NCBI GenBank assembly: GCA_021464245.1
Contig: JADCRB010000016.1
Location: 4,767,250 to 4,831,249 of the forward strand
From: Carallia brachiata
Taxonomy: Eukaryota; Streptophyta; Magnoliopsida; Malpighiales; Rhizophoraceae
Reading direction: 5' to 3'
Length of the DNA stretch: 64,000 nucleotides
Below the pieces are notes generated by a model. That model saw only the letters and a program-made list of their open reading frames with translations. It had not been told where the DNA came from and made no database searches. A program made the translations under genes and the position numbers. Of this stretch, positions 1-64,000 are shown piece by piece (position 1 is the stretch's first letter; the number at the start of each line of letters is the position of its first letter).

Positions 1-221
1 GAAAAGGAGAGGCGGTGAGGAAAGGAAGCACAAAGAATTTTTGGTTTGCTGTGTGTTCTTTTTTTTTCTTTTTTTTTATTTTCCTCCGCCTACTTTTCTA
101 GAAGGACAAAAGAAGGAATCCAAGTGTCGCTGTCTGAGATGATGAGGCTGGGAAAATGAAGCTGCTGGGAAATTATACGGTCTTTTGCACAGATTCGTTT
201 TAATTGCTATGTTTGGTGGGT

Positions 222-249
222 TGGTGGTGGTGGTGGTGGTGGTGGTGGT
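222..249. repeat. (GGT)n microsatellite
   Basis: An uninterrupted run of GGT/GTG triplets, flanked by GT-rich DNA. The short open frames across it give only runs of Val or Trp and have no gene-like context. The rest of the first 560 bases shows no recognisable gene; it could be flanking or untranslated DNA of a gene to the left. Confidence 0.9.
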
Positions 250-560
250 ACCGTTGGTGGAAGCGAGGGGGGTGCCTGTGGTGGGAAAGGGGGAGGGAAT
301 CTTTCTCGGGATTTTTAAGGACCGCAGTGTCCGGTTTGGGTTCGGCTGTCCTGTGTTTTTACGGTTACCGTATGTGTACGGTGGAATTTACTCGCTATGT
401 GTTCGGTAACAGCTGGGTGTGTGTTTCCTTTTTCTTCTTATTAAGATATATGTTTTTTTTTTTTTTTAACTTTCCCAAGAGTCCCTTCTAATGATAGAAG
501 ATCTTCGGGGCCCAGGAGATGCATGAAAAAAAATCGTTGTATTGACAATTTTTTCTCATC

Positions 561-1297
561 GGGTGTTTTGATTAATTTTTAAAAGGGTGTATTTATATTT
601 TATTTTTAAAAAATAAGAAAATAAGTGTTTGGTTAATTTTTTTAACTATTGTTTGATTATGTTTATTTTTTTATATAATATCTTAAAGACAGTTGATTGA
701 AAAGTAACTTAATATTACTTTTTACTGTTTTTTGAGTTATTTTTTAATTTTTAATATTAACAATAATTTATATAAACTAAAATACCATCAAATAATATTT
801 ATATAAATTTATAATTTGTTCACTTACCGCTTGAATATGATTAGTTAGTAGTTATTAAATTTCAACAATATTTATATAAACGTAACATTTTTATTTTTTA
901 ATAATTCGTAAATATTTTTTTACTTCAAATTTTCATTAATATTGATATTTAAAATATATTTCAAACATTATATTTTTTATTATCTAGTAAACATTAATAT
1001 TTTTTGAAAAAATAAAAATTAAATGAGAAAATTCTTAATATTATTTATAAAATATTTATTCTAAAATTAAAAATTATAAAATATAAAGATAATTTTGTTA
1101 ATATAATATATTAATATAAATTGAATGTCAAAATCAGTCATTTAGTTATTTAACAGTAATAGTAAGTATAAAATTAATCAAATATTTTATTAATTTTTTT
1201 AATAATTAGTAACAAGTAACAGCAATCAACAATTAATAACAATAATCAGCAGCAGCAACCAACACAGCAATATTGAACAGGTTGGCCAAACAGGCCC
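561..1297. mobile_element. AT-rich MITE, family A copy 1
   Basis: A non-coding AT-rich block starting GGGTGTTTTG and ending in the inverse form CCAAACAGGCCC. Its last 100 bases are rich in AACAATAATCAGCAG-type triplets. The same order of sequence recurs at 26340-27065 and, inverted and shortened, at 48640-49255. That recurrence is the main support for a mobile element. No protein is encoded, and I could not see a clean target duplication for this copy. Confidence 0.6.
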
Positions 1298-2077
1298 TTA
1301 GATTCTAACATCCTGATTCATAATTTGTTTTAATAGTTTCAATTTTTGAAGTGATGATAAAAATGTGAGCTTGACAACTGATATCTAAATAAAGTTATAG
1401 TTTCGAGTCCAACGGTTTTAAGGAGGGGATTGTTTATTAATATTGTCAGTATTTTTTTCAGCCTCTAGAATTAACATCTCAGTCTCTAAAGTTTTGTAAT
1501 TGGTGCAGCCTTTCAATATTAGATATAGGCTTTAAAAGATTTATTGGTGCAACTTTGAGAAGTTTTAAACAAAATAAAGTTACATTTCAATTAACAATTT
1601 AATTTTTTGATGTGATGATAAATTCTTGACCTAATAACAATATGTTTTTTCATAAAAAAGAGCATTACAAATATGTTAATTATCGCTCTAGTTAGCCCGA
1701 GATGACTTTATCTGACTGTTGTATCTTCATTTAACCAACCCACGTAAGAAAAGACCTATTATCCAATTACTAATAGTGTCAGGCACAATTATACTGTTGA
1801 AGATTATAAATATTGTTGAATCTGAAACTTACAACACACTCAATTTTCTTCAATTATAGCAAGTACCCAACTTTTTATCGATAGAGAATTGCGCCTATAA
1901 TAACTAAAACTTGGATTTGCTAATGTAAAACACACGCGGATTTATTATCAAATTATTACGTCTGATTTTAACAACATATTTGTTGTTCTGCCGTGACATC
2001 CTGAGATACAAATGTGAAAAGAATAATTGCTGTCCTCAACAACTATTGGGTTTGATGACACAATAACTGCACCCTTA

Positions 2078-3306
2078 CGCTGTGTTTGGTTTTGGAGAAA
2101 CCAATTAGAAAAGAAAACAAGTAACAAAAAAAACATGATTATTACATCTCATTTTTTTCATAACCTTTTTTATAATTTTTTTATTAATTTAAATAATTTT
2201 TTTCTTATAAATTACTATTTATCTTTCTTACTAATTATTTTCTTTCTTACAGTTTTCTCATCAATCCAAATAATATTTTTTTCTCACAACTTTTTTTTAT
2301 AAATTATTATTTATTTTTCTTTTTCATCATTTTCTTTCTCACAACTTTCTTATTGATCTAAATAATTTTATTTTCTTATAATTTTCTGATAGAAAGTGTT
2401 ATTGTTGTTGAAAATTAAAAAGTAAGGCAAAATAAAGTTCAGTTATTTTTTTTTAAGTGTTGCTATTACTGATGAAACCCTAAACAACCGCTGATTAGAA
2501 AAATAGGAATTTCTTTATTTTTTATTTTTATTAACAACTGATGAATGGTATAATTATAAAATTGATCGTTGGACTAAATTTTTATTGTCAACTGTACAAT
2601 GATGCACGAGAGCGGCGCGTCTTTTTTGTTTGCGTTGACCTTAGGAATGTATGGGTAGACTCTAAAGCAATTTTTTTTTTTAAACTTATTTTTGTGAATC
2701 GTAAACAATATAGTAAAAATAAAATAACATCATTTTATTGAAATTGCATTAACGGGAGAGAAACTAAATTAATAATTTTTACTTTCAACTTTTCTTTGTG
2801 GACAGTATAATAAAATATTATTATTTATTAAAATTTTATGTAAGTATTAACGTGTATTTTTATTATAAAAATAATATTAATTTAAGTGCAGTGACTTCTT
2901 TCTTTCATTTTTCTCTTCTATATAATTTTTATTGTGTAATATTAACTTAAACAATAAAATAACATTATTTTTTCAAGGACAAAATCTATAGAGTAAAAAT
3001 AATATTTTTAAAAAATAATATCTACTATAAATTATACTTGATCTTCATGTCATACATCTAATTGATTTTTATTTATAAATGCATATGATATTTTTTTATA
3101 ATAATAATTTAAATGAGTTAAAAGTAAAAGAAAATTTATTTCAAAAAATTATAATAATGTCTATAATGGTCATTTTGTTACTTGATTAGTAATAGTTAGT
3201 ATTAATTTAATCAAATATTTTATTTCATTTTATTTATAAGTAACAACAATTTACAGCAGTAATCAACAAATAACAACAATAAACAATAGCAAAACCAAAC
3301 ACCCCC
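2078..3306. mobile_element. possible AT-rich Tourist/PIF-like MITE or composite
   Basis: The left end CGCTGTGTTTGG follows TTA, and the right end CCAAACACCCCC is followed by TTA. The two ends are imperfect inverted repeats and TTA is the usual PIF/Harbinger target. The interior is AT-rich with no convincing reading frame. At about 1.2 kb the block is long for one MITE, and it may be two elements whose ends match by chance. The stretch 1298-2077 before it holds no recognisable feature. Confidence 0.3.
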
Positions 3307-3479
3307 TTAAGACCATTAGTACCATTCATTATAACTTTTTTTTAAGCTTTTCTTTTAATACAAGCCTTTGGTAAATATTAAATAGAGATGGTCAACAAAC
3401 AGATTGGATCAAATTCAGATTTTCAGTTTTTAATCCGTTGTGTTTCAGATTGGTCAGGCTAAAATTTGTTGGATATATG

Positions 3480-4249
3480 TGTAACGGGTAAATTTCGAAC
3501 CTGTAACAGTTAGACTTGAAAATATAAAAATAAATTACAATAAAAAATTGTAAAATAAAAAGAAATTTATATGGGGTCGATTTCCGTAGATCCTCCGATT
3601 AGTGCTCATTTTTTTGACTCCGTCAAGAGCTGCACGAACTTGATCTTGACAGAAATAATTTCCACAGTTTCATCTTGAACTGAGTAGACTGAAACTGGAT
3701 CTGATTTGGACGTTTAGACTACGGTTAAGAACCGCAGAGATCTGATTTAAACCAGTCTGACTTAATTTCACCGAGAGTCGAAGAGACTTGTTCTCGGATG
3801 AGTTGCCTGTTACCCATGTTTGTTTTTTTTTTTTTTTTTTTTGTGTGTGGTTGGCTTGTTTATTTTTCTGGAGATTCTTTCAATAATTGGTTTTGCAATG
3901 TTTTTGCTGATACCTTTGAAGCTTACAATGCTGCCTATTTATAGGCTTTTGAAAGGCACTATTTCAACTACCAAGGATGATATTTTTTAGTGATTTTCCT
4001 CGTTAGGTAGCTCCCCTTTGAAATTAAATGGTTGCCTTTTGACATTGGATGGCCACATTCTAGAGGACGTGCATGTGTTTGCTGTCCAAGTTTGAAGAAC
4101 AAGCTGCAACATGCATGCATTTGCCCACCATGCTTAAAAAATGCACCATGCATGCATCACGCGGTTCTGTTTCTTTTTGCTTTTTTGTTTTCTAGAAGTT
4201 GACCCATTCAGCCTTCTAGATGCATACTTTTTTTTTTTTGATATTTACA
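3480..4249 (-). repeat. 3' LTR of the gypsy element
   Basis: It starts TGTAACGGGTAAATTTCG and ends TGATATTTACA, so it has the TG...CA ends expected of an LTR. It aligns along its whole length with 7585-8361. About ten differences fall in the first 200 bases, so the insertion is not recent. A poly(T) tract near 3820-3842 and a TGCATGCATT-rich patch near 4110-4155 are shared by both LTRs. The open frames in it are matched in the other LTR and are not genes. Confidence 0.9.
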
Positions 4250-5164
4250 AATGCCCTCCACTTCAAGAGTTGGTAAGGAAGAACTTTCAGGGATGTGATC
4301 TGAACCGAATCTTAAAGTCTAGTTTGAAATTTGAGATGTCTAGATGAATATTGAATGTTGAAGTCTTTTACCTTTGGCTAGCCTGCTGTTGTTGAATCGC
4401 AATAGGAATCCGATACGATTTTGAGAAAGTTAGCAGCTCAGCCAATATAAAAATTGAAGTCTTTGCTCCAAATGAGGTCGAGCTTCCATAGCTCGCAAAT
4501 GCTAGCAAAGGTTCTTTGAAGTTCCAAAACTCTGGTGAAGATGATCCGGTAGGCAAAAAACTTGAACCTCCCCAAGAGGAAGGCCCAGCACTATGGAATT
4601 CAAGACCTGCGCACAGAGAGATGGGTTATGGTGATGATTCCCGAATCTGTTTCGACGTAAGGAGAGTAGTTGGAACTTCCCTGCACGTCGCTGCATTTGT
4701 AGATCCAGGATAACGATCAGAACTTCTCGGCTCACTACGATAGATGTGAACTAAGGAGAGTAGTTGGAACTCTATGACACCGATGACGTTGGAGACTGAG
4801 TTTCGAGGGCTTTTAGGGATCTCTCGAGGATGACTACTTCTTCTTTTCTTAGCTCGTGCGCCTCCAACTTCTTGATCAAATAACTTTTTAAGACAAGTGC
4901 AGAGACTAGTCATTTTCTTTTTGAGAAAAAGAAGAGCTGAGGGGTGAGTATTACAACTCGGGTATGCAGGATATATATACAAACAATAAAGAGTTTTTTT
5001 TTTTAAAAGTCAAAAAAAGGTACGCAGAATCGAGTAGGGTCATCCACGTCCCTTTCCCGCATAAGAGACAAAAGAGGCAACGACTGAAGCGTATCACGAA
5101 AGTCGTTACCGTGTGTTGTAAAAGTCATTGCCGTATGCTGCAGAAGTCATTGCACCTTATCTTG

Positions 5165-5895
5165 TCAACCGTCCTGGCGGGGCCCGAGACGTAGTTCTAA
5201 GTCAAGCTCGGCCTCGTCTGGTGGGCCGATGATGTTGACGTCGCTGGAACTTTTTGGCTGGTTGATGCTGCTGGAATATGCTAGGAAGAGAGACAAAGTT
5301 TCACCGGAATGACTTCTTTCTACTAGAAAAGTCTCTCCTGAAGTTAAGTATTTAGGAGAGATAAACCCTTGACTGACTCCGTAAGACCACCAGGACCAGT
5401 ACGCATGCTCCCACAGGCTACAGTTTTGATTGTTATAGCCTGAAGAGACTATTACAGTGGTATAACTCGGACCTGCTTCATTTGAGGGCGAAGCTGTACC
5501 AGTGGGATCTACTATCGGAACGACAGACTGTGCTTTGGAAAAATCAGTTCTTAGTGTTGGTTTCTTCCTGCTTCTCCGATTCTGGAACCAATAAAACACA
5601 TTTTTTCCTTCAATTGCCCCGAGCGGGCACAGTCGTAAGACAAGTTGATAAATCTGAGATGTATTAGGAATAATACCTCCATTGTTGTGGAAGACTTCCT
5701 CCAAATTTTGTAATTGTGCCATGGTTGGTTGCCACCTTGTGCGGGGTGACCTTTCTTCTCCCTTATCTTAAGGTTCTGCAACTGGTTCCATCTTTCTTGT
5801 GGCAGAGGAGTAAAGGTCTGGTATGTGATGAAGATCGGCTGAGACTGAGGCTGGGTTTCAGACTCAAACCCTCCATCGTTTTTATATTGTTAGGT
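5165..5895 (-). pseudogene. WUSCHEL-related homeobox (WOX)-type gene captured in the LTR element
   Basis: WOX proteins are plant homeodomain transcription factors controlling stem-cell and organ identity. An open frame of 185 residues from the Met at 5722 continues upstream to a stop near 5767, so the homeodomain begins before that Met with TRWQPT. Helix 3 is intact in IEGKNVFYWFQNRRSRKK, including the WF.N core that contacts DNA. Further along, GETLSLFLAY resembles a weakened WUS box (normally TL.LFP), and the C-terminus has an EAR-type repression motif, ELDLELRLG. Upstream, a proline/glutamine-rich stretch lies in another frame, and two one-base shifts (near 5745 and near 5870) separate it from the start codon at about 5880, so I call it a pseudogene. 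No intron is evident, which suggests capture through RNA. It lies in the same orientation as the retrotransposon, between integrase and the 3' LTR. The product could still be made from 5722 with a truncated homeodomain. Confidence 0.75.
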
Positions 5896-5929
5896 CATTC
5901 ACAGTTTATACTCATGCGGGTCAGGAGTT

Positions 5930-6235
5930 GGATTGGATTTTGAACTTGGGTTTTAGACTGTATCTGGAACTTGGAATTTTTGGGTTTTGGGTTTTGGGTT
6001 TTGAATTAGATTTGGGTCGAGTATTTGGACTTCTAGACTTAGATTTTTGGATTTGGATCGAGTGTTTAAGTTTTGCATTTGGACTTTTGGATTTGGGTCG
6101 AGTGTTTGGGTTTTGACTATGGACTTAGTTTTCAGACTTTTGAGTTGGGCTTTGAGTTTTATGAATTAGGCTCAAGTGTTTGGGCTTGGATTTTTGGGTT
6201 TAGATTTTCGCTTGGACTTTCAGATCGGGACTTCC
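5930..6235. repeat. degenerate minisatellite inside the LTR element
   Basis: The words TTTGGGTTTTGGACTT and GGATTTGGGTCGAGTGTTT recur in altered forms across about 300 bases, for example near 6010, 6050 and 6090. It separates the WOX-like gene from an A-rich (minus strand) tract at 6240-6365. The long open frames here come from the repeated low-complexity words and are not protein genes. Confidence 0.65.
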
Positions 6236-6379
6236 CAACTTTTTTTTTTTTGATTTTTTTCTTTTTTTTCTATTTTTTCTTATTTTTTTTTATATTTTTT
6301 CGATTTTTTATTTTATTTTTTTCTATTTTTTTGATTTTTTTTGATTTTTTTGATTTTTTTAAACATATTTACACATAAT

Positions 6380-7235
6380 ACTGTTTCAGAAATTTACCAT
6401 TGATCGGGCCGATTCGAACGCCTTCTTGATCTGACAGCATATAAGCGTTGTGAGTATAAACTTCTTGCACTAAGTATGACCCGTCCCATTTGGAAGTAAG
6501 CTTGTCACTAGGCCGATACTTCATGTTGATGGGCCGTCGCATTGGAAGAACAAGGTCTCTAATTTGAAAAGATCGAGGGCGGACCCTGCGGTTGAACGTG
6601 TTGGTGAGTCGGGCTTGGTAACACTCAAGTTACTGTTGTGCTTCGAGTCTCCTTTCATCGAGGACTTCTAACTCATCCAGACGTAAGTAAGCATTCTCCT
6701 CCTATGTGAGTCCTTCCAGAACAGCCATACGGAGAGATGTAATCTGTGTTGCCAAAGGCAGTATTGCTTCAACACCGTAGATAAGTGAGTATGACGTCGT
6801 CTGTGTTGGAGTCCAGTAAGTTGTACGATATACCCATAATGCTTTCGAAATTCTGTCATGCCAATTTCTTTTAGATTTGGAGACTACCTTCCGCAATAGG
6901 TTGTATAAGATCTTGTTGAATACTTCGGCCAAACCATTTGCCGGGGCATTGTACATGGATGACTTGTACTGCTTGAATTTGAACTTCTCGCAGAGTTTGT
7001 CAATCAAGCTGTTGTAGAACTGTTTGCCATTATCAGTGATGATGAATCGAGGGACTCCATAGCGATAGATCAGTTAAGTCCGGATGAAATTAGCAACATG
7101 CTCCTTCTTTACCTCTCTAAGTGGAATAGTTTCGGCCCATTTTGAAAAGTAGTCTGTTGCTGCGAAAATGTAAATGTAACTCAGTGATGACTTTAGTAAG
7201 GACCCCACTAAATCAAAACCTCAAGTTTTAAAGGG
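6380..7235 (-). pseudogene. gypsy integrase fragment
   Basis: This encodes the C-terminal half of a gypsy Pol, the integrase that inserts the cDNA copy. On the minus strand I read ATDYFSKWAE (first catalytic Asp), IITDNGKQF (second Asp), NAPANGLAEVFNK (with the catalytic Glu), LWVYRTTYWTPT and YGVEAILPL. The C-terminal core RPRSFQIRDLVL follows, and the end GKFLKQYYV is typical of elements without a chromodomain. In-frame stops near 7075 and 6700 break the reading frame. The zinc-finger part and everything upstream in Pol are missing. It supports classing the whole element as Ty3/gypsy, but it cannot supply active enzyme. Confidence 0.88.
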
Positions 7236-7299
7236 ATAGGATGAGACAGTTGGATGCAGTGGAATAATTACCTTTTTTTTGTGGCAATAGTTGTACTCC

Positions 7300-7584
7300 T
7301 TTTTTATGTCATTTGATTTGCTGGATACCTGTTAATTTTTTTTTACTTTTTTTTTTTACTTTTTTACTTTTTTTTGTCTTTTTCTCTATTTTGTTTTTTT
7401 GTCTTTTTCTTTTTTTCTTTTTTCTTTTTCTTTTTTTTTATTCTTTCTCAGTTCCTCTTTTTTCCTTTTTTTTCCTTTTTTTTTCTTTTTTTCTTTTTTC
7501 TTTTCTCTGCGGCTTCTTTTTGTTTTTTTTTTTTAGGAACAAGATATGGGAGGTGAAGAGGTCCCATCGAGCGTGCCAAAAATT
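7300..7584 (-). other. leader and A-rich spacer of the LTR element
   Basis: On the minus strand the LTR end is followed by AAATTTTTGGCACGCTCG and then GGGACCTCTTC. This is the kind of TTTGGCACGC leader often found at gypsy primer-binding sites; the exact tRNA is not identified. The next 230 bases are almost pure A with some G on the minus strand. Gag and the first half of Pol would normally start here, so the spacer marks the internal deletion. Confidence 0.6.
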
Positions 7585-8361
7585 TGTAACGGGTAAATTT
7601 CGAGCCTGTAACAGTTAGACTTGAAAATACAAAAATAAATTACAATAAAAAATTGTAAAATAAAAAGAAATTTATGTGGGGTCGATCTTCGTAAATCTTC
7701 CGATTAGTGTTCCTTTTTTTGACTCCGTTAAGGGCTGTACGATCTTGATCTTGACAGAAATAATTTCCACAGCTTTATCTTGAACTGGGTAGATTGAAAT
7801 TGGATCTGGTTTGGACGTTTAGACTACGGTTAAGAACCACAAAGATCTGATCTGAACCAAATCGATCTGACTTAATTTCACCGACGGTCGATGAGACTTA
7901 TTATCGGATGAGCTGCTTGTTGCCCGTGTTTGTTTTTTTTTTTTTTTTTTTTTGTGGTTGGCTTGTTTATTTTTCTGGAGATTCTTTCGATAATTGGTTT
8001 TGTAATGTTTTTGCTAATGCTTTTGAAGCTTATAATGCTGCCTATTTATAGGCTTTTGAAAGGCACTATTTCAACTATCAAGGATGATATTTTTTAGTGA
8101 TTTTCCTCGTTAGGTAGCTCCCCTTTGAAATTAAATGGTTGCCTTTTGACATTGGATGGCCACCTTCTAGAGGACGTGCATGTGTTTGCTGTCCAAGTTT
8201 GAAGAACAAGCTGCAACATGCATGCATTTGCCCACCATGCTTAAAAAATGCACCTTGCATGCATCACGTGGATCTCTTTCTTTTTGTTTTTTTGTTTTCT
8301 AGAAGTTGACCCATTCAGCCTTCCAGATGCATACTTTTTTTTTTTTTTTTTGATATTTATA
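7585..8361 (-). repeat. 5' LTR of the gypsy element
   Basis: It matches 3480-4249 from the initial TGTAACGGG to the final TGATATTTATA. The terminal CA of the partner is TA here. It carries the same poly(T) tract (7931-7953) and TGCATGCATT patch (8215-8265). The promoter should lie in this copy on the minus strand. Confidence 0.9.
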
Positions 8362-8366
8362 GTATG

Positions 8367-10160
8367 TTCGTCGGATTTTAAGTACAACAAGTGTTGTGTT
8401 CATCGGATATATGTCAACTTTTGAACATATTGAGTTTTACATATATTAGGTTTTTTTTTTTTTAGATTATTCAAATTTTAAGTTATTTAGATTCAAGTTA
8501 ATCATAAAAACAAGTTAACAGAAGATTTCAAATCATTTTAAAGTTAAGCTATTTGAGTTTTAAGTTAATTCAATTTTAAAGGATTTAAAAATTATAAGTC
8601 ATTGATCATTTTCTTTAATGCTTCACGTGGGGAAAATTTTGTACAAATTAACTTTATTTGTTTGCATAGGGTAGGTTTTGTCACATCTACTTTTATGTTG
8701 GCTGGCTATAGCTCTTTTGATATTTGCATGTAAACTATAACTCTTTTTTTTTTTTTTATCCTTCCAATTAAAATGAGGCGTTTCAATGTGTTTGATAATG
8801 GAAATTAATTTGCAATGGTTTCTTTCATCCTATTAACGTGAGAAAGTTAGTCTACCTCAACTCAGTTCCGGATATCTCATCATAACACAAGCTTATTTCT
8901 TAAACTCGTCTTTAAAAGGATCTCACATGTTGAAAATGTGGTATGATTATGATGTTTCTTTAAATTTTCACATGGAACATCCGCACAAAATTGACAAATG
9001 TGTCTATTTTTTGCTTTTTTTTTTTAAATCACGAACATCATATTTACCATGTGGAAACATTGGCCAAAACTGCATGCAGGCCTTCCAGCAGCTCCCTTAA
9101 TACATCTTATAGAGTAATTAATATTAGAGTCGTTTTTTAGAATAAAGGTCTTAAATTCTGAGTTTTAATTGAAATCAATTAATGAAAAAAAAATCTCATT
9201 TAGCCAAAAAAAGAATCTAAGAATATGATACTGTAGAAGCATACAAGAGCAACTATACCTGCACATAAAAATCTTTAATTTTGTTAAATAAAATGCTATA
9301 TAAAAAATTAAATAACTTCCAATAAGAAACAAACAAAAAAACTATAAATTTATACAAAAGATTATGCCCTAATTGAAAAAGAATATGATATGTTTACGTT
9401 GATAAGATAGACTTATCCTCACATCTTTTTTATATATTCCCCTTCTCCTCATTATGAACATTTCCACTTCTGTCGTACCCACAGAAGAAGAAGTGAGTAA
9501 GCCTCGTCCTATGATCTGAAACACTGAGTACATTAATGCAATCAAATTACCGACAAAAACAATGTAATCAAACTTAAACTCGATTGTTTTGCAATGAAAT
9601 AGTGAATCAATTGAATTAGTTCAAATAACCAATACTCCTACGAAAGTAAATTTATCAAGCATAAAATCTGTTGCATCAATTTGACATTTCAAATCCTACC
9701 TTATATTGTTGGTATAAAATCTGCTTTGAGCAAACCTAGAAAAACAATGAAAAGAAATTAAACCGAAAAAAAGGTAAAGACGATGAACCTTCAATGTTTG
9801 AGGTAGAAAGTTTCTCATAGGAGAGGACACCGTACGAGTATCCATATGTCAAGGGTCCTGAAATCAAAGAACAAAAAGAACAATTTGATATATATATATA
9901 TATATACACACGCGCTTGCACACACACATATATAATATTATGTTCGACTTTATAAATAAATTCTATTATTTTGTGAACTAAGTTATTAGTGGAATCTACT
10001 TACTTTAAAATTTTCCTAACTAAATATTTCCAAATCAACCTAGTCATCCTCTTTTTCTGTTATCATCTATTTGAATTTCGTTTTATCTCTTAATTAGAGT
10101 ATTCAGCGACCAATAGCTGGCTTGTCTAGAAGCAATTATTGCCACCACAACTTATCTACA
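8367..10160. other. gene-free AT-rich stretch
   Basis: No coding frame, terminal repeat or known domain could be supported. There are poly(T) runs near 8450 and 8745 and a short TA run at 9888-9906. The first 100 bases repeat the words TTCGTCGGATT and TTCATCGGATATATG. These may belong to the older element into which the LTR retrotransposon jumped. Confidence 0.5.
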
Positions 10161-10175
10161 TTTAATTATATTTTA

Positions 10176-10412
10176 ACGACTTAAGGTGATAGTCTGATAG
10201 TAACTTAATGGTCTTTCCTCACTCACGATTCAGATTCGAGACCTAACAATCGCGTTTTGAAAGTAATGCCCTTCTTTGACCGCTAGTTTGACTATACTCG
10301 CGCGGACTAGTTACAAAGTCGATAATTGCTGTAGTCGACTTAGAGGAGGCCCGCTCAGGTATAATAGTACTCAAGTGGTGAGTCCTTTCCTATGGACTGG
10401 GTTGAATAAAAC
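10176..10412 (+). mobile_element. SINE, family S copy 1
   Basis: A short non-coding retroposon with a tRNA-like head: GATTCAGATTCGAGACC resembles the RNA polymerase III B box. The tail is GTGAGTCCTTTCCTATGGACTGGGTTGAATAAA. Matching order and wording occur at 11379-11598 (inverted), 25318-25512 and 35066-35251. The shared core includes ACTAGTTACAAAGTCGATAATTGC-like and AGGAGGCCCG-like words. It depends on LINE enzymes to move. Confidence 0.65.
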
Positions 10413-10594
10413 ATACACACGAGATTATTCTGTCCTTGACTTACAGATTTAATGACCGATATATCTATAATAAATTTTTTTATTAAAAAAAACTATATTT
10501 TGTAATGTATAAACTGTTGCAGAATAGTTAATCAAATTGTACGAGTTCTTTTGTTGTTAAAAAAAAAAAGAAAAGAAATTGTACCAGGTTGTGA

Positions 10595-10962
10595 CTTGTT
10601 TGGTTTATAAGATTTTGGTGAGAAAGAAAATTGTGAAAAAAAAATTAAAAAATAATGAGAAAATAAATTTTGTATTTAAATTATATTTAAAAATAATTAA
10701 AAAATGTATGGATAAAATTATAAAAATATTCTTACAAATAATTAAATAATAAATTTAAATTACAAAAATATCTCTACAACAAAAAAATATATTAAATTAT
10801 TTTAATTATTATGCTTCTAATTTTTTTTGCTACTTTTTTCAATTGATTTGACAATACCTATTTACTTTTCTAACACTTTTCCTATGCTTCCCAAATATGG
10901 GAAAAATGCCTTGAATTTATCAATTTTCTTTCTTTTCTTTTCTAATGGCAAAACAAACACAG
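10595..10962. mobile_element. AT-rich MITE-like element
   Basis: The left end CTTGTTTGG and right end CAAAACAAACACAG are weak inverted repeats. The AT-rich interior resembles the elements at 23567-23786 and 62920-63174, with GAGAAAGAAAATTGTGA-type words. No target duplication was found, so the borders are approximate. Confidence 0.35.
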
Positions 10963-11378
10963 TAGGGTGTGCTCCGAACTAGGCTAAAAACTAAAGTAAA
11001 CAAATTGCATAAGCAGTGAACATAAGTGTAACTTTTACTGGTGTAAAGATCATTCTTTTATGAATGTTTGGTAGCATATGTAAATATTAAAGTTATGTGC
11101 TATATTAAATAAAATATTAATTTTTTATTGAAAAAAGAAAACATAATAAATAAAAATAAAATATAAAAATAAGATACATTAATACCATTTTTTTTTTTCA
11201 AAAAGCAAGATCACAAAAAAAAAAAAAAAAGACTACCAAGTACCATGTGTGTATAGGATGTGTGCACTTGTCTGTCCGACTATGTGCATGCATTTTTTTT
11301 TTAATAATAAAAAAGGATGCATTATAATTATGACAGTTATCAAATTTTTAATTTAAGAATGAAGTAATCTCTACGTGA

Positions 11379-11598
11379 GTGTCTTATTCAACCCTGCCCA
11401 TATGTAGCTGTTAAGCCTAACGGGCCTCTTTCAGACCAACTGCGACAATTACTAAATTTAAAACCAGTTGCGCGAGAACAGTGCAACCTAGTATAATTAA
11501 GAAAGACATTGCCCTCCCGCATAATCACTAAAATTTGAACCCAAATCACAAGTAGAGAAGACAGATTGAGTAGTGACTACACTACCACCTCAAGTTGT
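11379..11598 (-). mobile_element. SINE, family S copy 2
   Basis: On the minus strand a B-box-like GATTTGGGTTCAAATTTT is followed by GAGGGCAATGTC, a GCGCAACTGG core, AGTAATTGTCGCAG and the tail GGGCAGGGTTGAATAAGAC. This follows the layout of the copies at 10176, 25318 and 35066. It encodes no protein. Confidence 0.65.
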
Positions 11599-11700
11599 GT
11601 GCATATATTTATTTTGAGATTACCTCCATAAGCATTTTAACTATCTTTTTAGCTTACCAAACACACCATAAAAATAAATGTAGAGACATCAAGTTTAAAA

Positions 11701-12640
11701 AAGGGTTAAGTTTAGTTTTAGGTTTAGGTTACTAACTATAAAATCATCAAAATCAGGTTAGGAACTATGAAATTGGTATAAATTCTGGTTAAGGCCGTCA
11801 ATTTCCTGACGCCGTTAAATTATTTGGTTCAAATTGATTTTTCGTATGAATTCATTTTCTTCTGTTTTTTATTATTAAAAAAATATTTTAAAATAAATAA
11901 ATTTTTAATAGTATTTATTGTTATCTTAAATATAATTTTAATAATAAAAAAATAAATTTTAAATAATATTTACTATTACCTTAAACGTACTAATTATTAT
12001 TCTAAATCATATTTTTTTAAAACAATTACTTTTCTTAAAAAGCGTCATGACACTATTTAAACAGTAAAAATATTTTTTGTTTTTTTACTGTATGAACAGT
12101 GGCCAGCACAATGCAAATAATATTTCTTAAAAATAAACTGTGCCTGCACAATACTTTCCTGTCAACTTCGCGGCTCCCATTTCCATCCATAGAGTTTCTT
12201 CGTAAAAAGAAAATTATCACAACTTTTAAGAAAAGTAATTTTTTAAAAAAATATAATTTAAAGTAATATTTAATATGTTTGTAGTAATATTAAATATTAT
12301 TTAATATTTATTTTTTTGTTATTAAAATTACATTTATAGTAACAATAAATACTATTTAAGTTTATTTATTTATTTATTTTAAACATTTAATTTTAATAAT
12401 AAAAAAATAAAAAAAAATGAGTCCAAACTAAAAACTACAATCTGAACAAAATAACTAACGCTTTTAGCAGTCCAATCAGCAAAATTGACGACTCTGACTG
12501 GAATTTATACCAATTTCAAAGTTACTGTCCTGCATTTGTACTAGTTTCATAGTTATTAACTTAATTTGAACGATTTTATAATTAGCAACCCAAATCTGAT
12601 CAATTTCAAATTTATTAACCTAAAACTGAACTTAACCCTT
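11701..12640. mobile_element. 940-base foldback element
   Basis: The left end reads AAGGGTTAAGTTTAGTTTTAGG and the right end, inverted, reads AAGGGTTAAGTTCAGTTTTAGG. The match continues inwards for several hundred bases (TTGGTATAAATTC, TATTTACTATTACC and others), leaving a GC-richer spacer near 12060-12200. No protein is encoded and no target duplication was obvious. Long inverted arms suggest a non-autonomous DNA transposon. A transcript across it would fold into a long hairpin. Confidence 0.7.
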
Positions 12641-13118
12641 TAATTTTCAACCTAGAGAAAAGCCTCTCCACTCAAAGACAACTGCAAAAAAAAAAATCCT
12701 CAATAAGACAAATCGTGAATGTCTCCCGTAACATATTTCAATGGTTAATTTTTTTTTTTTTTCCTTAGAAGAGCTGCCTAAGGCTAATATTCAACAATGG
12801 AGATTTATTGTGTAACATACGGTCATTAGGTACTTTACCCGCACTATTAATTTTTTGCATTTTTTTTTTTTTGCAAGTAATTTTTTGCATCACTAGTATC
12901 ATTATCTTATATGAGCAATTAGTCATCAATTATGAATACTAACTATTGATCATACACTTTTTTTTTTTTGATCATAACTATTGATGCACTTCCAGTTAAA
13001 GAAAACACACATGGCCTAAATTTACCTGCTACATTGTAAAAGGCCTTCCTACTTTCTTAGTGGACACGAACTAATATTTTTGGATATTATTAGATAAAAA
13101 TTATGTGGTAAAAACTAA

Positions 13119-15190
13119 GAATGTGTTTGGTGTGATTTATATTTTTAAGTTTTTGTTTATTTTTCAGTTAAAAAACAAAAAATTCGTTTGAAAAAGATTA
13201 CACGTTTCTGTTTTTCTATTTTAAACATAAAGCACTTTTTTATTAAAAAAACAAGTTTTGCACTAAAAAAAAAAGCTTTTGTTTCTTTATTTTGCTTCTC
13301 TCTTAACACTCCGCCACTCTGACCGCTTCTTCTCTATCTTCTCATTTCTTTCTCTGTCTCTCTTCACATTTCCCCTTCCTCTGACCCTTTTACTCTCTCT
13401 GTTTCTCTTGTCATTTGTCCCAATTCACGCCTTTTTGCTGCATCTTCTCCCAAATCCCTAGCACGTCTTCCGCACTCCCCAATTCGACGTCCAACGACTT
13501 CTTTGACGTATTTTAGTGTCTTTTTCATCCAAATTCTTATCTCATCTCATCTGGCAACTCTGATTTCATTAAAGTCTTGGATCCCCTTGGTTTAAAGGTT
13601 TGATTCTTCTTCTTGTTAATTTCTTTTTGATTTCTTGTTATTTTTTTTTTAATTTCTATAATTTCTACTTAATTTCTAGTTATTTGTTTAAATATCTTAG
13701 TTACATTCCACTTTTTCTTTCTTTTTTTGGCTTAAATTTCTTTTAAGAGTACTAGTAGTCAGAGATTAGATGTGCATTTAGCCTTCCAATTAAAACTTTC
13801 AAAATTATTGTAGCAATTTTGATTTGTACTACTAGGCGAGCATTTTGATGGTTTTGGGTTGCAAGAAATATATATAGATACTTCAGTAGCTTCTTGATGA
13901 GTTCGTCCGTCTCTTTATTATATGCTGGTCTTTTTGTATGTCTATGATAATTATGGTTGCGGGTTATGGACTGTAAAACTCATGTGTCTTGAATGCTTAA
14001 TTTTGTGGTCTTATGTGAGCTCTTTGTTGATGTCGCAGGTCGGAGGTGTTTGGAGGGTTTTTGTGGTGGTAGTTTGTTGGCTTTTTTGGCATGTTTTTTG
14101 TGTAGTAAAAGGATTGATTGGTAGTAGGAGGGGTAACATTTGATAAGGTGGTAGAAGATATTGGCCTTTTATTCTTATTTTTGTTATGGCCTTATTTTTT
14201 ACAGGTGCTTCTCATTTTTATGATTGCCATGTAGCGTGTGGTGCAATTGGGGGAAGGGGATGAAGGTTGTTTTAGTTTGGGTCTTATGTCAATGTGACAA
14301 TTTACATGGATAAAAGGGTTTAGTTAATGTGTCATAGCTACTTGGAAAATTTTATGTTTTTATAAATTTAGGCATAAAGCTTACCCAAAGTTTCAAACAA
14401 GAGCTTTTTTGTAACTAATTTGATGGCCCCTCAAAAATTGGTGAGTGCAGAAATATAAAATGGTTCAAACATGATATTTGATTATAGACAGGAAACACCT
14501 TTTTATCTATGTTCATGGTCAATGGTCAATTATTGGCATTTTATTAGCACTTAATTGATTTTTTCTTGACATCAGACATTCCAAATGGATTGTGCTAAAA
14601 ATCTAGTACCACTATAGCCATCACATTTGACACATGACAACGTGTTTTTGCCAATGGAGAATGGGAAGAAGGAGCCAAGGATTTTCATGAAGTTTGCATA
14701 CTCTACATCTAAAATTTGAATTTTGCATCATTTATACCAATGCAGGAGGTGGACAGTCATCTTCATATAATTGATCAAATGGTTTCTCGTAAGTATAGTG
14801 CACAAACACAAAGTTTAGTGTTAGCGTGGTTTTGAGGGGAGTGGAGAGGGAGAGATCAATCGTGCTTGTCCTATTTATACATTAGGATTGTGTATTTAAA
14901 GGAAATTCTTGAGTGACAAACTTTTCAGGAGATAGTTGTACAATTTATGATTCTCGTCCCCTTTCCAAAGGGAATTTTTGTGTTTATCAGTTGATTGGTT
15001 TTTTTTTTTTTTTTGGGTGTTCTTCCAAAGAATGAGCAAAATAGAGTGGATAAGTATTTTTGTATGCATTGGTTGCTAGACCAATCTGAAGATGGATACA
15101 TGTATGAACATATTGATATGAATATTTTTTTTATTACTTTAATTCATTTTCTTTCCAATGTGTGACCTGATTATATTCCCCTAGTTAGAA
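13119..15190 (+). other. long 5' region of the Harbinger element
   Basis: Two kilobases precede the Myb-like gene. The first part is CT-rich, like a plant 5' leader. Later parts are T/G-rich with a poly(T) at 14998-15014. No conserved domain could be seen in any frame, so it may be promoter plus a leader intron. An unrelated insertion cannot be excluded. Confidence 0.4.
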
Positions 15191-15196
15191 TTATAT

Positions 15197-16217
15197 ATGG
15201 TTAAATCAAGTCAATCTATTCCTATGACTGAGGATGAGGTGCTTGAGGTTGAATCCAAGGATAGATGGCCAAAAGGAGCTGAAGACCTCTTTATTTCTTT
15301 GATAGAAGTTGAGTTTAAAAAAGGTAATAAAAAAACCACCACCTTTGTTCGGAATGCTTGGAAGACAATTCAAAATGAATTGAGTTAGAAAACTGGTAAG
15401 AGTTATTCTCATGTTCAGCTAAAGAACAAGTTCAACGCTCTTAGAACTCATTATAAAAATTTCAAGAAATCATCAGTCAAATAAGAGTGAGTTATTCCTT
15501 TCCTGCCAATACAATTTCAGCTTCTAATAACCAATTAGAAAAGTTTGCTTAGGTAAACATTGTATTGAATCAATTTGTTTTTATTTTTGCATTGTTATAT
15601 TCAAATATATATTAACCATGAATTATTATGTTGTTTTGTAGGAGATAAAAAATGCAAAACAATTTCAGAAGAAGGGTTGCAAGAATTATGAGAAGCTATG
15701 CATAATTTTTAGAGATACAGCAACAACTGCACAACATGCCTATGCTTCAACTCAGAGTCCCTCTAGCAATGAAAATGGGGAGAATAATGAGAATGAGAAG
15801 AAAGAGTTTGATGAGGTTGACAATGATACTGATGGTGTCCATCAAGATAAAAAGTCTAAAATAAAGACTAATTCAGGAACAAGAGGAAGAAAGGAATCTA
15901 ACTTACTTCAATCTATATTGGCTAATTGTTTGGCCCAAATGACAAAAAATTTGAAGAAAAGTAATGAGTTGCTTGAGAAAAGGTTGAATCCATCTTCACA
16001 AGATTCTACTAGTTGCAGTGGGCATGTGTTTGGGCCTACAAATCCCAGCGTGCATTCTATTGACGCTTGCATGGAGGCACTTGATCAGTTAAAAGGACTA
16101 GATGAGACAACATATTGGAAGGCAACCCAACTGTTCAAAGATGAAGCTAATAGAAATATTTTCTTGAAGATGCCAGATGCAAGGAAAAAAACATGGCTTT
16201 TAAATATGACAATGTAG
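15197..16217 (+). pseudogene. Harbinger ORF1: Myb/SANT-like DNA-binding protein
   Basis: PIF/Harbinger elements need a Myb/SANT-like partner that brings the transposase to DNA. The first part, from the Met at 15197, has the family pattern: W near the start (KDRWPKGAEDLF), a GNK(K)TT stretch, FVRNAWKTIQNEL, then YSHVQLKNKFNALRTHYKNFKK. A stop (TAG, 15386-15388) interrupts the domain. An intron-like gap at about 15485-15640 precedes an exon starting EIKNAKQFQKKG. That exon contains an acidic Asn/Glu-rich linker, a basic patch and the conserved C-terminal block around CMEALDQLKGLDETTYWKATQLF, ending at 16217. The early stop is the clear defect. Confidence 0.75.
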
Positions 16218-16559
16218 TTTATATTTGATAGTTTATAATTGTAGAACTTAATTTATGTGTGTTTGGAACCTACTGACTTTATTTGTTCTCATTATGACTC
16301 TTTATTGTTGATTATGTGTTATTAGTTGAATTTGTGATAGTAGATTAATACTTGGATATCTTTGCTCGTAATATGATCAAATCAATCAGTTGAAATGAAT
16401 TTACAAGACCATGACATAAAGAAACTATTGTCCGAATCTGATGATGAGATGGAATAAATTATACTAACAGCTCTTGTAGGGAGCTATTTCTCTAGCACAC
16501 AATTTCGACATTAACCAATACCATAAAGTATTTCCAAACTATCAAGTCATGAGTGGGTG

Positions 16560-17700
16560 GTCGAAACATTAAATGGCCATATAAATACTTGTGTTGATTT
16601 GTTTAAGATGAACAAAGCAACATTTCTTATTTTGTGTGAAGAATTGAGGGGGTAAAAACTGGTTGCATGACATCAAGTTTGTGAGTGTACAAGAACAATT
16701 AGCATTATTTCTATGTATTGTTGGCCAGAATGAGTGTCTACGAACTATTCGTAATCGGATGCAACACTCGATTGAAACTATCTCTAGACACTTCAAAAAG
16801 GTTTTAAAAGCACTATGTTCACTTGCCAAGTTTGTTATTTCTTCTCCAAATTTTGATGAAGTTCCATCGGAAAAAAAAAAAACAAACTAAAATATTTCTT
16901 TCTTTTAAGGTAACAGCTCATCTCTTGTAATAATTAGTTGCTTTCATTTGAATTTGTACTTTGAATAGTGAATTTTTTTTAATTGGTAATGAATTGTTTT
17001 GGTGCCAAGTTATTAGCAGGATTGTATTGGAGCAATAGATGGTACTCACATTTCTTCTAGTATTCTAGTTGCTGACCAAATCTGATATCATGGAAGGAAA
17101 ACTACAACCACTCAAAATATAATGTGTGCTTGTTTATTTAACATGCGATTTATATTTATTATGACGAGTTGAGAAGGCACAACAAATGATGTAAAGATAC
17201 TTATGGAAACTATTTCCAAACTAGAAGAATATCGTTTCCCCATACCTCTACACAAGAAGTATTATTTGATTGATTCTAAATATACTAACATGTTTGGATT
17301 CCTTACTCCTTATCGTGGTGAGTGTTATCATTTAAATGACTATAGGTAGGGGGAAAGACCAACTGGACAAGAGGAGCTATTCAATTACACGCATTCCTCG
17401 TTGTGTAATGTGATTGAAAGATACTTTGGAGTACTGAAAAGCAAGATTCTTAATCCTTTCACAGATGCCTTTATATCAGTTTAAAAAGTAAAAGCAAATT
17501 GTTCTTACTTGTTGTGTCATTTATAGTTTAATTAAAATGTATGGACAATTAGATGATTTCTTTTTGCAATATGATGATGAGAATGTTGAAGTTGAACATG
17601 TTAATGATGACCTACTTCAGAATCCTATGAAACAGTTAATATTGGTCGAAGGCAACTAGAACAAATGGGTCGTGTTCGAGATAAGATTGCACGATATTTA
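16560..17700 (+). pseudogene. Harbinger transposase (HARBI1-like DDE nuclease)
   Basis: This corresponds to the cut-and-paste nuclease. The N-terminal helical part is seen as VQEQLALFLCIVGQNE, followed by SIETISRHFKKVLKAL up to about 16850. After an apparent intron (about 16890-17015) come GAIDGTH-like (first Asp, near 17035), YYLIDSKYTNMFGFLTPYRG (second Asp, near 17270) and NVIERYFGVLKSKI (catalytic Glu, near 17415). All three catalytic positions can be read, but stops fall between them (for example at about 17170 and 17345) and the C-terminus is broken. The frame shifts needed are not all resolvable by eye. Confidence 0.78.
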
Positions 17701-18189
17701 TGGTAACGATATAATATTTGATGTATAGCTGTTATTTTTCATTGTAGATTCTCTTTGTTATGTGTACTTATTATTAAAAGTATGGATTTTTTTGAACAAT
17801 ATTTATAGTGTTTTAATTTTAATTTGACTCAAAATGTGATTTCTCTTACTCTTATTGTTAAGAATTCATAGGAATAACATTTCTTAAAAAATATATCCTT
17901 TTATAATAAATTTTTTTTGTTGAAATAAAATTATTATTACTGAAAAATTAAATATTGATAGTAATAAATACAAAAATTCAGCAAACAATAAAAACAAAAA
18001 AAATAAAAAATAAAAAACAGTAATAAAAAATTAACAGTGTCTCCAAATGTATCTTAAATAAGACAAACAATTTTTATCTAGCACTCTAATTTTTCTTTTC
18101 TACTTGCAGGAATTACAAAATTAATAACTAAAAATAAAAATTAGTAACAGAAATTAGCAAAAACAAGCAACAACAACAATCCTGAACAA

Positions 18190-18735
18190 ATGAATCAAAG
18201 AAACTTAATGGTATGTATAGTATTTGTTCATAAATCAAATATTATTTTCCAATAGCATTTGGCGATTTGACACTTCTCAAAACTTTGTTTTCTATGCTCC
18301 GATGCTAAGGGCTTTGGTGCGCTAAAGTGATAATATAAGCCTGCTGGATAGAACGAACTTGGCCAGGAGATATTCTCCGACGTTAGTAGTCTAACGTCCA
18401 AGTCAATCTATAGAGGACAGTAGTTGAGGGTTGGATAAGGCTTAAGGATATGGGAAGTGACTTACCTTACCCAAGTGTCAAATGTGCCTTGTATATTCCC
18501 TAGAGGAGCTTGTTGGGTGACTTTTAAGACTGATGCGACAGATGATTGGAAGTGCAATGTACAGTTCAATCTTATAGAGAGAACCAGCTCTTAAAATCAG
18601 CTTTGATAGGTTCGACAGTACACCAGTGAACCAAATTCGAATTCGATTTTTCAATTCGGTTAATTCATAGTTGACTGCAAGAAAAATGGTACAAAATTGC
18701 ACACTTGCCCAGCCTCAAACCCGCGTTTAGAGGAT
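18190..18735. other. GC-richer non-coding patch, possible LTR remnant
   Basis: Between the Harbinger element and the next MITE lies a block with a clearly different base mix, containing TCCGACGTTAGTAGTCTAACGTCCAAGTCAA and GACAGTACACCAGTGAACC-like words. Such text is common in decayed LTRs, but no partner copy or terminal repeat is visible in the window. The open frame on the minus strand has no recognisable domain. Confidence 0.25.
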
Positions 18736-18803
18736 GATAATTAAAGGGCATATACTACCAAGTCAATCCATCTAGTTATATATTTATTGGTACAATTCTA
18801 CAT

Positions 18804-19305
18804 AGAAATATCAATACTTTTAATTCTAAATTTTTATGATTTTTTTTTACGTCTGAATTCTAAATTTTTTTGACATTTCATTTGAATTCTAAACCTTTTG
18901 ATTTTTTATTAAATCAATTCTTCTGTTTACCAAAAGTGATCAATCTATTAAAAAATAATTTTAACTTTATAAAAAATTATTTAAAAAAGATTAAATATAT
19001 AAATTGAATGTCTTTTTTATCAAAAATATGCATGTTACCTATTTAATTCGTATATTTGTTGATTAAAAAAATATTTAATGTGCATATTTTGTTGATAAAA
19101 AAATATTTAATTCATATATTTAACCTTTTTTAAATAATTTTTATTAATTTAAACTCATTTATTAATTGATTGACCATTTTTTGTAATTTAAATGACTGAT
19201 ATAATATGAAATCAAAATATTTAAAATTCAAATGAAATGTTATAAAGGTTTAGAATTCAAATATTAAAAAACTTAAAAATTTAAAATTAAAAATATTGAT
19301 ATCTC
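18804..19305. mobile_element. Mutator-like foldback MITE, copy 1
   Basis: A 502-base palindromic element. The two arms are near-complete inverted repeats running from ATATCAATACTTTTAATTCT on the left to the inverse at AAAATATTGATAT on the right. It is flanked by a perfect nine-base target duplication, ATTCTACAT, at 18795-18803 and 19306-19314. Nine bases is the hallmark of Mutator-like elements. Closely related copies lie at 37874-38372 and 58418-58916. It has no coding capacity. Confidence 0.9.
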
Positions 19306-19314
19306 ATTCTACAT

Positions 19315-21669
19315 ATTCCATTATGAGTTCTTTGACATTTTATGGGCCTGCTTCATTCCCTTCAATTTTCTCAGCCACTCGTAACAAATCCTCCATCCTT
19401 TATCCATTATCAAGCCTTAATTCATACTTAATAAATAAATATTAAAATTGAAAGATGGGATAAAGTGTACCGAATATAAGTCTTGTTTTTTAAGTTATAA
19501 ACCATAAAATTAAATAAAATTATTATTCAATATAAGTAGTTACAATTTAAAGAAAACTGCTTAAAGTTGTATATTGCATTGATTTTAATCTATACCATTT
19601 TTTTATTAAAATATCATTTTAAGAAAAATAAATATATAGACTGCGTTTAAACAAAAAGTACAAATTAAAAAACAGGTTATACTTAATACATTATAATATT
19701 AATACATATTAATACAAAAACATAATAGGTCTATACAGCCAGATCCTTCCGTTTCCACCACAGAATCCAAAAAAAAAAGAAACTATATTATGTCTCATTG
19801 CGAGCACTTTTAGCCAAACTAAATTGGATTCAGATCAACATATTCCAGCACTAAGGATTTGTTTAAATTTATATATTGTACCACCTTTATTCTCTAGTAT
19901 TTTTTTCTTTATATTTTAACTTAAATATTTATTTTTTATAAAATAAGTCTTAAGTATTAGTTTTATTGGTTCAACTACTAGTTGAACTAGTTCAAATTTA
20001 AACCAATAATTTTTTTAATTTAATGGTCGATGGGTTCTAACAACCTTAAAGAGAAGTAGTAATCCTCAATTAGCTTAGGTTGTTCTAATCGAAGCCCCAT
20101 GGAAAAATTGAAGTCCTAGAGCTCAGGGACCGAGCCTAGGATTGGGCTTGGCTTGGTACTCGGGCTCTAATTCAATCATGAGCTAAGGATTCGAACTATT
20201 GATAGGGTTCAGGCCCTGGGTTTGTAGTGATTTGCTTCATCTTGCATTTTTGGGCTTGGGCTGATCCAGGGTGTGGTGGAGACAATTCCCTGTCAATCTA
20301 TTATCTCTCACCTTAGGTCTTAAATTAGGACAACTTTCTGTCACTTAAATTTTTATTAACTTAAAAAAAAAAAAAAAAGAGATATCAACTCTCAAATACT
20401 TCAACTACTAATTACTAGATTTTAGTTTTTTTTTTTACTCTATTAAAAGATCTATTAAATCATAAATTACATAATGATCACCTATCTCTTTTCTAGATTT
20501 AAACTCAAAATCTTTAAAAATGGAAGCATGACATTTGACCACTGGAGTGCAGTAGATTTTGGCCATATGCTTTCAATTGAAATAAGTTAATCTTAAGTCA
20601 CTCATGTTAACCTACTTTGCTACGAAGGTCCCTTTGTATTTTTTTTTTTTTTTGGCATTCAACACTTGACTGTCATCAGATTTCAATCTACCACAGCGTA
20701 ACATCTTAAATATCCTTTTAAATGATGAAATTGCCATCAAAAATAATATTTTCAATATGGAACCACTAGCCTAGTGGCACTAGGATTCTAACTTTGAACC
20801 AAAAGGTTTTTTAACCGAATGTCTCTATCACTCTGCTTGTTCTGCAAATATATATATATTTTTTTTTCACCATAGCTTGTTCTGCAAATATATGGCGCAA
20901 ATACTATTCACTCTGACAAAATATATGTAATAGTTTAATTAGAAAATTAATGATTCCATCCAAATGCTTTGGATCCAACCTTTTGTTGATTATTCTGTAA
21001 CATGTTTTTATTCCCGGATCGGTCGCATCCGAACAATCTCGTCACTTTTTCATTTTTTATTTTTTTTTATCTGTATTTATTTATTTTTGGTGAGAAGAGG
21101 TACAAAATTTGTATCATTGTCAACATGCACCAACTAAGCTTAGCTTTCCGACTCTTTCTTTATAGTGGATTTGGTAACAGTTGAGAACACGAGCTTATTA
21201 ATTATGAGGTCAGATTTATCATTCTCATGTTCGTGTAGGAGCTTCCCATATCCACTAAAAACGTCTCCTCACTACAACATGTAAGAAATTTTGCGTTTTT
21301 AATTTAAACTAATTGATTTGGTATCAATGGTTGTTGGGTGATATTTATTGAGTGGCCTCTGAACTAAAAGTTATAAGAAATAATCATAAAATAATTATAT
21401 AAATACACATAATTTTTAAATATTAAATTTATTTAATATTATTGTAAATCTATTTAATATTATCTTAAACTTTAATTTAAAATTTTTTCAAAAAAATTTT
21501 TTATTAAAAAAATTTTTTATAACTACTTTATAGTTATTTTTTTTGTATCTTCTAATTTTTCTCTATTAAGTTTGCGTTTTCCCATTTGAGTTCTGTTCTG
21601 GAATAAAAGAAAAACTCTATTAAGGATCATATATAAGCAAGAGGATGAACAAGATTTTCGTTTTGGCAA
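19315..21669. other. gene-free stretch downstream of the DUF506 gene
   Basis: AT-rich DNA with poly(T)/poly(A) runs (20363-20378, 20638-20654). A GC-richer patch at 20020-20280 has words such as GGGCTTGGCTTGGTACTCGGG that may come from an old retroelement. No gene can be supported. The last few hundred bases should include the 3' untranslated region of the minus-strand DUF506 gene. Confidence 0.45.
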
Positions 21670-22938
21670 TTAGACAACCTCAACCGGAGGAAAGTGAATA
21701 TTAGAGGACAAATCAAGCAAGTCCACCGTCAGCATGGACGCCTTTGGCTTTGGTACTCTGCCGGAATAGCCCATTGACAAGGGCGGCCGCTGAGCTGCAG
21801 TTCTCTCACATGTGCCCAGCCATTTTGCTTGCATGTATCTTTGCTTTCTCCATGGCCCCAAGTGCATTTTCTTTTCTTTCATGCACTTCTTGGCTCCCAA
21901 GCATATGGTCTTAATCACAGTGTTTAATCTTTCAGCTTTCCCCACGAATACTTCCGGCAACCGGCTTACCAGCCGGTTATATTCTTCGCTTGCTTTTGCC
22001 ATCTCGAATTCAGCCCGAAAATTTAATTCGATTATGATCCTTACCTCTCCTTTCTTAGGACTTGAATTGTCTACAACATCTAGAAAACTGTGCTCTCCTG
22101 CAAAATATATGACAAACAAAGGCTTGTAAGATTGAATATCGTATGCAACTGAGAAATCCCAAGTGCAAGTTGCAGGCAGTTGATCAAATTTCGAAGTACC
22201 ATTTTTGAGATTAATAACTAATTTATCAGATTGTGTCGAATTACCTGATGGGATATCTGGACAACTTCTCCATTTAGTCTTGCAAGAAGCACTATTATAG
22301 CCAGCGTTGGAAAGACGGGCGGACACTTCAGTCATCAAGCAATTCCGGCACCCGCCTGCCATTGATCTCCCACAGTTACAAATAGTTCCAGCCAGTTTCA
22401 TTTCCTTTACTGCTTCCTTGGTGATGTTTCTTATTCTTGATTCCAAGGAGCTTGTCCTACATAATGTAGCCTGCACACCATATAAATCCAGCACAAAACA
22501 ATAGAAAGATAATAGCTTAGTTTAGTCCTTTTCATTTATGCTATGCAGAAATTAAGTTGTATAATGGCAAGTTCGAATTCCAATGCGACCAATTAATTGA
22601 AAAAAAAAAAAAAAAGCACATGGGCATGCATGATAGAGATAGAAAATTATGGGATTTACTTGTAGAAGCTGACATTGTTGCTCCCAAAAGCCCTTATCCT
22701 CTTCAGCATTAGCATTGTTCTCTTTCTCTCCGTCTACTTCCAAGTCTAATGCCTCGCTTTCCTCAAAATCTTCACTGCTAGTGCTAGAGCTCGAGGGCGG
22801 CAACCCATCGCCATCCTCCAAAAACCCAAAAACCATATCGGATAAACTCGCCGGCGGCTGATCGTGAAACTGGTTCAAATTGCCATTGCGCAAAAAATCC
22901 TGTTGATTAATTGGGAATAGAATTTTGGCTCTAGGCAT
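21670..22938 (-). CDS. DUF506 (PDDEXK-like) family protein
   Basis: The protein is of unknown biochemical function. DUF506 proteins (PF04720) are plant-specific with a predicted nuclease-like fold, and one Arabidopsis member has been linked to root-hair growth. Exon 1 is 22938-22660 (93 codons) and exon 2 is 22470-21670; donor CAA/GTAAAT and acceptor GTGCAG/GCT join in phase 0 to give 359 residues. The N-terminal third is acidic and Ser-rich (near 48-65), with SLSDMVFGFLEDGD typical of the family. Then come the Cys cluster CNCGRSMAGGCRNC, SNAGYNSASCKTKW, FVIYFAGEHSFLDV and the signature LPEVFVGKAERLNTVIK with MHLGPWRKQRYMQAKWL. Length and order are normal and no defect is seen. The start fits because a TATA-like GATATAAG lies about 70 bases upstream. 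Confidence 0.93.
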
Positions 22939-23007
22939 GGTTATTCTTTCCTAAGAAAATGCAGTTTTTGATTTTGGTTGGTATTGAAGGGGAAAGACTC
23001 AACTCAA

Positions 23008-23016
23008 GCTTATATC
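23008..23016 (-). promoter_or_regulatory. TATA-like box of the DUF506 gene
   Basis: On the minus strand the sequence is GATATAAGC, about 70 bases before the start codon at 22938, so any leader would be short. Position and wording fit a plant TATA box. Transcription-start data would be needed to confirm it. Confidence 0.45.
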
Positions 23017-23566
23017 ACAAAAAAATATACCTAATATAAATTTGGACCGACGTGGGACCCATTAACACCAGCAGACAATGGCACAAGTTATGATTATTTT
23101 TAATTCCAACGTGGCATGCTATCATTGGGGGATGCAATCGGCTGGTTGTACGTTTTTTATACACATGGACCAGCCAGCGATGATCCACGTCAGGGAAGTC
23201 CAATAATTTTCCCAATTTTTATCTGGTCACCAAATATGGATATGGATATAGTCGAATAGTCATGCACTAAATTATTAATGTTTTTTCTTTCAGCATTATA
23301 TGCTTTAGCAGATCTTGTTCTGCTGTATGATTAATCAATTTATATTAGATTTACTAATTATGATATTCGTTCGCATTATAAAATTATAGTTTAAATTTGT
23401 AAGAGTGATTTGGTTCTTATTAGATTTAAAATATATATATTTTTAATAATTTAATGTCATGATTATACCAACTATATATTATATACCGTAAAACGGTACA
23501 ATCATTGTCAATTAGAATGTTATTTGTACTTTTTTTTCTAAATACCAATAAATTTATAATTTCTAA

Positions 23567-23786
23567 GACTCTGTTTGTCTTGTTAAAAAATGAATGAAAA
23601 AAATAAATAAAAAAATAATACAGTAATGATAATATTATAATTAATAAAAAATAATGATCGAAAAGAAAGTCGTGAGAAAGAAAATAAATAATAATTTATA
23701 AGAGAAAAAATAAAATAATTGTTTAGATTAATAAAAAATAAATAGAAAATATATATATATTTTTTAGAAAATTTTCGAACAGGGCG
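23567..23786. mobile_element. Tourist-like (PIF/Harbinger) MITE
   Basis: TAA at 23564-23566 and 23787-23789 flank ends GACTCTGTTTG and CGAACAGGGCG, which are imperfect inverted repeats. The 220-base AT-rich interior has runs like AGTAATGATAATATTATAATT. The same kind of interior, inverted, occurs in the NSF intron element at 62920-63174. It encodes nothing. It lies upstream of the DUF506 gene. Confidence 0.6.
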
Positions 23787-24452
23787 TAAAAGAATTTGTG
23801 AAAAAAATTGAAAAAGAAAAACAAAAGAGTCCTTCCCTATCCTAATCTGTGAATAAAAAGGGTCCAACAAGAGTGATGTGACTGAGAATTGACGATGGTG
23901 ATACGTGGCTATATCTCAATCAACGCCAGAGGTTTATCCACAAGGTAGGTCCTACTTGTCCTCATGATTAGCGTTATATACATGTGGATGCGTAGGCCGA
24001 TTGTCACGTCGACCGCAACGCAAGAAGAATGTCCTGTACTCCATTTGAATACAAAAACGCGGCTTCTTGCCACTGGTTTTGCAAAATTTTGGCACTAAAC
24101 GACGAGATTATGATGGGTTTGTTTTGAATGGGTGTGTGGACAGAAGTGAGGGAGCATTTTGGTCATTTTGGTCGTCCAATAATTTTGATGGAGTCATAAT
24201 GGAGGTCTGGTGGTGACAGAGAGGATTAACATATGAATTTTCATTTATAAAACTTACATATTTAAAAAATAATAATAAATAAATAACTGACGATGATGCG
24301 TGTTTGATTCATCAACAACTGCCAAAAATGATGGCAATCCTAAATTTGGATGCTTATCCTTATCATACATTTGCTCGCTTCGGTAGCTTTCAAGAGTTGA
24401 TAAAAATGGGACACGTGTAGATGTAGGCAATAATTTGAAGACCGAACCATAA

Positions 24453-24480
24453 TATATATATATATATATACATATATATA
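24453..24480. repeat. (TA)n microsatellite
   Basis: A run of TA dinucleotides broken once by CA, in AT-rich DNA. Open frames crossing it are artefacts of repeated Ile/Tyr codons. Confidence 0.85.
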
Positions 24481-24522
24481 TTTTAGTAATTAAAAAAAAT
24501 AAAAAAAATAAAACCAGTAAAT

Positions 24523-24708
24523 ACGGGTGCGGATAGTAAAGGTTCGTCACCGCTTAATTAGAGGTCTCGAGTTCGAGTCCTTGGGAATGCAGTTGTATTA
24601 AATACTTGCTGAGAGACTTTTACCACTCTTTAAGATTCTGCTCGGGTCGATTCAGATTAGTCAGTCCATTGGACTAAATACTGGACGCTCTCAGACAAAA
24701 AAAAAAAC
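24523..24708 (+). mobile_element. tRNA-derived SINE, second family
   Basis: The head contains GAGTTCGAGTCC, a near-perfect RNA polymerase III B box, preceded by a GTAAAGGTTCGTCACCGC stretch where the A box should be. The body has TTGCTGAGAGACTTTTACCACTC and CGGGTCGATTCAGATTAGTC. It ends in poly(A) at 24696-24707. These are SINE hallmarks. No second copy is visible in the window and the target duplication is unclear. Confidence 0.7.
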
Positions 24709-25317
24709 GTAATTATACATTATATATTTTGATGAAAATCATTTTAGATATTTTAATTTAATATTTTTGACTAAAAATCAATAAAAAAACTTGTTTATAT
24801 ATTAATTTTTAAGTTTCAGTTTCTAGATTAGAAATTTATATGACATTCTATAAGTTAATTGTAAATTTAAATAATATTTAAGACACAATAATAATTTAAA
24901 TGAAGTTTTAAGGTTGAATAATAGTTTTTGATGTTTAAGGTCAAAATCGACCTGACATCAAATCAAACCGATTTTTCAAATTTATTGGCTGCTTTTGATC
25001 GGTTTTCCCAAATTTGACCAAATTTGAACTAGTTTAAGTGTTGCCAAGTTTTTTAAATCAAGACGAACCCGTGATTGGCTAGTTTACGATTAAACTAGTA
25101 CGACCAATCGATCCAATGTGATTTTGAAAACACTGGATGTAGTTCGCAAAAGTAGGACATTGCAAACCTAACAATTATTAAAATGATCTAACAAAGTGGA
25201 TGTGCTTTTGTAATAAAAAATAAAATAGTGGATGTGCTTTATACTTAAGTTGATTATTGGGTCTCAATTTCTAATTTGAGATAATAGTTTTTTAATAATT
25301 TGATATATTTTTTTTTA

Positions 25318-25512
25318 CATCTGATTTAAATTTGAGTTTTAGTGATTGTATTTAAAAGTAATGTTCCTTTTTTGGCAACTAGTTTAGTTGTGCATGCGCA
25401 ACACTAGTTTCATACTCGATAATTAATATAGTCAGCTTGAGAGAGATCTCTTTGAGCCAACATTACTCAAATAGAGAGTCTCTTCTTATTAATTAGGTTG
25501 AATGAGACACAT
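25318..25512 (+). mobile_element. SINE, family S copy 3
   Basis: It shares with the copy at 10176 the order TTTTAGTGATTG, AAAGTAATGTTCC, AACTAGTTTAGTTG, TCGATAATTAATATAGTCAGCTTGAGAG and the tail AGGTTGAATGAGACAC. Non-coding. Confidence 0.6.
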
Positions 25513-26339
25513 TAAACGAGAATTATTTCAAACTTGACCCGCAAATTTAATGACTGACATACTCACAACGAATTTTCTCCTTATTCTAAAAAAAAACAAG
25601 AAGAAGGGTCCCAACTTCAAAGCTTTAACTTGTTAAATTTGTTTACCGTAACCATATATCGGTAAAATCTGCTGAGATAAAGAAGGATGTGGGCTCTTAC
25701 AATGAAAAGTTTAATTTACAAAAGGAAACAACTCTCACAGCCATGGAGCTTTTTAAGCAGAGCAAGAAATGCGGCTACGATTTTTAATGTATTAGGCATG
25801 TGATGGTTGATTATATATTGGGCTATTTATGGAAATTTAAAATTTTAAATCCCACCAACGAGACAAGTGCCAATTTTTAATAGAGTTCAATTACATGGCC
25901 ACATTATAAGTAAAATGTAGAATGGATATATTACAATTAACCACTTTTTTCTATGATTTTATTAATGATAGTCACTTTTTATCTTAATTTTTGCAATTGC
26001 AACACGTGACACATGTTGATTGATTAATAAAAAAATAAAAGTTAAATATATTATAAATTTATTATTGAGAAGTGTTAATAAATTGATTTTTTATTCGTAA
26101 TTGTAAAAGAAAGAGTAAAAGTGACTGTTTGTAATAAACTCCTTTTTTCTATAATCAGATGCTTTCTTTCTGTAATAAAAAGCCAGATGAAAAAATATTT
26201 TCACTCTTTCCTTAATTTAATCTTTCATATTAAGTTTTCCTTACTTATTTATTCTTTAACGTTACAATGGAGGGGAACATTGATGACCATTAATTATTAA
26301 TTAGATCAATAATCATGCCATTAATCATTATATGATAAA

Positions 26340-27065
26340 GGGGTATTTGGGTTAGTTTTTAAGGAGTATATTTACATTTTATTTTCAAAAAGTAGGGATA
26401 TATGAGTTTGGTAAATTTTTTTTTATTACTGTTTGATTTTACTTATTTTTTTATACGACTTCTTAACAATTGATTGAAAAATAGTTCAACACTACTTTTT
26501 ATTACTTTTTAGATTACTTTTCACTTTTTAATATTAATAATAATTTATATGGATTAGTTACCTTTAAATAATATTTATATAATTTTGTTATTAATTTTTT
26601 ATTTGCCACATAAATTATATATTTTAATCTATTTCATTAATGTTTGTATAAGCACAATATTTTTTTTCCAACTATTCTTAAATAATATTTTTTTTACTTC
26701 AATTCTTTTTAAATATTGACACTTAAAAAAAAATCTCAAATATTACATTTTTTACTATCTAGTAATAATTAATATTTTCTTTAAAAAAGCTAAAAGTTAA
26801 GTAAAAAAATTCTCAATATTATTTACAGAATATTATTCTAAAAATATTAAATTATGAATTATAAAAAAAAATTTCGTATGATATATCTACATAAAGTAAA
26901 TGTCTAAATTAGATATTTCATTATTCAACAGCAATACAAGTACAAAATCAACCAAACATTCATTAGTTTTATCAACAATCAACAACATAAAATAAGAATT
27001 AATAATTAGTAATCAGTAACAATAATCAGTAATAACAATATTTAATAGTTAACCCAAATAGACCC
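26340..27065. mobile_element. AT-rich MITE, family A copy 2
   Basis: The left end GGGGTATTTGGGTTA and right end TAACCCAAATAGACCC are good inverted repeats, clearer than in copy 1. Internal words such as TTGATTGAAAAATAGTTCAACACTAC and AACAATAATCAGTAATAACAATA match the copies at 561 and (inverted) 48640. The 726-base element has no coding potential. I could not define a target duplication with confidence. Confidence 0.7.
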
Positions 27066-27361
27066 AAAATTATTGCTAAAAATCTCTCACACTCATAATA
27101 TGTAATTGAAGGGAAGCTACAAAAAAGAGATGAGAGAAAGAAATGTGTATTTTTTTCCTTATTTTCTCTCACTGATAATAAGGATGGTCATTAATCTCTC
27201 TCAATAATTGTATGATAATATTATTTATTTTTTAACTTTCCTAATTAGGTATCATGTGTTCTTGGTGTTATATTCAATCAATATTTAATTCGAAAGTCAA
27301 ATAGCTGCAAGCTAATCATATATATAAAATATAATAACAGAAGAAGAGAGAATATTTATAT

Positions 27362-27680
27362 GTTTACGTGATAGCTTTTGGCATTGAAATTATCAAAAAC
27401 TAAATTTCTGAATTTTGAATTTTTAAATTTAATAAATTCTTAACAATTATAATCTTTTGTACTTTTCTAATAGAATTAGAATTTTAATTAGAATAAATTT
27501 AAAATTCTCACGTGTATTTATCTTTTTCACATTATAAAAGCACAAGTATCTATTATTTGCATTATTATTCTTTTGTTTTCTCTCATCTAGATTTTTCAAT
27601 TCTAAATTTTAGTTTTTTCATCCAAATAATTCTTTATCAAGATTAGTTATAGTTATTTTAATTTTTTGATTACAGTTTTT
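27362..27680. repeat. dispersed AT-rich repeat, copy 1
   Basis: The segment with TTTACGTGATAGC, TTTAATAAATTCTTAACAATTATA and CACATTATAAAAGCACAAG is repeated in altered form at 30285-30640, and in part at 30665-30825. Its nature is uncertain; it may be the body of a larger non-autonomous element. No gene is present. Confidence 0.5.
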
Positions 27681-28103
27681 TCTTTTTCTTTTTTTACATA
27701 TAATTATGTAAGAATATCTATTGGCATAATTATTATTCTTTTTTTGATAATTTGTTGCAGCAATCAGGTTTATTTTCTGTTCCTTATTGGTGGTCGTTCT
27801 CCTTTTTTTGTTTCTGCTATTATTTTGGTCCGTCTTTAGATTGTATGATTTTGATCATCACTTTTTTTTTTTTTTTTTTCTCTTTATGCAGTTATTTCGA
27901 AAGTTTGAGGTGGATAAACCAGCAACTAAAAACCAACAAATTTGTTAAATTAGTTCTTCTTTGTATTTATCATTATCTTTATCTTTAGACCCAAATTTTG
28001 TTCTTTTTACCCTGGGTGCATCCTGGCTGTTTGGATCCTGAATGTTAGGAATTTAATTGTTTGGTTTATAATATTTATCTTCTCAGTTGGTATTGTTTCT
28101 AAT

Positions 28104-28291
28104 TTGATTCCCCCAGTTGATTGGTTACACTTTTTGAACTGCCATTGTTTTTCGCTAAAGTGGTTTTTAATTCCTGTCAACTTGGGACGTGTCGCGGTGA
28201 ATACAAGTCTTTTCCAGGCATATGTAGACCTTCTTTGTGGGTCCTCTGCCTCAACTTCCAAGACAGATTATAACCATGTTGGTGAAACTGT
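28104..28291 (+). other. orphan exon-like patch, unrecognised
   Basis: In AT-rich DNA, this stretch has normal coding-like composition and an open frame from 28104. It includes NLGRVAVNTSLFQAYVDLL and SSASTSKTDYNHVGET and is followed directly by a consensus donor, GAAACT/GTAAGT, at 28291/28292. I do not recognise the protein. No matching exons were found on either side, so it may be a gene fragment carried in by a transposon, or a chance frame. There is no evidence that it is expressed. Confidence 0.3.
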
Positions 28292-28319
28292 AAGTTTTGG
28301 TCTCTATGAAAACTTATGT

Positions 28320-29020
28320 TGAAATTAGTTGGTCCTTTTTCGTTTAAGAATAAGAATAGGAATAAGAATGAGAATGAGTGATTTCTATTTTTAATGTTTG
28401 GTAAAAAAAAAATTGTATTCTTATTTTTTTATTTTTGAGAATGAGATTTCCTCATTTATGGGAATCACCTCCCACTTTTAAGTAGTTAATCATTCTCATT
28501 CCATCATCTTCGTTCTCCCTTTGTAAATTGTTTTATAATAAAATATTACATATAAATATTATACATAATAATAATAATAATAATAATTAATGATAATTAT
28601 AATGATAATAAATGTTTGTATATTACAATAAAATTAAATATTTTAAAAATTAAGATAATAATTACATTATAAATAATATTATTATTATCTATATTTTTAT
28701 AATATTAATAATAACCATAAATAATAAAATTATTTACATAACAATTTCATAATTTTAATAATAATTTATTTATTAACAATGACTTATTTTATAATATCTA
28801 CAATATCATTTTGGTTATAACAATATTATTCATACTTCTTCTTTGTTATCATTATTAATTGAAATCGAAATTGAAATCAGAAACAGAATCAAGTGGAATT
28901 AAAAACGGAATAATTATTTTTATAACATGTTTATTTTAGTTTGAAATCAGAATCAATATGAAATATATGATAATATTTATTTAAATAAAAATAAATAACC
29001 AAACGGCCCCTAAATAATTC
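28320..29020. other. AT-rich block, probable MITE
   Basis: A run of AAGAATAAGAATAGGAATAAG-like words begins it, and ATAACCAAACGGCCCCTAA ends it. The latter is a common form of MITE terminus in plants. The matching left terminus is weak (TTGGTCCTTTTTCG). Interior ATAATAATAATAATAATTA runs make chance similarity likely. No gene. Confidence 0.35.
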
Positions 29021-29373
29021 TTTCGCTCTCAGCAATTTATATATTCTTCTGTCTTTAAAATTCTTCCTTTGTTAGAGATTGATCCTGTTATCATTGGACC
29101 ATTATCTGCTATATATATGTACACAAAAAATCTATGTACGTATGTGCATACGTACATGTTGGACAATTATTGGACTCTATATATATGTACGTATGTACAC
29201 AAAACATCTAATTTTTTAAATTAAAATTTGTAGATTTTATGTTAAAGTTTTTATATTATGACTTCACTGTCACGTCACTCAGGTTTAGAAATTAAAAATA
29301 TATTAAATTATAAAAGAGAGAAATCTTTGTCTTGGATCTAGAGTCTTTTTTAAATTGAGTGTCATTACATCTT

Positions 29374-29565
29374 CAGAATCGGGTATCTGCCCGAATATTT
29401 TTTTGTGCAACAAGACAGTGATTTTGTGCAACAAGCCTGCTATTTTGTGCAACCAAAAAAATATAGAAAAATATATATTTTTTTTATTGCATAAAATATT
29501 AGTCTGGTTGCACAAAATCACTGTCTTGTTGCACAAAAAAACATTCGGGCAGATGCCCGATTCTG
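29374..29565. mobile_element. short perfect-ended foldback with TTGTGCAAC repeats
   Basis: The left arm starts CAGAATCGGGTATCTGCCCG and the right arm ends with its inverse, one base different. Inside each arm the word TTGTGCAACAAGACAGTGATT is repeated. A third TTGTGCAAC unit and the central AT-rich loop complete a 192-base hairpin. The overlapping open frames on the two strands give near-identical peptides because of this symmetry; they are not genes. No target duplication is visible. Confidence 0.75.
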
Positions 29566-30284
29566 GCAGCCTAATTTTTTCCTTTTAGATTATATGACAT
29601 GCTTCCTGCTTTTTATAATTATTGTAAATAGTTATTCTCCTTTCTCTCTCTTTTTTTTTCCTTTTTTTTAATTGTGGTTTCAATCTTATTGTACTGGTTA
29701 CTTTTCATATCAGTTAAGATTTCTTTTATCTTCTTGAGACAGTTCTTTTATTATTTATGTTTTCTTTTATTTTTATCTAATTGATTGTATAATTCTAATT
29801 CTTGGCAACGTTGGATATATTGATTGATTTCGTTCTCTCCTATCCCCCACATGGATGGTCGCTGTAGCACACAGATAGCCATGGTCTTGGTCCAAAACAA
29901 ATAATTGATTTGTTTTTCCATTTACATATATAGAATCACTTATTGTAATTTCATCATAATCTTACTGATAGTTTTTGTAATAATGGTTGATCACTCAATT
30001 TTTTAAAATGTTGATAATTTGATACGAAAGAAAAGAATTTAAAAGAAAATAGCAAATAAGTATTTTTCACATAAAAGTTATCCATATATAAGCAAGCAAA
30101 AATTATAATAATTTGAGCAAGCATTTGTTCAGATCGGTTTGATATACTTGTGACTTTTTTACTTAATTTTTTTAAACAAAAGTTATCCAAATTATTATTT
30201 TCATATTAAAATTATTATATTATGACATAAATTAAAAAATTCACACATCTTGTGGGATTTAGAAAATAGAATAAATTCACATAT

Positions 30285-30640
30285 TTACGTGACAGTCTTA
30301 AGTGCTGGAATTCTTAAAAGCTAAATTTTTAGATTTTTAAATTTTTTAATTTAATAAATTCTCAACAATTATAGTCTTTCTTATTATTATAATAGAATTA
30401 TGATTTCAGTGATTATAGTTTTTATTAATATTCAATTAGAATTATAACTGCAATTTCTATAGATTTTAGGATTATTATATGATACAATTTTTTTTTTCAC
30501 ATTATAAAAACACATCTTTATTTGCATTATTGTTGTTTACTCTATTTTAACTAGATTTCTCAATTTCACATTTAGCTTTTTCATCAAAATAATTACACAT
30601 CAAAATTAGTGCTTATAATTAATTACAGTTATTTAAGTTT
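30285..30640. repeat. dispersed AT-rich repeat, copy 2
   Basis: It matches 27362-27680 over phrases such as TTTAATAAATTCTCAACAATTATAGTC and TTTCACATTATAAAAACACA. A third, shorter version follows at about 30665-30825 and ends ATACTATAAAAACACAAGTAT, where the Helitron-like sequence begins. Confidence 0.5.
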
Positions 30641-30825
30641 TTTATTTGATTATTTTTTTGTTGAACTTTTAATTTAATAAATTTTCCAAAAATGTAGTGT
30701 TCCATATTAAATTGTACTGACAAAATTAAGATTTTAATAACATTAGTCTTTCTTAATATTCCATTAAAATTACAATTGTAATTTCAATGAATTTTAGAAT
30801 TATTCATACTATAAAAACACAAGTA

Positions 30826-31130
30826 TCCTTTACTTATATTACTAATAATAAAATATTATCGCAAATTCACTTATTTTTACTTAAAAAAACTATTTTATTA
30901 AAAAGAAAAAAAAACTTCTCCAAAATTATCCTAAAATCAATCTAATTTAACTATCTATTTTTTTAGATCTAAATTAACTATAAAATCAAATTTAGTTCAA
31001 ATCAAATTTAAAAAAAAAAATAATGCTCAACTGAATGTTTTTTTAATTTTTCTATTTTAAATAAAATACAAGTAAAAATAAAATTTTAATAAATTTTACA
31101 ATTATGCGCATCGCGCAGATTATCTACTAG
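30826..31130 (+). mobile_element. small non-autonomous Helitron-like element
   Basis: The 3' end has the three Helitron signs: a short GC hairpin TGCGC-ATC-GCGCA (31105-31117), a 13-base spacer and the terminal CTAG, with T as the next host base. The proposed 5' end TCCTTTACTTATATTAC follows host A, so the insertion lies between A and T as usual, without a target duplication. The 5' end is the weaker call. Nothing is encoded. Confidence 0.5.
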
Positions 31131-34100
31131 TATAATTAATTTCTAATAAAAATTTTGATTGTCAATTATATTAACATGTAATTTGAGCTAAAAAGAAAAA
31201 AAAAAGAGTACTACCTGGTCTCCAAGTTCTCCGTCTATCAACTTGATCTAAATATTACATTCTAACTTCAGGGATCTAGTAAGATAGCTTTAAAATTCAA
31301 TGAAAAAAAATGTAAAAACCCTTAATGGAATAACTTGACATAGCATATCCATAATTAATGGAAAATTAAGTTGTTGAATCTCGAAATTGCAAACTTGGAG
31401 GAACAGCAAAGCAAAAGGAGGTCTGACTGAAAAGGAAAAAAGAAAAGAAAAAAAATCAAATAAATTAAATTATGGGCATTAAAAGTTTGGGGACGATTAC
31501 ACATCCACAGAATTAGCGCATCACAGCGTCACAGGGACAGGTGGCAGCCAGTGGGAGATCAAGCATGCAAGGGTGTTTTACTCCTTTTGAATGATGAAGG
31601 TTATAATGGTAATTATAGGTAGAGGGTAGAAATGAGTTTTACAAAATCATTTATTAATTAATTTCGTTTAGAAGTAAAATACATCCTGTTTGCAACCTTC
31701 TTTCTGTTCTCTTCTTTGACGTCTTCTCCGATCCAAGTTCCTCTTCTTCTGGAAAATCCTCCCTCCGAATCCGACGCTTTCCATCAGAAGCAAAAGGTCT
31801 CTCTGTAACTGAGAAACAGACAAAACACAGAAAAGAGGAATGACTGAACGGATCGTTTGATTACTTCGTAGAACCACCTCGCCACCCACGTCTCCTTGAT
31901 TACTTCATTCTTTGATGTGTTTTATTTTTTTCCGACACATCAGGAAGCAGCTTCTGGGTCACAGATTATTTTTCCATCCGGGTCTACATGATGAATTTCT
32001 AAGCCCTTCACTATTTAATTTACTGTATTAAACCCATAACAATTTAGCCTGCAAAATTTGGCCCCACGCTTTGGATTTAGGGGAATTCGACGGTGAAGGT
32101 AGGATCATTGAGGAATGAAGTGAAGTGGGTGTACGAGAAAGGGGTGGGATTTGAGTTTAAAACCAGGACAATATGGGTTTTGTTGGATTTAGACAAGGGT
32201 TTAAAGCGTGATTGTGAGAATTGAACTGAATCGGATAGTTTAACTGAAAAATTAAAAAATTAGTTTATGATTCAGTCCGATTATGCCTTAAAATTAGAGG
32301 ATCAATGAACTAGCTAAAAAACAAAAAAGTCGGTCAGTTTAACTGAAAATTAATAAAAAAATTAATTATCGTGGTTGACGGTAAATATACCGCTTAAAGT
32401 GTAAGATAAATTGGATCGATTTTTTTTTTTCTTGGTTCATTTAGGGGTGTCAGGTGACGTGGAGCGTTCTCAAAGCACTGTGTCATCCGAAAGTTCAAAC
32501 ATAAAAAAACCAACTCCTCTGAAAGCGCGCTGGATTTTGAGAAATGAAAATATTGCATTGGGCAACAGAATGGCTTTCTTGGACAAATACCACGTTGGAA
32601 ACTAAATTTCGGGAATAAAAGCGCATTATTTTTTGGTCCTCGGAAGTGTATTATGAATTGTTTATAACCAATTTAAAACTCAAATTTTACATTAAATTAT
32701 AAATATATTAATTATAATATCACATTTCAGAAATGTTTATATATAAAAGTTAATTAAATTAATATTTTCAACTTATATTTTGTTGAAATTATATAATATT
32801 AACTTAATTATTCTTTTAGTTATATTACACATTAGATTATAAATTAATTTTTTTTAAATATACTAATTATAATATTTTTTAATGTATATAAATATTAATA
32901 TCTTATATAAATATAATTTTTAAAATATAAGTTGCTTTAAATATTTCTTCATCTTCTACATATATTATATTTTACATATTTATATTTTATATATAATGTA
33001 TATACATATATAATTTTTATATATTCAATATTAAATATCAATTTTATTAGTTCAATTACAATTTAACCAATTAAATATTGAACTACTAAATTTTTTTATT
33101 TAATAATTGATTCGACTTTTAAAACTTTAGTTTAAAAGAAAAGTCGGGGTTTCTAGAAAGGGAAAAACTCGGTGGCGAAATGAAATCTCCCTATTTCATC
33201 CACACGTTTTTTTTTTCAACCACGACTATTTTTTGTACAACTACAATAATAAAAAAATGATACAACAAGTATTACTATTTTTCATTTATATTTATTCCTT
33301 ACGATTGTATAAAAAATATTTATAATTACATAAAAAAAATTTGTGTAAATATAATAAAAAAATTTATTTACTCATGTAATAGACTCCTTCTGAAAAAAGA
33401 GAGTACGTGGGCTGAGTAGTCATTGAAACCCAGTTCGCACCCTACTCTCAACTACATGTCTTGAAGGTAAGTTCCTTTCTCAAATCCAACCAGCAAGAAT
33501 TAACTGCAAAATCATACAGAAAGTGCGAGAGAGAGAGAGAGAGAGAGAGAGTGCAAAGAACAAAACAAGAAAAAATCTTTCTTTACTTTTTGTTGTGTTC
33601 CAGTAGCATTATTGGAAGGAACAACCAGGCTGTTATGGAGGGATTCATGAGTTGGGGCCCAACTGGAGAAATAAGGAACAATCAGATCTGCGACTGCCGT
33701 AGACACCGACAAGTTAAATATGACATATCGTCTTAGCTTAAAAAGTGGTGTAAAGTAAAAAGGTAAATATTATTGGAAATAATAGTAATTTAGTGGTAAT
33801 TAATGTGTTTTTTTAATTATAATTTAATTTAAATTTTAACGACAATGCTGAAAATTTTAGCTTCTAAATTTATTCAGTTAAATTACTGATTGTGAGTCGT
33901 TAATTTCAAATTTAGTAATAATTATATTTTATTTATAAAAAATTTATTTAAATTTAACAATATTCAGATAATAAATTTTTTTTATAAATTAAATTGAAAG
34001 AGGCATACTCTAACTTTTTTCTCTGTTAAAAAAAATAAAAAGACAAATAATATTATTTCTGCCAATTTTATAATCTAATAAATTGTAAGACTATATTTTA

Positions 34101-34340
34101 ACACAATGAAAAAATAAAAAAAGAAACTTTTTATTTTCTCTTTCTCCCAGATGGGAATAACGGCTGGCAGACAAGGCATACTTTTTATTTTTATAATATT
34201 AATTAACTAATGAATATTATTTTATATTATTAACAAATAAATATTTTTAGGAAAAATAAAAGAAAAAACCGATTGCTCTTCCGGGTCAACCCGTTTTCTG
34301 CTCAATAACCTCTATATCTCATTTATTTATTTATTTTTCT
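31131..34340. other. gene-poor stretch
   Basis: The part 31640-31910 is CT-rich with many short pyrimidine words and looks like the leader of a plus-strand gene, but no downstream coding frame follows. The part 32640-33120 is very AT-rich. A GA microsatellite sits at 33527-33552. No recognised protein domain was found in the open frames (for example 32411-32605 or 33461-33736). Confidence 0.4.
33208..33380. repeat. dispersed repeat with TTGTACAACTAC word, copy 1
   Basis: The phrase CTATTTTTTGTACAACTACAATAATAAAAAAATGATACAACAAG and what follows match 56985-57140 in order and wording. Both are short AT-rich non-coding blocks, probably decayed MITEs. Confidence 0.5.
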
Positions 34341-34345
34341 ATTTT

Positions 34346-34489
34346 ATGGCCAGCAGTACCGCCTCCAACACTTCCATCGGCGGGACCACAGTGCCGCTCT
34401 CCGCCACTTCTGCCTCCTCTATCGAAGGACGGTTTACATCGAATACCCTCGGCTCAGCCCATCCGCTTCGCCCGGTTCAGGCATGAAGT
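34346..34489 (+). other. GC-rich orphan coding-like patch, unrecognised
   Basis: A sharp rise in GC content. From the ATG at 34346 a frame of 47 residues (starting MASSTASNTSIGGTT) runs to a stop at about 34489. A second frame through the same patch is open further downstream. I cannot match either to a family. It could be a truncated first exon. The CT/GA-rich DNA to 34920 looks like a plant leader. Confidence 0.25.
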
Positions 34490-35065
34490 TATCAGTGAGC
34501 CATTCTACTCTTTTCGGGTACTCTTTGCGGTCGTTGGTCTTTTTTTCTCCGTCCGGTTTTATTATGTTCTTTTTTGTTCCCCCAAAATTATGTGTGTGAG
34601 ACAGATTTGATCGTTGGTATTTATTATTTTCTACAAACATTGAGTAGAGATGGTATCTCCGCAGTTCTAATCTCTTCCTCCTCTACAATTCTCCAATTAC
34701 CACTAAACCTCTCTTCTCCATCCTCTAAGCTTCTAAATCTTTGATCTCTTTCTCAATTGGGTTTTGGATTTTGGGGTTAGTTTTAGTGTTTTCTTTAGTT
34801 TTTTCTTTTTGGGTGCTTCGATTTTCTGGTTGGAGAGAGAGTGAGAGAGAAAACGAGAGAGAGAGAGAGGGGTGGGGACAAAGAAAGAGACAAGATCTAA
34901 GAGCAAAGGAGTCCTGCATGGTTACCTGCCAGCAGACAAGAAGTGTGATGTGGTAGAAGTTGTTGATTGGAATTTATTATTTGTTGCCACGTAAGATGTC
35001 ATGCCGTGTCATTATTTAACATCCATCACATTAGTCCAGTAATAACTTGACACGTTTTTTTCGCT

Positions 35066-35251
35066 TGTAATTCAGATTCAAGAGTCAGTGTTTCTTAATC
35101 TTTGGTTGGGTGGTTGTCTTGAACAGCTGTATTACATGGTATGAGTTTCAGATTCGGTAATTGTTGTTATTGAGTTAGTGGGAGACCTTTTTTAAATCTA
35201 GTATTATTTCAGCAGTGAGTCCTCCTATAAGGGAGGTTGAATAAGGAAGAC
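35066..35251 (+). mobile_element. SINE, family S copy 4
   Basis: TTCAGATTCAAGAGTC occupies the B-box position. GGTAATTGTTGTTATTGAGTTAG and the tail GTGAGTCCTCCTATAAGGGAGGTTGAATAAGG match the copy at 10176 closely. Non-coding. Confidence 0.65.
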
Positions 35252-37399
35252 AACATGTTTACAAAACTCGACTCGACTCAACGATCCAATAACTGATATA
35301 TCAACGAGATAATTTCATTTTAGGACAAAGAAAAAAAAAATAAGTTATGAAAATTAAAAATGGTCGGTTTATTAATAAATTCTTTTTACGGGTCAATTTT
35401 TTTTAAATATTAATTTATAAATAGACAATCGGAATACAACAACTTGAATATAAATTTATCCGCATTGCTTCGGAACCATTACCACACTGGTCACGAATCT
35501 GTTCAAATTTTATTAGAACCATTACTTCAATTCCATCTTGTCTAAGTCAATTTAATTCGATGACCATTTTAAGATTAAATCAAATGAAGATTTAATTCTT
35601 GTCATTTCATATGGAGGGCCACTAGGAAATTTTATGACCATGGAATCTTGTACTAAACTATGAATATTACGACGAAATAATTGTTGAGAATAATACAACG
35701 CCCAGCCGAGCAAAACTTAGGAGCGAGCATGAAATTTGTGGTTATACCTCCCACAAAAACTCTGCTTTCTCCAATTCAAATAAAGAAAAAAAAAATCTAG
35801 CAAAATAAACACGTGGAATGTCAAGCTCCTAATCCATTGTGTTGTATTAAATATGACATATGCCAAGTGACCATGCACATTATGTTAAAATCTAGCAAAT
35901 TTGACATTTTGCTGACTTTTTTGCGATATATTGTCTTCGCAAACCCTTTTTGTTAGAGGAAAAGATAGTAGTGTGCTTCTTCTTTCATTTTATTTATTTA
36001 TTTTTTATTATTATTATATTATTTTTGCATTTGAGCTTTAATTTCATCAATTTGTGGATGGTAGCAATACTAAGCTACTTTTAACTAGAGATTTAAACTC
36101 TATGTTATAACTTGGGCGTAGAAGTTGAAGAAGCTACTTTTAGCCTTGTAGAGTTTATGAAATAAGTTGGCTGACTACAGAAGATCAAAACGTTTGCTGC
36201 CTACATGAGAGATGTAGCCCAACAACTATAAGAGAGATTTGGCCATGCATTTCTTTTCATTCAGGTCCAATCAAGAAAAATGCTCTACTTTTTTTTTTTT
36301 TTTGCCCCTTTGAGACAATAAAGATAATAGCAACTCAACACACAAGGCAAAAAGAGCGTTTCGAGTGATGCAATTTTCTTTCTTCAAAAATTTTTGAGTG
36401 TTTCAATTTGGAGATGATGCAAAGTGTAAAACAGAAGATAAAAAAATTTGTATTGTTGGCATCTTTCCCTTGGAACTTTGATATGATATGAATTACCAAA
36501 TTCATAATAAACAATGTCATTGTTAAATGAGAAATGCTAGATGGATATGAGTTATTAAAATGAGAGTGATGCAAGTCTAGAAAAGTTCAATTATTATTGT
36601 TAGGTTGCACATTTGTGTTTCTATCTTTGTACAATTAATTAGTTTTGCACTTTTTGTTTTTATTAATTCATGTCAAAAGTCACGTTCACATGATAGAGTT
36701 CTTTAGAAATGTAAAGCAAATAAATGTAGGATATTAATTAATAACGTATAATGTAAATTATGTTGCAGGTACGAAGAAATAGAAATATAATAATGAAAAA
36801 TTTTAACACATCCATTGTATTAATCAATGACTATCTTAAAATTAATTGTCTATAATCTTAGCAGTTTGCACAATTAGTTTATTAATAACTAGAATTGACT
36901 AAAAATTTTATTTTCAAAGAGAGCTTATATATCTGTCCTTGACGCAAACTATTTACCTCTTTACAAGTGTCTAATAATCAAAACAAAAAATATAAATGAC
37001 AGTATTTAATGAACGAGATATAATAATTTATACTGTTAGATTATGAAAGATGTAAAGAATTTGAAAAAAAAAATTATCGGATGTCCTTGAGAGACTACGT
37101 GCTTCTCGAGTGCACTTTTTTTACTTATTCACGTAGTGAAGCTCAAAAAAAAAAAAAAACCTAAATTTCTAAGTGTTCATAAAACGACAAAACATGGGAT
37201 AAGAAGAGAAATATCAAATGCTCTCGAGGCTCCCAGCGGCCAGCGTCATCAATCTTATGGGGGATTCACATCCAAGTAATTATTTGATGTCTATTAAATA
37301 GTAAATTGTTTTATTCATATCCGTATTTATTCTTTCGAATATATCACTCTCTGATGTGTTAAATAAATTGAACGCTTGATAAAAACAAGAAATAAATTG
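35252..37399. other. gene-free AT-rich stretch
   Basis: No gene or repeat could be supported. Isolated open frames such as 36574-36335 (minus) lack any domain and sit in AT-rich, low-complexity sequence. Confidence 0.45.
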
Positions 37400-37412
37400 G
37401 ATAGAAACTTAG

Positions 37413-38402
37413 TTTTTTTTTTTTTTTTTTTATCAGAAACAAAGTTCATTAGATTAAAATATAATAATTTATAAAGAAGGTCAGTCCAACTTAAACCTAC
37501 ACTTTTTTTTTATTTTTTATCATAACTTAAACCTACACTAGTAATATATACATAAAACAAAATGTGCCGCCCAACTAAACAAACCAGAGCCCACCACCAC
37601 TAGGGCCCATGCCATACAACAATCATGCAGGCCAGCAAGGAAACCAAGCCTGGGCCCATAGCCCAAGTAAGACCAAGCCCACAGGCAGAATAAGAGATGG
37701 GCTCAAAGCCCAGTCGAGAGACTGCGAAGGGCCTCTGACGGCAGGCCACCAGCCTAGAGCTAAACGCGCATCAGAAATGCCAAAGCGCCAAACACGGCTG
37801 CAGAACACGGCTGCCAAAGCGCCAAACGAAAAAAAACATGCCCAAGCGCCGAACAACAACGCGGAAGGAGAACGGAATAAGTATATTTGGAGTGTTAAAT
37901 TTTTAGATTTTTTTACGTTTAAATCATAAATTTTTTTAATATTTCATTTGAATCTTAAATTTTTTGATTTTTTACTATATTAGTCCTTTAAATTACAAAA
38001 AGTAGTCAATCCATTAATAAATGAGTTTAATTTAATAAAAATTATTTAAAAAAATTTAAATGCATGAATTAAATATTTTTTTTATCAACAAAATATGCAT
38101 ATTAAATATTTTTTTAATCAACAAATATACGAATTAAATAGGTAACATGCATATTTTTTATAAAAAAGACATTCAATTCATATATTTAATCTTTTTTAAA
38201 TAATTTTTTGTAAATTTAAAATTATTTTTTAATAGATTGATCACTTTTATTAAACAGATAGACTGATTTGGTAGAAAATCAAAAAGTTTAGAATTTAAAT
38301 GAAATGTTAAAAAAGTTTAGGACTCAAATATAAAAAAATTTAAAGATTTAAAATTAAAAAATTATTTATCCCGAAGGAGAACACGGCTGCAGAGATCAAC
38401 GG
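37413..38402 (-). mobile_element. 5'-truncated LINE-type retroposon
   Basis: On the minus strand a GC-rich body (38402-37560) leads to AATGAACTTTGTTTCTGATAAA followed by a pure A tail (37413-37431 as T on plus). The flanks are GATAGAAACTTAG at 37400-37412 and GAAAGAAAACTTAG at 38403-38416, a target duplication of about 13 bases with one substitution and one extra A. Poly(A) plus a long duplication is the mark of LINE-driven insertion. A Mutator-like MITE later entered the body (37874-38372). The body encodes no recognised protein, so it may be LINE 3' end or another retroposed RNA. Confidence 0.65.
37874..38372. mobile_element. Mutator-like foldback MITE, copy 2
   Basis: A 499-base palindrome related to 18804-19305. 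Its ends are GGAATAAGTATATTT and the inverse AAAATTATTTATCCC. It is flanked by a perfect ten-base duplication GAAGGAGAAC at 37864-37873 and 38373-38382. Shared interior words include AATATGCATATTAAATATTTTTTTAATCAACAAATATACG. Confidence 0.9.
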
Positions 38403-38889
38403 GAAAGAAAACTTAGGTTAGTTATCATCTTCGGATTTTGTCCATATCAAACTATATGGTTCAAGATAACCTAACTGCCTAAGCCTATCAAATTATTCCC
38501 ACGTTTCCCTTTTATTTCCATGAATTTATAATCGAATAAAAATTACAATGTTTGTTACACCAGAAAATAAACAGCCACCAATCCTTATTCGATAAAAAAA
38601 AATACGAATAAAAAAAAACAAAAAAACCTCGATTTCACCGAAAGTTGTTATCAACATATCAGAATTTTTATTTTAATCTTATTTTTTAAATAAGTATAAT
38701 TTATTAATAATTTTACGTCATATAATAAAATAATATTAAATTATAAATTAATTTTACTCTTAAATAAGATAAAATTAACATACAACTATCAATATTCAGT
38801 TTTGCTTATCAGACAATCAACAAACTCTGGATTTATTCTCTTCTCTTCTTTGATAAAAAAAAAAAAAGGATTTATTCTCTTCTAACTCC

Positions 38890-39508
38890 GAGTAACAAAT
38901 TTTCCCACCCTCTCCCTACTCGCTCTCTCCCTTCCTCTCTCTGTCTCTGTTTTTTTTTTTTTTTTTTTTTTTCTTCTTTTGTTTCCGCTGAATGAAATTT
39001 CTTCTTTTGTGTACTGGATTATTTGCACAAAATAAGAGTTTTTTTTGATACAGCTTTCTACACAGCCTCAAAACCTATCCTCAATTCTGGGCTTTTGAGA
39101 ATACAACTTTGTCGAGGAGGAGGAGGGCAAAGTGCTTTCATTCTAGTGGGAATTGAAAGCGCCTTAGGAGCTTGGGGGCTGATTTCGTGAACTGGGTGTT
39201 TACCGTTTTCCTCTTTTACCCAATGATTGCTGGTGGATTTTGAGTGCCCAAACTGATTGTAAGGTTCAAAAAGACTCCATCTTTTGTCGATTTGGTGAAC
39301 TGGGTTTTAGTTATTTTGTTGTTTCTCTTCACAACCCATCTTTGTTGGTGAATTATATGACATCATTTTGGCACTAAAATCGGCGAAAGCACTACTAGTG
39401 TTTTTGTGTGTGTGTGTCTGTTTTTTTTTTTTTAATGAGAGGGAGATGAGATGGGATGACTGATGAGATGAGAGTGGCGTTGTTGAGCGAGGAGTTTAAG
39501 GAGAGATA
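38890..39508 (+). promoter_or_regulatory. probable 5' leader of the DUF616 gene
   Basis: A CT-rich tract (CTCTCCCTACTCGCTCTCTCCC and a poly(T) run at 38950-38970) leads into about 500 bases of moderately GC-rich DNA without repeats before the ATG at 39509. Pyrimidine-rich leaders of this kind are common in plant genes. The transcription start is not determined, and a leader intron is possible. Confidence 0.45.
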
Positions 39509-42500
39509 ATGACTGAAGGGCCTTTGGGGATCCGCACTGCGAGTTATGGGTCTTTGGACAAGCCGTCACAACTACTACAGCAGAACAGTAATGGTGGTGG
39601 TGGTGCTCTCTTGCCTATTCAAACAACAACCCGTGCTAAGCCTGTCAAGATGTTTAAGGATAAGGAAAGGTTCTTCCATTGGATCTGTAAATTTGCTGGC
39701 CGCAAAAAGGTCGGAATGCTTCTACTTTGTGTTGTCTCGGCCGTGGTTTTGGTCTGGGTTCTGTCTGTTGCAAAAGGTCTGCCTGTTTGTCCGTCCATCT
39801 GTTTTTGATTGGCCAATGTTCCGTTTCTTATGCAATTATAGTGCTGCTAGTGTTGTTCCTTATCATCATGCCTAGATTGCATTTTTTTTAATTTTTATTT
39901 TTTTGTAGTTAAGTAATGGATATTGCAGTTATCGTATGCTGTGCATTGGTCTGCGTAACGTTTAAGATTATAGTTCAATAACTTACTGAGGAGAGACACT
40001 TGTTTAGCAATGGGACTAGTTTGATTCTTTTTACTTGCAGAAAGACAATCTGGTGTGGACATGAAATGATTCTTAAATCTGGTAGCTTTTTAAGCCTTTT
40101 GAGATGTTCCCTTGCCTGAATGCCTCAATTGCAAGAAGTGCACTTTGTGAAAATATGTTTGTTATTTCACCTGCAACTATCGAAGTGATGTGGCAATTTG
40201 GCTTGTTTTTAGGTGAAAATGAGCAAGAAGGTGACCGCGTGCCAAACATTAGTGTCGATGACAACATGTTCCTTACAAATGGAGAGAATACAACGTTGAT
40301 CATTAGAGGATTGATTGGAGGGCTTACTTTGTCGCCTCCTCCTCAAGAATACTTCCAAGGGTACACTCTTCCTCCAGGGCATCCTTGTAACAGTTTCACA
40401 TTACCTCCTCCACCAGCAGATAAGAAAAGAACTGGACCACGGCGTAAGTTTCTCGTCCTCGCTCAAATGCTTTCTCCGTCTTTTGCAGCCATCCTTTTCT
40501 AGGTTAACATTTGTTGCTGGGGTTCCTGAATGAGGGCTGTTAACTTGTGCACATTCCAAGATAGAAAGGGGATTAAGGTGCTAATATATTGTTACTCAAA
40601 AAAAAAAAAAAAAGGTGCTAATATATTGAGCGAATATGTTACATCAAATGTGATATGCCTTGGCTGTTATTTTACAGCATGTCCTGTGTGTTACCTTCCT
40701 GTGGAAGAAGCCATTGCTTTAATGCCAAAGGTCCCCTCATATTCCCCGGTACTTAAGAATTTGACATATTTATACGAGGATCCGCGAGGCAGAGATGGAG
40801 AATTTGGAGGTTCCGACTTTGGTGGGTTTCCTACTTTGAAGCAGAGAAGTGATTCTTATGATATTCGAGAATCAATGAGTGTGCATTGCGGGTGTGCTCT
40901 CTCTCTGTTTCCCTGTCTCCCCTTCTTTCCCCTGCTGCAAGAAAAGATAAAAGGAAAAACAGAAATTCTTGCTGTACATTTTAATGACCGAAGGCTGCTA
41001 CATTTGGAATATAGTTGCTTTATTTTGTATCTTTGAAACATTCTCTAGTTTCTAGTTTCTATTGGCTGTCACATCTTTACGTTCAGTTTTTGAATGATGT
41101 TAGGTTTGTCAAAGGGGAAAAACCTGGCCGCAATACAGGATTCGACGTGGATGATGTTGACCTGGCTGCCATGGATCAGTGCCAGGGTGTGGTTGTTGTC
41201 TCAGCAATATTTGGTATTGCTTTGTGGATCGCAATTTCAATTGATGATTTCCCTATTCTTTTCTAAACCAACAGATTGCCTACTGAATAAGCTGTTTTCC
41301 TCAGGAGCCTTTGATGACATACACCAGCCAAGTAACATCAGTGAATATTCTAGGAAAACTGTCTGCTTCTTTATGTTCGTGGATAAAGAAACAGAAGCAT
41401 ATCTGAGGAACAATAGTCCTCTGGATGAGACCAGGAAGATCGGTATTTGGAGAGTTGTTGTGGTCCATAATCTTCCATATACAGATGGTCGGCGCAATGG
41501 AAAAGTAAATTCTCTAAACTCTGTTGTCTTCTAAATGTTTGATTAGAGTTAGCTTAGATTTTCTATCTCTCCATCTATGATACTAGATTTGAATTCTATT
41601 TTGGGATTCCTATTGATTGACTAGTCTCCACAGCATGAGAGGATGGAAAGATGCATGCAGTGGAATGTGCTCAGGTCTTCTTATGGTATATGGTACCAAG
41701 AAATTGCATGTGGTCAAAGTGTAAAATGTTTGAGAGGGAACATCGAATGGGTGCCTTGCTGGTCCTGTGTATTGATTTGAAATTCTATCTTATTGTATGT
41801 AGTGGAATTCTTTGGGAATATTAGGATTATACTTAAAAAGCTCATAGCACCTAGTTTTTTTCTCTCATAAAGTCAGAAAAATATAAGTTGAGCACTGTAG
41901 TTACATTGGTTTTGGTATTCATCCTAAATTTGTTACTTGTGCGAGGTGCTACATTTGTTAGCTTGATAATCCAATTAATCCTTGTTGCAGGTTCCAAAGC
42001 TCTTACCGCACAGGTTATTTCCAAATGCTCACTTCTCTTTGTGGATTGATGGGAAACTTAAACTTGTTGTTGATCCATATCAAATTCTTGAAAGGTACTT
42101 TGGATTTTCCTCAAGTATTTTTCCATCCGTGACACTGATATATGAGCATATCCATGATTTTCTTCATTTTATTAGGTTACCTTATGCCTTTTTATGTTTG
42201 GTACAATGTTGTCCAAGGCACTGGGTGCTCTAAGGCTGATGATATAGGACAAACAAGAAAAAAGAACACCTTACACGGTAACCCGCCCAAAACTAATAAC
42301 ACGAGGGGATTCACCTGAAAATAGACTTAAACTCAATCCTCAATATCAATTCAGTATTCATATCAAGTCTCTAAACAATGAAAATAACGTAGGTCCTATT
42401 TGCAGGGATAGTTAAGAAACTAAATACGAAATAATTCAATCTCTCCAAGTAGGAAAATTTTCTTGAATAACTAATCCAATGAAATCTTATAATAAATTAT

Positions 42501-44159
42501 ATTATTATCATAAATACAAAATATTGATGAATTCTTCCATGATAGAACTTTTTTCTTTACTTTTCATCAATAAACTATCCACTACTTAAACCTTTTCAAG
42601 CTCCAGATATAATTCCATTGGTTTTGGTAGTTTCATTTTACTTCTGGCAATTTTTGGAAGTAATATCATGTTCTTACAAGAGTCTCAAAAGCTATACCTT
42701 GTGAGTTCTTCTGTTAGCAAAGGGCCGGCCTTGGCTCATATCATACAGTGGTTTGGTCTATTGGGGTTGGGGTGCATTTAGAGTACAAATTTACAATTAT
42801 TTAGCAAAAGGGGCGTTTAGTACACAAGGCTCCCATATTGAGGGCTAAAGAAGGCTCACATGTAAGCAGTTTTCCCCTTGTTTATAAAGAGTGGTTGTCT
42901 CTACCACTTGAACTTGTGACCTTAAAGTGATAATAGAATAGTCTTATTGTTATAACATGCTCGCCCTTCAAAACTTTGACTCTCACAAGGAATTGGGTAG
43001 ACTGTCAGTTAATTGTGTCGTAATGGGCTTATAATGAGAGGTAACTATTGGGGATGGTTATCAAACTGTGATATGCCAAGATCAAACACTACTAAATTTG
43101 AGTGGTCCCTTGGGAAAGAAACCTTGGTCACTAATTAGTCTGTTCCATTTCTTCTCAGGCACTTGTGGAGAGCAAATGCCACTTTTGCTATTTCTAAACA
43201 TTACAAACGTTTTGACGTGTTTACGGAAGCTGAGGCAAACAAAGCTGCTGGGAAATATGACAATGCCTCCATTGACTTTCAGATTCAGTTTTATAAAAAC
43301 GAGGGTTTGACCCCTTATTCTGAGGCCAAGCTTCCAATTACAAGTGGTAGGATCCAGATCTTTGCTTTCTTTCTTCATGTTTGCTGCCTCATTTTTTTTT
43401 TCTTTTCTTTGCTTATGTCCCCTCTTCCTCCATATTTGATGTGAACCTATGGTGACTGCCTCTGCAGATGTTCCTGAAGGATGTGTTATAATAAGGGAGC
43501 ATGTTCCTATCAGCAACCTCTTTACTTGCCTTTGGTTCAATGACGTTGACCGTTTTACTTCAAGGGATCAACTCTGCTTTTCCATGGTGAGGGATAAGAT
43601 ATGGGCAAAAACGAATTGGACTGTCAACATGTTCTTGGACTGCCAAAGGCGCAACTTTGTTGTTCAGGTAATAACTATGTGTCCTGTTGTTTATGTCTTA
43701 AATGCATCATGTTTAGTATGGTCTTTGAAGGGTGACTACTTTGCTAGTCAACAAGTCGCACTCATGAAAATTTCCTCTTGTACAATTTAGCCTTGATTCA
43801 GCAGCTCAGTTTTGATGAAATTTTCGTTGAATTCTGCTTCTATTATGTTATTAAATTTCATATCGTGGATCAACTCTCTCTTGCATTTTTTTAGTCGGAA
43901 AATTTTATGTTGCCATCTGCAGAAATACCACAGAGAAGTAGTGGCAGCCCGCATGGCCACTCCTCCTCTTCCTCCTCCCGTATATCCTCCACCTCCACCA
44001 CCCATTTTGGTTAATGAACCACCAATCCAAATGGCACTTGAAGCTGGACGAGAGAGAGTGGCAGGTACTCCAGTTCGGAGAGGCCCCAGGCGCCCAAAGA
44101 GGCCCTCCAAGCGTCACCGAAAAGTTGTTGCTGGCATCCCAGATACTGATTCAAGTTAG
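39509..44159 (+). CDS. DUF616 family protein, MUCI70/TOD1-like predicted hexosyltransferase
   Basis: DUF616 (PF04765) proteins are Golgi-type membrane proteins. Arabidopsis MUCI70 acts in seed-mucilage polysaccharide synthesis, and TOD1 was reported as a ceramidase. Nine exons, all with GT-AG borders, join in frame: 39509-39776, 40213-40443, 40678-40891, 41104-41213, 41305-41504, 41991-42094, 43159-43346, 43468-43667, 43923-44159. They give 583 residues, the usual length for MUCI70-type members. A short cytosolic N-terminus precedes one membrane segment (about 68-86, VGMLLLCVVSAVVLVWVLSV), as in type II Golgi enzymes. A luminal stem follows. The conserved domain starts near 167 (CPVCYLPVEEA) and includes DQCQGVVVVSAIFG, FMFVDKET, LWIDGKLKLVVDP, WRANATFAISKHYKR and CLWFNDVDRFTSRDQLCF. 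The tail is Pro-rich (PPLPPPVYPPPPPP) then basic (RRGPRRPKRPSKRHRK). No defect is seen. Intron 6 (42095-43158) is the longest. Confidence 0.95.
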
Positions 44160-45480
44160 GAATTTTATTAGCAAGATTTATATTCTTTTTCATTCACCTT
44201 TTTCAATCATTCATTGGCGGATGGGAAGATTTGTGCAAGATGTTATACTTTCCCCAACCTTTTGGATTATCCATTTCATCATATTTTTTCTTGTATATAT
44301 ATATATACCACATTTTCCAATAATTATAACACGGGTTGGTGCCGAAGTCCTCGAATGAGGTAACCCATTTTCTTTGTTTATTATTACAGCGAGTTTGCAC
44401 TGGAAGTTAATTTAGTTACCGTCTGTCATCGAAAAAATGAAATTAATGAAAAGGTTAAAAAAAAATATTTGAGTGTTTTTACGGACTATATGATTTTTAG
44501 AAAATAACAAAACTTGTCTTACAAAGTTTTTTTTCCACTCATAAATTTAGTACATACCCCCATTTGGGAAATCCTACATAGCTGATGGAATGATATCAAC
44601 ACGAATGGCACACACACGTGCAGCCAATGAGAGAATTTCTTATTTAGTTTTTGATTATTTAATTATAAAGGGTATAAATGGTAAACAAAGAGGCAAAACA
44701 GTACAATAACATCAGGAATTTTTTTTTTCACGTTTTTTGATGTTGTTTCGTTGTGATTGAGGTGCTGGGAAAAGAAATTGCTGTTGCAATTTCAATTCTT
44801 TTGGACTCCTAATTAATTTTAAATAGTATTAAGATGTTTATGCAATTTATCCAACGGCTTATAAAAGCCCATTTGTTTGTTTTTTTAAGTTCAATTTTTC
44901 ACCAGCACTATGATTCTACATTAATTTGATTTAAAAAATCTCACAAAGTATATATCTATTTAATGATTTATTAAAACGTGTAGGCCAGGAGGAGTGGGCC
45001 ATTGTCAAGATAAGATAGCGCTTATAAGCAATCGGAGATATATAGTAAAATTTGCGTGTTACATTCATTAGAGACTCCAATGTCATTCAACAATATTATT
45101 ACTCAAAATAGAACACATCAAGAGGCATAACATTACCCGCAGAGCTAATATTTAAAATCAAACAACAAAAACCAAATACTAAGAAATGGGGAATAAGAGA
45201 AACGTGGAGATATATATATAAATATGTAAGCTTCAACTCAAGTTATCTATATATATTGGCCACATGTAATTGATTAATATAATTAATCTTAACAAAAATT
45301 TTTGACAGGTAATAAGATACTAAAATAATAAATATTGTCATCTGATAAATGTTTAGATATTTTGATAAATAGTAGCTGAAAGTATAATGAAAGTAAGTAT
45401 TTAATATATGTAATATTTAAATAGCAGTTGGAAAATTATTGGAATACGAAAGACATGATGATTTTTTTAATATTTAAATT
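44160..45480. other. 3' flank of the DUF616 gene, no further gene
   Basis: The first 200-300 bases should be 3' untranslated region. The rest is AT-rich and unstructured, with a TA run at 44295-44308. No domain or repeat could be supported. Confidence 0.45.
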
Positions 45481-45933
45481 TAATAAATTGTTTGTCGATT
45501 TGTGAGGTCGATAGGGGTCTAGAGAGAGATAAAGGAAAGAAAGGGGGTAAAAAAAGACAAAAGAGAGAGAGAGACAGAACGAGAAGGTAATTTGTCACAC
45601 GTCATACGAAAGAAACAAGAGTGTAGTAGAGAAGCATCCAACTGTCGTACGTTTGAATAATGGTGTTGCAAGGACTCATTCGAGTGACATACGAGTGAAA
45701 CAAAGTCATTTCCCAAAAAAGCGAAAAACATTAAAATTGAAAAAAAATTATGTATATGTCTAATTATTTCTAATTCTTTCTCCCTCTCTATTTTCCCTCC
45801 AATTTATCTATCTTGCTTTCTATCTGCTCTAGATCTCTTGTTATCCCTCTCTGTTTATCCCTTCCTATTTTTGCCTCTTGCTCTCTCTTCTTTCCCTATC
45901 TCTATTAACCTACCTCAAACATGAAGGCCACAT

Positions 45934-45971
<38 letters not shown>

Positions 45972-48639
45972 GGAGTGAGAGAGAGAGAGAAAAGGGATAG
46001 ATGAAGACATGGGAGGATTGAAAGAAAAATAGAGAACTTTGAACATTTTGGAAGGCCATAGTGAGTAAATTTTATTGAGTTTGATAATTTGTCTACTTTT
46101 AAATATAAATTTTTTTTCCAAATCCAAATTTTCATCAATTTGTAAATAGTTTGTAACTTTTTTTTGATTCTTTGATAACATAATTTTTAAAACTTAACAA
46201 GTTTATGGATATCAAAGATATATAAGTGATTTGGATGTCGTATAAAAAAATACAGATGACGTAAGTGATTGCTTAAGTGACGTGTAAGATACAAAAAATG
46301 TCGCGTGGAATCATTTATGCCAAAGGGATTAAGGTGTCATAAGTAATATTGGAGTGTAGTATGAAAAAATCAACTATCGTTAGGAAGTATCTATGGGTCA
46401 TACAAATGAATAGTTTTAAAGTTTTTAGTTCAAAATAGACAATATTTTTAATTTGTAATATATATTTGCATATAAATTACGTTCATATATTTTATTTTGA
46501 ATTTTTTAATTTTCAAAATTGTTGGTTATTCATGAGGTCGAGAGAGGGCAAGAAAAGAGAGAAAGAATGAGACGGTAATTACTCACACATCGTATGTAAG
46601 AAAGAAAGGTAGCATAGGAAAGCACTCAAATGTCGTATGACTGAAATAATAAATTTCCTACAGAAACATCCATGTGACTACCATGAGAACCAATGTGTCA
46701 TAGAGAATCAATCAATTTTTGTAGAAAAGTACCTGTGTCGTTTACCTTTCTTGCTCTATTTTCTCTCTCCATCTCTCTTTTGTTTTCTCTCTAGCTCCTC
46801 TCATTTGTCCCTCCTGCTCTCTTTTCTCTCTCCATCTTTATCAATCCATCCCAAACATGAAAGGTACACAAAGTGAAAGAGAGTGTGTGAGAGAGAAGAG
46901 ATAGAGAAAGAGAGAGAATGATTGAAAAAGAAAGATAAAAATTTGAATTTATTGTATTTTTAAAGTGTTCAATGTTTTGTGATATATTGATTTTTATATA
47001 CAATTTTAATATCCTTTTTATTTGAATTATAGCTTTGTTCTTGAGAATTTGGTTCAGTTTATTTACTTTTATTGTAATTATTGGACTCTACAAGCCTTAT
47101 TTTGGGAGATATTTAAGGGGGAATCATAAGACAAGTGGTAAGATCATTTAGAGAGGCTCACAGAGCTGTACAGAGAAAGACAAAGAGAATGGCTATAGAG
47201 ACATCAACGAGAGCGTGAGAAGGATGAATTCTACAACTTGAAGGATGACTTTTAGAGTTTTTCTTCTCTTTTCTTTTTCTTATATGAACTAATTTATTTT
47301 TTAAGGTTATTTTGATGTAGCTTGTTACTTTGAAGATTCAATTCTATTTCAATTGATTTGCTTTATTCATATTACGAGTTTATTATTGATGTTAAGGCCT
47401 TTGAATAACTGGCCACTATTTAATTGATCTATGATTGGAAAAGAGTATTAGCAAGAAAATTCTCAAATAGACCTAGGTAATAATCTCCATAGAAATATAG
47501 TTTTTGACATAAGCTATAACTTGACCTGTGTGAGTTCAATTGAATAGCCACAGAGCTTAATGAATCAATTGAGGTTTTATGATTGTTATTGGGATATAAA
47601 ATAGTAGACTTTGATTGGTATATTTGTTGAGTCTTGGGAAAGTCTATCAAAGAATTTTTGATTCTTCAACCATAATGTGAATAATTAAAGGTGATTGTCA
47701 ACGAATTGGGATTGGGTTAGATGGGTACGAGTGAAATCAAAATATTTTAGATTTGTTTTGCAATTGTTAAATTCTTGTTAGTTTATAATTTATAAGTTGT
47801 TTTCTGATTCTCTTATCTGGGATAAATTCATAGATTTTATTAAATTTTTCTTGAGTTTAAATAACAATGAGTTAAGACAATTTTGATACTTGGTCAATAA
47901 TCCTCAAGAGAACAATACTCTACTCATCATTGTATTACTCAAGTGATTTCGTATACTTGTGAATTTTGTTATCATTTTGGGTATGATAATTTGTTTATTT
48001 TTAATATTTAATATTTTTTAATATGAGAATTCTTAGAAAGTTATAAATAGTTTTTAAGTTTTTCTTATTAAAAATAAAAAAAAATTTAATTTTGAAAATT
48101 TTTTAGAATATGAATAACATTTAGATTTTTTTTAATATAAATTTTCAAGAGTGGAAAAAGAATTAAAAAAATTTAATTTTGAAAATGTTTTAGAATATGA
48201 ATAACATTTAGATTTTTTTTTTAATATAATTTTTCAGGAGTGGAAAAAGAATGGAGAAAAAGAAGAGATAGAGGCTGAGAGTGTTAATTTTTGAGGTCGA
48301 AAGTGGAGGAAGAGAAGAGAAAGAGTGCTGATTTTTGAGGTTGAGAGTGGAGAAAGAGAAGAGAAAGAGTACTGCTTTTTTAGGTCGAGAGTGGAGAAAG
48401 AGAAGAGATAGAGAAAGGACAAGAAGGTTATTTCTCATACGTCGTACGAAACAAACAAAAGTGTCATAGAGAAGCACACAAGTATCGTACAACTGAAGTG
48501 AATATGTTGTATAAAGCGTTTGAGTGGCATAAAAGTTAAACAAAGATATCATAGGAAATCATTCAATTGTCATATGAAAGGAATAAGGTGTCGCTGGTGA
48601 TTAGACTAGTGTCGTACAAATGAAATGAAGCTGTTATTG

Positions 48640-49255
48640 AAAATTAAGGTTTGTTTGAGTTACCTGTTAGATGTTACTGTTGCTAATTGCTATTACTGAT
48701 TGCTGCTACTGATTGCTAACAAAACTAATGAAGTATTTGACTAATTTTATATTTATTGTTACTGTTAAATAATAAAAAGTCTAATTTAGACATCTAATTT
48801 ATTTAGTTATATCATATCGACAAAAATTTATTTTCATATTTTATAATTTTATATTTTTAAAATAATATTCTATAAATAATATTGAGAATATTCTCACTTG
48901 ATTTTTATTTTTTTAAAATTTTTTTACTATATGGTAAAAAATATAATGTTTGAGATGTTTTTAAGTGTCAATATTAAAGAATTGAAGTGAAAAAAATATT
49001 ATTGAAGAATAGTTGAAAAAAGAAAATATTATGTTTATACAAATATTGTGAAATACATTAACATATCTAATTTATGTGGTAAGTAAAATAATAATAATAA
49101 AATTATATAACTTTTCTTTAAGGTTAGTTTAGTCCATATAAATTATTGTTAATATTAAAAAGTAAAAAGTAACCTAAAAAGTAGTAAAAAGTAGTATTAA
49201 ACTACTTTTCAATTAGTTGCTGTTAGGGAGTTAATAAGAAAACGAGCAGAATCAA
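48640..49255. mobile_element. AT-rich MITE, family A copy 3 (inverted, shortened)
   Basis: The left end GGTTTGTTTGAGTTACCTG is followed by CTGTTGCTAATTGCTATTACTGATTGC. This is the inverse of the right end of the copy at 26340-27065. The right part, with AAACTACTTTTCAATTAGTTGC, matches the inverse of that copy near 26470, and the outer 100 bases are missing. It interrupts the GTGTCGTA array. Confidence 0.65.
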
Positions 49256-50349
49256 AAGTTGTATGAATGAAGTGAAGGTATCTATGGAAATTACCCAAGT
49301 GTCATGCAAAAGAAACAAAAGTGTCATGTGAAATGGGTATAGTGTCATAGGAATGAAATAAATGTGGCATAGAAAATGGGCAAAAAAGTGAGGGAGGGAG
49401 AGACAGAGTTAGAGATAGAGAAGAGCGAGGATGATAGAAAGAGAAAGAGTAACTGTTGAATTGATTGTCTTGTGCAATATTTTGAGTATGATAATTTATG
49501 TAATTTTTAAGTGATTTGAATTTTTGGATATGCGAAGCTTGAAAAAATATGAGTAGTTTTTAAGTTTTGTATTCAAAGAAGACAAAATTTTATTACTATT
49601 ATTATTTTTTGCATATGAATGATGTTCAAAATAATTTGTGTATTTATAAATTGTCCAAATTTTTGTTTATTTTTTAAATGGAGGGAGGGAAAGAGAGATT
49701 GGGAAACATATTGGCATAAGAAGAGAGAGAAATAGAGGGAAGGCTATGACCCAGACGTCGCATGAGAGAGTTACAGTTGTCATAGAGATCAACAAAGTGT
49801 CGTATTAATGAAATTACATGTTGTATAGAATCATTTAAGCAACATACTTGGCACACATGGGTATAATAGAGAATCTATCAAGTGTCGTACGGAAAAAATA
49901 AACATGTAATAAGAAATTACACAAGTGACGTTTAAGAGAAATGTAGCTGTCATGGAAAAATTGGGAAATGTCATATGAAAAAAACAAAAATGTACGGAAA
50001 AATTGTGAGTTATATAAATGAAGATATTTATGAGAATTACTTAAGTGTCGTGCAAAAGAAACAAAAGTGGCATATAAAATGATTGAAGTGTCGTAGAGAA
50101 GTACCTAAGTGTCATATGCCTGAATTAAAGGTGTCGTAGAGAATCGTTAACTTGACATAGGAGTCGAACAAAGGTATCATAAAGAATCTAGAGAATCACT
50201 CAAGTTTCTTATGAAAGAACCAAATGTGTCCCAGAAAATTGCACATTGTCGTACAAACGAAATGAACTTGTCATTGGGAATTAGTCATGTGTCATACCAA
50301 AAGAAACGAATGTGTAATAAGGGACCACCCAAGTGTCGTATGAACAAGA

Positions 50350-50520
50350 TTGTTAAAATCTCAATCTAGGTTGTAAGATTTTATGACTCTACAATTATAT
50401 ATAAAGTCAACAATTCAGATTGCGGTCGAATCTTTTTGAGATAGAATTTTGGTAGAGTCTCGATCTAAATCGTAAAATCGGTGAAATCTTTATTCGATCT
50501 TACAATTCTCATTTTCTTTA
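50350..50520. other. possible small foldback inside the array
   Basis: TGTTAAAATCTCAATCTAGGTTGTAAGATTTTA near the left and CGATCTTACAATTCTC near the right interrupt the GTGTCGTA units and are partly inverse to each other. This looks like a small MITE remnant. Borders and duplication are not clear. Confidence 0.3.
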
Positions 50521-50922
50521 TATTAAGTTTTTTATTTGAAACTAATATTTTTTTAGTAATACAATAAGAATTATAAAGATATGTTTTGAATTTTTTGGAT
50601 TGTTAAAGTGTTTCAATTTTATGAGTTTTGCTAGTTTAACACGTTTTAATTCCATATAATTTTTTAATAAACAATGTTTCAGCACTTTTTAAATAGTTCT
50701 TAAGTTTTTATTCATGCTTATTATATGTGTTGTAGGGTACGAATGAATTAAAGGTGTCGTAGGGACTTAATCAATTGTCATGCCAAAAAGTAAATTTGTT
50801 GCAAGTAAATTGAAACACTTTGACAATCCAAAAAATAGTTTTAAAGTTTTTTTTGTTAATTTTTATATGTGTCGTAAGAAATAAGTCAAAGTGTCGTACA
50901 AACGAATTAGAAGTGTTATATA

Positions 50923-51459
50923 TAGAGGTGTTAAAAAGTGACTCTACCCGATAATCCGTTTGAATCCATCCGAAAAAATTGGGTCAGGAACCCAATTTTT
51001 CAACCCGAATCCAAAAATGACCCAACCCGAAAATGACCCGAAAATTTTAGATTGGATCTGGGTTGGATCCGAGTCACCCGTTGGGTTAACAAAAAGACAA
51101 AATAGTGAAAATTTTTTTGACTTTTACCTTTGACTTATCTTTTTTAAATATTAATTAGTACTATTTTCGTAAAATATAAATATATATGACGCAAAAATTA
51201 AATTTAAACGTTTAATTCATTATAGAAATGAGTTTTAAATTTAATTGAAATGTTTTATTTTAGTAAACAATGACTTAAAAAAATAATGGTTCAGTGCGAA
51301 TTCGACTCGAATTTGACCCGAATCCAACCCGAATCTGAAACGACCCAACCTGAACCCGAACTGAATGTAACGTGACCTGAAAGTAACCCAACCGAAAATA
51401 ACCCGAACCCGAAATGACCCAACCCAAACCCAACCCAACCCGACTTTTTGACACCTCTA
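50923..51459. mobile_element. hAT-like MITE with CGGGTTGGGT-type arms
   Basis: The ends TAGAGGTGTTAAAAAGTGAC and, inverted, TAGAGGTGTCAAAAAGTCGG are flanked by a perfect eight-base duplication GTTATATA at 50915-50922 and 51460-51467. Eight-base targets and TAGRGGTG ends are typical of hAT elements. Both arms carry repeated AACCCGAA / ACCCAACCC words. The 537-base element has no transposase. It sits inside the GTGTCGTA array and is younger than it. Confidence 0.9.
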
Positions 51460-51599
51460 GTTATATAGAAACTTTAAGCAACTGTCCTACAAATAAATTA
51501 GAGGTGTCGTAGAACTAAGGTGTCGTAGGAAGTTAAGCAATTGTCGTACGGAAGAGTAAATGTATCGTAAGGGATGAGTCAAGCAATATGCAAAATTAA

Positions 51600-52785
51600 T
51601 TCACGACAACGTCCATTTTGAGATCTTGCCTAGAATGAACTGTATATTGAAAAGAGAAAATATAAGAAGTAAAAGTCCAAAAATTCTAGCAAAGCGCCAG
51701 CAATTTTGAAATTTTTTTGCTTCCAAACTACAACAAAACTACAAATCCAACTTCGACAAGCAAACAAAAATGAAAACAATGACACTCAACCACTATTCAC
51801 TCATAATCAAGGCGACCCATATCTCGAGTATTTGATCCCACAAACACGGAAAGCCGTTCATGAAAGCAGGTTCAACTCCAAAATAATATTAATTGGACCA
51901 ACAAAACAAACAAGAAGCCGAAGATAAATTGGGGCAGAAACCCATGGATTACCCATTCTCATCTGACTTCTGCAAGAGCAGAAGTTGAAGTTCAAAATAA
52001 TTGTTAAGGCTAATCAATAATGCTTTCCGACAACAATCAAGCTAAACGTAAACAAAGGGAATAAATTGAACAAAATAATTAAATTCTGACATAAACAAAT
52101 GAAATGACATATATAACAACACTCTGGTAACTAGTATTCCCAGAACCCACACACTCCCAAATAACAACAACAAGAACAAAGTTGACCGAGGGTGAAATAC
52201 CATATGAGGGTACCATGTGCCCAAACGAAAAGTGGCAAATTATACATAAAAAAAAATCTCAAATTTGACAAACATTTCAGAAAACTTGCAATTGAAAATA
52301 GCAACCACATAGGAATTAAAAAGGATGTAATGTAGTTTGACAAAGAAACATTTCCTACAGTCACTACAATAACTGTTATTTTAGATAAACAACTTGAAGA
52401 AAGACAACCGAACGGTTAATGAGGCACTTTAATTGCCAAATGGAACCAAGCTATGGAATAAGATTTGGACAGCAATTGAAAAGGTGAACTAGGGGATGAA
52501 ACAAGTGCTTAAGCAGATATATAACATACAACATATGCGAATGAAAGTCAACTGACACTTTGCAGTTAAAAAGCACAATTCTAAAACCATCCTTAAATAA
52601 TTTACTACCCGACTAAGTGATGTTAAAAATCTGCAGCAAACTACATATTCAACAATTTTGTTATCATTTAACAAATTAAAAAAAAAAAAAAAACACATTA
52701 GGATGCAATGTCACACATGAAGTCGTTCAAACAAAGTTACAAAAAATAAAAGCAATGAGTAGAAATTTTATTTAAAGAAGCAACT
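51600..52785. other. non-repetitive gene-free stretch
   Basis: Base composition here is more like gene flanks than like the array to the left. No conserved protein can be read on either strand. It adjoins the coding-like fragment at 52792-53040 and could be its 3' untranslated region, since that fragment reads on the minus strand. Confidence 0.35.
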
Positions 52786-52791
52786 AAACCA

Positions 52792-53040
52792 ATTTCAAAA
52801 CAGCAGCCAAAGTTGCATCCTGAGAAAAAAGAATTTCAAGCTTCCCTGTAGAATCTCGACCACCAGTCTCAGGAATGTAGCATTTATCAGATGATTTTTT
52901 CGCACTTCTATTACGAATTGCATAGTGTGCAAAGGCAAAATTCAATTAAGCATGAACTTCCTAGTCTGATGATAACTTGTGTAAGTTACTTCGATGCAGT
53001 AATTTCAACTGCAGCGCCAACCTCTCAAAGCTAGTGGTTC
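52792..53040 (-). pseudogene. C-terminal fragment of an unrecognised protein
   Basis: On the minus strand one frame reads TTSFERLALQLKLLHRSN, then HKLSSD, stop, EVHA, stop, LNFAFAHYAIRNRSAKK, DKCYIPETGGRDSTGKLE and ILFSQDATLAAVLKLV, with a final stop near 52792. The composition is protein-like and continuous except for two stops, so I call it a broken copy of a real C-terminus. I do not recognise the family. The similarity ends abruptly near 53040. The ends of the fragment could also be exon borders. Confidence 0.45.
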
Positions 53041-53084
53041 CTCATTCCTAGACCCTTTTAAGTGCCAATTTCAAACTATGTTAC

Positions 53085-53620
53085 TCTTTATTTTTCTAAT
53101 TAAGGGTGTGTTTGTTTTGTGTAATACTTTTCTTAAAAATATTTTCCTCAATTTTCAGCGTTTACAGTGCAGTAAAAATAAGGTCATCGAAAAATATGTC
53201 GAAAGTCAACTAAAAAATATTGGCTTTTTTTTTTTTTTAATGAAAATGACTTTTAACTCCAAACGAGCTGAAGTCATTTTTCAGAAGAAAAGATTGCTAC
53301 GCATGAGAAATAGAGGGTTCACGAAAGGCAGAGAGAGAGTGGCCACGTCAATTGCTGGCTTATCAGAACGTCCTCGTTGGCCGAATAGAGTGTCGTTGCC
53401 GGTTAACTAGAGTTTTGTCGTTGGCCTATTTTTGTTTATTGCAATCAAGCTCTTTGCAATTCCAGCAAAAGCCAATATCATGCACTTTGCCAAAGCTAGA
53501 TCCTAATAGTGACAAAAGTTTTAATTTCAAAGGACAATTATCACTTTTCAAGTTAGATTCTTATATATTTTTAAAAATCTACAAAATGAATATTTTATAT
53601 TTGACACTTTAAAAATGTGA
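53085..53620. other. MITE-like AT-rich block
   Basis: It starts GGGTGTGTTTGTTTTGTGTAATACTTTTC, wording common at plant MITE ends, but the matching right end was not found. Open frames within it have no domain. The stretch 53620-54150 that follows is AT-rich with several long poly(A)/poly(T) runs. Confidence 0.3.
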
Positions 53621-54159
53621 CTAATCTACAACTGACATCTCTGACTAGTAGTCATCAGTCAATCTAAATAAAAAGTGTGAAATGACAATAATGCCTCCAT
53701 ATATATATATATTTATATATATTTTAAAAAAAAATCTAAAATCATTTGAATTAAATTGTCAATTTTTCTCTCAAAATCTCTAATTTCATTTTTTAAACCT
53801 AGTTCAATCACTATCTTTCTCTCAATCCAAATCCAAAACTTATAGGATCTCTATCCTTTTCTCTCGATCCAAATTCAAAACTCAAAAAATAAAGCTTCAA
53901 TCTCCATCTTTTTCTCTCAATCCAAGACCAAGAAGAGGCAAATGAATAAAACCAAGAGAGCCCCACATCATATACATGCAAAATGAGGAGGCGAGAAAGA
54001 TGAATCTCCGGGTAACTGTAATTTTTTTTTTTTTTTTTTTTTTGCGAAAACTTAAGAATTAACAAAACCCAAAATTCAAGTTTGCCTCTTTGCCAAAAAA
54101 AAAAAAAAAAAAAAAAAGGTTTTCCCCAAAAAAAAAAAAAAAATTTGCCTCTTTCCCAA

Positions 54160-54740
54160 ACCACTTCTCATTTGGCTCTAGGGTAGCCCTGGTTGCTCTT
54201 CCATGATTGGCAACTTTCTTAAACTGGGTCCTTACCGTGTTAATGAACAACTTGTTCTTGAACCCAATTTGGGCTCTTGGAATCGCACCTTTACCTTGAT
54301 TTTCCTTGATAATCCGATTGGAGTTTGCTTCAGCATAGCCTCAAAGCCTGAAAACATACCAAAAGATCAACATGTTGTTGATAAACATCTATTTGTTGCT
54401 AGTACTTGATATGTCACAGGTGAGAGTTAATCAGGAAAGCATGTTCCTGCAATCAGGTATTACATTTTGAAGAAGAACACCAAGCTGCCAGTGTCAAAGC
54501 AAGTGAATTTGAAAGGTGTTGTCAATGGGTTGACAGATCCGCTGACACAAGTGCAAACTCAGGCTTTGAAAACTTACTTTTTCGGCTTTATCAATGAGAA
54601 GCTAAAAAGGGAGTTGCAGGAAGCTTAATGGAAGGTTGTTAAGTTGGTTAAGATAGGAAATTGGAGTGGAACAACAGATGCAAGAAATGTGGTGTTGGAA
54701 GTTATTGCAAAACATGACAGTGTTGGAGATTATCGAGGTT
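54160..54740 (+). pseudogene. serine carboxypeptidase-like (SCPL) pseudogene
   Basis: SCPL proteins are secreted or vacuolar hydrolases or acyltransferases. The frame from 54161 reads PLLIWL, stop, GSPGCSSMIGNFLKLGP (the oxyanion-hole region, usually NGGPGCSS), EPNLGSWNRTFTLIFLDNPIGVCFS and KDQHVVDKHLF. After a stop, and apparent loss of about 50 residues, it continues YVTGES, stop, SGKHVPAIRYYILKKN (the nucleophile Ser is in GES), then LPVSKQVNLKGV, GLTDPLTQVQTQALKTYFFGFINE and KIGNWSGTTDARN. The N-terminus, the late catalytic Asp and the His are absent. Three or more stops and the deletion make it nonfunctional. The wording is closest to the SCPL50/51 type; that is from memory. Confidence 0.85.
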
Positions 54741-55910
54741 GAAGAGGGAGATACGAAAAACAATTTTCAAAAGGTGAACTCTTTTTTTTTATTTTTTTAT
54801 TTTAGATATTTTACATGGAAAGTATTTTAGTAGTGAAGGCATTTTAGACTCTTTAAATTATTTATAATAATATTTTTATAATTAAAATTAATATTTATTA
54901 ACAGTTAATTGACGGGATTCTTTTTTGTAATTACAATTAAATTTTAATATACTTTTTTGTAATTTTTAAAACTAAGGGATGTCAATTATAAATATATTAT
55001 ATTTTTAAAATGTCAAATATAGATTATTCAAGAAAACGGTTTTCTTTTTCCAGATTGTATAATAGAGGCCTTTTTCTTCCTAGTTTGGGATTTGGTTTTT
55101 TTCATTCTAAGATTTTATATTTGGGATTCGGTTCTAATCAATACTTGGTGTTCTTATTCGAGATATCTAGGAAAAATATTTTTATTCCCTTTTCAGGTTC
55201 CCATTCAAGATTGTGTTATTGGGTTTTGGTATTCATCTGCCTCGAAATTCGTCATTGTTGGACTCCTTAATGGCTGTTTTGGTTTTTGTCTTTTGAAAGT
55301 AAAAAAAAAATATTTTTCAACTAATTTCACAATCAGAGCCAAAGGACAGAAGTTGATATTTTCTTTTTAAAAAAAAAATTTCAGTAAATATTACACATAC
55401 AAGGTTTTTTTTTTTATATATAAATTATTTTATAATAAACAAAACAAATCCTAAATTTATAGCACTACGGGACTTGCTGCCCTTAGGCCACCGAGAATAC
55501 ATCCTTCTACTAAATCTACAAATCCATCACACGTATATCTTTTTTTTTTTTTTTCTTTTCCTTTTTAGAAATTACGGTTCCAGAGTCAATTTTAATTTAT
55601 TGATAAGACGCAGAAAATAAATATATGGCAAACACTCTTTTTATTTACATAACGACGTGGTGTTAAACTCTACCAAACCAGGGGAAACAAGAGTAAAATC
55701 TCTTATTATCTATAGGTCATATCTAACTAGAGGACGCTCGAGCTCACACACCGCACTCAACCATTCTCCGGTGTACACTATACTGCTTGACCCTAATGGC
55801 ACAAAATGGTCTCTTGAATTGTACCTAGTTTTACTCCCGCCTCAGGTCACTGTACATAACTACAACACTCTCAAAGTCTAGATTCTCAACGATCCCTTAA
55901 ACGCTGGATT
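54741..55910. other. gene-free stretch
   Basis: AT-rich DNA with poly(T) tracts (for example 55540-55553). A GC-richer patch at 55640-55880 may be part of an old retroelement. The open frames at 55010-55370 show no recognisable domain. Confidence 0.4.
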
Positions 55911-56528
55911 TATGAGTATCAAAATGAGTTATCAGATTGAGTTTGGGTTGAGTCGATTTGAATTTAGGTCACTTTGGGTTGAGTTTCTTATGAGTCAAGT
56001 TATTTTCGAGCTATTTTGAGTTGGATTACTTCAGATTCAGATTAACTGACAGGTCGGCCATGTTATTAAAAATAATGACGTGACATTTTTTATTAAAAAT
56101 TTTAAAAATTTTAAAAATTTTGCTTAAAATTCTTAAAAATTAAAAGAAATTATAAGATCAAAAAATAATTAAAGAAATTTCTTTTAAAATATTCTAAAAA
56201 ATAAAAATAAAATTTAAAACTGTATAAAAAATTTAAAATATTCTAAAAAAATTTATAATTAAGATTTATATTAAAAATAGTAGAATCTATATTTTTTATA
56301 ATATAAAATATTTTTTTTTTATTTTTTTGTCCCCTTAAAAAAAAAAAAGTTCAGGTCAGACGGGTCGAATTAGGGTTGAATTCGAATTTGACCTAAGATT
56401 TTCAAGTCATTTCGGATTCTAATCATTTCGGGTTATATTATTCTTTGGGTTCAGATCGAGTTCGGATTGTATTTTTTCGGACGGATTCTGACTAACCCAT
56501 CAGATCGGATCAGATTTTGACACCTCTA
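55911..56528. mobile_element. older hAT-like MITE
   Basis: The left end TATGAGTATCAAAATG and right end, inverted, TAGAGGTGTCAAAATC resemble the ends of 50923-51459, and both arms have GGGTTGAGT / TTCGGGTT-type words. The flanks GCTGGATT and ACTGGACC match at five of eight bases, a decayed duplication. No protein. Confidence 0.55.
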
Positions 56529-57640
56529 ACTGGACCACTCCTAAATATGACAGACATGTCGGTTATGCCCCCGACTAACTCCCACGACGCATCTCACAAG
56601 CAAAAAATTATCTGAGTCTCAATGTCAAGTACTATGATCCAAAATCCTCAGGCTCGGTGTGATATGGAAATTGTCAGATCCATAGCCTGTCATGGCAGGA
56701 CAAGTGAGTATAATAATATTCAATAAGTAATGTCATGCGTGTAATGAAATACTAATTTCGTGTCCCTTCTCATAATGCAAACAAGTATCATACTCTTGTT
56801 TCTTTTTTTCCTTTTCTTACTTGATTATCATATGAACTCCTTCTCTCGAGCTCCCCTCTTTTCTTTCCTTTTTCCTTTGTTGTTTTCATGCAACTTTAAA
56901 CGATTCTCATCGTATTTTCGAAAAGGGTTCCGTTACATGGGCATATAATTTTTTCTTATTATATCTATACGTATTTTTTTTATAACTGCGAGTATTTTTT
57001 GTACAATTATAAACAAAAAAATATGCAACAAAAAATAATAATACTTTTTATATCACTTTTTATTCTTGTGGTTGCACAAAACACACATATAATTACACAA
57101 AAAAAATTACGTATAAAGACAATAAAAAGAAATCATATATCCATAAACATTTTCCCTTTCGACCTATTTATTGCCATGAATGAAATTCACTTTCTTAGGT
57201 GCAAGTCAACTTTTGGATCAAGGCGCGTGGATATAGTCTTTCCTTCACACGGTGTTTATTTCTCAAGGCCATTTCATTCTTACCTAGTGTTACCAGAATC
57301 TCGCATCAGCCACCGCACTAGAGCCAAATCCAATTTAGTTTTATAGAAATCTTGCATTTGCTACCAACTAGCAGTAATATTTCTCAGGCATTGTATCACA
57401 TTCCAAGTCTTGATAAAAATATCTTTGTACTCAAAGACATTTTACTTTACTTCTTTTATGTAATCTTACTTGCTAATGCAAATGCATGACATGACATGTA
57501 TGCGCCCTCATACTTTATCAAGGATACATGCAATACAAACACATAGTAACATAAAATTCTCCTGTGATCATCTTCCTTTTGGCTTTTTTGTTTTTTTTTT
57601 AACCTTAACATTGCCGCAGTCAGCTTTTGGGTTCCATTAG
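56529..57640. other. probable retroelement remnants, no gene
   Basis: The segment 56530-56760 contains GTCGGTTATGCCCCCGACTAACTCCCACGACGCATC and CCATAGCCTGTCATGGCAGGAC, suggestive of LTR-type DNA but without a partner. The segment 56985-57140 is the second copy of the repeat at 33208-33380. No coding domain was found, including in the 115-residue frame starting at 56999. Confidence 0.35.
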
Positions 57641-57739
57641 CCGTAAATTGCCTAACGAGGCAAGCAATATTAACCTTTCATTCACTATCACGTCTCATTC
57701 TTTCCGGAAATTACAATTGAGCAACTTGTTCTCAACTTT

Positions 57740-58125
57740 ATTTTATTTCGTGCATTTCTCCCAATTTGATCAAAATTGCGTTCTAAACCCTCGATATTCA
57801 ATCCCCGGTCAAATTTGTTCGCTTTTCCTCCTAACTCATCAAAATTACGATTTGGTCCCGCAATGCTTAATATATGTCAAATCAACCCACATTTCACCTT
57901 AACTTATTGTTACTTGCAATTTAGTCCCTAAGGGCTTGTTATTTATCGAATTAGTCAACGTTTATTTGAATTTATCATTGTTTGCAACATAGTCCCTCAA
58001 TTCTCAAATATTCTACCCTCTCCATATTTATCCATATTTGCAATTTAGTTCCTCAAGATTAATATTCAACAAATCGACCAACATTCACCCAAACTTATCC
58101 ATATTTGCAATCTACCCTCTCCTAT
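57740..58125. repeat. degenerate tandem array, about 65-90 base units
   Basis: The phrase CATATTTGCAATTTAGTCCCTCAA recurs with changes near 57850 (AATTACGATTTGGTCCCGCAA), 57915, 57985, 58030 and 58105. Each is followed by an AATATTCAAC.AATC..CC-like stretch. Five or so units are visible. Such arrays are common in untranslated or LTR regions of plant retroelements; it adjoins LINE-derived DNA. Non-coding. Confidence 0.6.
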
Positions 58126-58129
58126 TTCC

Positions 58130-59035
58130 CACTGTAATCTTTTGACCAATAGATCTAGCCCGTGCAAGACGCTCTGCCAGCTCCAAGACCAGTTTTTCCC
58201 CTTTTACGTTTCTAAGAAATATCCTGATGGGAAATATATTCTTCACACCACCTATGCGCATAGGGTATCTGGAGTTTGTGGAAGCCGCCCCTCTGTTTGG
58301 CTAATAGTGCAAAGATTGAATGCTTGCAAGTCCCTGAAACCGAGACCTCTGCTCCATTGGCATGGACATTTTTTGCCAGCATTGTGAGATTTGTCTTATG
58401 TTGTCCCCACCGGAATCGGGATATCAATATTTTTAATTCTAAACTTTCAAGTTTTTTTACGTTTGAATTCTAAATATTTTTAACATTTCATTTGAATTCT
58501 AAATTTTTTGATTTCATACTACATCAGTCCTTTAAGTTACAAAAAGTGGTCAATCGATTAATAAATGTGTTTAACTTAATAAAAATTATTTAAAAAAAGT
58601 TAAATATATGAATTAAATATTTTTTTCATCAACAAAATATGCACATTAAATATTTTTTTAATCAACAAATATACGAATTAAATAGGTAACATGCATATTT
58701 TTGATAAAAAAAATATTCAATTCATATATTTAATATTTTTTTAAACAATTTTTTGTAAAGTTAAAATCATTTTTTAATAGATTGATCACTTTTGATAAAT
58801 AGAGTGACTGATTTGGTAGAAAATCAAAAAGTTTAAAATTCAAATGAAATGTCAAAAATATTTAAAACTCAAATGTAAAAAGATTTAAAGATTTAAGACT
58901 AAAAATATTGATATTTCCATCGGAATCAACCATATCTTCTGGTCTTTTCCTTGCGTATGTTGAGATTGCAGTTAGCACATCCTTAATCAAGACTTCTCGG
59001 CAAGCAAAGATAAAAGTTGCAGCTCCCAACCTCTT
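58130..59035 (-). pseudogene. LINE (non-LTR) reverse-transcriptase C-terminal remnant
   Basis: On the minus strand, 59030-58928 gives FACREVLIKDVLTAISTYA. After the inserted MITE, 58410-58135 gives FRWGQHK, GLGFRDLQAFN, FALLAKQRGG, LPQTPDTLCA and, in shifted frames, text like SWSWQSVLHGLDLL. These blocks in this order are the typical end of plant L1-type ORF2: REVLIK..., the WWG.. block, GLGFRDL..FN.ALLAKQ..., then S..W.S. Frame shifts and stops are frequent. The upstream catalytic part is not present. Confidence 0.8.
58418..58916. mobile_element. Mutator-like foldback MITE, copy 3, nested in the LINE remnant
   Basis: A palindrome of about 499 bases starting GGGATATCAATATTTTTAATTC and ending with AAAAATATTGATATTT. 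The flanks CCACCGGAATC (58407-58417) and CCATCGGAATC (58917-58927) form an 9-11 base duplication with one mismatch. Removing the element rejoins the LINE reverse-transcriptase similarity. Closely related to 18804 and 37874. Confidence 0.88.
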
Positions 59036-59045
59036 TTTTTTTTTT

Positions 59046-59605
59046 GGGTGACATTCCAAGCTTGAATTTTACAGTCCTCCTTGTCACAAACAAAAGTTGC
59101 ATCCTCAACTTTACTTTTATTACAAAACACATACCAAGTTATCAGTAATTACAAAACATATATCATGACTAATGGCAGTAAGTCAAAATAGACGAAAATC
59201 ATCAAAAGACGAAAATGCCCTTATATATAAAGAAAAAGATAACTGACTGATAAGGTAGAGTCCTTCCCCACTTCTTTCATCCATCTATTTCTCTCAAATT
59301 TCTACACGATTTCATCTCCATGACAACCCAATCAACAAACGACATACAAAAATACGCTTATTTTGCCACAATCCAATAGTGCACAACTACATGTTCAAAT
59401 GAATTTATTTTAAATTTTATCTCGGAAGAAACTGTAACTAATATTTTTAAACAAAAATTAATACTTTTAAAATATAAAAATAATAAGTGTTTTAAAAATA
59501 TTAATTTTTATTTTAAAAATATCATTCATAATTTCACTTTAAATAAAATTCGAAACAAATGTATCCAGAACACCATTTTTTTTCAATCCCATATCCCTCT
59601 CTCTG

Positions 59606-59636
<31 letters not shown>

Positions 59637-61170
59637 AGCTGCAGTGCCTTTCGAAGGTGAAAAAAAAAGCTTTATTTTGCAGAAAACGATGAAACGGAAT
59701 TTTCTGGCGATGACAGGACCAATGGAGAAAAATAGTTAAATTTCACACTCCTCCACCTCTAGCAACGACCGTACGGCCCTCGATGTCGTCTTCGATCCGA
59801 CGATCTGGACTTCTCTCAACTGCCCTCTCCTGCTGTCCCACCACATTCCCATCGCCTAGATTTTCGCTTGAGCCACTCCGACACTGTTCGCCAGATTTCG
59901 ATTTGAGAAGGCCCTCATTACTTCAATTAAATTTTGCTCATGGAGAAAATTAAATTAGCATGACAATCTGGGATAACATTTTTAGTTTTTTCTTTTTTTT
60001 TATTAATGATATTTTTATTTAATCAAATTTTGTATATGAAGATATTTTGGTCATTTTAAATAATTATAATAACATTTTTGTTGTTAAATCAAACTTCTAC
60101 CAACGACCATTTAACAGAATGTGGTTTTTGATATCACATTGATAGTATAATATGTTTTTTATAATTATTGATAATTTGGTATGTATTTTGTAATAAAAAT
60201 AAAAGTTTAGGATGTTAGGAGCAAATTTTTCAATATATTGCACCACAAATATAAAATATGTGTTTAGGGGCTACGATCACCTATCCAACAATTGTGCATA
60301 AACCACCCCCAAAAAAAATAAATATTTATTTTTCGTGTGTAATTAGAAATATAAAAAAATATCTCGATATGCAGAGTATTCATGTTTGCTGAATCTAAAA
60401 ATAATTAAATATGCATCACTTTACTCTTGCTGAAGTTGGAAAAATTTTATGACTCCAATACATAATCAAATATACTCTAACAACATATGAGATAAATTTT
60501 AACAATTTTTTTTGATATATTAGAAAGTCCATTAGGCCGTGAACTATAAAATGAGGGTAATTCTCTCCTCCCATAAATCCCACATATTCTTTCTTAAAAT
60601 TTGAACTCAATATCTCTAAAATAAAAATCTTGAACTCAAACCACTAAAACTTCTATGAAGAACAACGTTAAAATAAACTTTAAATAATTTTGTAAATTGT
60701 TCATGAAACAAGTTAAAACTTATTTTTACTCAAACTTAACTCGTCTATAAAACGAGCTTTGCCATGGAACTTCAAGCAAGCTTCTATTAAATGAAGGTAC
60801 CGAACTTTTTAAGAATATAACCACTCAATTACACCTCTAATTTCTACTTCCGCACAGACAAGATCCTTGTCTCCAACACATCATCAATTTCTAATATCAT
60901 TCTAACATAAACGCACCCCATTTTACAGAGCAAAACTAAAATAAAAGATTAAAAAAAAGGGTCATGCTTCACTTTTTCTTTTTTAATTCTCTTTTTGTGT
61001 AGGAAGAATTTATTCTTCAATGAGTTTGACTACATTAAAAAACCTTAATAAGACACAAAAGAAACACGTTGTTTATTTAATAACATCTAATAATTTATCT
61101 ATTTTTTAAAATTTAATATATATTTTACAATATAACAATCCTTGATATATGATATATGCCAACCGCATGC
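59046..61170. other. gene-free stretch with a CT microsatellite
   Basis: A (CT)n run lies at 59600-59636. The CT-rich and GC-richer text to about 59900 (GCAACGACCGTACGGCCCTCGATGTC) could be an old gene leader or exon, but no domain is readable. A 150-base AT-rich hairpin lies at about 59405-59560. The rest holds nothing I can name. Confidence 0.4.
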
Positions 61171-61178
61171 CCCATTAA

Positions 61179-61378
61179 TAGCATGTTTGTTTTGCAATCT
61201 TTCTCTAAAGAAAGAATTATTTTTTCAATCATTACTATATCAATTTTTTATTATCTTTTATCTACACTTTCTTTCTCTATAATTTCTCAACTTATTCAAA
61301 TAACTTATTTTCTACACTACTTTCTTTCTTACTCCTTACCTTTCCACACATTTTCTCTCAATCCAATCCAACACACCG
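61179..61378. mobile_element. Tourist-like (PIF/Harbinger) MITE
   Basis: TAA at 61176-61178 and 61379-61381 flank a 200-base element with imperfect inverted ends TAGCATGTTTGTTTTG and CAATCCAACACACCG. The interior, with TTTCTTTCTCTATAATTTCTCAAC, resembles that of 62920-63174. It encodes nothing. Confidence 0.55.
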
Positions 61379-62273
61379 TAAATGTTGCCAACAATCTTTC
61401 TCCTAGAATTGCAGGGTGGCAAAAGCTTTTAATGTTTCACTCTAACAATGCCTTCCCAAGAAAACGACAGCCATCCGATTAGATCGTGGGCCCCATATGT
61501 CATCATCTTTAGCCCTCTAAGCCACCTCCGCTCCCTTACCCAGTTGAATATTAAATATCAAAAAGTAAATACATACTGCCCCATTTAATCATGAAAAGTT
61601 TCTGGCTCAAATAATTCAACTAAACAAAGTATCAAAATATAAAATATAAAATAGAACGAATCATTAATTTTATACAAACACATAAATATTTTACATAAAA
61701 ATAGAATGAAATAATAAAAAATATATTTTTTAATTATTTTATATTTTATCAATATAATTACACAGTTAAAAATTCATTACAGTTGATACTTCGTCTGACT
61801 TAATCATCAAATGAGTACGAATCCGCTCTTTTAAATCAGTTACTCATTAATTCAAGCAATGAACCGTTGACCCAAACCGCCTACCGCGTCAATGTCCACG
61901 TCGTTTTCTCATGACGCTTGAGCATAATGCATGACTACCAATGGTGGCCAGAACCCATCGTTTTGGGTGTGTGCACTGATATAAATGAACCACTAGTCGG
62001 AAGACACAAAATAAAAGGGATGCAATGAGGAAAAATAAGAGAAAACCATGAGGAAAAATAATGAAATTCATCCGATGACCTAATTCATAATTTATATGCC
62101 TCAAAAAAGTATAACACGACCCCCACAACCAAAAATTACAACATAATCACCGCAAAAAGGAGAAAACCATGAGGAAAAATAATCGCAAAGTGGGAGAAAA
62201 AGAATAAAGACAAGAAGAGAATACAAAAATCAGAGAAAAAAAGAGGCAGGCCTGAATTTGGTTAGGGATCAAA

Positions 62274-63887
62274 TTAGTAGCGGACGACGTCCTGTAGGCA
62301 ATCATAGAAATGAGCAATCTTGATCTTCTGTCGACCAGAGTAGATCGCCTCTGCAGCTCCACCATCCTCCCCTTGGGCTGCCATCTCAATCAACATATAG
62401 AGCTTCTTGATAGGCATCTGCAAGGAGGAAATGGAGAGAAGATCAACGAAGGTCAGACTGAAACTAAATATAAAAGGAAATTTCTGGGGAATAAATATGG
62501 GTAACCTCTTGAGAAATGGGTCTCCACTTATTTTCACAAACTAAATATGCAGTGCGAAAATAAATGTATTGGACAGGTTTCCATGTTTTCACTAACTATA
62601 ATATCTGAAGTTTGTCACAAGCATTCACAATATTAGGCACAAATGAAAAACAATTAAGCAGCTTACATCATTCAAGGCTTCTGCAGCGGCATCCACATCT
62701 TCTTCGGCGAAGACATTTAGTTGTTGCAGTACCTGGTGGGTAATAGCAGATTAACATTAAAAGAAAAAAAAAAGGTGTATGCTTCTGTGACATTTTATCT
62801 GCTAAGATTAATGCAGGAGCCCACTCCTCAAGGACACATTTCTATCAACCATCTGCAATCTAAAAACTAGTTGCTTAAGGGAGGCGGAGGGAGGGGTTGG
62901 GAATGGCGAAAAAGTATTATGCTTTGTTTGGCAAAGCATAGGAAAGAGTAGGAAAAGAAAATGATAGGAAACTACTTTCTATTCATATTCTTTTTCTATT
63001 CATTTTCTATCAATCCAAACAACTAAATTTTACTTTTTCTCTCACAAATTACTATTCATTTTCTTTCTCACAACTTTCTAATCATTACTTTTTATCAATC
63101 ATAATATCATCATTACTGTACTATTTTCTATTCTCTTTCTTTTCCATTTCCTTTCTTGCAATCCAAACAAAGCATTAAAGTCCAAAAATTTGTTGTAGCA
63201 GCCATTAAACTTGCTAACAATTCCCCGAGTCATGATTAGTTATTTCAGAAGCTCCTGAAATGGTTTCATTCCTGAATGGTAAATCACCTTTTGCCAATAA
63301 AACCTTAGCACTCATATAATTTTACAGTTGAGTGCTCTGGGCCCATCATACACAGTGCACTGACCGTTTAACTCTTATCCTTTCACATCACCATAAATTG
63401 AGAAAGAAGGGGCATATAATCAAATATACGCAGAGCTACGGTTACTATTGATCCACTAAATTCCTGGACTGGAGGAAAATGTTCCCATATTATCATGTCA
63501 ACTTAATTATAGACACAATATTCAGCAACTAGTTCACATATCCAATCAGCCCTAACCATGCCCAAATATTCTGAAGAAGAATGAATAACCTTCAAGGGAT
63601 GAAACTATGAAAACTTGTATGATTTGCATTTCCAGAAGATTTGGCATGGACAAAAATTCAGGAGCAAAAAGGATAGAAAAGAGATAGGAAGGCAAAAACA
63701 GCAGGTTAATTTCATAAATGCCATGAGGCAAAATGAATAAAAAGGGGAAACAGCATATGGTTACCATCTTTGCATCATCCTTCTTCAATGTGGGAACATG
63801 GAATGTGACAGAAAAGGCATCGCAAATGCCAATTGAATCTAAAAAACCCACTTCACTTGTTGTCCCTATTACCAGAAGTTTCTTCCC
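62274..63887 (-). CDS. NSF: NSF, vesicle-fusing ATPase, C-terminal exons (partial)
   Basis: NSF is the hexameric AAA+ ATPase that, with alpha-SNAP, takes SNARE complexes apart after membrane fusion. Three exons are visible: 63887-63765 (41 codons), 62732-62667 (22 codons) and 62417-62274 (47 codons plus stop), all phase 0 with GT-AG borders. They read [75 protein letters not shown] and end [12 protein letters not shown]. This is the end of the D2 ATPase domain; [11 protein letters not shown] corresponds to the sensor region. The N domain, D1 and most of D2 lie beyond the right edge. No stop or shift is present, so this looks functional. The 3' untranslated region runs left from 62273. Confidence 0.95.
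62920..63174. mobile_element. Tourist-like MITE in an NSF intron
   Basis: TTA at 62917-62919 and 63175-63177 flank a 255-base element with inverted ends TGCTTTGTTTGG and CCAAACAAAGCA, a perfect 12-base match. This is the clearest PIF/Harbinger-type MITE in the window. It lies in the intron between the exons at 63765-63887 and 62667-62732. It contains no gene. Confidence 0.9.
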
Positions 63888-63947
63888 CTAAGAGTACAGA
63901 ACAGAAGGTGAGATAACAGCAGACACAACATTTAGTTGTTAGAAGCA

Positions 63948-64000
63948 TAGTGTGTGTGTGCGCGCGTGCGTGCGTCTGTGTGTGTGAGAGAGAGAGAGAG
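63948..64000. repeat. GT/GC/GA compound microsatellite
   Basis: TGTGTGTGTG, then CGCGCGTGCGTGCG, then TGTGTGTG and GAGAGAGAGAGAG to the window edge, inside an NSF intron. Likely polymorphic in length. Confidence 0.9.

Follow-up and report, generated by a model that had tools for sequence, protein, structure and literature searches.

An internally deleted Ty3/gypsy-like element of Carallia brachiata (positions 3480-8361, minus strand, of the window, by which we mean the whole 64-kb stretch of DNA that was analysed) carries an open reading frame (ORF) for a WUSCHEL-like protein, which has the same sense as the element and is located between integrase and the 3' LTR. What is new here is that the homeodomain of this ORF is far more diverged from WUSCHELs than the LTRs of the element are from each other. 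We consider it somewhat probable that a plant Ty3/gypsy element carries an old WUS-clade capture, which was kept coding as an extra gene while diverging fast.

The element has the hallmarks of an LTR retrotransposon, namely paired LTRs, a target-site duplication with one mismatch, and a polypurine tract. The 5' LTR (7585-8361, minus strand, 777 bp) and the 3' LTR (3480-4249, minus strand, 770 bp) align over 767 columns with 93.7% identity, the differences being 39 transitions and 9 transversions (K2P 0.066). The duplication reads atatg on one side (3475-3479) and gtatg on the other (8362-8366), and the polypurine tract adjoins the 3' LTR at 4250-4264 on the minus strand. By the usual mechanism, the LTRs of one element are identical at insertion, and with the rates of 1.3e-8 and 7e-9 changes per site and year that are used for LTR dating, the insertion is about 2.5 My or about 4.7 My old, respectively. 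From the 5' LTR inward, low-complexity sequence is followed by an integrase core piece (6702-7073, minus strand; Pfam rve, E=0.0098) and an integrase C-terminal piece (6369-6629, minus strand; Pfam SH3_Tf2-1, E=0.029). Both matches are weak and below the cut-off, and stops are found before and between the two pieces. By its look, this integrase is presumably of the Tat type. No gag or reverse transcriptase was seen inside the element, and of the set of gag, protease, reverse transcriptase, RNase H, and integrase, only the interrupted integrase pieces with their weak Pfam matches were present. This copy of the element is internally deleted and non-autonomous. A repeat scan detected arrays on both sides of the ORF, namely tandem and low-complexity ones on the way from integrase (5978-6360) and a 22-bp tandem array of 2.5 copies just behind it (5099-5153).

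Comparison of the element with the 64-kb window gave only itself and the LTR pair, and thus no further copies. Elsewhere in the window, there are two imperfect inverted repeats of hairpin- or MITE-like appearance (18842-19271 and 11904-12359, with arms of 153 and 136 nt that are 76% and 82% complementary), a piece of a PDDEXK_6-domain gene (21673-22521, minus strand; Pfam E=2e-63), and a TOD1/MUCI70 glycosyltransferase-type gene with two exon-like ORFs (40530-41531, plus strand; Pfam E=3.5e-07 and 1.8e-24). An ORF at 15645-16217 on the plus strand weakly matched the At2g29880 C-terminal domain (E=0.0065, below the cut-off).

The original prediction had assigned a WUSCHEL/WOX-type gene on the minus strand to 5165-5895, between integrase and the 3' LTR. 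The motifs, the strand, and the place were borne out by Pfam, by PDB matches, and by the LTR pair, but the open stretch covers only 5165-5767 (200 codons plus stop), and the remaining approximately 130 bases up to 5895 hold no continuous frame. Within the 2119 bases from integrase to the 3' LTR, this sense frame is the longest open stretch of all frames, followed by 127 codons in sense and at most 99 codons in antisense, and when the letters of 5100-5900 were shuffled 5000 times, 200 open codons in a sense frame never arose. In a different sense frame, a 112-codon ORF (5551-5889, minus strand) without a Pfam match overlaps with the beginning of the WUSCHEL-like ORF.

The homeodomain is encoded at 5561-5743 on the minus strand. 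It matched the Pfam Homeodomain profile with an E-value of 1.3e-11 and 44.6 bits (cut-off 22.9). As this match spans positions 2-56 of the 57 profile positions, the homeodomain is complete. Among sequences in the PDB, WUSCHEL (6ry3) was the first match with E=2.5e-15, and STENOFOLIA (6wig) was the second with E=4.6e-14. AlphaFold2, with 33 alignment rows, predicted three helices, with block-wise pLDDT values of 94-96 for residues 11-60 and of 85 for residues 61-70, followed by a disordered tail (mean pLDDT 61.9). The best PDB matches of the model in Foldseek were WUS-HD chains and STENOFOLIA, a result that is not independent of homology because the alignment held WUS rows.

The tail contains a WUS-box-like TLSLF (5285-5299, minus strand) and, as the C-terminal LELxL-type EAR motif of WUSCHEL, LELRL (5186-5200, minus strand). 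The two are 33 residues apart, and the first L of LELRL stands 11 residues before the end. In 46 WUS proteins, the motif order is alike, and the same spacings are 32-48 and 6-19 residues. When the 127-residue tail was shuffled 200000 times, both motifs came up in this order only twice, for motifs that were chosen after looking. The WUS-box-like stretch, TLSLFL, matches the TLPLFP of the WUS-box at four of six positions, with the P replaced. An origin of LDLELRLG from a SUPERMAN-type zinc-finger gene was also considered but dropped because Arabidopsis WUS ends in SLELRLN (P0139).

For the assignment within the WOX family, we used a panel of 240 related proteins, consisting of 120 listed of 2260 (WOX11-type, from a search alignment that held full-length WOX11) and 120 listed of 4047 (WUS and WOX1 types, from an alignment without it). 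The spacing from RW to WFQN is 49 in the ORF and, among the matches listed, 49 in 79 and 48 in 41 proteins of the second list, but 48 in 120/120 of the first. Among these matches, the spacing of 49 is shared by every one of the 47 rows with a TLPLFP box, whereas the rows with TLQLFP or TLELFP have 48 in 11 of 12 cases and 49 in one. The ORF homeodomain thus has the one-residue insertion in helix 1 that characterizes WUSCHEL and that is termed WUS-specific within the WOX family in the available text of the structure paper (PMC7203112). One of the panel proteins, P0121 from Hibiscus syriacus, is named '2-oxoglutarate and Fe(II)-dependent oxygenase' in the database and yet has a WUS homeodomain, a TLPLFP box, and an SLELSLN end, so that the name is probably wrong.

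Percent identity and tree do not separate WUS from WOX1 types. Among the matches listed, homeodomain identity is at best 49.2% for WUS (mean 46.6%, n=44) and at best 41.9% for WOX11 types (mean 39.4%, n=45), and for WOX1 types, with one ORF residue dropped at the best place, it is at best 51.6% (mean 46.3%, n=30). The residues after WFQN are NRRSR in the ORF, which is a WOX11-type reading, versus NHKAR in WUS. A profile of 46 full-length WUS proteins matched the ORF with E=8.2e-22, the WOX1-type protein P0162 with 2.4e-41, and the WOX11 protein P0001 with 5.4e-20; the match to the ORF stops at residue 96, and the tail beyond is unmatched. The tree panel covered WUS, WOX1, and WOX11 types, as distinct from WOX2-WOX9 and WOX13 types. 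In a 67-row tree, the ORF has a branch of 4.5 and stands outside WUS plus WOX1, on their side against WOX11, and in the AU test with a 31-row tree, none of the groupings with WUS, WOX1, or WOX11 was rejected (p-AU 0.328, 0.226, and 0.407). Taken as sequence evidence, these results firmly indicate a WOX protein. Membership of the WUS clade appears well supported by IEGKNVFYWFQN and the EAR motif, and from the helix-1 insertion and the EAR motif, the source was probably WUSCHEL itself. Our overall confidence is slightly lowered by the equal closeness of WOX1-type homeodomains in percent identity and by the fact that intronlessness carries less weight than it might seem to.

From the homeodomain through the EAR motif, the coding sequence runs on without an intron and in the element's orientation, just as predicted. 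This continuity fits the capture of a spliced RNA but is no proof of it: in the available parts of the respective study, the number of exons is two to four for WOX genes of cotton and one to four for those of Arabidopsis (PMC5501002), and as a WOX gene with only one exon thus exists in Arabidopsis, lack of introns does not prove an RNA source. The same continuity would also be expected if a WUS retrocopy had landed in the element without ever belonging to it, and an 11-base A-run in transcript sense lies behind the ORF at 4994-5004. Such a nested insertion is nevertheless highly improbable, as there is no flanking direct repeat of at least 10 bases (the 9-base matches are one word and T-runs) and a retrocopy of a conserved WUS gene that was no older than the insertion of the element would not have diverged this far. 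Of the earlier proposal that the element captured a WOX mRNA, the capture of a WUS-clade coding sequence by an LTR element is well supported by place, sense, continuity, and the lack of a nested-insertion signature. The freshly captured host mRNA does not fit because the homeodomain is too divergent for a conserved WUS gene taken near insertion time.

The extent of this divergence is central to the argument. Among the matches listed, the ORF homeodomain is 44-49% identical to 44 distinct WUS homeodomains, which are at least 79% identical among themselves (mean 91%). The LTRs differ by only 6.6%, and therefore nearly all of the protein divergence predates this insertion. Identity to the WUS consensus is 13/16 in the recognition segment versus 17/47 elsewhere (Fisher p=0.003, for a segment chosen after looking), and of the 36 positions with a constancy of at least 99% in WUS, the ORF retains 23 and differs at 13. 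The equivalents of R38, W39, Q89, N90, and R94, whose roles in WUS are described in the available text of the structure paper (PMC7203112), are all kept. As this contact-residue pattern is kept in 239 of the 240 panel rows, it shows a working-type recognition surface and not a tie to WUS.

It was in principle conceivable that a captured WUS fragment had drifted without selection and is open by chance, and the in-frame stop before the homeodomain, the lack of a usable start, and the 13 of 36 changed WUS-invariant positions would be in agreement with such a passenger. We simulated neutral drift of 43 WUS sequences (180-200 codons, random codons, no indels) to a homeodomain identity of at most 0.49. 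Only 8 of 2000 runs with kappa 2, 5 of 2000 with kappa 4, and 0 of 2000 with a GC-to-AT bias remained without a stop, and at most one stop, with the upstream stop counted as old, was found in 40, 48, and 1 of 2000 runs, respectively. Together with the uneven conservation centred on the recognition helix, these low numbers make a neutral passenger improbable. We read the divergence pattern and the open frame as a likely trace of selection on a DNA-binding protein before this insertion. For this single copy, the selection may have acted while the gene was part of the element or, before a later capture, while it was still a host gene.

The latter case would be the recent capture of a fast-evolving WUS/WOX paralogue of the plant lineage, transduced shortly before insertion and of no gain for the element. 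It would account for the high divergence and the open frame without selection in the element, and the available text of a review describes plant LTR elements with transduced genes that exist in one or few copies (PMC7264820). No close relative of the ORF was found among annotated proteins of 0.55-1.75 times its length, where a WOX11-like protein was the only one of 79 candidates to pass E 1e-3, and this agrees with a lineage-private gene. Searches of collections other than plant genomes, namely viral contigs (with the ORF, a three-row alignment, and the integrase) and bacterial and archaeal sequences (with the ORF), gave no relative either. However, such a paralogue would be unusual in view of the mutual similarity of the 44 WUS homeodomains in the matches listed, and none of the 120 rows listed of 4047 is as divergent as the ORF. 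We regard such a recent capture of an already divergent host gene as possible but rather unlikely, and read the data as suggesting an old capture kept as a coding gene.

The present copy is a broken, internally deleted relic. Upstream of the ORF, an in-frame ATG reading MEP (5789-5791) is followed by an in-frame stop (5768-5770; together 5768-5791, minus strand). MEP is the start of 39 of 79 WUS-spaced rows among the matches listed, but as the former start of a WUSCHEL-like protein it is only suggestive because the stop sits between the ATG and the homeodomain. No usable in-frame start was found ahead of the homeodomain, the upstream ATG being cut off by this stop. The change of about 3% since insertion could explain a single stop at this place. 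It had been suggested that the encoded repressor could act as a dominant competitor. With the in-frame stop and no start for the whole homeodomain, this does not hold for the copy as it stands, and a dominant product from this locus is unlikely; the idea may still apply to intact copies, if any exist.

In the history that we propose, a plant Ty3/gypsy element would have taken up a spliced WUS-clade coding sequence, most likely that of WUSCHEL, long before the present copy inserted, and the sequence would have come to lie in sense orientation in the interval from integrase to the 3' LTR. The captured gene would then have been carried as an extra gene that stayed coding and diverged fast. Its likely product in intact copies would be a short nuclear repressor. 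Its homeodomain would keep the base contacts of WUSCHEL, a linker of some 90 residues would include a weak WUS-box, and the EAR motif at the C-terminus would recruit corepressors of the TOPLESS type, as EAR motifs do. Such a protein may have bound WUSCHEL-type sites and repressed genes where the element must be active, in meristems or germ-line precursors. Of this history, the sequence itself shows the anatomy, the homology, the order of the motifs, and the pattern of divergence, while the time spent in the element, translation of intact copies, DNA binding, repression, and a benefit to the element are presumed. The element's own LTRs showed no enrichment of WUS sites for TGAATGAA, TTAATGG, TCACGTGA, and TGAA, the lowest of 14 tests being 26 of 200 shuffles; these motifs come in part from the available text of PMC7203112. 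A bolder version, which we consider speculative and unlikely, is that a gypsy lineage took over a stem-cell master regulator, with an accessory WUSCHEL-type repressor that, in meristems, competes with the WUSCHEL of the host or imitates it, whereby cells leading to the germ line would express or spare the element.

Compared with WUSCHEL, the ORF is alike in its homeodomain with helix-1 insertion, in the base contacts, and in the order of the WUS-box-like and EAR motifs, but it differs in its low homeodomain identity, its shorter length, the replaced P of the WUS-box, NRRSR in place of NHKAR, and its location inside an LTR element. Tat/Retand gypsy elements such as Grande, RIRE2, and Retand likewise have additional coding sequence, along with tandem arrays, in the interval from integrase to the 3' LTR. 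According to the available text of a Retand survey, such arrays are frequent between pol and the 3' LTR, and the ORFs with known domains there are antisense, mostly TRP28, with no sense ORF of known domain (PMC11963269), in contrast to the sense orientation of the WUSCHEL-like ORF. Antisense TRP28 ORFs are also described in the accessible part of a review of additional ORFs (PMC7264820), and TRP28 (Transposase_28) was absent from the five antisense ORFs that we scanned in the element. Host-type regulatory domains are shared with orchid Gypsy elements carrying an AlkB m6A demethylase gene and others carrying B3 or YgdH/LONELY GUY (PMC9289625); 'homeo' has no occurrence in the main text of that paper, its supplementary chart aside (PMC9289625). 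Captured host genes in LTR elements, such as maize Bs1 and those from rice and sorghum surveys, are also sense-strand host sequences between LTRs, as far as the review text goes (PMC7264820). Theirs are described as existing in one or few copies (PMC7264820); in the present case, the divergence of the gene from its source family far exceeds that between the two LTRs. 'Homeo' is absent from the available text of a 2026 gene-capture review (PMC13317346), and the accessible parts of the cotton and Brassica napus WOX papers describe transposons near WOX genes and none inside LTR elements (PMC5501002, PMC6482515). Among the matches listed in the open-licence PMC literature, a set that is distinct from subscription papers and preprints, none was by its title or start of abstract a report of a WUS, WOX, or homeodomain gene in an LTR element.

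Even as a relic, the homeodomain gene extends the set of domains that the available text of PMC9289625 reports for Gypsy elements, namely AlkB, B3, and the LONELY GUY type. If intact copies exist, a transposon would possess a variant of the very switch by which plants maintain their stem cells, and transposons rarely retain a developmental master regulator. It would then become directly testable whether plant transposons steer meristem cell fate or silencing to reach the germ line. The WUSCHEL-type repressor of the element, if the bolder version were true, would correspond in plants to the accessory regulators of retroviruses.
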